The notes below the pieces were generated by a model. That model did no database searches and was not told the origin of the DNA. It worked only from the letters and a program-made list of their open reading frames with translations. Positions 1 through 45,426 of a DNA stretch of 45,426 nt are shown here, one piece after another (within the stretch, counting starts at the first letter, position 1; every line of letters starts with the position of its first letter). The DNA lies in IMG/VR virus record IMGVR_UViG_3300048837_000843, positions 1 through 45,426 of that record; one strand, written 5' to 3'. The position numbers and the translations under genes are program-made. The DNA is from a virus.

Positions 1-2
1 AT

Positions 3-176
3 GATTACGAAAGAGTTTCATGTATAGGAGAAGCTGAATATATTGTCTCCAAAAATAGGAATGGTGGCCTTGTAAGGAATAGAATGAAATTTCAAGCATA
101 TTGCACTAGGTTTCTGGATCTTGATAGCACAGAATTTGTTGAGGTTTCAGAAGATAAGGATGATTTGCCTTTTTAA
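3..176 (+). CDS. ssb: Single-stranded DNA-binding protein, C-terminal part (partial)
   Basis: The reading frame is open from the first bases of the window and ends at a TAA at 174-176, so the start lies upstream. The 57 visible residues end in SEDKDDLPF. An acidic tail ending in DDLPF or DDIPF is the partner-binding tip of bacterial SSB, and flavobacterial SSBs commonly end this way. The preceding residues would be the last strands of the OB fold. SSB coats single-stranded DNA in replication and recombination and recruits partners through this tip. Its position just before RuvC-like and Nin-like genes fits a phage replication/recombination operon. The OB fold itself cannot be checked from this fragment. 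Confidence 0.68.
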   Translation, partial: DYERVSCIGEAEYIVSKNRNGGLVRNRMKFQAYCTRFLDLDSTEFVEVSEDKDDLPF

Positions 177-187
177 ACTATAGAGTT

Positions 188-298
188 ATGGAATACTTCT
201 TTTTTATATTATTAGTAGTTGTGTGCTTGATTTGCATTATACCTACGAAATGGATTATTAACGCTATCGATAGGTGGTTTAAAAATAGATCGAAATGA
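188..298 (+). CDS. Small membrane protein, 36 aa
   Basis: A 36-residue frame starting MEYFFFILLVVV. Residues 3-19 form one hydrophobic helix, followed by a short basic tail. Its TGA overlaps the ATG of the next gene in an ATGA junction, which supports translation as part of the operon. No family is recognised; a single-pass inner-membrane protein of unknown role is the most that can be said. Confidence 0.55.
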   Translation: MEYFFFILLVVVCLICIIPTKWIINAIDRWFKNRSK

Positions 299-480
299 AT
301 TTTATTAAAAAGTATTTTGTTAAACGAAAGATCAAGAAATGTTTACTGACACTTAATGAGGTTAAGGAAATGAGTCTTTTTCTTAAATTAAATGGTCATG
401 TAAAAGAGTCTGTTCAATTAGATAAATCTATTCAAGATATAAAAAACCATATATCAGAACTAAAAGCAAGTATATCATGA
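295..480 (+). CDS. Hypothetical protein, 61 aa
   Basis: A strongly basic N-terminus (KKYFVKRKIKK) is followed by a probable helix and hydrophilic C-terminus. It is joined to both neighbours by ATGA overlaps, so it is translationally coupled to the RuvC-like gene downstream. No domain is recognised. Confidence 0.6.
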   Translation: MNFIKKYFVKRKIKKCLLTLNEVKEMSLFLKLNGHVKESVQLDKSIQDIKNHISELKASIS

Positions 481-1010
481 TAGGTCAAATGGGTATCGAT
501 AGTGGAAAGGGTGGAGGTATTTGTTTTCTGATCAATGGTAAGACCATTATAATTAAGATGCCAGAGAAACCAGAAGAAATTCATGTTTTTGCACATGAAA
601 TGAAACGTACATATGGAATGTTTGTAGTTTTTATTGAAAAGGTAGGAGTTTGGGGTTCAGATGCTGATGCCCATCCAGGCAAGGCATTTAGAATTGCAAA
701 GATGTTGGCTAACTATAATTCACTGATAACGTGTTTTCGTATCATGAGGATGCCCATAATCGAAGTTCCTAGCAGAACATGGCAGAAGGATATAAAATTG
801 TTGGGTTATGATCCAAAGAAGTACAAAAATCAAAAGAATTGTTGGAAGGAATTTGCCATTAGTCGTTTTGGATCTAAAAACATAAATCTAAAGACTGGTG
901 ATGCATGTTGTATTGCATGGTGGGGTTTTCAACAAATTTTAACCAGACCAGATTGGGTAATTGAAAACGTGATCAATCAGGAAACGAAAACATTGTTTAG
1001 TTATGAGTAA
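477..1010 (+). CDS. RuvC-like Holliday junction resolvase / RNase H-fold nuclease
   Basis: The protein is 177 residues, near the usual RuvC length. It begins with the RuvC first strand MGIDSGKGGGI carrying Asp8, has an acidic residue after a hydrophobic strand (VVFIEKVG, Glu54), and a C-terminal TGDACCIAWWG carrying Asp142. These match the spacing of catalytic carboxylates of RNase H-fold resolvases, and VPSRTWQK (98-104) resembles the segment before the third motif. Such enzymes cut four-way junctions during recombination or before packaging. It sits between the SSB tail and Nin-like genes. The start at 477 is supported by the ATGA overlap. The family call is firm; the exact substrate is inferred. 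Confidence 0.8.
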   Translation: MIGQMGIDSGKGGGICFLINGKTIIIKMPEKPEEIHVFAHEMKRTYGMFVVFIEKVGVWGSDADAHPGKAFRIAKMLANYNSLITCFRIMRMPIIEVPSRTWQKDIKLLGYDPKKYKNQKNCWKEFAISRFGSKNINLKTGDACCIAWWGFQQILTRPDWVIENVINQETKTLFSYE

Positions 1011-1500
1011 CGATCAGATTGTAGCAAGTGAGTTTGGAAAAATTACAGACAATGGTACTATGTTTATTTATAATAGGCCACAATTTGTCAAGCGGATCTC
1101 TACATTCAAAAATCAAAATATTGAAATTACCATAACAAAAAGAGGTGGATCATTTACCCATCAGCAGAGAAAGTATTACTTTAGCGTTATTGTTCCAGAA
1201 CTTCAAAAGGCATTTTACTACCATGGAAATCAATTATCAAAAAGTGAGGTAGATTATCTGTTAAGAGAAAGAATGTTATTTAAGGAAACTTATGATCCAG
1301 AATTAGACGAGTGGAAGCGAGAGGGTCACAGATTGAACAATCAAGAAAGTGAGGTTACATTTGATATGTTCAAGAAGTTTATGGAAGATTGTGTGATATT
1401 TGCTGCAGTTGAATTGGATTGGGCAGTTCCGTACCCAAATGAAATGCTGAAAGTTAACGACTTTACACAATCACAGATTTTGAGTATTAACCATAAATAA
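1003..1500 (+). CDS. NinB/Orf-like recombination protein (tentative)
   Basis: A 165-residue protein overlapping the resolvase gene by eight bases. It contains RGGSFTHQQRKYYFSVIVP (about 47-65), which resembles the RSxxQNxxYW type motif of phage NinB/Orf recombination mediators, followed by helical segments and a conserved-looking FMEDCVIFAAVELDW near residue 127. NinB-like proteins bind single-stranded DNA and help load recombinases. The neighbours (SSB, RuvC-like, NinG-like) fit. The similarity is only partial, and the protein could instead be an uncharacterised family common in Bacteroidota phages. Confidence 0.45.
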   Translation: MSNDQIVASEFGKITDNGTMFIYNRPQFVKRISTFKNQNIEITITKRGGSFTHQQRKYYFSVIVPELQKAFYYHGNQLSKSEVDYLLRERMLFKETYDPELDEWKREGHRLNNQESEVTFDMFKKFMEDCVIFAAVELDWAVPYPNEMLKVNDFTQSQILSINHK

Positions 1501-1507
1501 ATATATC

Positions 1508-1993
1508 ATGAGTGAAAGGAGTTTAAGAAAGGTCAAGTTGACCAAAAGCGCAGGACTTGAATTAGTATTTGATATGCTACAGGAAAGGGACGGTGCAATT
1601 ATCAGAACTGAACATTCTGTAAAAAGTAAAAAGGATCAGCCTAGTCCGGATTTCAGAAGGGCAATGGATTGTTTTGAAGAAGTAGTCAGATACGATGAAG
1701 GGTACACTAAAAAACATGAAATTGAAATTACTGGTATTACGTTCTTTCCTTCTAATGAAGCATGGATAATTACCCACGTTAAAAACACTATATCAGGAAG
1801 GACAGCGCGTAATAGTGGAAGGATCTCATTGAATAGTGAAGAATTTGCCAAAACTGATGAATGTGAATCAGCCTGGGAAGCACTACAGGAAGAAGTAAGG
1901 TTGTATCTTGATGAAGGAAAAAGGGCTCAATTGACAATGGCCTTTACAGAAGAAGATGCTGATGTTCCAGAAGAAAAGCACGTAGATGCTTAA
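1508..1993 (+). CDS. Hypothetical protein, 161 aa, acidic C-terminus
   Basis: Last gene before a strong terminator, and the fifth gene of the operon that starts with SSB. The N-terminal third is basic and the last 20 residues are acidic (EEDADVPEEKHVDA). The middle has alternating strands (HEIEITGITFFPSNEAWIITHVKN). No family recognised. Its context suggests a role in replication or recombination, but nothing in the sequence shows an activity. Confidence 0.6.
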   Translation: MSERSLRKVKLTKSAGLELVFDMLQERDGAIIRTEHSVKSKKDQPSPDFRRAMDCFEEVVRYDEGYTKKHEIEITGITFFPSNEAWIITHVKNTISGRTARNSGRISLNSEEFAKTDECESAWEALQEEVRLYLDEGKRAQLTMAFTEEDADVPEEKHVDA

Positions 1994-2005
1994 TTAACAA
2001 CTAAC

Positions 2006-2032
2006 GGCCCACTTTAATCGGTGGGCTTTTTT
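2006..2032 (+). terminator. Rho-independent terminator after the recombination operon
   Basis: GGCCCAC pairs with GTGGGCT (one G-U) around an eight-base loop, followed directly by six Ts. It lies 13 bases after the stop at 1993. Confidence 0.85.
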
Positions 2033-2042
2033 ATTAATAGAC

Positions 2043-2585
2043 ATGAAAAAATCAAAGTGCAAAAATCCACAATGTAAAAAGGAATTTATCAAAAAGAATC
2101 CATTAGTTCCATACTGTAGCCAAAGGTGCTATAATGAAGCAAATCAAAAGGATAGTTTGAAAGTATGCGGAAGATCAGGATGCGAAAACGAGTTTAGGCC
2201 ACTTCTAACGACCCAAAAGTATTGCTCTAATAACTGCCATAGGATTGACGGTAAACAGGCACCAAAAAGCAAGACGTATAAAATTAACAAGCAATCAAAG
2301 AAACACTCCAAAGTACTTAGTAAATATTCCACTATAAGGAAGGAGTTTCTTAGTAAACCAGAAAACAAGTACTGCAGGGTAAATAGATCAGTTGCAACCC
2401 AAGTTCACCATATGATGGGAAAGATAGGGTATGCAGATGATTGGGCTAGGGATAACGATATTCCCCTTTGGTTAGATGTAAGGTGGTTTCTTCCTGTATC
2501 ACATGAAGGTCATAGAGAAATAGAAGAAAATCCAGAATGGGCAAAGGAAAAAGGTTTCAGTTTAGACCGTCTTAAAAAAAATTAA
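2043..2585 (+). CDS. NinG-like protein: two zinc fingers and an HNH-like C-terminus
   Basis: A 180-residue protein. Two four-Cys knuckles are visible: C6/C11/C25/C29 and C42/C47/C61/C65, the second within VCGRSGCENEF...YCSNNC. A basic linker follows, then VHHMMGKIGY (H122, H123) and SHEGHREIEENPEWAKEKG (H154, H157). That C-terminal pattern is typical of phage HNH/NinG-type proteins in which an HH pair and an HxxH followed by a helix form the metal site. A structure-specific nuclease or recombination helper is likely. It starts 10 bases after the terminator, so it may depend on read-through or an unseen promoter. Confidence 0.65.
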   Translation: MKKSKCKNPQCKKEFIKKNPLVPYCSQRCYNEANQKDSLKVCGRSGCENEFRPLLTTQKYCSNNCHRIDGKQAPKSKTYKINKQSKKHSKVLSKYSTIRKEFLSKPENKYCRVNRSVATQVHHMMGKIGYADDWARDNDIPLWLDVRWFLPVSHEGHREIEENPEWAKEKGFSLDRLKKN

Positions 2586-2598
2586 AATAATTCTAGGA

Positions 2599-2630
2599 TA
2601 TATAAATATTTAGACTATCTTTACAGTGAA
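2599..2630 (+). promoter_or_regulatory. Repeated phage promoter motif, copy 1
   Basis: Contains TATAAATATTTAGAC then TATCTTTACAG, ending 18 bases before the ATG at 2649. TATCTTTA resembles the Bacteroidota -7 box TAnnTTTG. The same arrangement recurs at 5650, 11563, 26485 and 28310, each time upstream of a gene. Confidence 0.7.
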
Positions 2631-2648
2631 CATTTAAATCACATCACA

Positions 2649-2906
2649 ATGGAAACTTTAACATCACTTAGAATGAAAACGTCGATTCCTACCATTACAG
2701 AGATCAATAAAAACTTTGTAATCAGATGGAGGTACTACGATGAAGAATCTACTTCTTTTGACCGTTTGATCGGTGCCGGTAAATACGCTGAAAAGTTCAG
2801 TGAAAAATACATGGAAAAACATTTTGTAAGGGCTTTTGAATCAGGACTGAATAAAACAGTTTTCGGAATCAGGGGTAAATACATCATAACATTCTCTGCA
2901 AAATGA
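2649..2906 (+). CDS. Hypothetical protein, 85 aa
   Basis: First gene after promoter copy 1, with the ACATCACA leader directly before its ATG. The sequence mixes basic and aromatic residues (RWRYYDEES, KYAEKFSEKYMEKHF), suggesting a small alpha/beta fold. It overlaps the next gene by four bases (ATGA). No family recognised. Confidence 0.65.
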   Translation: METLTSLRMKTSIPTITEINKNFVIRWRYYDEESTSFDRLIGAGKYAEKFSEKYMEKHFVRAFESGLNKTVFGIRGKYIITFSAK

Positions 2907-3118
2907 ATACTGTAGTCGAAATTACATTGCACGATGTTTCTCTGCAGGTATATGGATTTGTATCAAAAGGAGAGCCGAGAACTATGGACTATATTGGATC
3001 GAGTCCAGAATTTGATGTAGAATGTGTATTTGCAGGAGGTGACAATATTTTAGCCTTGTTAGATGATCACATTGAAGAAATCAAAAGGTTGGCACTAGAA
3101 AAGTATTTTAACAATTAA
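2903..3118 (+). CDS. Conserved-type hypothetical phage protein, 71 aa
   Basis: The segment VSKGEPRTMDYIGSSPEFDVECVF (split here by its turns) with a C-terminal DDHIEEIKRLALEKY helix follows a pattern I recall from small proteins of many phages, where a Pro-Gly-Glu-Pro region is followed by a strand rich in acidic residues. Function of that group is unknown. It is coupled to the preceding gene by ATGA. Confidence 0.65.
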   Translation: MNTVVEITLHDVSLQVYGFVSKGEPRTMDYIGSSPEFDVECVFAGGDNILALLDDHIEEIKRLALEKYFNN

Positions 3119-3129
3119 ACATTTATATT

Positions 3130-4410
3130 ATGATCACAGTTATTAAAAACAACGGTCTTGTAGACGTTGAAGCATTTACCTTGTTAGGGGCATCCACAAA
3201 GAGGGATGAAAAAAACAAAATCGGTATGTTCGGATCTGGAAACAAATATGCGATTGCATATTTTATCAGGAACGGATATAAAGTTCGGATCTTTAGAGGT
3301 CATGAAGAAATTATCATTTCTACTGTTGAGAAAACTTTTAAAGAGAAAACTTTCAAAGTTATTTGCTTTAATGGCAAAGAGACAAGTATAACCACTGAAA
3401 CGGGTCCAGAGTGGACGTTTTGGCAATCTATGAGAGAGTTGTACTCAAATGCAATCGATGAAGGTGGTGAAAGGATATATAGAGCCGAAAAATACGAGTT
3501 AGTAAGAGGTGTAACCACAATTGCTGTAAAAGACAATGGCACAGAAACTATGAAAAATTTCCTAGATAACATTGAGGACTATTTTGTGGTTGAGAAGCCA
3601 TGGGCATTTAAGAATACTTCTGGTTGTTTGTTTCTTGATGATCCTGAAAAAACAGTCATTTACAGAAAGGGCATCAGATGTATGACTGATGAAGAAGTCG
3701 GCGCTTTTTTATTTAGTTACAATTTCAATAGCCTTCAAATATCGGAGTCTAGGATTTATTCAAGTTCCCTTGGATTGAGGGATGCTATTTACAGATTGCT
3801 TTGTTCGTGTGATGTTCCTGAAATAATTCAAAGGTATTTAAGATTAGTTGTAAACAACAACAGTATTGAAAGTGATGGTTTTGGGTTTGAGACACATATT
3901 TTCAGTGACACTTGGAAGAAAGTGTTGGATGGTCATTTTGTAGCACCTATAGAATTGGGTGGATGGGTAGAGAATAATATTAAGAACAAAACCTATTTGG
4001 TGCCATCAAGTGTTTATAATCAGATATTAGCACAATTTGGAGAGTCTTACAATGCCTTAAAAAATATGTCTGGATCATATATAAAGTATAGAGTTTTTGA
4101 GCCAAATGAATCGCAGATAAGTTATTTTGAAGAAGTTTTAGATCATCTTAGTTCATGTGATTATCCAATAGATCATCCAATTGTATTTTGTGATTTCAAT
4201 AGTGAAAGAACATTAGGTTTAGCAGAGAAAAAAACGATATTTCTTTCAAGAAAGTTATTTGAAAAAGGAAAGTTTACAATGGCAAAAGTAATCATGCATG
4301 AAGCCATGCATTTAGATTCTGGTTGTGTAGATGAATCAAGAGAGTTTGAAGATGCTATTTTCGACAAGTTGTTGAATTACATGAACTCTACACATAACAG
4401 ATACTTGTAA
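3130..4410 (+). CDS. GHKL-like ATPase with C-terminal HExxH metallopeptidase-like motif
   Basis: A 426-residue protein. Near the N-terminus IGMFGSGNKYAIAYFIRNG (31-49) resembles the G-rich lid motif of GyrB/Hsp90/MutL ATPases. It is followed, not preceded, by RELYSNAIDEGGE (102-114), which resembles the N-box with Glu103, Asn107 and Asp110, and by KDNGTE near 134-139. This order suggests a circularly permuted GHKL domain, an arrangement I recall in phage ATP-binding proteins of unknown role. The C-terminus has VIMHEAMHLDSG (388-398), an HExxH zinc site at 390-394, with acidic residues at 401-408 that could supply a third ligand. Activity is inferred from motifs only. The leader ACATTTATATT sits directly before the ATG. 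Confidence 0.65.
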   Translation: MITVIKNNGLVDVEAFTLLGASTKRDEKNKIGMFGSGNKYAIAYFIRNGYKVRIFRGHEEIIISTVEKTFKEKTFKVICFNGKETSITTETGPEWTFWQSMRELYSNAIDEGGERIYRAEKYELVRGVTTIAVKDNGTETMKNFLDNIEDYFVVEKPWAFKNTSGCLFLDDPEKTVIYRKGIRCMTDEEVGAFLFSYNFNSLQISESRIYSSSLGLRDAIYRLLCSCDVPEIIQRYLRLVVNNNSIESDGFGFETHIFSDTWKKVLDGHFVAPIELGGWVENNIKNKTYLVPSSVYNQILAQFGESYNALKNMSGSYIKYRVFEPNESQISYFEEVLDHLSSCDYPIDHPIVFCDFNSERTLGLAEKKTIFLSRKLFEKGKFTMAKVIMHEAMHLDSGCVDESREFEDAIFDKLLNYMNSTHNRYL

Positions 4411-4411
4411 C

Positions 4412-4534
4412 GTGTTAAATTTGATACTATTTGTATCCCTTATGCTGTTTACTACAGTTTTAGGGATACTTACCACCAAACAAAGAAGAAAAGCCGTTAA
4501 ACAAGCTGAAAATGCTTTAAATAAAAAATCATGA
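4412..4534 (+). CDS. Small membrane protein, 40 aa, GTG start
   Basis: Starting at GTG 4412, two bases after the previous stop, the frame reads VLNLILFVSLMLFTTVLGIL then a basic, Ala/Lys/Gln-rich tail (KQRRKAVKQAENALNKKS). One transmembrane helix and a cytoplasmic helical tail are likely. Its TGA overlaps the ATG of the next gene (ATGA). An internal ATG at 4442 would shorten the membrane segment, so GTG is preferred. Function unknown. Confidence 0.45.
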   Translation: MLNLILFVSLMLFTTVLGILTTKQRRKAVKQAENALNKKS

Positions 4535-4749
4535 AAACATTGAACGTTAAAAAGACAACTAGACAGGAGTTGTGGCATAATTGGGGGTTTGATCCCTTAA
4601 TTAGCAACACAACATCACCATTGATGCAGTCTATGCTTAAAGGTGAAGTTTATATACGGTGCAATTCAAAAGGTCAAGTGAATTGGGATAAAGCGCCATT
4701 ATACCATAAAGCAGAACTTGATAATCGTGGAAAAGTAAAAATTCATTGA
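4531..4749 (+). CDS. Hypothetical protein, 72 aa
   Basis: Begins MKTLNVKKTTRQELWHNWGF. Its first residues and first bases resemble those of the protein at 8936 (MKTLTIKEARK), but the rest differs. It ends one base before the next gene. No family recognised. Confidence 0.6.
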   Translation: MKTLNVKKTTRQELWHNWGFDPLISNTTSPLMQSMLKGEVYIRCNSKGQVNWDKAPLYHKAELDNRGKVKIH

Positions 4750-4750
4750 T

Positions 4751-5071
4751 ATGGCAAAAGAAGATCCGTTAGAAGGAATTGAGAAAATTGAAGTTAATAT
4801 GTCTCATATAGATGAAATAATTCTTTCATTAGATGAACCAGAGTACCCATATAATGAAGGTGAGTCATATTGGACTATGGAAGGAAAAAACAGCCTTGTT
4901 AGAAGTTGTTGGGATGATGTTTCAGAAGATCAGTTCAGATCAGATAAAATTTATTTTGATAACTTAGAGGACGGAATAAGATTTATGATGTCTCAAAAGA
5001 TCATGAAAATTAAGATCTATGATTACGCATCAAAATGTTACGAAATTAAAATTAATAGATTGTTCACTTAA
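4751..5071 (+). CDS. Hypothetical acidic protein, 106 aa
   Basis: An acidic protein with WTMEGKNSLVRSCWDD in the middle and a C-terminal strand-rich segment (IMKIKIYDYASKCYEIKIN). It lies in a run of tightly packed small genes between the GHKL-like gene and promoter copy 2. No family recognised. Confidence 0.6.
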   Translation: MAKEDPLEGIEKIEVNMSHIDEIILSLDEPEYPYNEGESYWTMEGKNSLVRSCWDDVSEDQFRSDKIYFDNLEDGIRFMMSQKIMKIKIYDYASKCYEIKINRLFT

Positions 5072-5082
5072 AACCAAAAATC

Positions 5083-5634
5083 ATGGCAGTATTAACGTTC
5101 GGGGTAGAGTTCCCCAAAGAGATCCATTACATTCAAAAAAAGACGTATTTCCAAGAAAAAATATTGTCTACAGTTTATAACCATTCTGGAAAGATGCCGG
5201 TAAACCTCGCAACCAATCCAACTTTGATTGAATCCATGGTCGGCGCAGTAAAACCAAAAGTTCATGCTATTATTCCAAAAGGAAGCAAGATCAAAAAAGG
5301 AACTATTTTACACATGAATAGCAAAGGCGAAAGGAAAACAGAAAGAAAATTTGCACCGATAATAAAATGTACAGAGGTTGAACAAATCAAGATTGTTCAT
5401 AATGATTTTGGAAATACAGCAAAAAGAGTTGATGTATTTATCAATGGCAAAAGGTTTGGTGAGATCAGAAGCCTGGGCGGTGTTCTGGTAAGTGTTGACA
5501 AGAGCCTTAGAGATCTATTAACAAATGAAGGATATGATAATGCATTGGTGTTTGTTAATTGTTTTCCTGAAACTAATGAATATGATTTGGTTCATTGGGG
5601 AAATGTAAGATATGACCAGAAGGAAAAAAAATAA
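5083..5634 (+). CDS. Hypothetical protein, 183 aa
   Basis: The protein has a basic centre (KPKVHAIIPKGSKIKKG and KGERKTERKF) and a strand-rich C-terminal half containing VDVFINGKRFGEIRSLGG. It is the last gene before promoter copy 2. No catalytic pattern or family is recognised. Confidence 0.6.
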   Translation: MAVLTFGVEFPKEIHYIQKKTYFQEKILSTVYNHSGKMPVNLATNPTLIESMVGAVKPKVHAIIPKGSKIKKGTILHMNSKGERKTERKFAPIIKCTEVEQIKIVHNDFGNTAKRVDVFINGKRFGEIRSLGGVLVSVDKSLRDLLTNEGYDNALVFVNCFPETNEYDLVHWGNVRYDQKEKK

Positions 5635-5649
5635 AGTTGTCTTGTCGAT

Positions 5650-5682
5650 GATATAAATATTTATACTATATTTACAGTATAA
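5650..5682 (+). promoter_or_regulatory. Repeated phage promoter motif, copy 2
   Basis: ATATAAATATTTATAC followed by TATATTTACAGTATAA, then the shared leader ACATTTATAAAACATCACATC and the ATG at 5703. This copy contains the full palindrome ATAAATATTTAT. Confidence 0.72.
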
Positions 5683-5702
5683 CATTTATAAAACATCACA
5701 TC

Positions 5703-5909
5703 ATGGCACTTGAAAAATTAAATTCACTTCACAATAGGAAGCCAGAAAACTATTCTAAAAATCACAAAAGAACGGCCTTGAAATATCTAAAAAGGGAGCG
5801 TAAAAAATTCATGAAGATCAAGAATCCAACTTTTGGCGAAAAGATGGTTAACGGTATGAATAACCACTTCATTAAGGCTTTTAGCCTAAAATCAATTACT
5901 AATCAATAA
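5703..5909 (+). CDS. Small basic protein, 68 aa
   Basis: Very rich in Lys, Arg and Asn (RTALKYLKRERKKFMKIK), with a predicted pI well above 10. A nucleic-acid-binding role is possible but no motif shows it. It is the first gene after promoter copy 2. Confidence 0.6.
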   Translation: MALEKLNSLHNRKPENYSKNHKRTALKYLKRERKKFMKIKNPTFGEKMVNGMNNHFIKAFSLKSITNQ

Positions 5910-5919
5910 ATACATAAGC

Positions 5920-6144
5920 ATGAGATTTACAGTAGTAGCAATTACCGAAAAAACTAAAAAAGTAGGAATCGGTACAGATCTGCCTAGCGCATTGAAAAAT
6001 GTAAAATGGCTTAAAAGTGACAAAGTTGCCATCACTCTTTATGAGTGTGAGCCAAGTAAGATCCAAGTAAGGGAAGATATGCAAATGAGTATTCCTTTTG
6101 GAACTAAGAGTTTTAATCTAACTTCTGGATTCGAGAAACTTTAG
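5920..6144 (+). CDS. Hypothetical protein, 74 aa
   Basis: Starts with strand-forming MRFTVVAITEKTKKVG and has a helix region LPSALKNVKWLKSDK, consistent with a small alpha/beta protein. Two bases separate it from the next gene. No family recognised. Confidence 0.6.
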   Translation: MRFTVVAITEKTKKVGIGTDLPSALKNVKWLKSDKVAITLYECEPSKIQVREDMQMSIPFGTKSFNLTSGFEKL

Positions 6145-6146
6145 CC

Positions 6147-6353
6147 ATGTCAAAGGAGCAGAGATTGATCACAGCTATTAAAACGGTTGAAGCAACTGTT
6201 AAACAGAATAGCAACTGCAGGAAAAAAAGAAAGTTAATATCCTGTCAACAATGTGACATTTTGAAGTCTTGCAATATGCACGATTATCAGAAGAAACTTG
6301 AAAGGAAAAATGCATTTGTAAAGTGGAGTATAACGCACAGAAAAAGGTTTTAA
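6147..6353 (+). CDS. Small Cys-containing basic protein, 68 aa
   Basis: Has C24, C33, C36 and C42 in a spacing that could bind one zinc ion (SCQQCDILKSC), inside a Lys/Arg-rich chain. Its TAA overlaps the ATG of the next gene (TAATG). A small zinc-binding nucleic-acid protein is possible but unproven. Confidence 0.6.
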   Translation: MSKEQRLITAIKTVEATVKQNSNCRKKRKLISCQQCDILKSCNMHDYQKKLERKNAFVKWSITHRKRF

Positions 6354-6571
6354 TGCCGTTTAGTGTTTTTTCCTTCCATTCCATTATTAAAGTTGACAAA
6401 CTTCCTACAGAAGCAAAAGAATGCACTTCTGATGGCTTTACCTACTGGTATTCAAAAGAAGATCTGTCAGATGATGGAGTGGAAAAAGTTAAAAAGTATT
6501 TGACTTCATGGTTGGAATGTGAACGTTTTTTAGAAGATAGTTGTTTTGATGTATTAATTTATGAGCCATGA
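6353..6571 (+). CDS. Hypothetical protein, 72 aa
   Basis: The frame is open upstream to an ATG at 6323, but the ATG at 6353 overlaps the previous stop as TAATG, the coupling used elsewhere here, so MPFSVFSFHS is taken as the start. The protein has a WYSKEDLSDDGVEKVKKYL helix and three Cys. It ends in an ATGA overlap with the next gene. Confidence 0.55.
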   Translation: MPFSVFSFHSIIKVDKLPTEAKECTSDGFTYWYSKEDLSDDGVEKVKKYLTSWLECERFLEDSCFDVLIYEP

Positions 6572-6684
6572 ACAGGAATAAAAATGAACGTATTGCAGAA
6601 ATAATTATTTTGTCAGGTATTTTCTTCTTTGTATTGGCAATTGCTATTTTGATTTTTAGTTATGTGTTTTGTATCAAACCTTAA
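6568..6684 (+). CDS. Small membrane protein, 38 aa
   Basis: Coupled to the previous gene by ATGA. A basic/acidic N-terminus (MNRNKNERIAE) precedes one long hydrophobic helix, about residues 12-34. Single-pass membrane protein of unknown role. Confidence 0.55.
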   Translation: MNRNKNERIAEIIILSGIFFFVLAIAILIFSYVFCIKP

Positions 6685-6694
6685 AAATAATTAT

Positions 6695-6850
6695 ATGGTA
6701 CTTAGAATTAATGAAGGCGTAAGGCCAAAGAGAAAACCAAACTTCACTCGATGGATGATGAAGCATGGTGTTAGTAGTAATGTTTGCTCTAGTTCCTTTG
6801 CAATTTCCAGAGGTATTGAGAGTATGTATAAATCAGATCAGAACTTATGA
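6695..6850 (+). CDS. Small basic protein, 51 aa
   Basis: The frame extends to an ATG at 6662 inside the previous gene, but the ATG at 6695 just after that gene's stop gives a more likely start (MVLRINEGVRPKRK). It is basic with several Ser and overlaps the next gene by ATGA. No family recognised. Confidence 0.5.
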   Translation: MVLRINEGVRPKRKPNFTRWMMKHGVSSNVCSSSFAISRGIESMYKSDQNL

Positions 6851-7074
6851 AAGTTTACATAACATTCGGTCAGATCCACGTGCATAGTGTTAATGGTAAG
6901 ACGTTTAATAAAGACTGTGTTGCCGTTATAAATTGCAACGATTATTTAGACGGAAGGGAAAAGGCTTTTGAACTTTTTGGAGACAAGTGGCATATGTGCT
7001 ATCATGAAGATGATTTTAAAGAAGAAATCATGCATTATTTTCCAAGAGGTAAGATTGTAGTAAATCCAGTATGA
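6847..7074 (+). CDS. Hypothetical protein of a phage-type family, 75 aa
   Basis: The segment ITFGQIHVHSVNGKTFNKDC resembles a small phage protein I recall with the pattern FGQxHxHxVNGxxxDKDCVA; its function is unknown. The His and Cys residues could bind metal. Coupled to the HNH gene downstream by ATGA. Confidence 0.65.
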   Translation: MKVYITFGQIHVHSVNGKTFNKDCVAVINCNDYLDGREKAFELFGDKWHMCYHEDDFKEEIMHYFPRGKIVVNPV

Positions 7075-7544
7075 TGAAAATTCCTAAGATAGATGTGCTT
7101 GAAAAATGGTTGTCGGATCGAGGGGCAGAAATCCTGCCTTTAACTAGTGAACATGAGGCTTTGAGATTTAAAGGGTTGGAGGTAGGAGTTTTGTACAAAT
7201 CCGGCAAATGTGGAAACAAGTACACTGAAAGAGCGATCAATTGTTTTTGGAGAAATATACCATGGGATGGTAGGCCGGTCAGAACTAAGAGAAAAAGCAG
7301 TTATGCAAAGGATCGAAGAAACCTGATCAAACGTGACGGATGGGCTTGTTTCTATTGTGGTCAATTAATGGATGATGATATTACCGTTGAACATCTTGAC
7401 CCATTAACAGCAAGTGGTAGTGAGAAACTTTCAAACAAAGTATTAGCACATGAAAAATGTAATGAAAATATGGGCACCAAAACTATTGTAGAAAAGGTTA
7501 ACCATGCAATTAAATTAAGAGTTGAGTTAATAACAAAAAACTAA
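7071..7544 (+). CDS. HNH endonuclease
   Basis: A 157-residue protein with a C-terminal HNH domain: RRNLIKRDGWACFYCG (C93, C96), DDITVEHLDP (E107, H108, D110), then SNKVLAHEKCNENMG (N122, H127, C130). This is the ββα-metal fold with two zinc-ligand pairs. The N-terminal 70 residues are unrelated and may recognise substrate. Phage HNH proteins act as homing-type nicking enzymes or in packaging; far from the terminase, a free-standing HNH role is more likely. Its stop codon forms TAACG with the following bases. Confidence 0.82.
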   Translation: MMKIPKIDVLEKWLSDRGAEILPLTSEHEALRFKGLEVGVLYKSGKCGNKYTERAINCFWRNIPWDGRPVRTKRKSSYAKDRRNLIKRDGWACFYCGQLMDDDITVEHLDPLTASGSEKLSNKVLAHEKCNENMGTKTIVEKVNHAIKLRVELITKN

Positions 7545-7565
7545 CGTATTTTAAAGCCAAATAAG

Positions 7566-8018
7566 ATGAAAACTATAAGTAAGAATATATTGATACTGAT
7601 TTTTTTATTAGTTCCCTTATTTGGCATTTCGCAGACATTTATAAATATATTAGGCGGTTATTCCACAACAGAAGGAATGTCAATAGGTGCAGGTGCTAAA
7701 ACAACGATAGTAGATGATATAGGTGTTCAGTTTGATTTCAGGAAAGTGGAAGGAGTAAAGGATTTTGAAAATTATGATCTTTCATTGAGATATGAGTTAT
7801 TTAACACAATGTCATTAAATGTTGGTGGTCAACATTCTACACCAGAAAGCAACCTTAATGCGTTTGTAGGAACTACATTTTTCTATGAAGTAAACAGTAT
7901 TCTAAGGCTTATGATCGATTATCAGCAAGTTATTGGAAAGGACATTGGAAACATATCATTTGGTTTTCAGATGCGCTTTATTCCTAATAAGGATAAGTCA
8001 AAAATTAGATTTTTTTAA
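7566..8018 (+). CDS. Small outer-membrane beta-barrel-like protein with signal peptide
   Basis: Residues 1-22 are a signal peptide (basic start, ILILIFLLVPLFGISQ). The rest is a chain of short alternating strands such as VQFDFRKVEG, YDLSLRYELF, NAFVGTTFFYEV, LRLMIDYQQV and ISFGFQMRFI, and the protein ends in Phe-Phe, like barrel proteins recognised by the BAM machinery. At about 128 mature residues it fits an eight-stranded barrel. A phage gene for such a protein could change the host surface, for example to block superinfection; that is inference. No lipobox is seen. Confidence 0.6.
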   Translation: MKTISKNILILIFLLVPLFGISQTFINILGGYSTTEGMSIGAGAKTTIVDDIGVQFDFRKVEGVKDFENYDLSLRYELFNTMSLNVGGQHSTPESNLNAFVGTTFFYEVNSILRLMIDYQQVIGKDIGNISFGFQMRFIPNKDKSKIRFF

Positions 8019-8029
8019 ACATTTATATT

Positions 8030-8371
8030 ATGAAAAACTTGTATTTAAGATGGAAGTACAATCTTCCAAAGAAAATGAAAAAAGTGTGGTGGAATAGAAC
8101 ACTTCATATGACAGAGTATATTTTCCCAGTGCTCACATGGAGTGGTATAAGATACCTAAAATGTAAAGTAGGATTAATTGTTCCAATGGAAAAGCTGAAA
8201 GATGGAAGATATGCATACTATAGAGTAGTAAAAATATCCAAATCGCCAGGTGGTGATTGGTTATTCGATACAGATCCAATAGATTGTGATATGGTATTCG
8301 AGGGCATTAACAGAAAACTTGGTATAGGTGGCCTTGATGAAAATGAGTATCCAATGAGAAATAAATGTTAA
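8030..8371 (+). CDS. Hypothetical protein, 113 aa
   Basis: Starts after the leader ACATTTATATT, as at 3130 and 14884. The N-terminal 40 residues are basic and rich in Trp (MKKVWWNRTLHMTEYIF), the C-terminal half is acidic. No signal peptide and no family recognised. Confidence 0.6.
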   Translation: MKNLYLRWKYNLPKKMKKVWWNRTLHMTEYIFPVLTWSGIRYLKCKVGLIVPMEKLKDGRYAYYRVVKISKSPGGDWLFDTDPIDCDMVFEGINRKLGIGGLDENEYPMRNKC

Positions 8372-8405
8372 TCACTAACCGCCAATAGGCATAAATTAAA
8401 ATGGG

Positions 8406-8555
8406 ATGAAAGATGGATATTGTGAAATATGTGGAACTGAAATAAAAGTTCAAATGTGTTGTTCAGGACGTGAATGTGGGTGCATGGGTTTACCTGTAGA
8501 GCCTCCTGTTTGTTCTGATGAGTGCTATGATAAATTAATGATTAAATCCAACTAA
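8406..8555 (+). CDS. Small Cys-rich protein, 49 aa
   Basis: A 49-residue frame starting MKDGYCEICGTE. It holds eight Cys, among them CEIC, MCC, ECGC and a C-terminal CSDEC, likely binding one or two zinc ions. It follows the preceding gene by 34 bases. No family recognised; a zinc-ribbon-like fold is a fair guess. Confidence 0.5.
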   Translation: MKDGYCEICGTEIKVQMCCSGRECGCMGLPVEPPVCSDECYDKLMIKSN

Positions 8556-8558
8556 GCT

Positions 8559-8735
8559 ATGGAAACAACAAATAAAAAAACAGACCGAAATTTTCTTAAA
8601 ATAGGTGATACTGTATTAATGAATAACGGCAATGTAATTCAGGTAAAAAGCCTTTGTTATAATCATATTTATTGCGAACCCAATGGAATGGTAAATAAAA
8701 AAGATGTTGATTCTATAATAACTACTAATTTTTAA
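8559..8735 (+). CDS. Hypothetical protein, 58 aa
   Basis: The frame METTNKKTDRNFLKIGDTVL is compatible with a small beta-barrel (KIGDTVLMNNGNVIQV resembles an SH3/KOW-like turn). Its leader and first codons (AAGCTATGGAAACAA) are identical to those of the next gene at 8739, which suggests duplication of the gene start. Confidence 0.5.
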   Translation: METTNKKTDRNFLKIGDTVLMNNGNVIQVKSLCYNHIYCEPNGMVNKKDVDSIITTNF

Positions 8736-8738
8736 GCT

Positions 8739-8933
8739 ATGGAAACAAAAATTAAATATTTATTTGAAAAAGACGGGAAATGGCTTACCAAAGACGGGAA
8801 AATGACAACTGATGCAAACAATGCAATGGCATCAAACAATGAAATAGAAGCTAATCTGTTCTTGATTGGAAAACATAATCAAGGCCTACTTATTGGATTT
8901 GAAGTAACTGAACATATGTTTATAAACGATTAA
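8739..8933 (+). CDS. Hypothetical protein, 64 aa
   Basis: Starts METKIKYLFEKDGKW and carries a tandem-like KDGKWLTKDGKM segment. It shares its leader and first five codons with the gene at 8559, but the proteins diverge after that. No family recognised. Confidence 0.55.
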   Translation: METKIKYLFEKDGKWLTKDGKMTTDANNAMASNNEIEANLFLIGKHNQGLLIGFEVTEHMFIND

Positions 8934-8935
8934 TT

Positions 8936-9172
8936 ATGAAAACATTGACTATTAAAGAAGCTAGAAAACTTTTGATTAAATACTGCATATATATTTTTGA
9001 TGAATGTAAGGAAGAGGATAAAGCAACTATTGATGAATTTTTAAACACTATAAAGGAAACTGTAAATCAAAACGAGGGTAAAGAACCTTTTAGGATTTAC
9101 AAAAAATGCGCTGTTTGTGGTTGTGAGTTGCCAGATAACTATATAACAAATGTATGTTATGGATGTGATTAA
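8936..9172 (+). CDS. Hypothetical protein with C-terminal zinc ribbon, 78 aa
   Basis: An N-terminal helical part (IKEARKLLIKYCIYIF) is followed by a four-Cys ribbon near the C-terminus, KKCAVCGC and NVCYGCD. Probably binds one zinc. It starts two bases after the previous gene. Role unknown. Confidence 0.6.
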   Translation: MKTLTIKEARKLLIKYCIYIFDECKEEDKATIDEFLNTIKETVNQNEGKEPFRIYKKCAVCGCELPDNYITNVCYGCD

Positions 9173-9198
9173 TTTAAGGGAAACCAAAAATAAGAGAT

Positions 9199-9447
9199 AT
9201 GTCAAAAGTAAATAGAAGTACCTACCAAAAAGTAGTTGAGGAAAATAAAAAACTACTCAATGATATCAAAACATTGGTATATGGAGATATTCCTTCTGTA
9301 ATTTTTCTAAAACATAAATACAGGCAACAATTTGAAAAAGAAAGGGAATTCAATAGGATGATGAAAGAAGTATCTAAAATGTATATGGACAACAATCCTA
9401 ACGATCCAATCGTAAAAGCTATAAGGGAATTTAAAGAAAAAAAATGA
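9199..9447 (+). CDS. Hypothetical charged helical protein, 82 aa
   Basis: Rich in Lys and Glu with probable long helices (YQKVVEENKKLLNDIKTLV and QQFEKEREFNRMMKEV). Its leader (TTAAGGGAAACC...AAATAAGAGAT) resembles that of the next small gene at 9477. No family recognised. Confidence 0.6.
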   Translation: MSKVNRSTYQKVVEENKKLLNDIKTLVYGDIPSVIFLKHKYRQQFEKEREFNRMMKEVSKMYMDNNPNDPIVKAIREFKEKK

Positions 9448-9476
9448 TTTAAAGGAAACTGTAAAATAAGAGATAT

Positions 9477-9605
9477 ATGGAAGAATTTGTAACAAACAAC
9501 AGGGAAATTATCGGATTGGCTTTATTTATAATTTGGATATTTATAGGGATACCGTCTAAACGGGATATTGAACTGGCTAAAAAAAAGAAGGATTTAGAAA
9601 AATAG
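9477..9605 (+). CDS. Small membrane protein, 42 aa
   Basis: MEEFVTNNREIIG is followed by a hydrophobic helix (about residues 12-26, LALFIIWIFIGI) and a Lys-rich tail. An N-out, single-pass membrane protein is likely. Its leader is a near copy of that of the gene at 9199. Nothing convincing is seen in 9606-9686 apart from an AT-rich leader. Confidence 0.5.
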   Translation: MEEFVTNNREIIGLALFIIWIFIGIPSKRDIELAKKKKDLEK

Positions 9606-9686
9606 ATTTATTAAAAAGGTTAATTTAGTAATGTTATTGATGGAAGCCATTACCATATACTTTAGTGGCAATAAATACTTTATATT

Positions 9687-10019
9687 ATGAAAAAAGTAAT
9701 TTTAATTTTAATGCTTGGCCTATTTGCCTTGAATGTAAGTGCAGTTAACACAGAGCCTAAACAGAGTGATCAAACTGAATTGATTGTAGATTATAAGGAC
9801 GTTAATGAAGTAGTGGATTGTGTTTTTAAATTGCCGGAAAATGTGTCGAAAGACCATAAAGAGCGATCAGCACTTATGAAGATGGAAGTAAGTTTGAAAA
9901 ACCCTGATCCTAAAATGGAGCCATGCAAATTTGATGATAGATTTTGGTGTGGTGGTAAGATACGCAGAGACCCACCTGCCAGTCCTGAAATCAAAATTGT
10001 CATTGACAAAATAGAGTAA
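9687..10019 (+). CDS. Secreted or periplasmic protein, 110 aa
   Basis: Residues 1-19 are a signal peptide (MKKVILILMLGLFALNVSA) with an Ala-x-Ala-like cleavage site before VNTEP. The mature part of about 90 residues is charged and has three Cys (near 46, 78 and 88), which could form a disulphide in the periplasm. The leader ends in TTTATATT before the ATG and the gene is closed by a strong terminator. A moron-like, host-surface-altering role is possible; no family recognised. Confidence 0.6.
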   Translation: MKKVILILMLGLFALNVSAVNTEPKQSDQTELIVDYKDVNEVVDCVFKLPENVSKDHKERSALMKMEVSLKNPDPKMEPCKFDDRFWCGGKIRRDPPASPEIKIVIDKIE

Positions 10020-10036
10020 AATACCTTGAATCACAT

Positions 10037-10069
10037 AAAGCCCCAGATGTACAACCTTGGGGCTTTTTT
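10037..10069 (+). terminator. Rho-independent terminator
   Basis: AAAGCCCC pairs perfectly with GGGGCTTT across a 14-base loop, extended by an A-T pair, and runs into six Ts. It lies 17 bases after the secreted-protein gene. Confidence 0.88.
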
Positions 10070-10082
10070 AATACATCACATT

Positions 10083-10175
10083 ATGAAAAAAGAACATTTA
10101 AGATCGAGTTATTATTTTGCCTTAATCATTATCTATATTTTTGTAACAGCTAAGGCTTTTATCCAATTTATCTAA
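10083..10175 (+). CDS. Possible small membrane protein, 30 aa
   Basis: MKKEHLRSSYYF is followed by one hydrophobic helix (ALIIIYIFVTAKAF). The leader ATACATCACATT matches the leader used by several other genes here, which is the main reason to call it. It lies between a terminator and the ParB-like gene. Confidence 0.42.
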   Translation: MKKEHLRSSYYFALIIIYIFVTAKAFIQFI

Positions 10176-10185
10176 AACATTCTAT

Positions 10186-10851
10186 ATGCAGGTTGAATAT
10201 GTAGAAATCGATTCCGTTATTCCAAACGAATCAAACCCACGTAAAATTACCCAGAAGAAGTTGAGCGATCTAATGAGGTCGATGAAAAACTTTCCTATAA
10301 TGCAAAAGCTAAGGCCGATCATAGTTGATGAAAATATGGTTGCTATTGGTGGAAACCAAAGGTTAAAGGCGGCAAAGAAATTAGGTTGGACTCATGTTCA
10401 TATAATGAAGGAAAGTGAGTTAACAGAAGATCAGAAGAAAGAGTTTGTAGTTAAAGACAATGTTAGTTTTGGTTACTTCGATGATGAAGTCATGATGCAG
10501 GATTATACTTTTGATCAGTTGGTGGATTTTGGGGTTGATATGACCGACATTGGCAAAGGGGCAAAAGAAAAAGAGATTGACGAAAACAAAGAGGTAATTC
10601 CGCAAATGGAACTTCGGTTCAATGAGCATTATGACTACATAGTTTTCCTTTTTGATAACGATCATGATTGGCTTTATATTTCCAATAAGTTAGGATTGAA
10701 GAAAGTAGATTCGTCTTATTCTCCTAAAAACAAAAAAATAGGATTAGGTAGAGTAATTCAAGGAAATAAGATCCTAGAGTTATTGAAGGAGTTAGAAGCC
10801 AAAAATGAAATAATCAAAAAATATGAAAAAGGTAATACTAAGTCGAAGTAG
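10186..10851 (+). CDS. ParB/Srx-like N-terminal domain protein
   Basis: A 221-residue protein. ESNPRK (15-20), LRPIIVD (42-48) and the box GGNQRLKAAKKLGW (55-68) are the motifs of the ParB/sulfiredoxin-like fold, whose GxxR box binds a nucleotide. The rest (about 90-221) is charged and has no HTH that I recognise, so this is not a partition ParB. Phage proteins of this type act as nucleases, regulators or partners of DNA-modifying enzymes. The gene overlaps the glycosyltransferase gene by 29 bases, so the two are probably translated together. Confidence 0.72.
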   Translation: MQVEYVEIDSVIPNESNPRKITQKKLSDLMRSMKNFPIMQKLRPIIVDENMVAIGGNQRLKAAKKLGWTHVHIMKESELTEDQKKEFVVKDNVSFGYFDDEVMMQDYTFDQLVDFGVDMTDIGKGAKEKEIDENKEVIPQMELRFNEHYDYIVFLFDNDHDWLYISNKLGLKKVDSSYSPKNKKIGLGRVIQGNKILELLKELEAKNEIIKKYEKGNTKSK

Positions 10852-11551
10852 ATCAAGCACCATAATAACCCACAAGTTGGTTTCAGGGTTTGATCTTGTA
10901 GTTCCTGAATCAGAATATGATCTGTACAAAAAGGTCGTTAAAAACGCTGATAACATCAAAACTATTCCAGACACTTACAATGGGTTAGGAGAAGTCAGAA
11001 ATTGGGTATTGGACAATTATGAAGATGAAGGTATAATAATGCTTGATGATGATATAGGATCGTTCTATAATCTGATGAACTCTAGTAGCTTTGTTATACG
11101 AGATGTTGACACCATTGACCAGATCCTTTTTAACGCTTATCAATGTGCATTGGATAGTGGTTGTAAATTGTTTTCCTTTAATCAAAAAGCAGATGTCAGA
11201 AAGTTTTCTCCACACCAACCATTTTCATTAAATGCCTTGGCCGGCACAGTTGTCGGGATAATTGGAAGGGATCTAAGATTTACAGAAATAAATAAATTGA
11301 AGGTAGATGCCGACTATTCTCTACAATCTTTGTTGAAGCATAGAATTGTGTGGATTGATAACCGATATGCAGCCAGTCCGATCAGAGATAAAAATGCAGG
11401 TGGAAATAGTCTATTCAAAACAAAAGAGTTAGTTGATCAGGAAAACGAATTTCTTAGGGAAAAGTGGGGCAAATACATCTACATAGGATCACAAAAACAA
11501 ACTGGTTTATTAAGACTTAAAGTTGACAGAAAACAGAAGTTAAATTTTTGA
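10823..11551 (+). CDS. GT-A type glycosyltransferase (TET-associated-glycosyltransferase-like)
   Basis: A 242-residue protein. LSRSRSSTIITHKLV (6-20), VVPESEYDLY (26-35), GLGEVRNWVLDNY (54-66) and EGIIMLDDDIGSF (69-81) follow the order of small nucleotide-sugar transferases; the DDD at 75-77 would bind metal and sugar nucleotide. I recall this pattern in the TAGT family of phage glycosyltransferases linked with hypermodified DNA bases. The acceptor here could be DNA, a virion protein or host surface. Overlap with the ParB-like gene argues for a joint task. The fold is fairly sure, the substrate is not. Confidence 0.65.
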   Translation: MKKVILSRSRSSTIITHKLVSGFDLVVPESEYDLYKKVVKNADNIKTIPDTYNGLGEVRNWVLDNYEDEGIIMLDDDIGSFYNLMNSSSFVIRDVDTIDQILFNAYQCALDSGCKLFSFNQKADVRKFSPHQPFSLNALAGTVVGIIGRDLRFTEINKLKVDADYSLQSLLKHRIVWIDNRYAASPIRDKNAGGNSLFKTKELVDQENEFLREKWGKYIYIGSQKQTGLLRLKVDRKQKLNF

Positions 11552-11562
11552 TCAGTAGGACA

Positions 11563-11594
11563 TATATAAATATTTATGCCTATATTACGGTATT
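11563..11594 (+). promoter_or_regulatory. Repeated phage promoter motif, copy 3
   Basis: ATATAAATATTTATGCC then TATATTACGGTATTAT, followed by the leader AACATTTAAAAACATCACA and the ATG at 11621. The -7-like part (TATATTAC) is the most divergent of the five copies. Confidence 0.65.
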
Positions 11595-11620
11595 ATTAAA
11601 CATTTAAAAACATCACAAAA

Positions 11621-12202
11621 ATGAGTTGGAATTTAAGAACAGTTCGAGGGTATGATTTATTAGACGTAGCGAGTGCCCTACAAAAATCAATTAGAAGAAG
11701 CGACGAAAAATTGGCAGGTTACTTTGCTCATGAAATGTACGCTTCAAATTATCACAATTACGTATGGAAGCGATTGATCACCATTGCTGCAGAAGATTGT
11801 GACGGAATTATATCTACAGAAATCCATGCATTATTTGAAGGTTTTCGGGAAGTCAACAACCCAAAGGCAAAGAACAAATTGAAAGGAAGGATATTTCTTT
11901 CCAAGGCAGTTTTGATCCTTTGCAGAGCAATCAAGAGCAGGGATTCTGATCATCTTCAATGTTTAGTTTACGATCATAAAGTAGGCATTACTGACAAGGA
12001 AATTGAAAAGGCACTAGACAAGTATAAGGACAAATTTATCGAACTTCCAGAGTACACCTATGACGTACATACTAAAAAAGGTAAAAGAGCCGGAATGACC
12101 AAAAAACAATTTTTTATCGACGAATATAAATGCTTGACTCCTGTGCCAGAACAAAAGTCATTATTTGATAATATAGTCGATGAACATTTTGGACTTAAAT
12201 AA
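11621..12202 (+). CDS. RarA/MgsA C-terminal-domain-like protein, stand-alone
   Basis: A 193-residue protein. DVASALQKSIRRSDEKLAGY (15-34), then AHEMYASNYHNYVWKRLITIAAEDCDG (split by a turn at about 44), match the C-terminal helical region of RarA/MgsA clamp-loader-like ATPases, which reads like SAFIKSIRGSDPDAALY...RRLVIASEDVG. No Walker A or B box is present, so only the tetramerisation/SSB- or fork-binding part remains. It may interact with the host RarA or with the phage replisome; that is inference. It is the only gene between promoter copy 3 and the structured spacer that follows, and its TAA is part of a TAACG sequence. Confidence 0.6.
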   Translation: MSWNLRTVRGYDLLDVASALQKSIRRSDEKLAGYFAHEMYASNYHNYVWKRLITIAAEDCDGIISTEIHALFEGFREVNNPKAKNKLKGRIFLSKAVLILCRAIKSRDSDHLQCLVYDHKVGITDKEIEKALDKYKDKFIELPEYTYDVHTKKGKRAGMTKKQFFIDEYKCLTPVPEQKSLFDNIVDEHFGLK

Positions 12203-12278
12203 CGAATAGTAATATGAAAAGTTGCTGAATTAAGCACTAAAATTTATAAATTAATCAAAATTAAAAAGCAAAAAAGCG
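12203..12278 (+). other. Spacer A, homologous to spacer E
   Basis: From 12201 (within the stop codon) to 12237 the sequence matches 14782-14817 at about 30 of 37 aligned positions: AACGRAYAGYAATATGAAA, then GAATTWAGCAC. The rest is AT-rich leader for the gene at 12279. Confidence 0.6.
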
Positions 12279-12734
12279 ATGGATTTAAAAGCACCGAAAT
12301 ACGAATTTCACTTATATACTTGGGGTGGATTTTACAACAAAGAACATTTAAAAATACACAATAAACCAAGAGGTGATTTTTGGTTTGATACAGCAGAAGA
12401 AAGGCAACATTTTATAGACGAATTAAAATCTATTGAAGAAAAGTTAAATGCAAAAATTTTATGTATGACTTTATCTGAAGGTTATTGTTGCCGTGTTAAA
12501 ACTGTACTACATAGGGTTGTAGAATGGGAAGGTAAAAGATACTATACTAATTATGATATGGGAATAAATTACCCAATAGATGCTGCTAGGTATCACTTGG
12601 AATGGAAATGGACTTGTGGATTTAACGATTACCCTTTAGGTGATGATTTTGATTATGAAGAAAACAAGCCTAAAGTGATACAGGAATGGATTACAGGTGC
12701 TTATCAAAACCTGTATTTTGAAGATGAACGATAA
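12279..12734 (+). CDS. Hypothetical protein, 151 aa, aromatic-rich
   Basis: Rich in Trp, Tyr and Phe (FHLYTWGGFYNKEHL, RYHLEWKWTCGF) with conserved-looking Cys. No signal peptide. It is the first gene of the cassette-like block, has its own 76-base spacer upstream, and its stop codon is followed directly by TTGAGCGTTGG. No family recognised. Confidence 0.62.
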   Translation: MDLKAPKYEFHLYTWGGFYNKEHLKIHNKPRGDFWFDTAEERQHFIDELKSIEEKLNAKILCMTLSEGYCCRVKTVLHRVVEWEGKRYYTNYDMGINYPIDAARYHLEWKWTCGFNDYPLGDDFDYEENKPKVIQEWITGAYQNLYFEDER

Positions 12735-13133
12735 TTGAGCGTTGGCTTTTGCTTTTTAATTTCTTCGGATTAAGGAATAACCTTAATTAAAAGGAACTGA
12801 CCCAAGCAATTTTTTATATTACGTGTTATATACTTTTAAAAGCGAAAAAAAGGTAGTGAACTTGGTTAGATGTACGAAAAATGCAAATAAAGCCCTAAGC
12901 ATTAGCCAACTTTGTAAATAGCGTGAGGGAACGGGCAAATACCAATAGGCGTAAAAGTAAAAGTACTGAAACCCTCTCGCTTTTAATTGTATTATAACGC
13001 TTGGTATAACCGCTGTAAGCACCTTACCTGACCTTTGCCCATAGTACGAACCGCCAACGGTGCTTATTGAGATTATATATTGTTATTCCTTCGCTTTTAT
13101 ACACTGAATTATTAATCAATTAAACTATAAATT
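12735..13133 (+). other. Spacer B: 399-base structured noncoding region with nested inverted repeats
   Basis: No convincing gene is seen. Directly after the stop is TTGAGCGTTGG (12735-12745), identical to 15136-15146. A perfect hairpin ATTAAGG/CCTTAAT lies at 12769-12787, with CTTTTTAATT and AATTAAAAGG flanking it. TTTTATATTACGTGTT at 12812-12827 matches 15209-15224 at 14 of 16 positions. A long inverted repeat has arms near 12821-12845 and 12977-13000, with TAAAAGCGA/TCGCTTTTA perfect. A further AACGG follows at about 13056. It may be a recombination site, an RNA element, or a remnant of several. Confidence 0.6.
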
Positions 13134-13532
13134 ATGAGTAGAATTAACTTAGCAGACAGCACAATTAATGTAGTTGTTAAAATGAGCGACGGGAATCCGG
13201 GCGCAATGAATGTAATTATGGAAATGTTACAACCTGAATCTAGTAAAATCGACCCTGATTCAGTTATGGGAGGAATGATGAAACTTCTTTCTTTAGACAC
13301 TTTGGGTATTTATGGTACTGATATTTATGTTTTGCATAATGATATTTGTGGTCGTGATATGTCAAAAACATTTGCCGTGCTAAGGGCGCATCAATTAGGC
13401 TTTTTAAACGGTTCAATCCTGAAAGATGCTTGTAGCAGACAAGATTATTCTGGCAGGAAAATGATTGACGTAGAATCGCTTTGTAAACAAGTGAAGGAAC
13501 ACCTGCCGAATTTTGTTTTAAGTGAGGCATAA
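13134..13532 (+). CDS. Hypothetical protein of a cassette/phage-type family, 132 aa
   Basis: Contains MSDGNPGAMNVIMEML, KIDPDSVMGGMMKLLSLDTLGIYG and AVLRAHQLGFLNG, a pattern I recall in uncharacterised proteins from phages and mobile regions (GNPGA, a DPD...GG segment, D...IYG, LRA.QLGF). Mostly helical and cytosolic. Its TAA stop is part of TAACGG. Function unknown. Confidence 0.68.
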   Translation: MSRINLADSTINVVVKMSDGNPGAMNVIMEMLQPESSKIDPDSVMGGMMKLLSLDTLGIYGTDIYVLHNDICGRDMSKTFAVLRAHQLGFLNGSILKDACSRQDYSGRKMIDVESLCKQVKEHLPNFVLSEA

Positions 13533-13654
13533 CGGCTCTGATGTGTGGTCTAGTAGCAAAAAGCCCGATAGGAGCGATTGCGGATTGACCATCTACAGAA
13601 GCTATTTGCCATACACTTTGTTAGCAAATGACAACACATCTAAATAACTGAATT
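13533..13654 (+). other. Spacer C with an imperfect inverted repeat ending in GTTAGC
   Basis: TAACGG including the previous stop codon (13530-13535), then TGTGTGG near 13542; the far arm is CCATACAC (13609-13616) followed by GTTAGC (13620-13625). Outer TAAC/GTTA and inner GTGTGG/CCATACAC thus form an imperfect fold with unequal spacers, resembling the four-box layout of cassette recombination sites. The R' consensus GTTRRRY is not fully met. Confidence 0.45.
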
Positions 13655-14380
13655 ATGAAAATAAACGAAATATATAAAGGGGATTGCCTTGAATTGATGC
13701 CGAAATATGTAGATGACAAAAGTATTGATATGATTTTTTGCGATTTACCATACGGAACTACAAAATGTAAATGGGATACGATAATACCTTTTGATGAGTT
13801 GTGGAGTGAATACGAGAGAGTAATTAAAGATAATGGTGCAATAGTTCTTTTTGGAAGAGAGCCTTTCAGTTCTTTTTTACGAACAAGTAATGTGAAAATG
13901 TATAGATATGATTGGATATGGGAAAAGTCTAAGGCTACCAACTTTCTTTTTGCTAAACAAATGCCTTTAATAGCACACGAAGATATTATGGTGTTTTACA
14001 AAAAGAAACCAACTTACAACTCACAAAAAACAAAGGGTAAACCATATAATAAAGGCAAGGAAAAAAGAACTGAAATAGAAGCAGTTGGTAAGATAGGTAA
14101 TGGTAATTTAATAGAGAATAAAACAGGATTGAGAAATCCAAGAAGCGTACAGTATTTTGTTACTGCTGAACGAGAAGGGAAGTTACACCCAACGCAAAAA
14201 CCATTAGCTTTAATTGAGTATATGATTAAAACCTACACCAATGAAGGAGATTTGATACTTGATAATACTTGCGGAAGCGGGACTACAGGATTAGGAGCAA
14301 AAAATCTTGGTAGAAACTTTGTTATGATGGAGCAAGACCCTGAATATTACGAAACTGCCTGTAAAAGAGTACTAACGTAG
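13655..14380 (+). CDS. Beta-class N4/N6 DNA methyltransferase
   Basis: A 241-residue enzyme. Motif IV appears first, as CDLPYGTTKCKWD (29-41; DLPYG replaces the usual DPPY, a variant common in this group). LHPTQKP (177-183) follows, then the SAM-binding motif I DNTCGSGTTGLGAKNLGR (203-220). This order is that of beta-class amino-methyltransferases. Such phage enzymes protect DNA against host restriction or mark it for regulation. No restriction enzyme is adjacent, so it is an orphan. It lies inside the cassette-like block and has its own leader. The base modified (N6-A or N4-C) and target site cannot be told. Confidence 0.92.
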   Translation: MKINEIYKGDCLELMPKYVDDKSIDMIFCDLPYGTTKCKWDTIIPFDELWSEYERVIKDNGAIVLFGREPFSSFLRTSNVKMYRYDWIWEKSKATNFLFAKQMPLIAHEDIMVFYKKKPTYNSQKTKGKPYNKGKEKRTEIEAVGKIGNGNLIENKTGLRNPRSVQYFVTAEREGKLHPTQKPLALIEYMIKTYTNEGDLILDNTCGSGTTGLGAKNLGRNFVMMEQDPEYYETACKRVLT

Positions 14381-14448
14381 TATTGCAGGTAACGGACGTG
14401 GGTATGGCAATGTAATTTTACGTATTTAAAAACTAAAAAATAGAAACA
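14381..14448 (+). other. Spacer D with TAACGG and a short hairpin
   Basis: ATTGC (14382-14386) pairs with GCAAT (14407-14411) around TAACGGACG, followed by TTTTACG and an A-rich leader for the gene at 14449. Confidence 0.4.
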
Positions 14449-14766
14449 ATGGCAAAAAATGAATACATAATGGAATTATTACACGCCTATAAAAGTGAGG
14501 TAGATAATTTTAACGATGCGATTTTTACAGATAAGTTTGAGGCTTTGGCACAGGATATAGTAAAATTATTTGCTATACCTGTTGTTGTACACAGTAAAAA
14601 CAAACCCAAACGTGTGTTAGGTGACTTTGACATTTGGTATAAGCCTTGCACTCGCTGTGGCTATGATACTGGCAAAAGTACTAAACCTAAAGACGGTAAT
14701 AAAACCTGTTGGAAATGCGGAAACTTTGTACAGCGAGATTATACAGACCGAGCATTAAAGAAATAG
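14449..14766 (+). CDS. Hypothetical zinc-ribbon protein, 105 aa
   Basis: An N-terminal helical half is followed by a zinc ribbon, KPCTRCGYD (C67, C70) and KTCWKCGNF (C87, C90), and a basic end. Resembles small single-domain ribbon proteins but no named family. Member of the cassette-like block. Confidence 0.6.
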   Translation: MAKNEYIMELLHAYKSEVDNFNDAIFTDKFEALAQDIVKLFAIPVVVHSKNKPKRVLGDFDIWYKPCTRCGYDTGKSTKPKDGNKTCWKCGNFVQRDYTDRALKK

Positions 14767-14883
14767 TTTTTAATGCACTACAACGGACAGCAATATGAAA
14801 CGTGCGGAATTTAGCACAGAACTTAACTACGAAGAACAAAAATAATAATGCCTTGGGCGGGCTTTGTAAAACCCATTTATATT
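14767..14883 (+). other. Spacer E, homologous to spacer A
   Basis: 14782-14817 matches spacer A (AACGGACAG, CAATATGAAA, GAATTTAGCAC). A TGGG/CCCA pair at about 14855-14874 and the leader CATTTATATT follow, the latter directly before the ATG at 14884. Confidence 0.6.
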
Positions 14884-15135
14884 ATGAAACCAACAATTGG
14901 TAGAGTTGTAATTTACAACACAACAGAGGCTGATAAAGCCAAAATGGAAGCAGCGAGCACCTTAAATGGAGGCTGCAACACGCAAGACAAGTTACCTGCA
15001 ATCATTACAGCCGTTTGGAGTGATGAGTGCGTGAACTTGAAAGTGATTACAGATGGAAATTTGGATTTGTGGGTAACTTCTGCGAATAAAGGAGATGAGC
15101 CTATGAATTGGAATTGGCCTGTAATTGAAAAGTAG
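14884..15135 (+). CDS. Hypothetical protein of a phage-type family, 83 aa
   Basis: The frame extends to an ATG at 14848, but the leader CATTTATATT directly before the ATG at 14884 is the same as at 3130 and 8030, and MKPTIGRVVIYNTTE is a typical start for this group. The pattern PTIGRVV...LPAIITAVWSDECVNLKV..DG...W..S...MNWNWP recurs in small proteins I recall from many phages and prophages; role unknown. Its stop is followed directly by TTGAGCGTTGG. Confidence 0.72.
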   Translation: MKPTIGRVVIYNTTEADKAKMEAASTLNGGCNTQDKLPAIITAVWSDECVNLKVITDGNLDLWVTSANKGDEPMNWNWPVIEK

Positions 15136-15319
15136 TTGAGCGTTGGGAGGCATTATTATTTTCCTTCCCAATAGCACAAACTTCATTAAAAGAACGGAAG
15201 CCAGCATGTTTTATATTGCATGTTGTGCTTTCGTTTTAATGAAGCACAACGGCTACGCATATAAGCAGTAGCGGATTACGAAGAAGAAATTTTCAATTAA
15301 CAACTAAAATAAAATAGAA
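15136..15319 (+). other. Spacer F: structured region with competing hairpins
   Basis: TTGAGCGTTGG (15136-15146) is followed by a TTGGGAGG/CCTTCCCAA hairpin. TTTTATATTGCATGTT (15209-15224) matches spacer B at the same distance from the stop (73 against 77 bases). CTTCATTAAAA (15181-15191) can pair with TTTTAATGAAG (15234-15244), or GTTGTGCTT (15222-15230) with AAGCACAAC (15242-15250); the two stems exclude each other. AACGGCTACGCATATAAGC follows at 15249. Confidence 0.6.
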
Positions 15320-15796
15320 ATGACAAAGTTTAAATTTAACACAAAAACCGCTATTGCTTTATATGCGATGTTAGCGGTAGTGCTTTCTTCGTGTGAAAGT
15401 AAACAAGATGTTCAATTAGATATTGAGCGTTTGAAAAATGAAAGAACTACTATTCAACAGGAAGTTCAAAATCTTTCAAGTCTTACAAACTCAAAGCAGA
15501 AAGAGATTGCTTCTTTGAATGAGAAATTAAAAGAACTGAATATATACAATTCAGGAAAAACACCACATTACATTTTAAAGATTAGATTGAAGCAATCTCG
15601 TGTAAGTTTAGATATTGGCAAACATATAAAAGACGGTATGAATGCAATAGAATTTGAACTTCCTGTGGATAAAGACTTCTATAATAGTGTTAGCGTTGGA
15701 ACTAAGATTACTGATGAATTTAGGACTGGTTCTTTCATTTTGAATGGTAGTTTTAGTAGTTGGGATATGACTGTTAAAGGTAAGGTTGTGAGGTAG
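15320..15796 (+). CDS. Lipoprotein with coiled coil, 158 aa
   Basis: A signal segment TAIALYAMLAVVLSSC ends in Cys25 after LSS, a Bacteroidota-type lipobox, followed by ESKQ. Residues about 29-76 form a heptad-rich coiled coil (LDIERLKNERTTIQQEV...IASLNEKLKEL). The last 75 residues are a beta-rich domain (HYILKIRLKQSRVSLDIG...FILNGSFSSWDMTVKGKV). Probably a periplasm-facing or surface lipoprotein. Last gene of the cassette-like block. Phage lipoproteins can alter superinfection; that is inference. Confidence 0.72.
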   Translation: MTKFKFNTKTAIALYAMLAVVLSSCESKQDVQLDIERLKNERTTIQQEVQNLSSLTNSKQKEIASLNEKLKELNIYNSGKTPHYILKIRLKQSRVSLDIGKHIKDGMNAIEFELPVDKDFYNSVSVGTKITDEFRTGSFILNGSFSSWDMTVKGKVVR

Positions 15797-15809
15797 TTTG
15801 CATTACCGC

Positions 15810-15856
15810 TAACGACCGTATATGATACGTTTTTAAATGTATTATATACTACGTTA
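15810..15856 (+). repeat. Spacer G inverted repeat, TAACG...CGTTA, cassette-site-like
   Basis: The left arm is TAACG + ACC + GTATATGATA (15810-15827), the right arm TATTATATAC + TA + CGTTA (15840-15856), loop of 12. Two paired boxes are separated by unequal unpaired bases (three against two), as in folded cassette recombination sites. It lies 14 bases after the lipoprotein stop and could also act as a weak terminator, although no T tract follows. Confidence 0.55.
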
Positions 15857-15893
15857 TCAAAAAATAAAAATTTAATCATTTATACATAACATC

Positions 15894-16541
15894 ATGAATA
15901 TTTACAGAAAATATTGCCCGAATGTATTTGTCGCTCAATGCGATCAGGAACACGAAAAAGGAGAAACCATTATTGTCGAAACCAAATACGGCAAAGAGAA
16001 TGAGCATATCGTTCACAACCTAGTTTTCCAAAAGGATGATCATTTTTATTATTCCATCACTAGAGCCGATGGTTTTAACAATCAAGAGAGAGCCAGAAGG
16101 AAATCAGAGAAATTAAATGAGTGGGCAGACAATGCCGAAAAAAGAAGTGCAGAGTGGTTTGAAAGGAGTAATGAAGGAAAGGACTTTTTAAGACTTGCCG
16201 AGCCGATCAAAGTTGGACACCATTCAGAGAAAAGGCATAGGGCGCTGATTGACCGAAATTGGAAACGAATGAGCAATGCTATGGATGAAAGTCAAAAAGC
16301 AGAAGCATACCGACAAAGGACTGATTATTGGGAAAGCATGGCAAATAAGATTGACCTATCAATGCCAGAGAGTTTAGAGTTCTTCCAGATCATGTTGGAT
16401 CATGCAACCGATTACCATAAAGGTTTGAAGGACGGCACGATCAAAAGAGCTCATTCATATTCATTGGCCTATGCTACAAAGAAAGTCAAGGATCTGAAAG
16501 GAAAGGTTGAAATAGCTAAAAAATTGTGGGCAGATGAATGA
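15894..16541 (+). CDS. DUF3560-like protein, 215 aa
   Basis: A charged, helical protein with VGHHSEKRHRALIDRNWKRM (112-131). The GHHSEKRHR box followed by a basic helix is the hallmark of DUF3560. The preceding part is a run of Ala/Glu/Arg-rich helices (RARRKSEKLNEWADNAEKRS). DUF3560 proteins are known from plasmids and phages and have no settled function. First gene of the unit leading into the packaging genes; the leader contains ATAACATC before the ATG. Confidence 0.75.
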   Translation: MNIYRKYCPNVFVAQCDQEHEKGETIIVETKYGKENEHIVHNLVFQKDDHFYYSITRADGFNNQERARRKSEKLNEWADNAEKRSAEWFERSNEGKDFLRLAEPIKVGHHSEKRHRALIDRNWKRMSNAMDESQKAEAYRQRTDYWESMANKIDLSMPESLEFFQIMLDHATDYHKGLKDGTIKRAHSYSLAYATKKVKDLKGKVEIAKKLWADE

Positions 16542-16740
16542 GAAAGAAAACGCATTAAGAGAGGTTATTAAGTTGCTAAAAATCATGACTAAATTTGGAA
16601 ACGTTTTAGTTCCTAATCTTCCAGACCAGAAACAAACTTTTGCTATTGACAGGTTAAGGCACTTTGTGGAATATCTAGCTAATGAGCATGATATGACAGT
16701 TGAGCAAATTCAATTAGAAATATTACTATTTCCCGAGTAA
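16534..16740 (+). CDS. Hypothetical protein, 68 aa
   Basis: A helical protein overlapping the DUF3560 gene by eight bases. DRLRHFVEYLANEHDMTVEQIQLEILL suggests two helices. It precedes a terminator. No family recognised. Confidence 0.6.
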   Translation: MNEKENALREVIKLLKIMTKFGNVLVPNLPDQKQTFAIDRLRHFVEYLANEHDMTVEQIQLEILLFPE

Positions 16741-16769
16741 TCCAACAGTAGTTAATTATTGTTACCTTT

Positions 16770-16804
16770 AAGGCCATCTAACATTACGTTATTTGGCTTT
16801 TTTT
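16770..16804 (+). terminator. Rho-independent terminator before the packaging genes
   Basis: AAGGCCA pairs with TGGCTTT (one G-U) around a 17-base loop, followed by a run of seven Ts. It separates the early region from the terminase genes. Confidence 0.72.
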
Positions 16805-16835
16805 GGGTAAAGCATTAACATTAAAACTTTAAACG

Positions 16836-17243
16836 ATGAATGACAAAAGTGACAATATTAAAAAGGATCGGCTAATAGAGTGTCTTGAAAAGACTTTGGG
16901 AGTCGTATCGACAGCATGTGCAAAAGCTAATTTATCAAGGCAAACTCATTACCGTTGGTTAACAGAAGATGAAGATTACAAAGCCAGGGTAGACGATATT
17001 CTAAATGTAACTTTGGACTATGTGGAAGGAAAGTTATTCAATGAGATCCAAGGTGGAAATATGACAGGTATCATTTTCTACTTAAAAACTAAAGGTAAAT
17101 CCAGAGGTTACGTTGAAAGGTTTGAGATCAAGAAAACAGATCCGATAGAAGAAATGTTGGCTTCTAAATCTGATGATGAAATTTTGGAGCAAATGGAACA
17201 TTTAACAACTGAATTGCGTGGAGTTGTCGAAAACAAAAAGTAA
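16836..17243 (+). CDS. terS: Terminase small subunit
   Basis: A 135-residue protein directly upstream of, and overlapping, the large terminase gene. Residues about 17-46 form an HTH (LEKTLGVVSTACAKANLSRQ...HYRWLTED) of the type in small terminases that bind the packaging site. Then come a helical oligomerisation region and GNMTGIIFYLKTKGKSRGYVER, a common pattern in these subunits, and an acidic C-terminus for contact with the large subunit. It recognises phage DNA and starts packaging. Confidence 0.85.
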   Translation: MNDKSDNIKKDRLIECLEKTLGVVSTACAKANLSRQTHYRWLTEDEDYKARVDDILNVTLDYVEGKLFNEIQGGNMTGIIFYLKTKGKSRGYVERFEIKKTDPIEEMLASKSDDEILEQMEHLTTELRGVVENKK

Positions 17244-18741
17244 ACGTCAACTATTAGAAGATCTTAGGAGACTTGAAAACCAGTTAGCAAAAAGGAAACT
17301 AGCGGCCTTTGCCAAAGCTATGTTGCCAGATTATTCACTGCAATGGTTTCATGTTCTAGTATATGATTATCTTCAATTGTGGGTAGATAAGAAGATCAAA
17401 AAGTTAGCCATCTTCATTCCACCTCAACATGGTAAATCGACAATGAGTAGTATTATAACTCCTGCATTTATACATGGCACCAGACCAAAGGCAAAAGTTG
17501 CTTGTGCATCATATGAGATCGGGGTTAGTTCCAAGTTTAATAGATCTACTCAAGACATAATTGAATCAGAACGATATGCAGAAGTATTTCCTAAAACTTA
17601 TCTAAATAAAGCAGGTGTTGAAGCTGATAACGAATTAAGGAATTCTAAATATTATGAGACAGTAGGTTATAAGGGATCATATAAAAGCGTAGGGGTAGGC
17701 ACAGGACTTACTTCTGATACTGTTGAATATGGAATTATTGATGATCCAATAAAAGACAGGAAACAGGCTAATTCGCCTTTGTATAGAGATACACTCTGGG
17801 ATTGGTACGACGAAGTATGGTCAACCCGACTAAACAATGATAGTTGTGAATTGATGTTATTTACCAGATGGCATGAAGATGATTTGGCAGGGCGGTTGTT
17901 TGATCCTAAAAATCCAAAGTACGATGGCGAAGTTGCAAAGAAATGGACAGTGATTGTTTTGCCGGCATTAAAAGAAGATGCAGCACCACCGATCAAGCAA
18001 GCCCTGAAAGTGAAAGATCCTAGAGTATTGAATGAAGCATTATGGGAAGCTAAACATTCAGCAGAAAACCACCTGAAAGATAAAAGAACCAGTCCGTACA
18101 AATTTGCATCCCTAAAACAACAAAGACCGTCACCATTGGATGGTGGCATGATGCAAAGGGAGTGGTTTCAGATTGTTCAGGAAAGTGAACTACCTTTTAA
18201 CCCAGAAGAAGTGCCAGTTCATTTCCTAATCGATGGTGCCTTTACTGAAAAGACCAAAAACGATCCATCCGCAGTAATGGCCTATTATGTATTCAAAGGA
18301 AAGATCTACATTAAAAGTTGTATTACATTCTACAAAGAATTAAATGAGTTCCTAAAGTTTTCAAGAGGTTACTTTCATTCACAAGGTTACGACAGTAGGA
18401 GTAATATCAGGATCGAGTACAAAAGTTCGGGCCCAGGGCTTATGAGTATGTTAGCACAGGAAGAATATGGAAACTTCAATGTAATGAGAATTAACGACCT
18501 TCATGTTTCATATGGTAAGTTTACCAGAGGTGAGTATGCACAGCCATCATGTGCCAGTGAAAAGGTTAAGATTATATCTGGTGGATGGAATGAGGAGTTT
18601 ATTAATCAAATAATTACTTTCCCTAATGATTTGCATGATGATATGTTTGATCTTCTTTGCTACGCAGTTCTACAGGAAGTTTCTAATGCAGTAGGAAGGG
18701 TGATAAAAACAAAAGTGAATATAGGTGGCAGAATAGCTTAA
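17218..18741 (+). CDS. terL: Terminase large subunit
   Basis: A 507-residue packaging motor. The ATPase has Walker A PPQHGKST (68-75) and Walker B YGIIDD (171-176). The RNase H-like nuclease follows with FLIDGAF (Asp339), the strand IRIEYKSSG (Glu400), and HDDMFD (473-478). It cuts concatemers and pumps DNA into the prohead through the portal. The start overlaps the small subunit by 26 bases. All key residues are present and the length is normal. Confidence 0.95.
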   Translation: MELSKTKSKRQLLEDLRRLENQLAKRKLAAFAKAMLPDYSLQWFHVLVYDYLQLWVDKKIKKLAIFIPPQHGKSTMSSIITPAFIHGTRPKAKVACASYEIGVSSKFNRSTQDIIESERYAEVFPKTYLNKAGVEADNELRNSKYYETVGYKGSYKSVGVGTGLTSDTVEYGIIDDPIKDRKQANSPLYRDTLWDWYDEVWSTRLNNDSCELMLFTRWHEDDLAGRLFDPKNPKYDGEVAKKWTVIVLPALKEDAAPPIKQALKVKDPRVLNEALWEAKHSAENHLKDKRTSPYKFASLKQQRPSPLDGGMMQREWFQIVQESELPFNPEEVPVHFLIDGAFTEKTKNDPSAVMAYYVFKGKIYIKSCITFYKELNEFLKFSRGYFHSQGYDSRSNIRIEYKSSGPGLMSMLAQEEYGNFNVMRINDLHVSYGKFTRGEYAQPSCASEKVKIISGGWNEEFINQIITFPNDLHDDMFDLLCYAVLQEVSNAVGRVIKTKVNIGGRIA

Positions 18742-18748
18742 ATAAATA

Positions 18749-18756
18749 TAAATTTG
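18749..18756 (+). promoter_or_regulatory. Possible Bacteroidota -7 box before the portal gene
   Basis: TAAATTTG matches the TAnnTTTG -7 consensus exactly and lies 24 bases before the portal ATG at 18780. No clear -33 TTTG is seen upstream, so the call is weak. Confidence 0.3.
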
Positions 18757-18779
18757 TAAGAATCAAAACATTATACAAC

Positions 18780-20129
18780 ATGAACTTTACAGATATTATT
18801 GCACTTGAAAAATCTAAAGTGATCGAAATATTTCAAGAAAATGCAATTGAAAATGGTGATCACATTGCAGAATATCAAAATGAAAGAACACAGCGAGACA
18901 CCCAAGTAGGAAAACGAAAGGACAAAACTGTAAAAAAGCAAACCGTTGAGGTAAACAAGATCCCAATTCCTTTCCAGAAACAAATAGTTCAAACTTCTGC
19001 AGCGTTCTTATTCGGAAAGCCAGTACAGTTAATTGCCGATGAAGATATTAATGAATTAGAAAAAGCATGGAAGTCTATTAGAATAGATGGACTACTATTG
19101 AAATGTTGTGAACAGGCAAAGGCATTTAGACAATCGGCCTTATTGTTCAGGATAGTGAAAGATGAATTGAATGGAGGTTTAAAATTGTCAGTACACAACC
19201 TAGATCCAAGGAAAGGAACAATGTACCCTAATTTTGATGATTTTGATAACCTAGATGGTTTCATGTGGAATACCAAGGTAAAGAATGAAGCAGGTGAAGA
19301 AGTAGACAGATACTATATTTTTGATCAAACCACAGTGAGAGTATGGGAAGGATCAGGAGAAGATCTAGTTGAGACTCAAGCACCAACCAAACACTTCTTT
19401 GATCGTATGCCGATAGTTTATTTAGAAGAAGAAGAAGTTGAGTACGAATCAGTAAAACACCTCATTGATCGTTTTGAGAATAGGTTTAGTAGATTCGCTG
19501 ATACTAACGATTATTTTTCTAGTCCATTTTTCAAAGCCACTGGAAATATTGATAACGTTCCCACAAGAGACGAAACAGGGTCAATTTACATGATGGATCT
19601 AATTGAAACCCCACAAGGCCAAATTATTCCTAGTGATCTTGATGTAGTAGGTTGGGATTCAGCACCAGAGTCAACCAAGTTAGAATTTGAAATAACCAAG
19701 GCTTTGATATATGACCTATCAGCAACCCCAGATCTATCGTTAAACAACCTGAAAGGCATTGGAAACGTTTCAGGAATCGCATTAAAACTGATGTTCCTGA
19801 ATAGTATCATAAAAGCTAGTTTCAATGAATCTATTTATAAACCATTTGTTGAAAGAACAATAAGCCTAATTCGGTCCGGAATGGAAGGTGCTAAACTTGG
19901 AAATCCTAATAGAGAGATCTATATTGATGTGAAGTTCACAAGTATTCTGCCTGAAAACCTAACAGAAATAATTGAGAATCTTTCAGTAGCTACTGGAAAT
20001 AAATCAATAATGTCACAGGAATCGGCATTAGAACACAATCCATTAGTAACCGATACCAAAGGTGAATTGGAAAGGATCAAAACGGAATCTAGCGAAACAC
20101 TAGGAGAAACATTTAATTTACCTCAATAA
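18780..20129 (+). CDS. Portal protein, SPP1 gp6-like
   Basis: A 449-residue protein right after the large terminase. KIPIPFQKQIVQTSAAFLFGKPVQL (split after FQK) near residues 61-85 is the characteristic start of the SPP1-type portal core. The segment SGIALKLMFLNSIIKASF (about 325-342) matches the crown/stem helix region, and the C-terminus is acidic. The portal forms the dodecameric DNA channel at one capsid vertex. Ends in a TAATG overlap with the next gene. Confidence 0.9.
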   Translation: MNFTDIIALEKSKVIEIFQENAIENGDHIAEYQNERTQRDTQVGKRKDKTVKKQTVEVNKIPIPFQKQIVQTSAAFLFGKPVQLIADEDINELEKAWKSIRIDGLLLKCCEQAKAFRQSALLFRIVKDELNGGLKLSVHNLDPRKGTMYPNFDDFDNLDGFMWNTKVKNEAGEEVDRYYIFDQTTVRVWEGSGEDLVETQAPTKHFFDRMPIVYLEEEEVEYESVKHLIDRFENRFSRFADTNDYFSSPFFKATGNIDNVPTRDETGSIYMMDLIETPQGQIIPSDLDVVGWDSAPESTKLEFEITKALIYDLSATPDLSLNNLKGIGNVSGIALKLMFLNSIIKASFNESIYKPFVERTISLIRSGMEGAKLGNPNREIYIDVKFTSILPENLTEIIENLSVATGNKSIMSQESALEHNPLVTDTKGELERIKTESSETLGETFNLPQ

Positions 20130-20488
20130 TGGAAAAGCAATTAGAGTTGGATCAAAAAAAAGAGATCAAGGAAAAAATCAATTCTTTCATGAATTTTTGG
20201 AAAGAAGAAAATTACAGTTCGGCATATTCAAGAACAGCATTAACTTTTAGGTCAAGGCATGATGTAAATGATCTAAAAACCATAATCGGTTTTAAAGTAA
20301 ATACATCAATACCACAAGGTATTTTTTTCATTACTCCATGTGTTGCTGATTGTCATGTGTTAGTAACGACCCACGCAAGTAAATTCAAACTAAGGATTAG
20401 ACTTATGAAAGAGTTAGCCCCTTTTGTTCCTTCGGAAGCAGGAGAGTGGCTTATTAGCCCACAATCAATTAAACGAATAAAAAGTTAG
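20129..20488 (+). CDS. Hypothetical protein, 119 aa
   Basis: Coupled to the portal gene (TAATG). A Glu/Lys-rich helical N-terminus is followed by strands (NTSIPQGIFFITPCVADCHVLV). Not a recognised head protein; the place between portal and head morphogenesis genes may hold a small accessory gene. Confidence 0.6.
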   Translation: MEKQLELDQKKEIKEKINSFMNFWKEENYSSAYSRTALTFRSRHDVNDLKTIIGFKVNTSIPQGIFFITPCVADCHVLVTTHASKFKLRIRLMKELAPFVPSEAGEWLISPQSIKRIKS

Positions 20489-20490
20489 TT

Positions 20491-20772
20491 ATGATATTAT
20501 TCAGCCCAATATCATTGCTAGTTTATATGGATGATGATGAAAGTCAAAATTTAAGAAAACTAGGATTAGGAAGTGATGATGATCAGGTATTATGGAATGA
20601 TAAAGTTAATCTGCATTGGTTTTATACGATAGACACTTTAGCATCATATGAAAAAGATAACCGAATTTCTATTATTACTGCAGGTGGTTTTGATTTTTAT
20701 GTAAAATGTGACACCTATGAAATTATGGAAATGGTAAAAGAATCAATGAATGGCAACAAATCTATGTCATAG
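20491..20772 (+). CDS. Hypothetical protein, 93 aa
   Basis: Begins two bases after the previous gene with a hydrophobic MILFSPISLLVYM, then an acidic stretch. Overlaps the head morphogenesis gene by 23 bases. No family recognised. Confidence 0.55.
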   Translation: MILFSPISLLVYMDDDESQNLRKLGLGSDDDQVLWNDKVNLHWFYTIDTLASYEKDNRISIITAGGFDFYVKCDTYEIMEMVKESMNGNKSMS

Positions 20773-21796
20773 AAAATTAGTTTCATTGTTGTCTAAACAG
20801 GATAACCAAATGAGTAGGCTTTATTCGGAAAAAGCGAATGAACTTGCTGCAGTCCTGAAACGCTACAAATCCAAATCCAAATCTGATGTATGGAAAGGAA
20901 ATGCACAACTTGAAAAAGAGGTGGAAAAAATACTATTAGGTTTGGATGCTGATTTCAAAAGGAATCTTCTAGTTAATATTGGATCTGGTCAGAATCTAGC
21001 AAATGATTGTTTGGATCTGCAGACCACAAGTTATTTGCGTGGAATGGATCTTGACACCAAAGATCGTGAAAGACAGTTCTACAGGGATCTAACGGCCTTG
21101 ACAAGTTGGAAGAATTACAGAATGAAAGGGTTGAATTTATCTGATAGAGTTTGGAAGTTGGATGAACAAACCAAAGAGCAAATGGAATTTTTCATAAAGG
21201 AAGGTTTGGCAGAGGGAAGGGATGCACCTAGTTTGGCAAGAGATATTAAAGCATACCTGAAAGAACCCGACAAAAGGTTTAGAAGGATCAGAAACGATGA
21301 AGGTAAATTAGTTTTATCGGCACCTGCAAAACTCTACAAGCCTGGGCAGGGTGTTTATAGATCCAGTTATAAGAATGCATTGAGAGTTGCCAGAAACGAA
21401 ATCAATATTGCATATCGATATGCTGATCATGAAAGAGTGCAGACATTGGATTTCGTAAAAGGAATTAAAGTCAATTTATCCAACGCACACCCTAAATATG
21501 ACATTTGTGATGAATTGCAAGGAGAGTACCCAAAAGGTTTTAAATTCTTAGGTTGGCACCCCAATTGCTTATGTTTTACCACCACAGTACTGATGAATCA
21601 GAAGGAATTTATCAATTTCGTAAACACTAAGGCACGAACTTCAAAAGACATAACAACTATACCGGCACGTGCCCAAAAGTTCTTAAATGCAAATTCCGAT
21701 ACAATTAAGGGTTACAAGAATAAACCATACTTCATTGCAGATAATTTCAAGAACACTAAAGAAGGTTTTGCTATTAAAAGCCATGTGACCAAATGA
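20750..21796 (+). CDS. Phage minor head / head morphogenesis protein (Mu F, SPP1 gp7-like)
   Basis: A 348-residue protein. Near 220-240 it has VARNEINIAYRYADHERVQ and later GWHPNCLC, which correspond to the ARTE/ARNE helix and the HPxCxC motif of the Mu F / SPP1 gp7 family. The family helps portal incorporation and head assembly, and a few copies enter the capsid. Order portal, minor head, scaffold, capsid fits. The start overlaps the previous gene, leaving MATNLCHRK as the N-terminus; an internal start such as the Met at residue 21 is possible. Confidence 0.82.
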   Translation: MATNLCHRKLVSLLSKQDNQMSRLYSEKANELAAVLKRYKSKSKSDVWKGNAQLEKEVEKILLGLDADFKRNLLVNIGSGQNLANDCLDLQTTSYLRGMDLDTKDRERQFYRDLTALTSWKNYRMKGLNLSDRVWKLDEQTKEQMEFFIKEGLAEGRDAPSLARDIKAYLKEPDKRFRRIRNDEGKLVLSAPAKLYKPGQGVYRSSYKNALRVARNEINIAYRYADHERVQTLDFVKGIKVNLSNAHPKYDICDELQGEYPKGFKFLGWHPNCLCFTTTVLMNQKEFINFVNTKARTSKDITTIPARAQKFLNANSDTIKGYKNKPYFIADNFKNTKEGFAIKSHVTK

Positions 21797-22113
21797 GAAA
21801 AGCCAAACTACTTAGTACGACTGAAAGATACTTGCAGAAGTGGGAGCCACTGATTACGCATGAGCAGATCTTTATACAATTCCAAGAGGTTGTTTTGGTG
21901 CATAAAAAATTTGAGCGATATTTGAAGAAAAATAAGATAAAGTTCACCATGCCAAGAAAGTCCAAGAAGCACTTAGAACGCAGGAGAGTATTTATACATT
22001 GGTACATTGACAGTAACGATGATAAAACTCATAGCGAGTGTGTGAAGGATCTTGAAAGGCTTCTTATGATCTCGGAGTCTACAATATATGCGGTCATTTA
22101 CGCATACCGATGA
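21793..22113 (+). CDS. Hypothetical basic protein, 106 aa, possible HTH
   Basis: Coupled by ATGA to the head gene. A basic centre (MPRKSKKHLERRRVF) is followed by ECVKDLERLLMISESTIYAVIY, which could be an HTH. Possibly a DNA-binding regulator or small head accessory; unrecognised. Confidence 0.55.
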   Translation: MRKAKLLSTTERYLQKWEPLITHEQIFIQFQEVVLVHKKFERYLKKNKIKFTMPRKSKKHLERRRVFIHWYIDSNDDKTHSECVKDLERLLMISESTIYAVIYAYR

Positions 22114-22127
22114 TTTACTACTATAAA
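22114..22127 (+). promoter_or_regulatory. TTTACTACTATAAA motif, copy 1
   Basis: A 14-base sequence found identically at 30631-30644 and 38775-38788, each time between genes of the structural region. Here it directly follows a stop codon, 81 bases before the scaffold gene. TTAGTCGAAA, shared with 29652, lies at 22174. Confidence 0.55.
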
Positions 22128-22208
22128 TAAAAACCTTGTCATTATTCTTTAAGTTGCCCTATTCAATATTACATTAGTCGAAATTAATTTAATCTAATCG
22201 TAATAATT

Positions 22209-22928
22209 ATGAATAAGAAACTCAGAGTAAAACTGATTAACGCTTTAAAATTGGCGGGAATGAGTGAGGGTCTAGCTTCAATGTTTGAAAACAAAACAGA
22301 AGCAGAAATCAATGCCTTTATTAATGATTTGCCAGTAGTGGATGCAGACAGTGATGAAACCACTTTAACTGTAGACGAATTGGCTACAAGTCCACTATTA
22401 GTTCAGGCAGTTGAAAAATTAGGATTTGACAAGATCCTATCAATGTCAAAGGTGATGCAATCGGCACACGACAAAAAGGTCGATAGTGGAATCAAAACAT
22501 TCAAAAAGAGATTTTTACAGGATGATTACAATGAGGAAGGTGAAGAAAATAAACCGACCACTAAATTACCTGATGATACGCCAGAATACGTTAAGGCAAT
22601 GATGTCTAAATTGGATTCGGTGACGCAAGAATTAGATTCTATTAAAAATAAGAATCAGGTTAATTCTAAATTGGATGAAGCCAAGGGTAAAATGGAAAAA
22701 AGCAAGTTGCCTAAAAATCTTCAAACGAAGTGGATTAGTCGTATTGATCTTAAATCAGAAACTAGCGTGGATGATCAGATTGAAGCGCTTGAGACTGAAT
22801 ACGCAGAAGTTTACACGGACATCGCAGGAACGGATACCTATTCGTTTAGTGACAGGACGGACAAAAACCAAAGCAAAATGACCACAGCCGACGAAAAAGA
22901 ATTGGCTGAAATGGCAAAACAACTTTAA
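22209..22928 (+). CDS. Capsid scaffolding protein
   Basis: A 239-residue, highly charged, helical protein with a Glu/Asp-rich middle (DYNEEGEENKPTTKLPDD) and coiled coil around residues 118-160 (YVKAMMSKLDSVTQELDSI). No enzymatic motif. Its size, composition and place before the decoration and major capsid genes are those of phage scaffolds, which guide prohead assembly and then leave. Confidence 0.75.
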   Translation: MNKKLRVKLINALKLAGMSEGLASMFENKTEAEINAFINDLPVVDADSDETTLTVDELATSPLLVQAVEKLGFDKILSMSKVMQSAHDKKVDSGIKTFKKRFLQDDYNEEGEENKPTTKLPDDTPEYVKAMMSKLDSVTQELDSIKNKNQVNSKLDEAKGKMEKSKLPKNLQTKWISRIDLKSETSVDDQIEALETEYAEVYTDIAGTDTYSFSDRTDKNQSKMTTADEKELAEMAKQL

Positions 22929-22949
22929 TTAATTTTTAAAATTTAAGAC

Positions 22950-23312
22950 ATGGCAGAGATTATTGGTAGCGATAGCGTTGTTACAGGAGGTAAGAATGTA
23001 GTCGAAAAAATGTTAGCTGATGTACCTGGCGGTGCAGAGTTAGATTTGACAGGAGTAACTACAGAGTATGATTCTGATGGTTATATTCCAGAAGGAACAC
23101 CGATCATTGTTGTTTCAGGTAAGTACCGACCTTTGTTGGAAGCTAACTTGGAAGCTGACGATGATAAGGTAGTAGGTATTCTGTATCAAGAAGTTCCTAA
23201 AGCAAAACCTTATGCATCAATTTGTATAAGAGGGGTAGTGAACGAAGCTAAATTGCCTTTTGCAATCAATGCAACCGTAAAAGGAGCATTGCCCGGTATT
23301 TCCTTCATATAA
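22950..23312 (+). CDS. Head decoration protein
   Basis: A 120-residue beta-rich protein. IPEGTPIIVVSGKYRPL, then DKVVGILYQEVPKAKPYASICIRG and VVNEAKLPF, follow the lambda gpD-like/decoration pattern (a hydrophobic GTP turn, then a ligand-like G.V..A.LP end). These proteins stabilise the expanded capsid. Located between scaffold and major capsid. Confidence 0.72.
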   Translation: MAEIIGSDSVVTGGKNVVEKMLADVPGGAELDLTGVTTEYDSDGYIPEGTPIIVVSGKYRPLLEANLEADDDKVVGILYQEVPKAKPYASICIRGVVNEAKLPFAINATVKGALPGISFI

Positions 23313-23349
23313 GGATCAAAATAATTTATTAACATTTAATATTTAAGAA

Positions 23350-24426
23350 ATGGCAATTAAAAGATTTCAAGACGTAACCCAGAAAGCCTTAGAAGTGGTA
23401 TTAGCTGGATTACAAGAGCCAAGCTTCGCATATAGAAGTTTGTTCCCTGCCCAATTCACATCGAATTTATCTTGGGAGAGTTTGGAAGCTGATGGCGATT
23501 TGACCATTAGTGCTGATGTCATTGCACACGATTCTAGTGCAAGGCTAAAAAAACGACCTGATGCGACTATGCAGACTGGTGCAATCGAGAAAATATCTCT
23601 TTTGAATCAAGTTAGCGAGAAGCAGTTACACAACCTTTATGCTTTACAGAACAGCCCTAGAGGATTGGAAGCACAGATCTATAAGATCATATTTGGTGAT
23701 GTTGGAAGATCTTACAGGGGTGTGCATATGAGATTGGAAGAAATGGCAATGCAGGCTTTGTCTACAGGAGTTGTAGATATTACCAGTTCCAACAACATTG
23801 GAGTGTTGACCAAAGCGACCTTTGGTATTCCTTCTGGAAACAAGAAAGGTGCAGCCGTTATTTGGAGTACTGCAGCAACTGCAAAACCAATTGCAGATTT
23901 GAAAGAGCGTGTAAGATACGCTAAAGGCAAAGGGTACAAAGTACAGGCCATTTATATGGAAGAAACTACCTTTGACCTTATGAGAGCGACAACCGAAGTT
24001 AAAGAGCAGTATTCTGGCCTTTTAGGATTGTCTGTAGGTTACTTATCTCCTACCTTGGAACAGATCAATGTGATCTTGAACAGCAATGGTTTACCACCTA
24101 TTGTTATCATAGATTCAACTGTGACAATTGAAGGTAAAGATGGATCATTGACCACTTACAGCCCATGGAGTACAGGAAAAGTTGCTTTCCTATCTTCACC
24201 CACTGCCGGTAGCACTCAATTTACTTTGACTGCAGAGGAAAAAGTGGAAGGATATGCTGATCCTGCAGCAATGGCAGCAAACAGGGATATAGTACGGATC
24301 ACTCGTTGGAATGACAGAAACCCATTCAGGGTTTACACCAAAGGGGAGTCAGTAGCGTTCCCGACCCTAAACAATGTAAAAGGAATTTTCCTTTTGAACA
24401 CTCTAAACGCAACAACTTGGAGTTAA
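23350..24426 (+). CDS. Major capsid protein
   Basis: A 358-residue HK97-fold candidate following scaffold and decoration. It has a helical N-arm (MAIKRFQDVTQKALEVVLAG), a glycine-poor spine helix region near RGVHMRLEEMAMQALSTG (118-135), and P-domain-like strands ending EGYADPAAMAANRDIVRITRWNDRNP... (split) around 300-330. The pattern resembles phage capsid E-type proteins. No other gene of the module could serve as capsid. Confidence 0.88.
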   Translation: MAIKRFQDVTQKALEVVLAGLQEPSFAYRSLFPAQFTSNLSWESLEADGDLTISADVIAHDSSARLKKRPDATMQTGAIEKISLLNQVSEKQLHNLYALQNSPRGLEAQIYKIIFGDVGRSYRGVHMRLEEMAMQALSTGVVDITSSNNIGVLTKATFGIPSGNKKGAAVIWSTAATAKPIADLKERVRYAKGKGYKVQAIYMEETTFDLMRATTEVKEQYSGLLGLSVGYLSPTLEQINVILNSNGLPPIVIIDSTVTIEGKDGSLTTYSPWSTGKVAFLSSPTAGSTQFTLTAEEKVEGYADPAAMAANRDIVRITRWNDRNPFRVYTKGESVAFPTLNNVKGIFLLNTLNATTWS

Positions 24427-24438
24427 TACCTTAGTGCA

Positions 24439-24762
24439 ATGACTATCGAAGATGCTATAAAATCTAACCCAACATTTGTGAACGTTCCAGATCGAGTAAT
24501 CGAGTTGGCGTTCACAAGCAGGGGGGTTGAAATGACCGATGATTATACGGCTAGTGAATTGAAAAGTATGGAACTGATTTCAGCAGATCTTTATTTGGAA
24601 TTAGCCACCGTTCCCAATTATAGAGAAGGTGAGTTAACAGTACAGGCAAATAGAGATATATTGATGTTGAGGGCCAGAAACATTTACTTGAAGTATAACG
24701 ATGATAAGTACCAAGAATTAGGTTACACAAAACTAGATTTGAAGATCACTAAACTAGGATGA
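24439..24762 (+). CDS. Head-tail connector (adaptor) protein
   Basis: A 107-residue helical protein: MTIEDAIKSNPTF, SMELISADLYLELATVP and QANRDILMLRARNIYLKY. Size, helical content and place right after the capsid gene are those of gp6/gp15-like adaptors bound beneath the portal. Family assignment rests mostly on gene order. Confidence 0.68.
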   Translation: MTIEDAIKSNPTFVNVPDRVIELAFTSRGVEMTDDYTASELKSMELISADLYLELATVPNYREGELTVQANRDILMLRARNIYLKYNDDKYQELGYTKLDLKITKLG

Positions 24763-25055
24763 TAACACGATACCCACATATGGCCAAATTAATTGTACCA
24801 GAGTTGCTAACTGATACAGAAGATGGGATCGTAGGTGTAACTGAAAACGAATGTACCACCATTTCATTAACAGGACGTTTTGAGCATAAAAGCGGACTGG
24901 ACAGGGGGTATAACGCTAAGTTTTTCATGCCAAAATCTAAGGGTGTGTTAAAACTGTTTGGTATGGAGAATACCTTATTTCGCTATGAGGGTAGAAAATG
25001 GGATATAGTTAGAATTATACCAATGCAAACCCACACAGTGATATGGCTAAATTAA
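24759..25055 (+). CDS. Head closure / stopper-like protein
   Basis: A 98-residue beta-rich protein overlapping the adaptor by four bases. FRYEGRKWDIVRIIPMQTHTVIWL resembles the C-terminal strands of SPP1 gp16-like stoppers. The call depends on size, composition and order. Confidence 0.6.
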   Translation: MITRYPHMAKLIVPELLTDTEDGIVGVTENECTTISLTGRFEHKSGLDRGYNAKFFMPKSKGVLKLFGMENTLFRYEGRKWDIVRIIPMQTHTVIWLN

Positions 25056-25492
25056 ATGGACTGAAAGCACTCTTTACTACTAAGCAGATCGAAAACGTTC
25101 TGGATCAGAGAAGGAAGGAGTATGATGAAAGAGCAATAAATGTTCTAGCTTATCAGGGCGAACAGTTTATTAATAGAGCGCGAACTATAAGTACCTATAT
25201 TGACAGAACTGGAAATTTAAGAAGTAGCATTGGTTACTTAATTCTTAGGGATGGTCAAGTCGTTACCAGAAACTTTGCAGGGTCTAGTAAGGCGAATACC
25301 ATTGAAGGGAAGTCAGTTGGATTGGCATACGCCAACGAAATTGCCCAACTTTATCCAAAAGGATATGTTCTGATAGGGGTAGCAGGGATGCGCTATGCAG
25401 CGTATGTAGAAACAAAGGGGTATGATGTTATTACAGGCAGTGTACCAAGTGACAACGAGTTTAAAAATTTACTAAGTGCAATCCAGTTTTGA
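25043..25492 (+). CDS. HK97 gp10-like neck / tail completion protein
   Basis: A 149-residue protein with YIDRTGNLRSSIGYLI (about 52-67) and RYAAYVETKGYDVITGS (115-131), the TGNLR and YA.YVE..G signature of HK97 gp10-like tail-completion proteins. Overlaps both neighbours. Confidence 0.78.
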   Translation: MAKLNGLKALFTTKQIENVLDQRRKEYDERAINVLAYQGEQFINRARTISTYIDRTGNLRSSIGYLILRDGQVVTRNFAGSSKANTIEGKSVGLAYANEIAQLYPKGYVLIGVAGMRYAAYVETKGYDVITGSVPSDNEFKNLLSAIQF

Positions 25493-25877
25493 TATATTAT
25501 CGGGAGTTTTCAAGATCCTGAATCCGGTACTAAAAACCGAGATCAGTGGGAAAGTGATCATAGGCGATGAAGAAATGGGTGATCAGAATGAAAACGTTTG
25601 CATAAATCTTTTGAACAATCGGGTCCAATATCTACAAGAGGGGTTCTTAAATATTAACGTTCATATCATGGGCATTAATGAAGATGTAGCAAATTTGAAA
25701 AGGATGAAGGAATTAGTGGATCTTATCTTTCCACTGGTAAATGAAAAGGAGCATTATTTTGAAGATCACCAAATTACACTTCATTTAAACATTGAAGATG
25801 ATAAAGGGGTTTTCAAGAGCCAAGAGAGTAAGGGAAAGTTTTTTTACAATATCAAAATAAATTATTTAACATTATAA
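25476..25877 (+). CDS. Tail terminator-like protein
   Basis: A 133-residue alpha/beta protein between the gp10-like gene and the major tail protein. It has strand VCINLLNNRVQYLQEGFLNINVHI (split at QYL) and helix NLKRMKELVDLIFPLV, consistent with the tail terminator that caps the tail tube. Based on size, predicted fold and order. Confidence 0.65.
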   Translation: MQSSFDILSGVFKILNPVLKTEISGKVIIGDEEMGDQNENVCINLLNNRVQYLQEGFLNINVHIMGINEDVANLKRMKELVDLIFPLVNEKEHYFEDHQITLHLNIEDDKGVFKSQESKGKFFYNIKINYLTL

Positions 25878-25889
25878 AATTTAAAAATC

Positions 25890-26417
25890 ATGGCAAAGAA
25901 TGATAACGTTTTAGGTGTTGCGAAGATTGAGATCGGTGCCCCAGGTGATGGGATAATGGGTGCAAGTTTGACAGAATTTAACGTAGTTGAACTAAACTCT
26001 ACTAATTTCGATGGTTCGGAAGCCAATGAAGAAACGATAACCACAGAGCAGGAAGATGCCTATTTGACATTATCTGCAGCGGCAAACCCAAACATTTTAA
26101 CCTTTAGGTTATTTGAAGTTTTCGGGGATGCATTAGTATTACTGATGGGTGGTACGTACACTGATGGAACAAAAACATGGGATGCACCAGAAAGTATAGC
26201 AGATACTTATCTGTCTGTTAGATTGACCAGTAAGGCAATCAATGGATTCTACATGACAATTGAGTTCCCTTATGCTAAAATTTCTGCAAGGCATCAAGGT
26301 ACGATCACTAAAAACAACCTATTGGCAATTGATGTGACAGCTACGGCTAATACACCAGTTTCCGCAGGAGGTACAAAAGGGGCACCGTACACCATTAAAA
26401 AGGTAGCGGTAACATAG
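25890..26417 (+). CDS. Major tail (tube) protein
   Basis: A 175-residue, Gly/Ala/Thr-rich beta protein: GVAKIEIGAPGDG, EETITTEQEDAYLTL, TYLSVRLTSKAINGFYMTIEF and a Thr/Ala-rich end. Fits a tail tube subunit in size and position, and it is followed by a strong terminator as expected for a highly expressed gene. Confidence 0.82.
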   Translation: MAKNDNVLGVAKIEIGAPGDGIMGASLTEFNVVELNSTNFDGSEANEETITTEQEDAYLTLSAAANPNILTFRLFEVFGDALVLLMGGTYTDGTKTWDAPESIADTYLSVRLTSKAINGFYMTIEFPYAKISARHQGTITKNNLLAIDVTATANTPVSAGGTKGAPYTIKKVAVT

Positions 26418-26439
26418 TGTTTATTGATTAGTTGAATTG

Positions 26440-26467
26440 GCCTGTCTATTCGTAGATGGGCTTTTTT
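26440..26467 (+). terminator. Strong terminator with a TTCG tetraloop
   Basis: GCCTGTCTA pairs with TAGATGGGC over nine positions (two G-U) around TTCG, an extra-stable loop, followed by six Ts. It ends the head/tail-tube unit. Confidence 0.9.
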
Positions 26468-26484
26468 ATTCGATTTATCTTTTT

Positions 26485-26518
26485 TATATAAATATTTATA
26501 CATATATTTACTGTAATA
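26485..26518 (+). promoter_or_regulatory. Repeated phage promoter motif, copy 4
   Basis: ATATAAATATTTATAC then ATATATTTACTGTAATAA, followed by AACATTTAAACATCACA and the ATG at 26541. It lies 17 bases after the terminator, inside the late region. Confidence 0.7.
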
Positions 26519-26540
26519 AACATTTAAACATCACAATATC

Positions 26541-26705
26541 ATGAACTCCGACGAACTTATAAAGAAGTTACTTGACTTCAATGAAGATCTTACCTATGCC
26601 TATAATTTTGGGTCAGATCCTAATCAAATAGCTGAAATGAAAGCCAAGTTTGATGAAATGTTGCCCGAACTTGCATTACTTTGTGAGATCCATTCTGGAA
26701 TATAG
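26541..26705 (+). CDS. Small acidic protein, 54 aa
   Basis: Starts MNSDELIKKLLDFNEDLTYA; helical, with two acidic helices (AEMKAKFDEMLPELALL). First gene after promoter copy 4 with the standard leader, which is good evidence that it is real. No family recognised. Confidence 0.6.
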   Translation: MNSDELIKKLLDFNEDLTYAYNFGSDPNQIAEMKAKFDEMLPELALLCEIHSGI

Positions 26706-26756
26706 TCAAACAACCCACAGGAAGTCACCACGTATAACACCACAGCGAAACAACGT

Positions 26757-27026
26757 ATGAGAGACACAATACCAACCCCATTGCTAAATAAACGCATCAG
26801 AACGCTTAAAAACGATCTTTTAGAGTTGAAACAAGGAAAAGTGATAAAATATTATGAGTTCCTTGATCATGTAGCACCCAAGGAGTTCAAGACTCTTTAC
26901 TATGCGGATAGCGAATTTTTGAGAATGAGCCGATCAAGTATAAGGATCATGGTCAAACTCAATCTACAGCACAGATTTATACCGCATCATTTATTTGGAA
27001 TAGAAATCGATTTAGAAAAACAGTAG
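26757..27026 (+). CDS. Hypothetical basic protein, 89 aa
   Basis: Mostly helical and basic (NKRIRTLKNDLLELKQGKVIK). FLRMSRSSIRIMVKLNLQHRF could be an HTH-like recognition region: a small DNA-binding protein is possible but unproven. The 51 bases before it hold no clear motif. Confidence 0.6.
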   Translation: MRDTIPTPLLNKRIRTLKNDLLELKQGKVIKYYEFLDHVAPKEFKTLYYADSEFLRMSRSSIRIMVKLNLQHRFIPHHLFGIEIDLEKQ

Positions 27027-27029
27027 GTC

Positions 27030-27518
27030 ATGAGAGTTTTAAGTATGAACATGAGTGAGAATCAAATAATAAAAACCGTTGTAGTTAATTCAGCTAAAGG
27101 AATATTCAATACGCCAGAACCAAATGACTATTTTTGGAATTGCCGGTTTTGGATTGAAAAGTATGATGCTATGATTATTTTCACAAGGGATTCTGGGCAC
27201 CATACTTGTGGATGGTGGAAAAATCCAGATTATGAAAGGTGCTATCATTTGTCAATCAGTTTTGTAGATAAATTTGGAAATAGGAAACCCCACAAAATGA
27301 AGATAGCTCATAAATTGGTTGAAATGTTTTTTGGATTTAGTAAAAATTTAGTGTGGTGTGAACCTCCTTATTCTAATGTTGGAATAAAAAACGATGTCTG
27401 GCATTATAGATTATTTTGCGATCCAAATTGGAGACCAATAAAACCCAGAAAGGAAGTTTACTCTACAAATTTTACAGAAGTTGGATGGAAGTCATTTAGT
27501 GAAATTAACAAGATATGA
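27030..27518 (+). CDS. Hypothetical protein, 162 aa
   Basis: Rich in Trp, His and Cys (WNCRFWIEKYDAMIIF, SGHHTCGWWKNPDYERCYH). Met6 (27045) or Met8 (27051) could also be the start. Ends in an ATGA overlap. No family recognised. Confidence 0.6.
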   Translation: MRVLSMNMSENQIIKTVVVNSAKGIFNTPEPNDYFWNCRFWIEKYDAMIIFTRDSGHHTCGWWKNPDYERCYHLSISFVDKFGNRKPHKMKIAHKLVEMFFGFSKNLVWCEPPYSNVGIKNDVWHYRLFCDPNWRPIKPRKEVYSTNFTEVGWKSFSEINKI

Positions 27519-27664
27519 ACAATTATAAGATCACATATAGGAACCATTGCGGAATCAGTGAAATAGTAATACCTGCATTTGGTATATTGTCAGCCATTGA
27601 GACGTTTTCTTCAAACTTGAATGTTACTTCTATTCATATATTGAAGATTGAAAAGGTACAGTAG
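27515..27664 (+). CDS. Hypothetical protein, 49 aa
   Basis: Starts MNNYKITYRNHCG, ATGA-coupled to the gene before and ended six bases before the next. Strand-helix-strand pattern. No family recognised. Confidence 0.48.
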   Translation: MNNYKITYRNHCGISEIVIPAFGILSAIETFSSNLNVTSIHILKIEKVQ

Positions 27665-27669
27665 AAATA

Positions 27670-27927
27670 ATGAAAACACGAATTCCACTTTCAAGGCATC
27701 AGAAAATGGTTCTATCTATATTGATAAGACCTATTAACTTGTGTGGAATAACTGGAACTGAATTGCACGAAAAAATTCAACACGGGTCAGCCTGGGTTGT
27801 TACCGAATACCTATTGAGTAATCTTATTAAACTGGAATTGATTATGAAATGTGAAAACGAAAACGAATACCAGATAACCATAAAAGGAGTTGTAGAATTA
27901 ATTAAAATAGAACAAAATGCCAATTGA
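27670..27927 (+). CDS. Winged-helix-like protein, 85 aa
   Basis: SRHQKMVLSILIRPINLCGITGTELHEKI (split after LIR), AWVVTEYLLSNLIKLELIM and EYQITIKGVVEL give the helix-helix-helix-wing pattern of a small winged-helix DNA-binding protein. It could regulate the surrounding island. Overlaps the HNH gene by 11 bases. Confidence 0.5.
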   Translation: MKTRIPLSRHQKMVLSILIRPINLCGITGTELHEKIQHGSAWVVTEYLLSNLIKLELIMKCENENEYQITIKGVVELIKIEQNAN

Positions 27928-28288
27928 TTATAATAAGTACCCAGACAACTGGTTAACAGAAATAAGGCCAAGAATATTAAATAGAGCGTGTGATAAATGT
28001 GAGAATTGTGGATTAGAAAACCATTCAAATGTTTACTCTATAAAACTTAATGTAAAAGAAAATGGAAAATACAAAAAAAGAACAATATGGTTCAGGAGCA
28101 TTGAAGATGCAGAACGTGAAAAAATAGATGGAATTGTAAAGACTGTTAAAGTAATCCTTACAATTGCCCATTTAGATCATGATGAAGAAAATGAGAATAT
28201 AAGTGATGATCGACTAAAGGCACTTTGTCAATTGTGCCATTTAAGGTATGATGCATTTGAAAAATATCGAAGAAGTTTTCTTTTTTAG
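27917..28288 (+). CDS. HNH endonuclease-like protein
   Basis: A 123-residue protein with KCENCGLEN (C28, C31), LTIAHLDHDEEN (H85, H88) and LKALCQLCHLRYD (C104, C107, H108). This is a zinc-bound HNH core of the AHLDHD..N..LC..CH type that is frequent in phages. The insert between the first Cys pair and the His pair is about 50 residues and strand-rich. Confidence 0.75.
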   Translation: MPIDYNKYPDNWLTEIRPRILNRACDKCENCGLENHSNVYSIKLNVKENGKYKKRTIWFRSIEDAEREKIDGIVKTVKVILTIAHLDHDEENENISDDRLKALCQLCHLRYDAFEKYRRSFLF

Positions 28289-28309
28289 AATTAAATAGTT
28301 TTTCTTTTG

Positions 28310-28344
28310 GATATATAAATATTTATACTATCTTTATTGTATAA
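28310..28344 (+). promoter_or_regulatory. Repeated phage promoter motif, copy 5
   Basis: ATATAAATATTTATAC then TATCTTTATTGTATAA, followed by AACATTTAACATCACATC and the ATG at 28371. It contains the full palindrome ATAAATATTTAT. Confidence 0.72.
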
Positions 28345-28370
28345 TTAAACATTTAACATCACATCACATC

Positions 28371-28709
28371 ATGAAAACTACCTTTATTCATTCCGAAAAC
28401 TTTGTGAACGCACTAGTTCAAATTAAAAGATCAGAGATCCAGTACAACCTTTGGGAAATGTATCGTGACGGATCAATAATGTATGATCATTTCAAAACCC
28501 AATTCCTAGCACTTAGTAACAGGTCAGATTTTGAACTTGAATTTCTTAATCAATGGTTAGATAAAAACGAATTGAATTTCTCTACAGGATCTAACAGCAT
28601 GAAAGATGCAATACTTGATTTTGAGATTGATTCCGTCGATGGAATTTATGGCGAAGAAATTGCCATTCTGGAAAAGGCTTTATATGACCTTTTAGCCAAG
28701 TACAAATAA
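28371..28709 (+). CDS. Hypothetical protein, 112 aa
   Basis: A helical acidic protein, first after promoter copy 5. The C-terminal segment YGEEIAILEKALYDLLAKY is a probable amphipathic helix. No family recognised. Confidence 0.62.
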   Translation: MKTTFIHSENFVNALVQIKRSEIQYNLWEMYRDGSIMYDHFKTQFLALSNRSDFELEFLNQWLDKNELNFSTGSNSMKDAILDFEIDSVDGIYGEEIAILEKALYDLLAKYK

Positions 28710-28736
28710 TATCATTACATACTAAATATATTAAAC

Positions 28737-29075
28737 ATGGAAAACGATAGTAAATTGGATTATGAGGAAATCGTAATTAAAGAGTTGATAAAAAGCCTTG
28801 GAGGGAATAGATTTTTTGCAATGACAGGAACACAACCAAAATTCAGATCAACTAAAGATAATGGAGACGTTGAAACCATATTCAAGCTAAAGAGGAACCT
28901 AAGTAAATGTAACTATATGAAAATCATATACAGAAGGTGTTCAGATCTTTATGACATGGAATTTATTAAGGTTAACGGAACCGAAATACATATTCTTAAA
29001 GAGTACAAAGGGGTATATTGTGATATGCTCACAAATATATTTTCTAAAACAACTGAAATGTACACACAATTATAA
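28737..29075 (+). CDS. Hypothetical protein of a phage/plasmid-type family, 112 aa
   Basis: The pattern LGGNRFFAMTGTQPKF, FKLKRNLSKCNYMKIIYRRC, LYDMEFI and KEYKGVYCDMLTNIFSKTTEM recurs in small proteins I recall from phages and plasmids (LGGNKFIAMTGA...KANYVKI..L.LYDVEF), none with a proven role. Lies between promoter copy 5 and the RadC-like gene. Confidence 0.68.
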   Translation: MENDSKLDYEEIVIKELIKSLGGNRFFAMTGTQPKFRSTKDNGDVETIFKLKRNLSKCNYMKIIYRRCSDLYDMEFIKVNGTEIHILKEYKGVYCDMLTNIFSKTTEMYTQL

Positions 29076-29108
29076 AATTAGTTTAAACATTTATAAAAAC
29101 ATCACACA

Positions 29109-29579
29109 ATGAAAAATTACACTAAATCAGGCAAATCCATTAAAGTATCAGAGGTACAACTTAAATACATTCAGAAAGTGCCAAAATCAGAAAGGTTTAA
29201 AATTACATCTTCCAGATCGGCTAACGACCTAGTAAGAACGGTAATCGATGATGATCAAATTGATCTTAACGAAAAAGTTCATCTTATATGCATGAATAAT
29301 TCCAATGATGTAATTGCGGTTTCAGAATTATCAGTTGGATCTTCAAATGGTTGTCTGGTAGACATTAAAAATGTATTGGTTACAGCACTTAAAGTTAGAG
29401 CATGTGGATTGATATTATTACATAACCATCCGTCAGGAACATTAAGGCCGAGCAACGCAGATCGGGATTTGACCAAAAGAGTAAAAGAAGCAGCAAAAAT
29501 GATTGACATAAGTTTACTTGATCATTTGATTTATACACGTGAATCTTATGTCAGCTTTGCAGATGAAAGTTGGTTGTGA
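29109..29579 (+). CDS. RadC-like JAMM/MPN+ domain protein
   Basis: A 156-residue protein consisting of the RadC metal domain: CMNNSNDVIAVSELSVGSS, KVRACGLILLHNHPSGTLRPSNADRDLTKR (H105, H107, S115, D118, split here by its turns) and DHLIYTRESYVSFAD. The JAMM zinc residues HxHx7SxxD are complete. The usual N-terminal HhH part of chromosomal RadC is missing. RadC-like proteins ride on plasmids and phages; they are thought to act on DNA or as peptidases, without proof. Own leader (ATTTATAAAAACATCACA), then a terminator. Confidence 0.87.
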   Translation: MKNYTKSGKSIKVSEVQLKYIQKVPKSERFKITSSRSANDLVRTVIDDDQIDLNEKVHLICMNNSNDVIAVSELSVGSSNGCLVDIKNVLVTALKVRACGLILLHNHPSGTLRPSNADRDLTKRVKEAAKMIDISLLDHLIYTRESYVSFADESWL

Positions 29580-29600
29580 TTGTGTTTTTTAAATTGGGAA

Positions 29601-29630
29601 AGGGAAGGTTTGATGGCCTTCCTTTTTTTT
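29601..29630 (+). terminator. Rho-independent terminator after the RadC-like gene
   Basis: AGGGAAGG pairs with CCTTCCTT (one G-U) around an eight-base loop, followed by a T tract. It closes the 26.5-29.6 kb island. Confidence 0.87.
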
Positions 29631-29682
29631 GTTAGGTAGATATTATATAATTTAGTCGAAAATTGTTCATAAAGCACTATCA

Positions 29683-30183
29683 ATGAATACCGAACCCATT
29701 ACCCCAGAAGTAGAGATAAAAAGCAAGAAACAGGTTTTAAATGCTTTGATCAGTAGACCTAGTAAGTATCACGTAAAAGTGGTAAACAATACTGAATTGC
29801 CAGAAGCCCTAAAAGACAAAGAAGAAATTACGTTTGAGGTAAAACCACCTGTATTGTCTACACTGGAAAGAATAGGTGTTATAGCCCTGGGCATACCTGA
29901 TGAAGTGTTCAGTGAAGATTCCAAAAATGTAAAATATCTTAGGTATCTGAAAGAAATGTGCGAAATGATTGCTATTTTTTCCCATGGTTATTCAAAAAAA
30001 GAAATGCCCTTATGGTATGTGCCTTTTTTACTTGATAATTTGACTACAGAAGAAATGGCAATTATACTTCATGAGTCAATGGCAAAATGTAAGACTGATT
30101 TTTTTTTACCCTGTACCCAAATTGTAAAGCTACTAAACCCGATGATGATGATGAAAATAGAGAAGGAGACGAAAACGAGTTAG
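29683..30183 (+). CDS. Tail assembly chaperone, short product (gpG-like)
   Basis: A 166-residue protein upstream of the tape measure gene. A mostly helical domain (LSTLERIGVIALGIPDEVF, LRYLKEMCEMIAIFSHGY, TTEEMAIILHESMAK) fits the gpG-like chaperone that coats the tape measure during tail assembly. A T9 run at 30099-30107 in the frame GAT TTT TTT TTA provides a -1 slippery site; without slipping, translation ends at 30183. TTAGTCGAAA upstream (29652) is shared with 22174. Confidence 0.78.
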   Translation: MNTEPITPEVEIKSKKQVLNALISRPSKYHVKVVNNTELPEALKDKEEITFEVKPPVLSTLERIGVIALGIPDEVFSEDSKNVKYLRYLKEMCEMIAIFSHGYSKKEMPLWYVPFLLDNLTTEEMAIILHESMAKCKTDFFLPCTQIVKLLNPMMMMKIEKETKTS

Positions 30184-30419
30184 AAGATGAAGATAACCGT
30201 TTTAACCCTTATCAATTCGTAGGAACGTGCATGAGTCATTTCGGTATGACTTATAATTACTGCAGAAATAAAATTTCCTTCCAAAACCTGATAATGCTTA
30301 GTGCCAGTGTTCCTAGATTCGAGAGTAAATTAAAAAAGGATCAGGATGGTGGAAAGGTAGAAAAAAAGCAACCTCATTTATTCAATATACTTAGTGGCAT
30401 GATGCCAGACGAAAGCTAG
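30099..30419 (+). CDS. Tail assembly chaperone, frameshift extension (T domain of gpGT-like)
   Basis: In the -1 frame the sequence is open from 30099, directly after a TGA at 30096-30098, to the stop at 30417-30419. A fused product would continue after KTDFF with TLYPNCKATKPDDDDENREG, an acidic linker, then FNPYQFVGTCMSHFGMTYNY and NKISFQNLIMLSASVPRFES. The extension starts exactly at the slippery site and has no start of its own before 30231, as expected for gpGT-type products that bridge the chaperone to the tube protein. An internal start at 30231 is the alternative. Confidence 0.75.
   Translation, partial: FFFTLYPNCKATKPDDDDENREGDENELEDEDNRFNPYQFVGTCMSHFGMTYNYCRNKISFQNLIMLSASVPRFESKLKKDQDGGKVEKKQPHLFNILSGMMPDES
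30102..30108 (+). promoter_or_regulatory. -1 ribosomal frameshift site T TTT TTA
   Basis: The heptamer obeys X XXY YYZ in the zero frame (codons TTT TTA). It sits in a T9 run at the 3' end of the gpG-like gene; a hungry downstream structure is not obvious. Confidence 0.75.
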
Positions 30420-30619
30420 TTAAGTCTAGTCATTTCTGGAAGGAAAATCATAATAAAGTCATTGAGTTCATACTTATGATCAAATACTTTTAAGTACTCT
30501 TGATCGGCCTCAAAGTTAAATTCTAAATGCTTGTTTCGGAGGTAGATTGTATTTCCAACTCTTTTGTAATATTCAAAAGGAAATGTCAAATAGTCCTCGA
30601 ATGGTGGAATGTGTGTCAT
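30416..30619 (-). CDS. Possible minus-strand gene, 67 aa
   Basis: The only plausible minus-strand gene of the window. It fills the 30420-30619 gap, where the + strand has no frame, and its stop shares CTAG with the stop of the chaperone extension. The protein MTHIPPFEDYLTFPFEYYKR has a balanced composition with strand-like segments (NTIYLRNKHLEFNFEAD). No family recognised, and no promoter is clear on that strand. It may be real or a chance frame in an untranslated region. Confidence 0.42.
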   Translation of the reverse strand: MTHIPPFEDYLTFPFEYYKRVGNTIYLRNKHLEFNFEADQEYLKVFDHKYELNDFIMIFLPEMTRLN

Positions 30620-30630
30620 AATTTCATCAG

Positions 30631-30644
30631 TTTACTACTATAAA
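30631..30644 (+). promoter_or_regulatory. TTTACTACTATAAA motif, copy 2
   Basis: Identical to 22114-22127 and 38775-38788. It lies 67 bases before the tape measure ATG. Confidence 0.55.
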
Positions 30645-30661
30645 CTTTGGGATTTAAGTTA

Positions 30662-30695
30662 CTAAAAGCGTACTGACTAAACAAAGTACTTTTAG
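30662..30695 (+). repeat. Hairpin in the tape measure leader
   Basis: CTAAAAG(CG)TACT at 30662-30674 pairs with AGTACTTTTAG at 30685-30695, eleven pairs with a two-base bulge. CTAAAACATTTTAG (30696-30709) then forms a second small palindrome ending two bases before the ATG. No T tract follows, so control of translation is more likely than termination. Confidence 0.6.
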
Positions 30696-30711
30696 CTAAA
30701 ACATTTTAGAT

Positions 30712-33700
30712 ATGCCAGTTAGAGGTGAAAATTCGCTATTCTTTGCGACAGGGTTGGACAATTCTGGATTAGAGCAAGGTAAATTTGATGCAATAAATAT
30801 CATTAGTAGTTTAGGTAGTGCTATCAGCAAAATAAATCCATTTGCCGGTTTAGCAGTTGGTGCAGCAGCAGCATTTGCAGCAATATCCAATGAAGCATTC
30901 CAATTTGCCAAGATCTATGAACAGGCCATGTTGGAGGTAAGGACAATATCAAAAGCCGCTAATGCTGATTTTAAAGGCATAGGAAGTGACATTTTCCAAT
31001 TATCACAACAAACCCTTGATGATCCTGTAAAACTTGCCAAGGCTTACTATCAAGTGGTATCTGCAGGATATGATGGTGCAGAAGGATTGCGAGTTTTGGA
31101 GACAGCGAGTAAAGCAGCCGTTGCAGGTGTTACCGATACATTAACCGCAGCCGATGGTTTGACAACTATCATGAACGCATTTGGTGAATCTGCAGAAAAT
31201 GTAGATCAGATTGCAGATGCCATGTTCAAGACGGTAGAGTTAGGTAAAACTAATTTTGCTCAATTATCTTCTTCCATGTCACAGGCGGCACCTTTGGCGG
31301 CTTCATTGGGAGTTTCTTATAATGAGATATTGGCAGCCGTTGCTTCATTGACGAAACAAGGTGTACCAACAGCACAGGCATTTACCCAAATAAGAGCCGC
31401 ATTGATCGGGGTTAATAAGGAACTTGGTGATGGTTGGAGTAAAGCCTATACTTTTCAGGATGCCATGCAAGAAGTATCAGAACGGACAAATGGATCTGTG
31501 CAAAAACTACAGGAAGCCACAGGAACAATTGAAGCCGTTGGTGCAATATTGGCTACTACAGGAAAGAACGCAAAAGGAGCAGCAGAAGATCTTAGAGATA
31601 TTGAATCAGCAGCAGGGAGCGCCAGAAAAGCATTTAGTGTAATGGCATCAGGGCAGATCAATCAAATTGAGATCCTAAGAAACAGAGTTAGGGCATTGAC
31701 AGAATCTATTGGAAATGAGTTGCTTGATGTGGCAAATAAGGCTGCGGGATTTATTGTTGACTTGACAGATCCCAGTAATTTTGCAGCAGATCTATACCAG
31801 AAGGAAAGGGTGGAACTACAGCAATTAAGGGATGAACTTGAAAGGGGTGGTGTTGCCCAAGAAAGAAAAATAGAGATCATTGACATATTAAAAGACAAGT
31901 ACCCCTCATTTTTGGAAAACATCAAAAACGAAGGTGTTTATACTGGTGAAATTGAAAGTGCTTTAATCGGTGTTAATGAACAGCTTTTAAAGAGGATAAC
32001 CCTTGAGTATAACAAAGAAGCAGTTGCAAAGAAAGGACTGGAATATTCTGAAAAATTAAGAGAGTTCCAAAGTCAGGAAAAAGTAGTTCAAGAAGAAATT
32101 AACAAGTTGTATCGTGAGAACGAATTTGTAAGAGCTACCATTGATAAAAATTCAGGCAGATCATTTAACGACCAAGTGACTGAAATTGAAAAGTTGGGAT
32201 CTTCAAAAACTAGAGTTCTGGTTAGTCAATATGCTATTTTAAGAGATCTCGGAAAAGACCAGTTGAAAGCACAAAGAGAGTTGAACGCATTACTTGGAGA
32301 AGAAAGCCAAGCCAGGGCAGAGATAATTGAATTTAAACCCACTGCAGTAACTGATACAGAAGGAGCCGACCTTGGAAACGATCTTTCAGAATATGAAAAG
32401 TATTTGGCTGAAAAACAAAAAGCATACAAGGCTTATGAAAATGAGATTGTCCAATTAGGAAAAGACAGGGCTTTGGAGATAAATAAACAATTGTTATCAG
32501 AAGGTGAAGATTATTATACTTTCCTACAGAATCAATTGGAACTGTACAAAAACAGTATTTCCGAGCAAAAAGCAATTGCAGAAGCAGCAGAGAAAGCCGG
32601 AATAAGTGGTTTCACCAGAGACAATGACGTACAGAAAATTGAGGTTGAAATACAACCACTGGTTCAGAATATTAAAGTAGACAGGACTTCTATAAATGCC
32701 ATTGAAAAAGAATTGTCAGCACTTGATAAAAAGTGGAGGGCAGCAATTGATCAAGCTGAAAGGGATAAACTGAAAACGATAATAGATGCCAAGAAAAAAG
32801 AGTTGGATCTAGCTAAGGATAATATTGAAACAGAAATTAGCTTGTATGAAGGAGTTAATATTTCTCTACAATCTTTCACTAATCAGCAATTAAATGGTTA
32901 TATCGATTACTGGAATAAAAAACTAAAACAGGCAGAAAAAGGAAGTGATCAAGAGTTAGAGATCATTTCCAGGATAAACCAAGGTGAAAGGCAGAAATGG
33001 CAAAACAACATTGAAGTAATTAAAACTAGCTTGAATGAAGTTGCTACTGTATTTGAAGATGCCGGCGACACAATTACTTCTGATTTGATAAAGGCTTTTA
33101 AGGGTGTTGTATCTCAATTGGATAATTTATTTACGGCATTGGATAAAAACGCTAGTCCTACAGAAAAAATATCTGCAGGTGTTTCTAGTGCCATTACCTT
33201 AATTGGCCTAGTGGTCAATGCATCAGATAAAAGGAAAAAGGCCGAGGAAGAATATTACCTTTCAGTTATCGGGTACCAAAAGCAGTACAACCAATTACTG
33301 AATGATCAAATTTTAGCAAGGGAGTCTATAAATAGAAACATATTCACCACTGATTATATTAATGAGTTGCAGGCAGCTATGGAAGCATTGACCGATGCAG
33401 GTGTTAATTATTCTGAAAGTATTGATCAACTTGTGGAAGGACAGGCTAAGCTAGGACAAAAAAATGCTATTGATTGGGGTGCAATAGGAACAGGTGCAGG
33501 AGCAGGAGCCGCATTAGGCGCAACTGTTGGAGGTTTTGTAGGTGCTGCGATTGGTGCTGTTGTTGGTGGTTTAGTTGGGTTGTTTGGTGGCAAAAAGAAA
33601 AAGGATCTATTTGGAGAATTATTAGCTGAATATCCTGATCTAGTACAAAGATCTGCAGATGGTCAAGAAAAGTTTAATAAGGAATTGGCCCAAACCCTTA

Positions 33701-34374
33701 TCGATCAAGATTTGGTAAACAAAAAAACGAAGCTACTTATTGAAGATACCATTAAGTGGACGGATCAAATGGAAGAAGCAAGAAAGCAGATCGAAGATGT
33801 ATTGGACACTTTAGCCGGAGGTCTTGGAAATAGTTTGAGGGATAATTTGGTAACTACCTTTGAGCAGGGTGGAAATGCTGCAGAAGCCATGGGTCAAACA
33901 ATTTCGGAAGTTTTAGAAAACATCTTAGAGCAACTTATTTTTGATGAAATATTTTCCGAGCAGTTTAAGAAATTGCAAGAAGAAATGAAACGATCTTACG
34001 ATCTTGGAGGTGATGGAAATTGGGTAGATGATTTTGCAAGATTCTTTGAACAGAGTAAAACTTTGACAGATGATTTTAATAAAGCATTATTGGAAGCGCA
34101 AAGCGCCAGTGAAGATTTTGGGTTTGATATTTTCCAACCAGACAAATTAGATAGGCAAGGTTTAACTGGTGAGATCTCTACTATTACAGAAGATACGGCA
34201 AATGTATTGGCAGGGGCAGTCAATGGAATCAGAGTAGATGTTTCTATTGGTTTGGCTGCAGCAAGGGAGAGCAATTTGTATCTTTCAATGATTTCTGTAA
34301 ATACTGGTCAGATAATAGATCAAATAGGTGTTACAAATCAGCGATTGTTGAACATTGAAAAAAGTTTATCATAA
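30712..34374 (+). CDS. Tail tape measure protein
   Basis: A 1220-residue protein, the longest of the tail module. The N-terminal third has the TP901-type tape measure region (AYEQAM-like FAKIYEQAMLEVRTISKAAN near 64-83, then QLSQQTLDDPVKLAKAYYQV and an Ala/Thr-rich stretch to about 330). Coiled coil spans about 420-780. A Gly/Ala-rich membrane-insertable segment lies near 922-960 (GAGAGAALGATVGGFVGAAI). It sets tail length; at about 0.15 nm per residue the tail would be near 180 nm. Overlaps the next gene by one base. Confidence 0.93.
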   Translation: MPVRGENSLFFATGLDNSGLEQGKFDAINIISSLGSAISKINPFAGLAVGAAAAFAAISNEAFQFAKIYEQAMLEVRTISKAANADFKGIGSDIFQLSQQTLDDPVKLAKAYYQVVSAGYDGAEGLRVLETASKAAVAGVTDTLTAADGLTTIMNAFGESAENVDQIADAMFKTVELGKTNFAQLSSSMSQAAPLAASLGVSYNEILAAVASLTKQGVPTAQAFTQIRAALIGVNKELGDGWSKAYTFQDAMQEVSERTNGSVQKLQEATGTIEAVGAILATTGKNAKGAAEDLRDIESAAGSARKAFSVMASGQINQIEILRNRVRALTESIGNELLDVANKAAGFIVDLTDPSNFAADLYQKERVELQQLRDELERGGVAQERKIEIIDILKDKYPSFLENIKNEGVYTGEIESALIGVNEQLLKRITLEYNKEAVAKKGLEYSEKLREFQSQEKVVQEEINKLYRENEFVRATIDKNSGRSFNDQVTEIEKLGSSKTRVLVSQYAILRDLGKDQLKAQRELNALLGEESQARAEIIEFKPTAVTDTEGADLGNDLSEYEKYLAEKQKAYKAYENEIVQLGKDRALEINKQLLSEGEDYYTFLQNQLELYKNSISEQKAIAEAAEKAGISGFTRDNDVQKIEVEIQPLVQNIKVDRTSINAIEKELSALDKKWRAAIDQAERDKLKTIIDAKKKELDLAKDNIETEISLYEGVNISLQSFTNQQLNGYIDYWNKKLKQAEKGSDQELEIISRINQGERQKWQNNIEVIKTSLNEVATVFEDAGDTITSDLIKAFKGVVSQLDNLFTALDKNASPTEKISAGVSSAITLIGLVVNASDKRKKAEEEYYLSVIGYQKQYNQLLNDQILARESINRNIFTTDYINELQAAMEALTDAGVNYSESIDQLVEGQAKLGQKNAIDWGAIGTGAGAGAALGATVGGFVGAAIGAVVGGLVGLFGGKKKKDLFGELLAEYPDLVQRSADGQEKFNKELAQTLIDQDLVNKKTKLLIEDTIKWTDQMEEARKQIEDVLDTLAGGLGNSLRDNLVTTFEQGGNAAEAMGQTISEVLENILEQLIFDEIFSEQFKKLQEEMKRSYDLGGDGNWVDDFARFFEQSKTLTDDFNKALLEAQSASEDFGFDIFQPDKLDRQGLTGEISTITEDTANVLAGAVNGIRVDVSIGLAAARESNLYLSMISVNTGQIIDQIGVTNQRLLNIEKSLS

Positions 34375-35165
34375 TGAAAATTGGAGGTACAGATACAAAA
34401 CATTGGGGCTTAATTCCTTTAAAGACTACAGGGGCATTGGATATGCCTGGGCGATTAGATGAATACGCTTATGATTGGGGGGATACAATTCAGCCTATAT
34501 TCTCACAAATGGCATGGCAGGGAAGAAATATAGATGTTGAGTTTCTTTATGATCCAAGAGTACAAGATGGTACATTTGATGATGATTTAAATCCTTTTGA
34601 CAATTTTGTACAATTATATAAAAACACAGCAAATCCAACTACTTTAGAGTTAACTGAAAGATCAGGTAGTTTAGGGATATACAATGTAGTTGTTGACAGG
34701 ATTTATGATCACAGAAGATTTAAGGCTAATGACACTGTAAAAATCAGGTTTTATGAAAGAATTCCGGTATTCAATGGAGTTTTGCCAACAAAGATCACTC
34801 CTGCACCAGATATTAGTTTGGATGGTTATAAGTTTTCTTCCTTTGGCATTGTAATAAGCAAGATACATGATTTATCTACTGTCTCAGAAGCAAAAGCGAG
34901 TTCTATAACACAATATAACCTAGCGCAAAAGAAAAGCGCTTACAGGGGCTTAAATTCATTCAAGTTGGAATGTTACTGTATAGCATCATCATCACAGGAT
35001 CTTTTGATAAAGATGGAATCGTTTAAAAAACTTATGGCATCTGCAAAGCCATTGACTTTTAAATACAAAACCTACTTGTTTTCTACATTTTTTGCAGTGG
35101 GGTTCAAGGTGGAAAAAAGAGGTAAAAGATTAGCAAAATTTGATTTAAATCTATTCAGAGTATGA
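34374..35165 (+). CDS. Distal tail protein (Dit-like)
   Basis: A 263-residue protein directly after the tape measure. MKIGGTDTKHWGLIPLKTTGAL and RNIDVEFLYDPRV fit the N-terminal belt domain of distal tail proteins of Bacteroidota phages. The C-terminal part (KSAYRGLNSFKLECYC to the end) is a galectin-like beta domain candidate. It would form the hub between tube and tip. The ATGA overlap couples it to the tip protein. Confidence 0.72.
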   Translation: MKIGGTDTKHWGLIPLKTTGALDMPGRLDEYAYDWGDTIQPIFSQMAWQGRNIDVEFLYDPRVQDGTFDDDLNPFDNFVQLYKNTANPTTLELTERSGSLGIYNVVVDRIYDHRRFKANDTVKIRFYERIPVFNGVLPTKITPAPDISLDGYKFSSFGIVISKIHDLSTVSEAKASSITQYNLAQKKSAYRGLNSFKLECYCIASSSQDLLIKMESFKKLMASAKPLTFKYKTYLFSTFFAVGFKVEKRGKRLAKFDLNLFRV

Positions 35166-38100
35166 TAATTTACAGAGGTATAATAAATGTGGTAGATGCA
35201 CCTATTGATGATAATAGTATTTTAAAACATACTTTAATGGGTGAACACGTGATTAACATGACTTTTAGTTTGGAAACTTTTGTTGATGTTAGGATCGGTG
35301 ATTTCATAAATTGGAGGGGCCGAAAATACAAGGCTATAAAACAGCCGGTAATTAAAAAATCAAAATCCAATTCTTTCCTGTACAATGTAGACTTTTATGC
35401 GCCACAGTATAATTATGATCAGGCATTATTTCTTCTGGATGGTATCAATGATTTTTATTTATCAGGAACAGTTGAAACTTTTGTTTTCCTGATCAGAGAC
35501 AACATGAATAGAGCAGGTGGAACAGGTGTTTATGGTGTAGGAACATACCCGACTACAAGTTTTAAAAACATACAGTTTAATCAAGATACTTGTCTAAGTT
35601 CACTGCAGAAGATTTGTGTAGAATTTGGTCTGGAATATAAATTTGCCGACAACGGTCTTTCATTTAATGTAGCTGAAAGTGTTGGTGTTGCTACTGCATT
35701 GAGTTTTCAATTTAAAAATGGTTTACGTGATATTGAAAGAAAAGAGTTAAACGATGGTCAGTTTATGACTCGATTGTACCCTTATGGATCTGAAAGAAAT
35801 ATCATTTATGGTGATTATGGATCAAGGCGGTTGCAATTAACGTCCGGAACAAAATACATTGAAAACAATATTTCAACATTTGGTGTCATTGAGAAGTCGG
35901 TAATATTTGAAGATATTTACCCAAGAAGATTAGCTAATGTTCAAGACATTGATTTGTTAGATCCAACAAAATTCAAAGATTATTCAATTGATTTTGATTT
36001 AAACGATCAATTATCAAGTAGTATTGCAAAAGTGACTTTTAATTCTGGATTATTGGCAGGATATGAGTTCGAAGTTGAAAAGTATAACCATACCACAAAA
36101 GAGTTTACTTTAATTGCAATTACTACTGATCAGGATGAAACTTTGCCAAATGCAATATCAAAACCACAAGTAGGTGATCAATACGTTATACATGATATTG
36201 TAATGCCTGAAAGCTATATAACTGCAGCAGAAACAGAATTGTTGAGCAGGGCCAATGAATATTTGGCAAAGTATAGCGTTCCAAATGTTATATATGAAAT
36301 AAAACCAGATCATGTTTGGTTTAGATCCAACGTGGTTACATTGAATGTAGGCGATATTATTCAAATTGTTGATACTGACTTTGGAATTACTATATCTACA
36401 AAAGTTGTTGAAATTCAGCAAAGTTTGGCAGATCAATATAAATACGTGATCAAGGTTGGAAACAATTCGTTTGTTACTCTACTAAACAGGGTGCAAATAG
36501 GAATTGAGGTTAATAATGAAAATATTGTAAAAGAAAGAATTGATCGAACTGCCGAGCGAATAAGAATCGCTCAAAAAGTAAAGGATCTAAACACAGTTAC
36601 CAAAGATATTTTTGATGTAGATGGATATTTCAACAATGAGAAAATCAAACCTTTATCAATTGAGACGGCTGCATTAAGCGTAGGTGCAAAGCCGTTAAAC
36701 ATGAACATTGTTGGTTTAGAGTTAGATCCTAATAGGTACGGCATAAAAAACAAAATATATAATACTTCATGTACTTTGGTTCATTTCACGATTGAGCCAA
36801 TAGTAAAAGAATTTGCAATACCTTCAAATACGGTAGATCTTATCAATGATCATGCATACTATATTTATGCTGTTTGTAATCCAACAACAAATCAAGGAAT
36901 AATCGAGTATTCGTTAGAGCAAAAGAAAATTGATCATAGTGCAGGTTTATATACTTTTTTACTTGGTTTCCTTCATGCAGGAATTTTAACTAATGGAGCA
37001 ATCAGAAGAAATATTTCGCTTACTTACGGGCAAACTTTTATAAATGGAAAGTTCATCACTACAGGAAAGATCCAAAGTTTAAATGGATATAATTATCTTG
37101 ATCTTGATAATGGCAGTTTATTACTTAGTGATGGTGGATTTAACGGGATGGATTGGAATGTGACAAATCCAAATACATTAACTATAAAAGGGGCGTTATT
37201 TCAGAATAAATTTGGTGGCGAGGGTTCTTTGCCTTTATGGAGGGGTGACTATAATAATACCACTATTTACGCCAAAGATGATGCGGTTTATTATTCTGGA
37301 AGCACTTATATTGCGATAGGAACCTTGTTTTCCGGTGCACCACCTACAGATATAACGAAGTGGAAAATAATGGCAGCAAAAGGATTGGACGGTGAAGGAA
37401 CCACAACTTATACTTGGATCAAATATGCCGATACTGCAGGAGGTTCTGGTTTAAGTAACGATCCAACTGGAAAAACATATATTGGTCTTGCCTATAACAA
37501 ACCTACTACAACAGAAAGTACAAATCCTGCAGATTATTCTTGGTCTCTAATAAAAGGAGTAGATGGCGTAGATGGTTTGCAGGGATATACTTGGATCAAA
37601 TATTCTAATAACGCAGATGGAACTGGCTTATATGATATTCCTAATGCATTTACTGAATACATAGGAATTGCAGTTAACAAATTTGATGCATCTGAAAGTA
37701 CTAATAAAGCTGATTATGTGTGGTCAAAGTTTAGAGGTGATGATGGTGTACCTGGCACTGATGGTTCAGATGGCCCAGGACTTGTTTATCGAGGAGTTTT
37801 CTATAATGGAATGACACTTTACAATAATTCCGTAAGACGTGATGTAGTAAAATCAGGAAGCACATACTACATTTATAATTTTACTGATGCCTTGGTTCAA
37901 TCTTCATTTGTTGTTGGTAGGTTTCAGAATTTCGGTGCTCAATTTGAAAGTGTCGCCACAAATCTACTTTTAGCAGAATCAGCAAACATTGCGGACTTCA
38001 TTATTAACGGTGGAAAAATATCTAGTCAGACAGTAGTAGGATCAGATCCAAGGTTACAGTTTAACGGAAATACAGGGGTAATTACCCTTAAAAGTAATAA

Positions 38101-38767
38101 GACAATTTACAATGAACTTGATACCGCATCTGTAGTAGTGCAAACGATCAAAATAGATAGTTCTACAGGGCAAATAATTTCTACTCATTCTGGAAATGCA
38201 TCACAAGAGTCAGCCACCTCAATATTAGATACTGATGGTTTGAACTTAAATTTTGCAGGAAATTCAATTAACGGATCTACTGCAGGTGAAGGTGCTTTTA
38301 CTAAGAAGATGGGTATTAAAGCAGATGTTCGTGCTAAACTTAGGGTTTATGGTGGAGGTAGCAATACTTCGGTAATTGGAGTTTATGGAAAAGCAACCAA
38401 TAATTATGCTACTGTAAACGAAAGAGCACCTACATTTGGTGGTTGGTTTGAAAGAATAATGTGTAGGGGTCTTTATACTTCTGTAAGAGCAATAACAAGT
38501 GGAGTAACATTAAATTCTACTGATTGTTATGTTTATGCCTCTGGTATAAATTACACTACATATTTACCTAGTGAAATAAACAACCTTGATGGAAGGATGA
38601 TTTTGTTTCAAGCAAAGGGTACAAAGACTATTGCAGGATCAGATGGTAATACAATTGAGTTTTCTCATTCTGCAGGATCTTATGGTTCAGTTTCAATAAC
38701 TGATACATTGTGTATGCTTGTAAAAGTAGGTGGAATTTGGAGAGCTACTAGGATCGGACAGCAGTAG
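35162..38767 (+). CDS. Large tail-tip / receptor-interacting protein with two internal repeats
   Basis: A 1201-residue protein. The N-terminal 450 residues (starting MIIYRGIINVVDAPIDDNSI, with INWRGRKYKAIKQPVIKKSK) resemble the hub/endopeptidase-type tail protein of Bacteroidota siphoviruses. Two repeats of about 58 residues lie near 750-858: YTWIKYADTAGGSGLS...ADYSWSLIKGVDG and YTWIKYSNNADGTGLY...ADYVWSKFRGDDG, separated by short collagen-like GxDGxxG runs. The C-terminus after 1060 is beta-rich with a carbohydrate- or receptor-facing look. Contacts the host surface first, by position. Confidence 0.78.
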   Translation: MIIYRGIINVVDAPIDDNSILKHTLMGEHVINMTFSLETFVDVRIGDFINWRGRKYKAIKQPVIKKSKSNSFLYNVDFYAPQYNYDQALFLLDGINDFYLSGTVETFVFLIRDNMNRAGGTGVYGVGTYPTTSFKNIQFNQDTCLSSLQKICVEFGLEYKFADNGLSFNVAESVGVATALSFQFKNGLRDIERKELNDGQFMTRLYPYGSERNIIYGDYGSRRLQLTSGTKYIENNISTFGVIEKSVIFEDIYPRRLANVQDIDLLDPTKFKDYSIDFDLNDQLSSSIAKVTFNSGLLAGYEFEVEKYNHTTKEFTLIAITTDQDETLPNAISKPQVGDQYVIHDIVMPESYITAAETELLSRANEYLAKYSVPNVIYEIKPDHVWFRSNVVTLNVGDIIQIVDTDFGITISTKVVEIQQSLADQYKYVIKVGNNSFVTLLNRVQIGIEVNNENIVKERIDRTAERIRIAQKVKDLNTVTKDIFDVDGYFNNEKIKPLSIETAALSVGAKPLNMNIVGLELDPNRYGIKNKIYNTSCTLVHFTIEPIVKEFAIPSNTVDLINDHAYYIYAVCNPTTNQGIIEYSLEQKKIDHSAGLYTFLLGFLHAGILTNGAIRRNISLTYGQTFINGKFITTGKIQSLNGYNYLDLDNGSLLLSDGGFNGMDWNVTNPNTLTIKGALFQNKFGGEGSLPLWRGDYNNTTIYAKDDAVYYSGSTYIAIGTLFSGAPPTDITKWKIMAAKGLDGEGTTTYTWIKYADTAGGSGLSNDPTGKTYIGLAYNKPTTTESTNPADYSWSLIKGVDGVDGLQGYTWIKYSNNADGTGLYDIPNAFTEYIGIAVNKFDASESTNKADYVWSKFRGDDGVPGTDGSDGPGLVYRGVFYNGMTLYNNSVRRDVVKSGSTYYIYNFTDALVQSSFVVGRFQNFGAQFESVATNLLLAESANIADFIINGGKISSQTVVGSDPRLQFNGNTGVITLKSNKTIYNELDTASVVVQTIKIDSSTGQIISTHSGNASQESATSILDTDGLNLNFAGNSINGSTAGEGAFTKKMGIKADVRAKLRVYGGGSNTSVIGVYGKATNNYATVNERAPTFGGWFERIMCRGLYTSVRAITSGVTLNSTDCYVYASGINYTTYLPSEINNLDGRMILFQAKGTKTIAGSDGNTIEFSHSAGSYGSVSITDTLCMLVKVGGIWRATRIGQQ

Positions 38768-38774
38768 GAAAAAA

Positions 38775-38788
38775 TTTACTACTATAAA
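38775..38788 (+). promoter_or_regulatory. TTTACTACTATAAA motif, copy 3
   Basis: Identical to the copies at 22114 and 30631. It lies eight bases after the tail-tip stop and 64 bases before the ATG at 38852. Confidence 0.55.
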
Positions 38789-38851
38789 ACTGCCGATTAC
38801 GGATTAATAGTGTTTAGGATTATTATTGCCATTTTTGGTAAAACGTTTGAC

Positions 38852-39211
38852 ATGGCTGCAGTTTATAATTTTAATGATGTTATTCAGGGAACTACATTAG
38901 AGGCAAGAGTTTTTGCATTAAAAAGATATGTAAATGAAGAACTTGTGGATCTGACTTCATGCATTGTAAGGTTTCAAGTTTTCAGAAGTTCGACTTCAAA
39001 ATTCTACATTAATGAAGATTCTCAAACAGGAATAGTTACTATTAATGATGCCGGATTATGTTTGGTAGAGGTTGGTGAGATCAAAGAGATTGAATTAACT
39101 CCTGCAAAGTATTACTGGCATTTACTTGTAGAATATCCTGATGGTGATAAAAAGATTTTTATCGGTGGCAAATTTAACGTAGTAACAATAAAAGAATTTT
39201 CAGATGTCTAA
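38852..39211 (+). CDS. BppU-like baseplate/fibre protein, 119 aa (tentative)
   Basis: The frame opens at 38810, but MAAVYNFNDVIQGTTLEARV from the ATG at 38852 is a cleaner start. The beta-rich chain, with LTSCIVRFQVFRSS, TGIVTINDAG and YYWHLLVEYPDGDKKIFIGG, fits the N-terminal domain of BppU-type baseplate proteins that attach side fibres. Overlaps the next gene by eight bases. Confidence 0.6.
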   Translation: MAAVYNFNDVIQGTTLEARVFALKRYVNEELVDLTSCIVRFQVFRSSTSKFYINEDSQTGIVTINDAGLCLVEVGEIKEIELTPAKYYWHLLVEYPDGDKKIFIGGKFNVVTIKEFSDV

Positions 39212-39668
39212 AACAATAGTGACTGATAATGGTGATACCATTGAAGTAGAAATTTTTGAGTCGGGAGTAACCTTAAATGCAGGAACTGGTGGGGCTTTGT
39301 TGTCTGGAACTGGTGTTCCAAATCCGGCACTTGGAAGTAATACCGATTATTATATAGATAAAACTTCCAATATTCTTTATGGCCCAAAAACAGCAGGGGA
39401 GTGGGGAACTGGCATTTCATTAGTTGGCCCTTCTGGATTGGTAGGAACTAGGTTAGCCGTTATAGGTTTTCTTCAAGTATGGAAAGCTGATCTCGAAGGT
39501 GATTATGAAGCAGTAGAGATAAATGATATAATTGATGGTTTTGATGAAGGAAATAGCATGAGAAAAGTTACAGGGATCGTTAAAGATCTCCCATGGAACA
39601 CTTATGATGCAGCCACAGATAGTTACCCTAATATTAAAGCATATATTAACACAACGCACGGATCATGA
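39204..39668 (+). CDS. Tail fibre-like protein, 154 aa
   Basis: GTGVPNPALGSNTDYYIDKT, then NILYGPKTAGEWGTG and LVGPSGL is the short collagen-adjacent module seen in many phage fibres (G.P....G..GD.Y.D...LYGPK..G.WG). The second half is alpha/beta and unassigned. ATGA-coupled to the next gene. Confidence 0.68.
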   Translation: MSKTIVTDNGDTIEVEIFESGVTLNAGTGGALLSGTGVPNPALGSNTDYYIDKTSNILYGPKTAGEWGTGISLVGPSGLVGTRLAVIGFLQVWKADLEGDYEAVEINDIIDGFDEGNSMRKVTGIVKDLPWNTYDAATDSYPNIKAYINTTHGS

Positions 39669-39844
39669 CAATATTAAGAATTGCATTGGATCTTATTTCA
39701 ATAGGTCTAATTATTTGGTTTATAATCATATTGAAAAACCAGAGGAAAGACACTCCAACCATGGTAAAAGATGGTGACACCATCAAGTTACTGGATGAAG
39801 ATGGAAATGTGTTTTATGAGTCAACAACTAGAAAAAATAAGTGA
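39665..39844 (+). CDS. Small membrane protein, 59 aa
   Basis: One hydrophobic helix (about residues 7-23, [17 protein letters not shown]), then a charged soluble tail ending [19 protein letters not shown] at its start and TGATG at its end join it to both neighbours. Role unknown; could anchor or chaperone the secreted proteins that follow. Confidence 0.55.
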
Positions 39845-41544
39845 TGAAAAAATTAATTTACATTGTACTACTGTTATTTGCAACTGGATCTATTTATGGC
39901 CAAAGACAAATACCTAAATCAGATGGTTTAAGGATTGCTCCAAAGGATGCGCCAAGCACACCAATAAGAGGTGAGATTTATTATGACAGCATAAATAATT
40001 CTTTAGCTTCGTGGAATGGGGTTTCGTGGGATAATTATATTTTGGCATCTGATATTGCCGACTTGTCTTTGGGTGATCTTTCTCAGCTTGATCAAGTATC
40101 AGAAACTGAAATATTAGACAATGCTATTACCACTTCAAAGATAGCGGATGGAACTATAACTAATAATGATATAAACAGTTCAGCAGGTATAGCACTTACT
40201 AAACTAGCAACGGTTACACCATCATCGCCAATTATAAGTAATATAACTGGGAATCTACAAGCTACAACAGTTAATAATTTTATAGATGATGTACTTGACT
40301 TAGATACTAAATTCGGTAGATTAAACTCGGTTAATTCATGGACTACTACTAATTCATTCGCAGGTACAACTAATTTTACAGGTTTAGTATCATCTAATAG
40401 TGTACAGTTAAACAGTTTATCTTGGAAACAAAAAGATGTAACTGATAATGCCAAGTGGCAATTATTAAGAAGTGGGACTATATCTGATACTGATAGAAGT
40501 TTAGTTTGGCAATATGAAATTGGTCATAATGATTCATTCAGTACATTATACACTTTAAATTATACTGGTACTCCCACAGTTGGCACCGATTTGGCTGATA
40601 AGGATTATGTAGATTCCGTAGCTGGTAGCGGAACTATAGCAGACGGCTCCATAACCAACGCCAAATTAGCGGACATGGCAGCCAACAGCATAAAACTGAA
40701 CAATACGGGAAGTGCTGCCCCTCCTATAGACGGAACTATTCCGCAATTGAAGGCAATGCTTGATTATGATATGTCCGAAATCGATAATACCCCATCTGGA
40801 AATATTGCAGCTACTACAGGGCAAGCAGCTATTAATGAACTGGATTCGGAGAAAGGGGGGTTGGCAACATCGAATACTTGGTCCAGCGATAACACTTTTG
40901 CTATAGGACTTTTTAATAATCCTATTTATAACGGTCAGGTGTATGGTGTTTCCGATAAAAGATGGGCATTTGGAAAAGAACCTTCGCAAGTGGATGGTGA
41001 TTTTCTTTTCACCAGACAAAATTCAAATCAAATCAATTATGGTGGAGTATATGAACTTATAGCCAAAATAAACGCAAGCGGAAACCCAACCGATGCAACC
41101 GATTTGACCGATAAGGCTTATGTGGATGCGGAAATTGCAGGTGTTACAGGTTCTGGAATCCAATTGCACCCAGATTCCCCTGTAACGATAGATAGTCTTT
41201 ATGTGGGTACGGTGGCTCAGATAGAAGCGGCAGGATTGGGAACAGATGTACTTTCAATTCCAACAGATGCATCACCGGCAACAACCTTCACAGGCACGGT
41301 TATTCCTTTGGACGGTTATTATACCATAGACAACACTTCCACGGATACGGCAACATGGACACTAAACGCAACGGTACGCAACGGGGCTTCATTTGATATA
41401 CTTATAGACATGGCAAGTGAACCCACAATAACAGGGGCAACGGAAATACCTGGGACGGCAGGATTTTCAACAAATACATTATCGGTAATCAAAGGAACGG
41501 TAATACAGGGAACCGTTTACTACTACTTTTTAGACTTGGAATAA
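39844..41544 (+). CDS. Fibre-like protein with an N-terminal signal peptide
   Basis: The ATG at 39844 overlaps the previous stop; a GTG at 39841 is also in frame. [20 protein letters not shown] is a typical Bacteroidota signal peptide, with mature RQIPKSDGL. The protein contains fibre modules: [39 protein letters not shown] and the repeats [11 protein letters not shown] and [12 protein letters not shown] fibre of this type normally stays in the cytoplasm until assembly, so the signal peptide is unusual. Base composition rises in GC from about 40620, suggesting a joint inside the gene. Confidence 0.7.
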
Positions 41545-42108
41545 ATGAGGAGTTTATTAATCATATTACTTTTTTCTTTTAGTGCTTATGGGCAGCAGGA
41601 CTTGTTATTGGCTAGTATCCAACAAGCGGGGGGCGGTGGTATTACAAACTTATATACATTTGCCAACGCTGCTAATCCAGATAGTGAAGTTAATGCTACC
41701 ACAGGTTTCACCGTGGGAACAAACAGCCCTACAATAGCATCTACCGCTACAAGCCCACATGATGGATCTTATAGATTGGAATTAACAGCAGGAACCACGG
41801 GAGCAACTAGTAATGGTACATTTTCATTTACCAACGCAGTATTGCCTCCATCCACAGCGGTAACGGTCAAGATATGGGCTTATGAGGAAGCTGGCACTAG
41901 CAGATGGAACATAGAGCTTCCATCTTGGGGTGGTTGGGCCTCCACTATTGCCGTAACTACAATTTCTACTACAGTTTGGACAGAATACACCTTATCTGGA
42001 ACTACAACTGGTTCGGCAGCAACGAGGTATATTCTTATCCAATCAGATAGCGACACCCCAACGGGCAGAAAGATATTTTTTGATGATATAACGGTTACAA
42101 TTCCATGA
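41545..42108 (+). CDS. Secreted jelly-roll / carbohydrate-binding-like protein, 187 aa
   Basis: A signal peptide MRSLLIILLFSFSAYGQ is followed by a beta-rich domain: FTVGTNSPTIASTATSPHDGSYRLEL, TAVTVKIWAYEEAGTSRWNI and RKIFFDDITVTIP (long parts shortened). The order of strands ending in FDDI resembles carbohydrate-binding modules of the jelly-roll type. Starts directly after the previous stop and overlaps the lyase gene by four bases, so it is likely a partner of the lyase. Confidence 0.65.
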   Translation: MRSLLIILLFSFSAYGQQDLLLASIQQAGGGGITNLYTFANAANPDSEVNATTGFTVGTNSPTIASTATSPHDGSYRLELTAGTTGATSNGTFSFTNAVLPPSTAVTVKIWAYEEAGTSRWNIELPSWGGWASTIAVTTISTTVWTEYTLSGTTTGSAATRYILIQSDSDTPTGRKIFFDDITVTIP

Positions 42109-43523
42109 ATAAACTCACCTACATAGTTCTTTTATTTCCTTTATTAATGATGGGGCAGACCTTAGCCCTTCCTTGGGCGCATGGTCACGGCAGATACACT
42201 ACGGGCGGTCGGGGATATGGATTATATTTTGTTACCAATACAAATAATAGTGGCGCAGGTAGTCTTAGACAAGCCTTAGCGGATGCCGATAGTGCTGGTG
42301 GTGGGAATATAATTTTTAGAACTTCTGGAACTGTAACATTAAGTACTGACCTTGGCATAACGGGGGATAACATTACCATTTGGGGGATGTCCGCTCCTGG
42401 GGATGGGATAACTGTCTATAATGATGAAACCTATATTTATGGCCAGAATATAATTATTACTGATATGCGCTTTAGGGGAGGTGATACAGCAGTTTCACAG
42501 GAAGAAGATGTTATTAGAATACAAAGCCAAGGACAATCTGGAACTTTCCAAAATTATATGTTTGACCATATTTCTGTGTCATGGGGAGGCGATGAAAATT
42601 TTAGTGTAGAAACTGGCACCGGGGGGGGTGTAACGGTAAACAATATGACCGTTCAGAATTCAATAATTTCAGAACCATTTAACAGTAAAAATGTTATTCT
42701 TTGGGGTAAAAATATTTCAGATATTTCATTTATAGCAAATTATTTAGCCCATTCTAATGAAAGAAATATTAGAAGTTCTACCGATTCAGATAAATGGGAA
42801 CAGGTTAATAATTTTATCTATAATTATGGATTAGGGATAAATCCAACGGCAGGTAATTGGGTGGATGCAATTGGCAATGTTTTTGAGGACGGGCCATCCA
42901 CTCAAATTGCCAACACCATACATTGGGAAACCTGCTCATCAGGCAATTGCCCTCCAAGTGGATTGACGGATTTTTCAACTTCAAGATTGTATCAAATTGA
43001 TAACACATTTAACGGAGGTTCTGTTTCTGTAAGTAGTAATATTTCGGCCTATACCACAGGCACACCTAACGTAAGTAGCGAACATATTGCAATGGCATCA
43101 AGTTTGGTTAAGGCTTATGTGTTGGACAATGCAGGGGCTAGGGCATGGCTGCCCAGCGGAGTAGATGATTTGGATGCTCATATATTGGCAGATGGTGCAA
43201 ATGGCTCGACTGGTTCGTTTCCAAGTAGTGAAGCGGGAACAACAGGGCTGCCTACACTAGCCTCTGGAACCGCATATACGGATACTGACAATGATGGAAT
43301 GGGAGACGATTGGGAAATGGCAAGATGGGGCGACTTGGACGAAACGTATAGCGGTGATGACGACGCTGATGGGTATTTAAATCTCGAAGAGTTTATGCAC
43401 TACAGGGTAGGTAAAGGAGACGCAGGAGTAAGTCCTGAAACAAGCATAACCCCTACAGTATTTAGAATAGGAAGCACAATAAGCCCTTTCTTTTATTTGG
43501 GGCCAACTAAATATAGATTATAA
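42105..43523 (+). CDS. Secreted pectate lyase-like protein (PL1-like)
   Basis: A 472-residue protein. Residues 1-21 are a signal peptide (MNKLTYIVLLFPLLMMGQTLA). GHGRYTTGGRGYGLYFVTN and SGAGSLRQALADADSAGGG are the typical N-terminal coil of family 1 pectate lyases, and FDHISVSWGGDENFSV matches the conserved DHxSxSW.xDE strand. A parallel beta-helix follows, then DTDNDGMGDDWE and DDDADGYLNLEEF, a calcium-binding EF-hand/dockerin-like end. It would cleave uronate-containing polysaccharide outside the cytoplasm. Whether it is virion-bound or truly secreted is open. Confidence 0.8.
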   Translation: MNKLTYIVLLFPLLMMGQTLALPWAHGHGRYTTGGRGYGLYFVTNTNNSGAGSLRQALADADSAGGGNIIFRTSGTVTLSTDLGITGDNITIWGMSAPGDGITVYNDETYIYGQNIIITDMRFRGGDTAVSQEEDVIRIQSQGQSGTFQNYMFDHISVSWGGDENFSVETGTGGGVTVNNMTVQNSIISEPFNSKNVILWGKNISDISFIANYLAHSNERNIRSSTDSDKWEQVNNFIYNYGLGINPTAGNWVDAIGNVFEDGPSTQIANTIHWETCSSGNCPPSGLTDFSTSRLYQIDNTFNGGSVSVSSNISAYTTGTPNVSSEHIAMASSLVKAYVLDNAGARAWLPSGVDDLDAHILADGANGSTGSFPSSEAGTTGLPTLASGTAYTDTDNDGMGDDWEMARWGDLDETYSGDDDADGYLNLEEFMHYRVGKGDAGVSPETSITPTVFRIGSTISPFFYLGPTKYRL

Positions 43524-43527
43524 ACCA

Positions 43528-43614
43528 ATGGACCCATACCTCACCATAGCACTCATTTACATCTTAATGATGGTTGTGGTCAAGAGAGTGGAACCATATA
43601 TAATAGAGAAGTAA
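43528..43614 (+). CDS. Small membrane protein, 28 aa
   Basis: MDPYLTIALIYILMMVVVKRVEPYIIEK; one membrane helix. Its TAA overlaps the ATG of the holin-like gene (TAATG), which is the reason to list it. Could be an antiholin-like or small lysis regulator, unproven. Confidence 0.42.
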   Translation: MDPYLTIALIYILMMVVVKRVEPYIIEK

Positions 43615-43970
43615 TGGAAGAATATAAATGGATTATTATTACAATAGTATGCTACTTTGCAGCTTTATGGTATGACATACTTAAAAGAGACAAGGACAGC
43701 CAAAAAAGCCCAAGAAGATTTGATTTGGTTTTCTTTTTAAAGGACAATGTTAACCGACTTATTTTTTCGTTTTTATTGTCGATAACTTGTGCAGTGGTTT
43801 TTTGGCTTATTGCACCAGATGTTGCTAAGGTTGCAAATCAGGATATTACAAGTTTAGGATCTATAATATATGCAATTATAGGTGGAGCGCCTGATTTGAT
43901 TATATCATATGCAAAGAGAAAAACTAATTTCTTAAAACAGGAATCAGTTGATGGTTTCAAAAGAAAATGA
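43614..43970 (+). CDS. Holin-like multi-pass membrane protein
   Basis: A 118-residue protein with three hydrophobic segments, near 6-20, 49-67 and 80-97, and a basic C-terminus (YAKRKTNFLKQESVDGFKRK). Size and topology fit a holin, and it sits directly upstream of the endolysin. Holins permeabilise the inner membrane at a set time. No family signature is seen, so the call is from context. Confidence 0.62.
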   Translation: MEEYKWIIITIVCYFAALWYDILKRDKDSQKSPRRFDLVFFLKDNVNRLIFSFLLSITCAVVFWLIAPDVAKVANQDITSLGSIIYAIIGGAPDLIISYAKRKTNFLKQESVDGFKRK

Positions 43971-44323
43971 GCTATACTATGACAGATAAAGTAAGAAACC
44001 GGTATGAGTGGATTTACAAAGCACTTGTAATTTCTTTATTGACAATGATGTTAGGTTACTTAGTTACATTTGTTCCTAAAGCTGTTGATGCAATTAACAA
44101 TAGAACATTTGATACCGAAAGTCAAAAGACAGAAACAATTGCTAGAAATGGAAAGTACATTGTTTCAGAAGTCGAAAAAGAAAGGTTAATGCGCCACATG
44201 GAAGATAAAAACCGACATATGTCTGTTGAAGAAAAAGAACAGCTGATCATCATACGTGAAAATCAAAAACGTATTGGTGAAGATCTACAGGAAATTAAGA
44301 CACTATTAAAAACGTTAAGATAA
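43967..44323 (+). CDS. Membrane-anchored coiled-coil protein (XhlA-like, tentative)
   Basis: One membrane segment at about 20-38 (LVISLLTMMLGYLVTFVP), then a Glu/Lys-rich tail with coiled-coil ending IRENQKRIGEDLQEIKTLLK. This resembles haemolysin XhlA-type lysis helpers in reverse orientation. ATGA overlap before it, and it overlaps the endolysin start by one base. Start could also be the ATG at 43979. Confidence 0.55.
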   Translation: MSYTMTDKVRNRYEWIYKALVISLLTMMLGYLVTFVPKAVDAINNRTFDTESQKTETIARNGKYIVSEVEKERLMRHMEDKNRHMSVEEKEQLIIIRENQKRIGEDLQEIKTLLKTLR

Positions 44324-44679
44324 TGACACTAGGCCAGGCACAGCGGATTTTTACAAGGAACATCGGTTGCCTTATTGAGTATGCTTATACCATAGGAATA
44401 GAATTGACCTTTGGACACGCTTGGAGGTCATTGGAAGAGCAAAAGCGGTTAAAGGCAGAAGGCAAAAGCCAAACCCTTAACAGTAAGCACTTGGATAGAT
44501 TGGCCGTTGATTTTAATTTCTTTATAAACGGAAATCTTACCTACAGATATGAGGATGTTAAGCCATTGGGGGATTATTGGGTATCGCTCCATGATAAGAA
44601 CCGTTGGGGCGGAGACTTTAATAAAAACGGAATTGCGGACGGATTTATGGATACACCACATTTTGAAATGCAGAGGTAA
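44323..44679 (+). CDS. Endolysin, M15 peptidase (L-Ala-D-Glu / D-Ala-D-Ala type)
   Basis: A 118-residue peptidase with the M15 zinc motifs: TLNSKHLDRLAVDFNF (S54, H56, D63) and DTPHFEM (H113), and a GHAWRSLEEQKRLKAEGKS lead-in (31-49). Zinc ligands are complete. It would cut the stem peptide of peptidoglycan. Without a signal peptide, it depends on a holin, which is adjacent. Ends in TAATG with the next small frame. A short loop DFNKNGIADG may bind calcium. Confidence 0.9.
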   Translation: MTLGQAQRIFTRNIGCLIEYAYTIGIELTFGHAWRSLEEQKRLKAEGKSQTLNSKHLDRLAVDFNFFINGNLTYRYEDVKPLGDYWVSLHDKNRWGGDFNKNGIADGFMDTPHFEMQR

Positions 44680-44759
44680 TGCAAATAAATTCAACCCAAA
44701 TAATTCAAATGTTAGATGAATTTCACAATGATATTATTGATCAACATTTTGAAGAATAA
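44679..44759 (+). CDS. Possible small protein, 26 aa
   Basis: Starts MQINSTQIIQMLDEFHND, overlapping the endolysin stop as TAATG. Acidic and helical. Listed for its coupling; it may not be real. Confidence 0.32.
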   Translation: MQINSTQIIQMLDEFHNDIIDQHFEE

Positions 44760-44770
44760 AACGAAAAACA

Positions 44771-45163
44771 ATGAATGAAGAAATAAAATTTTCCAACAAA
44801 ATAAGTCCAGAAAAACGCAAGTTATATTTTATGTATGGTTTTTTAGGCTTTATGTTCATTTTCCTAGCATATCTTTATTTCAACAACAAAACCCTCACAA
44901 AAAAACTTTCAGAGCGTTACAAAGAAGATATTGAAAAATTAAGTTCCACAATTAACGAAGCTGAAAAGACAGTTGATAATTTAGAAGTTCAGTATTCAGA
45001 TGTTTTGGAAAAAATTGAAAGTTTGAAATTAGATTTAAACAAGAATGTAAAAATCCTTAACAATGAAAAAGCAAAAATCAATGAACTTAATAAGAAATTC
45101 AAAACCTTACCTAATAGTGTTCGGGATTCTATTCTGCGTCAGTTTATCAGGGCAAACCAATAA
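44771..45163 (+). CDS. Inner-membrane coiled-coil protein, i-spanin-like
   Basis: A 130-residue protein with a membrane segment at about 19-37 (LYFMYGFLGFMFIFLAYLYF) and a periplasmic coiled coil (LSSTINEAEKTVDNLEVQYSD and on). It has the topology of a Rz-type i-spanin. It follows the endolysin and overlaps an out-of-frame secreted protein by 83 bases, as spanin genes often do. Function inferred from architecture. Confidence 0.6.
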   Translation: MNEEIKFSNKISPEKRKLYFMYGFLGFMFIFLAYLYFNNKTLTKKLSERYKEDIEKLSSTINEAEKTVDNLEVQYSDVLEKIESLKLDLNKNVKILNNEKAKINELNKKFKTLPNSVRDSILRQFIRANQ

Positions 45164-45426
45164 TATTTCTGTTGATCGTGATTCTTTGAATAATGTGTTT
45201 TCTAACTTTCAAAAATCTAAGGCCCAGGTAGAATACCTGCAGAAAGAAAATAAAATGCTAAAAAATATCATTGTGGAGCATGAAGAAGCAGAGGTTGTTT
45301 TGAATAATCAAATAGATCAATACAGGAACATTATAGTTCCATCACAGAAGGAAATTATAAGTAAGTTGAACCTTATGATCAATGATAGTAAAAAAGCCAA
45401 GAGAAAGGCTTATATCAATGGAGGTA
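45081..45426 (+). CDS. Secreted coiled-coil protein, possible outer spanin partner (partial)
   Basis: ATG at 45081 lies inside the preceding gene in another frame. The frame gives MNLIRNSKPYLIVFGILFCV then SLSGQ, a plausible signal peptide, and a helical tail (FSNFQKSKAQVEYLQKENKM) that runs on to the window end, so the C-terminus is missing. ILFC is a weak lipobox at best. A coiled-coil protein exported next to an i-spanin-like protein suggests an outer spanin or other cell-envelope lysis factor. Confidence 0.55.
   Translation, partial: MNLIRNSKPYLIVFGILFCVSLSGQTNNISVDRDSLNNVFSNFQKSKAQVEYLQKENKMLKNIIVEHEEAEVVLNNQIDQYRNIIVPSQKEIISKLNLMINDSKKAKRKAYINGG

Follow-up and report, generated by a model that had tools for sequence, protein, structure and literature searches.

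Small outer membrane barrels made by phages are already known as a kind. According to PMC8508112, Lom of phage lambda belongs to the Ail/OmpX/PagC/Lom family, and we found relatives of Lom in 95 of 50,697 phage records. The first-pass annotation of the locus described here had held that phages seldom carry such barrels; for the one family counted, the number agrees with this, but lambda provides a well-known case of a phage-made barrel of this size. Two other small phage proteins exclude superinfection, namely Llp of T5, which binds FhuA (PMC9586334), and Rtp45, which changes LptD (PMC12685063), and structures exist for both, as stated in these two papers.

We report here a short viral open reading frame (ORF) whose product, judging from its sequence, is likely to be an eight-stranded outer membrane barrel. 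The window, that is, the whole stretch of DNA that was analysed, is the entire IMG/VR virus record IMGVR_UViG_3300048837_000843 (45,426 bases). The host probably belongs to the Bacteroidota, since the closest large terminases among the named phages searched are those of Flavobacterium phages tant8-1 (55%) and 1/32 (49%). If the barrel is real, it would be a new and unusually short representative of this kind, and would occur in a phage of another phylum than the Lom type. Positions 1 and 45426 of the window are bridged in the contig of a relative (L119, positions 2186-6868) by about 4.7 kb that are absent from the window, which makes it probable that the record is incomplete and circularly permuted. 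The bridging segment carries a helix-turn-helix (HTH) gene and, by eye, ORFs resembling single-strand annealing, exonuclease and DnaB-type helicase genes of recombination and replication.

The candidate gene and its neighbourhood

The candidate gene, its signal peptide and the adjacent genes are as follows.

7071..7544, + strand: upstream neighbour, HNH endonuclease (PF01844, 3.9e-6; phrog_7785, 3.7e-14)
7566..8018, + strand: candidate barrel ORF (P0001, 150 aa), ATG at 7566, stop at 8018; purifying selection
7566..7634, + strand: predicted signal peptide, residues 1-23 (crude signal-peptide filter; cleavage site by eye)
8030..8371, + strand: downstream neighbour, 113 aa, no family found (Pfam, PHROG and further family searches)

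The ORF lies exactly where it had first been placed, with 150 open codons. Its N-terminus, MKTISKNILILIFLLVPLFGISQ, comprises two lysine residues, a hydrophobic core and a polar end, and passed the crude filter, in agreement with the signal peptide that had been claimed. The mature part consists of 127 residues, with a predicted mass of 14.3 kDa and a pI of 5.3. It contains no cysteine and the protein is therefore not a lipoprotein; the combination of a signal peptide and no lipobox cysteine, by sequence and crude filter, is that of a small outer membrane barrel.

The neighbours with an assigned family are mostly of nucleic-acid kinds, and the same side of the window comprises Holliday junction resolvase, HNH, ParB-like, glycosyltransferase-like and DNA methylase genes. 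The lysis-type genes are found at the other end of the window, with an M15 peptidase at 44323 and an Rz-like spanin at 44771. With regard to timing, the position of the candidate among DNA-metabolism genes suggests expression early or in the middle of infection, in a phage without evident lysogeny: a PF00589 integrase, the one integrase family searched for, was absent from both the window record and the relative, which may be incomplete, and a lysogenic stage is thus not indicated. In scans of the region around the gene, neither promoters nor terminators exceeded chance expectation. A Bacteroidota-type promoter pattern matched the window 9 times against 4.2 expected, and the match nearest to the gene is at 8971.

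Tests of the predicted barrel

As controls, we used 30 PF13505 barrels from a single bacterial family, taking one per genome from 30 of 31 genomes. The short amphipathic strands that the first-pass annotation had reported are borne out by the alternation of the mature part, which exceeds chance (z 3.3, p 0.003 by shuffling) and ranks first among the 61 window ORFs chosen as genes; 29 of the 30 control barrels reached an alternation z of at least 2.86. Two controls, L148 (443 aa; alternation z -0.28, eight-strand z 2.74) and L149 (alternation z 4.72, eight-strand z 5.0), were excluded from both hidden Markov models (HMMs) described below, and L148 alone from the control-barrel profile.

The first model was a freer cyclic barrel HMM with trained loop lengths, based on 28 control barrels. 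The candidate scored z 2.3, below all held-out controls (5.9-13.5) and Lom (7.1), and was second in the window to another gene (z 3.04). This model treated residues 59-112 as one loop, and the reversed candidate scored 2.8. After this weak result, the freer HMM was replaced by an explicit eight-strand model, in which the lengths of loops and turns were fixed and only the residue preferences were trained on the controls (28 of 30 used). With the eight-strand model, the candidate scored z 4.28, a value reached by none of 1000 shuffles, compared with 3.96-10.2 for the held-out controls and 4.69 for Lom; none of the 45 other window genes of at least 100 aa exceeded 2.16. The score varied from 4.1 to 4.7 across five starts, so the result is independent of the choice of cleavage site. 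The reversed candidate also scored high (3.9), and the strand models therefore see alternation and spacing, not direction. The parse obtained with this model is given below.

7641..7664, + strand: predicted strand 1, residues 26-33
7674..7712, + strand: predicted strand 2, residues 37-49
7719..7742, + strand: predicted strand 3, residues 52-59, after a 2-residue turn
7779..7802, + strand: predicted strand 4, residues 72-79 (loop in the freer HMM)
7809..7832, + strand: predicted strand 5, residues 82-89, after a 2-residue turn (loop in the freer HMM)
7854..7892, + strand: predicted strand 6, residues 97-109 (loop in the freer HMM)
7902..7925, + strand: predicted strand 7, residues 113-120, after a 3-residue turn
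7950..7988, + strand: predicted strand 8 and likely beta-signal, residues 129-141, NISFGFQMRFIPN
7989..8015, + strand: charged C-terminal tail KDKSKIRFF, residues 142-150 (from the sequence and the eight-strand parse)

Eight amphipathic strands with a hydrophobic outward face are thus found with the eight-strand model, the score in the freer HMM being weak. In the parse, the outward face shows no charged residue among 39 positions, of which 34 are hydrophobic, and the inward face shows 9 charged residues among 40; these counts describe the parse and do not test it, since the parse maximises such a split. The predicted hairpin turns comprise 2, 2 and 3 residues and the four predicted loops 3, 12, 7 and 8 residues. 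Predicted strand 8 resembles, by eye, the last strands of the control barrels. A C-terminal aromatic residue on the closing strand is usual in small outer membrane barrels, and is not obligatory. The terminal Phe-Phe cited earlier in favour of a barrel is present, as the chain ends in RFF, but the parse places these two residues in the nine-residue charged tail, past the last predicted strand.

A profile built from 29 of the control barrels gave 6.0 bits for the mature candidate and 2.4 bits for its reverse, with 17 of 2000 shuffles (1844 among the matches listed) equalling the mature candidate. The candidate ranked 8th of 17,555 ORFs (10,421 among the matches listed) with an E-value of 13, which does not represent significant homology. 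In Pfam, the sole match was PF13505 OMP_b-brl, in both members of the candidate family, with a best E-value of 0.041 and 14.5 bits, below the curated cut-off of 28.7 bits; PF06316 Ail_Lom was absent from the Pfam matches. NCBIfam and PADLOC gave no match, nor did a sequence search against solved structures up to an E-value of 10. The two PHROG matches, phrog_17605 (E 0.049) and phrog_17242 (E 0.18), are both weak and belong to families of unknown function. When phrog_17605 was compared with the window, it matched the same stretch at 15.2 bits, and 3 of 14 control genomes also matched it at a loose limit. AlphaFold, with two near-identical sequences as input, returned no barrel, the mean pLDDT being 34.6 (whole protein) and 35.1 (mature part). 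The eight-stranded barrel proposed by the first-pass annotation therefore finds support in the alternation and eight-strand tests and weaker support in the freer HMM; the Pfam match is below threshold, and the AlphaFold models are of very low confidence.

Conservation, relatives and other exported products

Copies of the candidate were found in two contigs only of viral_contigs. One (L002, 100%) encodes an identical protein, and the other, a 50,765-base contig (L003, L119), has a copy with 95% identity at the corresponding position, likewise flanked by the HNH gene and the gene for the 113-aa product. The latter copy differs at 14 synonymous and 7 non-synonymous sites (pN/pS 0.14). As these differences are mostly silent, the candidate is a working gene under purifying selection. 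Across the 22 genes compared with this relative, pN/pS ranged from 0 to 0.34 where a ratio could be formed, whereas each of the remaining genes lacked a silent change or a match, or contained an indel. When placed on the parse, the seven substitutions fall in the signal peptide (one), loops or turns (three), the inward face (one) and the outward face (two, both Ile/Val/Leu exchanges), and none of the seven introduces an outward charge.

In the phage collection, no relative of the candidate was found at an E-value of 1, and this sequence family was seen in no named phage; with the mature part and E-values up to 10, 180 records matched, the best 20 of the 180 at E-values of 1 to 4. No relative was found in genome_contigs, and a profile of the two sequences retrieved only the known copies from 17,555 six-frame ORFs of the fetched loci, the next best match being at an E-value of 0.19. 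At an E-value of 0.01, 8 of 397 genomes of one bacterial family matched the whole protein and 3 matched the mature part; 3 of 395 genomes of the class gave a match. Of three of these bacterial loci that were inspected (L109-L111), L109 and L111 were rejected as relatives, as they appear by eye to encode larger outer-membrane-type proteins matched mainly via the signal peptide and some strands. Another bacterial match, L115, showed 27% identity and two internal stops.

We also screened loci, mostly around related terminases, for small exported barrels, which yielded 66 signal-peptide ORFs out of 2055. Beyond copies of the candidate, this screen retained one lipoprotein of this phage with its copies and two other ORFs, none of them alike. 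Nothing resembling the candidate was seen in Flavobacterium phages tant8-1 and 1/32, either in their annotation or inside the screen. The screen is not exhaustive, because Lom, though present, was missed and 4 of the 30 control barrels fail its signal-peptide filter; many loci are moreover partial. A literature search for barrels of Bacteroidota phages, including Flavobacterium and Bacteroidetes phages, returned none among the matches listed, as judged by titles.

Several other ORFs of the window deserve mention in their own right. A second small exported protein (9687-10019, 110 aa), for which no family was found, is encoded among the DNA-metabolism genes and differs from its counterpart in the relative by one amino-acid change and no silent change. 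At 10186-11551, a ParB-like gene (PF02195) adjoins a TET-associated glycosyltransferase (PF20691, E 1.5e-8), which may point to modified bases in the DNA of this phage. The ORF at 15320-15796, which had the highest eight-strand score of the 45 other window genes (z 2.16), encodes a putative lipoprotein (LSSC) with a coiled-coil-like part. Following the tail genes, three consecutive ORFs (39841-41544, 41545-42108 and 42105-43523) show signal-peptide-like starts, which is unusual for tail-region proteins, and none of them matched a Pfam family over cut-off. The Rz-like spanin (44771-45163; phrog_739, E 4.7e-6) has its best match in phrog_6631, of unknown function. From 45063, a signal-peptide ORF in another frame overlaps it and runs off the end of the window, in the manner of an Rz/Rz1 pair; this ORF is complete in the relative (L119, 1822-2238).

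Possible function and comparison with known systems

Our preferred, still tentative reading is that the candidate is a minimal outer membrane barrel made during infection, perhaps for superinfection exclusion. In the infected Bacteroidota cell, the host Sec machinery would export the protein and BAM would insert it into the outer membrane as a closed barrel. There, it would change either a surface protein of the host or the membrane itself, such that further phages of the same kind fail to adsorb or inject. Exclusion is perhaps the likeliest job of this protein, by analogy with the small outer-membrane-acting phage proteins Llp and Rtp45. The receptor masking that the first-pass annotation had considered likely is doubtful if it depends on long loops: the predicted loops comprise only 3-12 residues, and shielding of a receptor is therefore not an obvious mechanism. 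Given these short loops, exclusion would have to work through contacts made inside the membrane or from the periplasm. A more specific version, in which an exceptionally small barrel (about 118 residues without the tail) with no known relatives disables a receptor by side-to-side contact in the membrane, appears quite unlikely.

The barrel itself may be questioned. A secreted, soluble, beta-rich periplasmic protein would be consistent with the AlphaFold models, which show no barrel (mean pLDDT 35), with the weak score in the freer HMM and with the lack of significant homology to barrels. We nevertheless regard such a protein as somewhat unlikely in view of the eight-strand scores. The score of the candidate was reached by none of 300 sampled non-signal ORFs (maximum 3.72), drawn from 1219 mechanical ORFs of which many are surely not genes. 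It was reached by 9 of the 65 signal-peptide ORFs of the fetched loci, namely Lom and eight ORFs that neighbour control barrels. Pfam assigns 7 of these 9 to a barrel family, 6 of them above its cut-off, whereas the other 2 have no such match; the set is biased, as eight of the nine come from loci chosen for barrels. A role in lysis, by weakening the outer membrane late in infection, would have precedent, as exported outer membrane proteins serve lysis in other phages. It is nonetheless very improbable here, since the lysis-type genes occupy the opposite end of the window and the candidate is located among DNA-metabolism genes. A barrel could also behave as a surface moron in the manner of Lom, affecting the surface of an infected or lysogenised cell, or the stability of its membrane, without any role in exclusion. 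Lom shares the layout of a signal peptide and eight strands (eight-strand z 4.69), and is described in PMC10695390 as non-essential for lambda plaques. However, neither the window record nor the relative carries a PF00589 integrase, the loops of the candidate are much shorter than those of Lom in the respective parses, and no sequence relation to Lom is apparent, which makes this option unlikely.

If the preferred reading of an exclusion barrel is true, phage-made outer membrane barrels would extend from the enterobacterial Lom type to an unrelated minimal family in a Bacteroidota phage, and the protein would offer a simple way to learn whether superinfection can be excluded by an integral barrel. 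Like the candidate, Lom (PF06316 Ail_Lom) is phage-encoded, possesses a signal peptide and reaches a comparable eight-strand score. It differs in having no detectable homology to the candidate (BLASTP E 0.076 over 22 residues), in its length (206 aa with longer loops, against 150 aa) and in its position, as it adjoins the tail-fibre genes in lambda whereas the candidate is found among DNA-metabolism genes. The PF13505 OMP_b-brl barrels of Capnocytophaga-family genomes resemble the candidate in layout and alternation, and through its subthreshold Pfam match. In contrast, the mature part of all 30 controls comprises at least 156 residues, compared with 127 in the candidate, which is recognised marginally by the profile of 29 of them. 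Finally, T5 Llp and Rtp45 are, according to PMC9586334 and PMC12685063, small phage proteins acting on a host outer membrane protein, as is proposed for the candidate; Llp is a periplasmic lipoprotein (PMC9586334), whereas the candidate, with no cysteine in its mature part, is not a lipoprotein.
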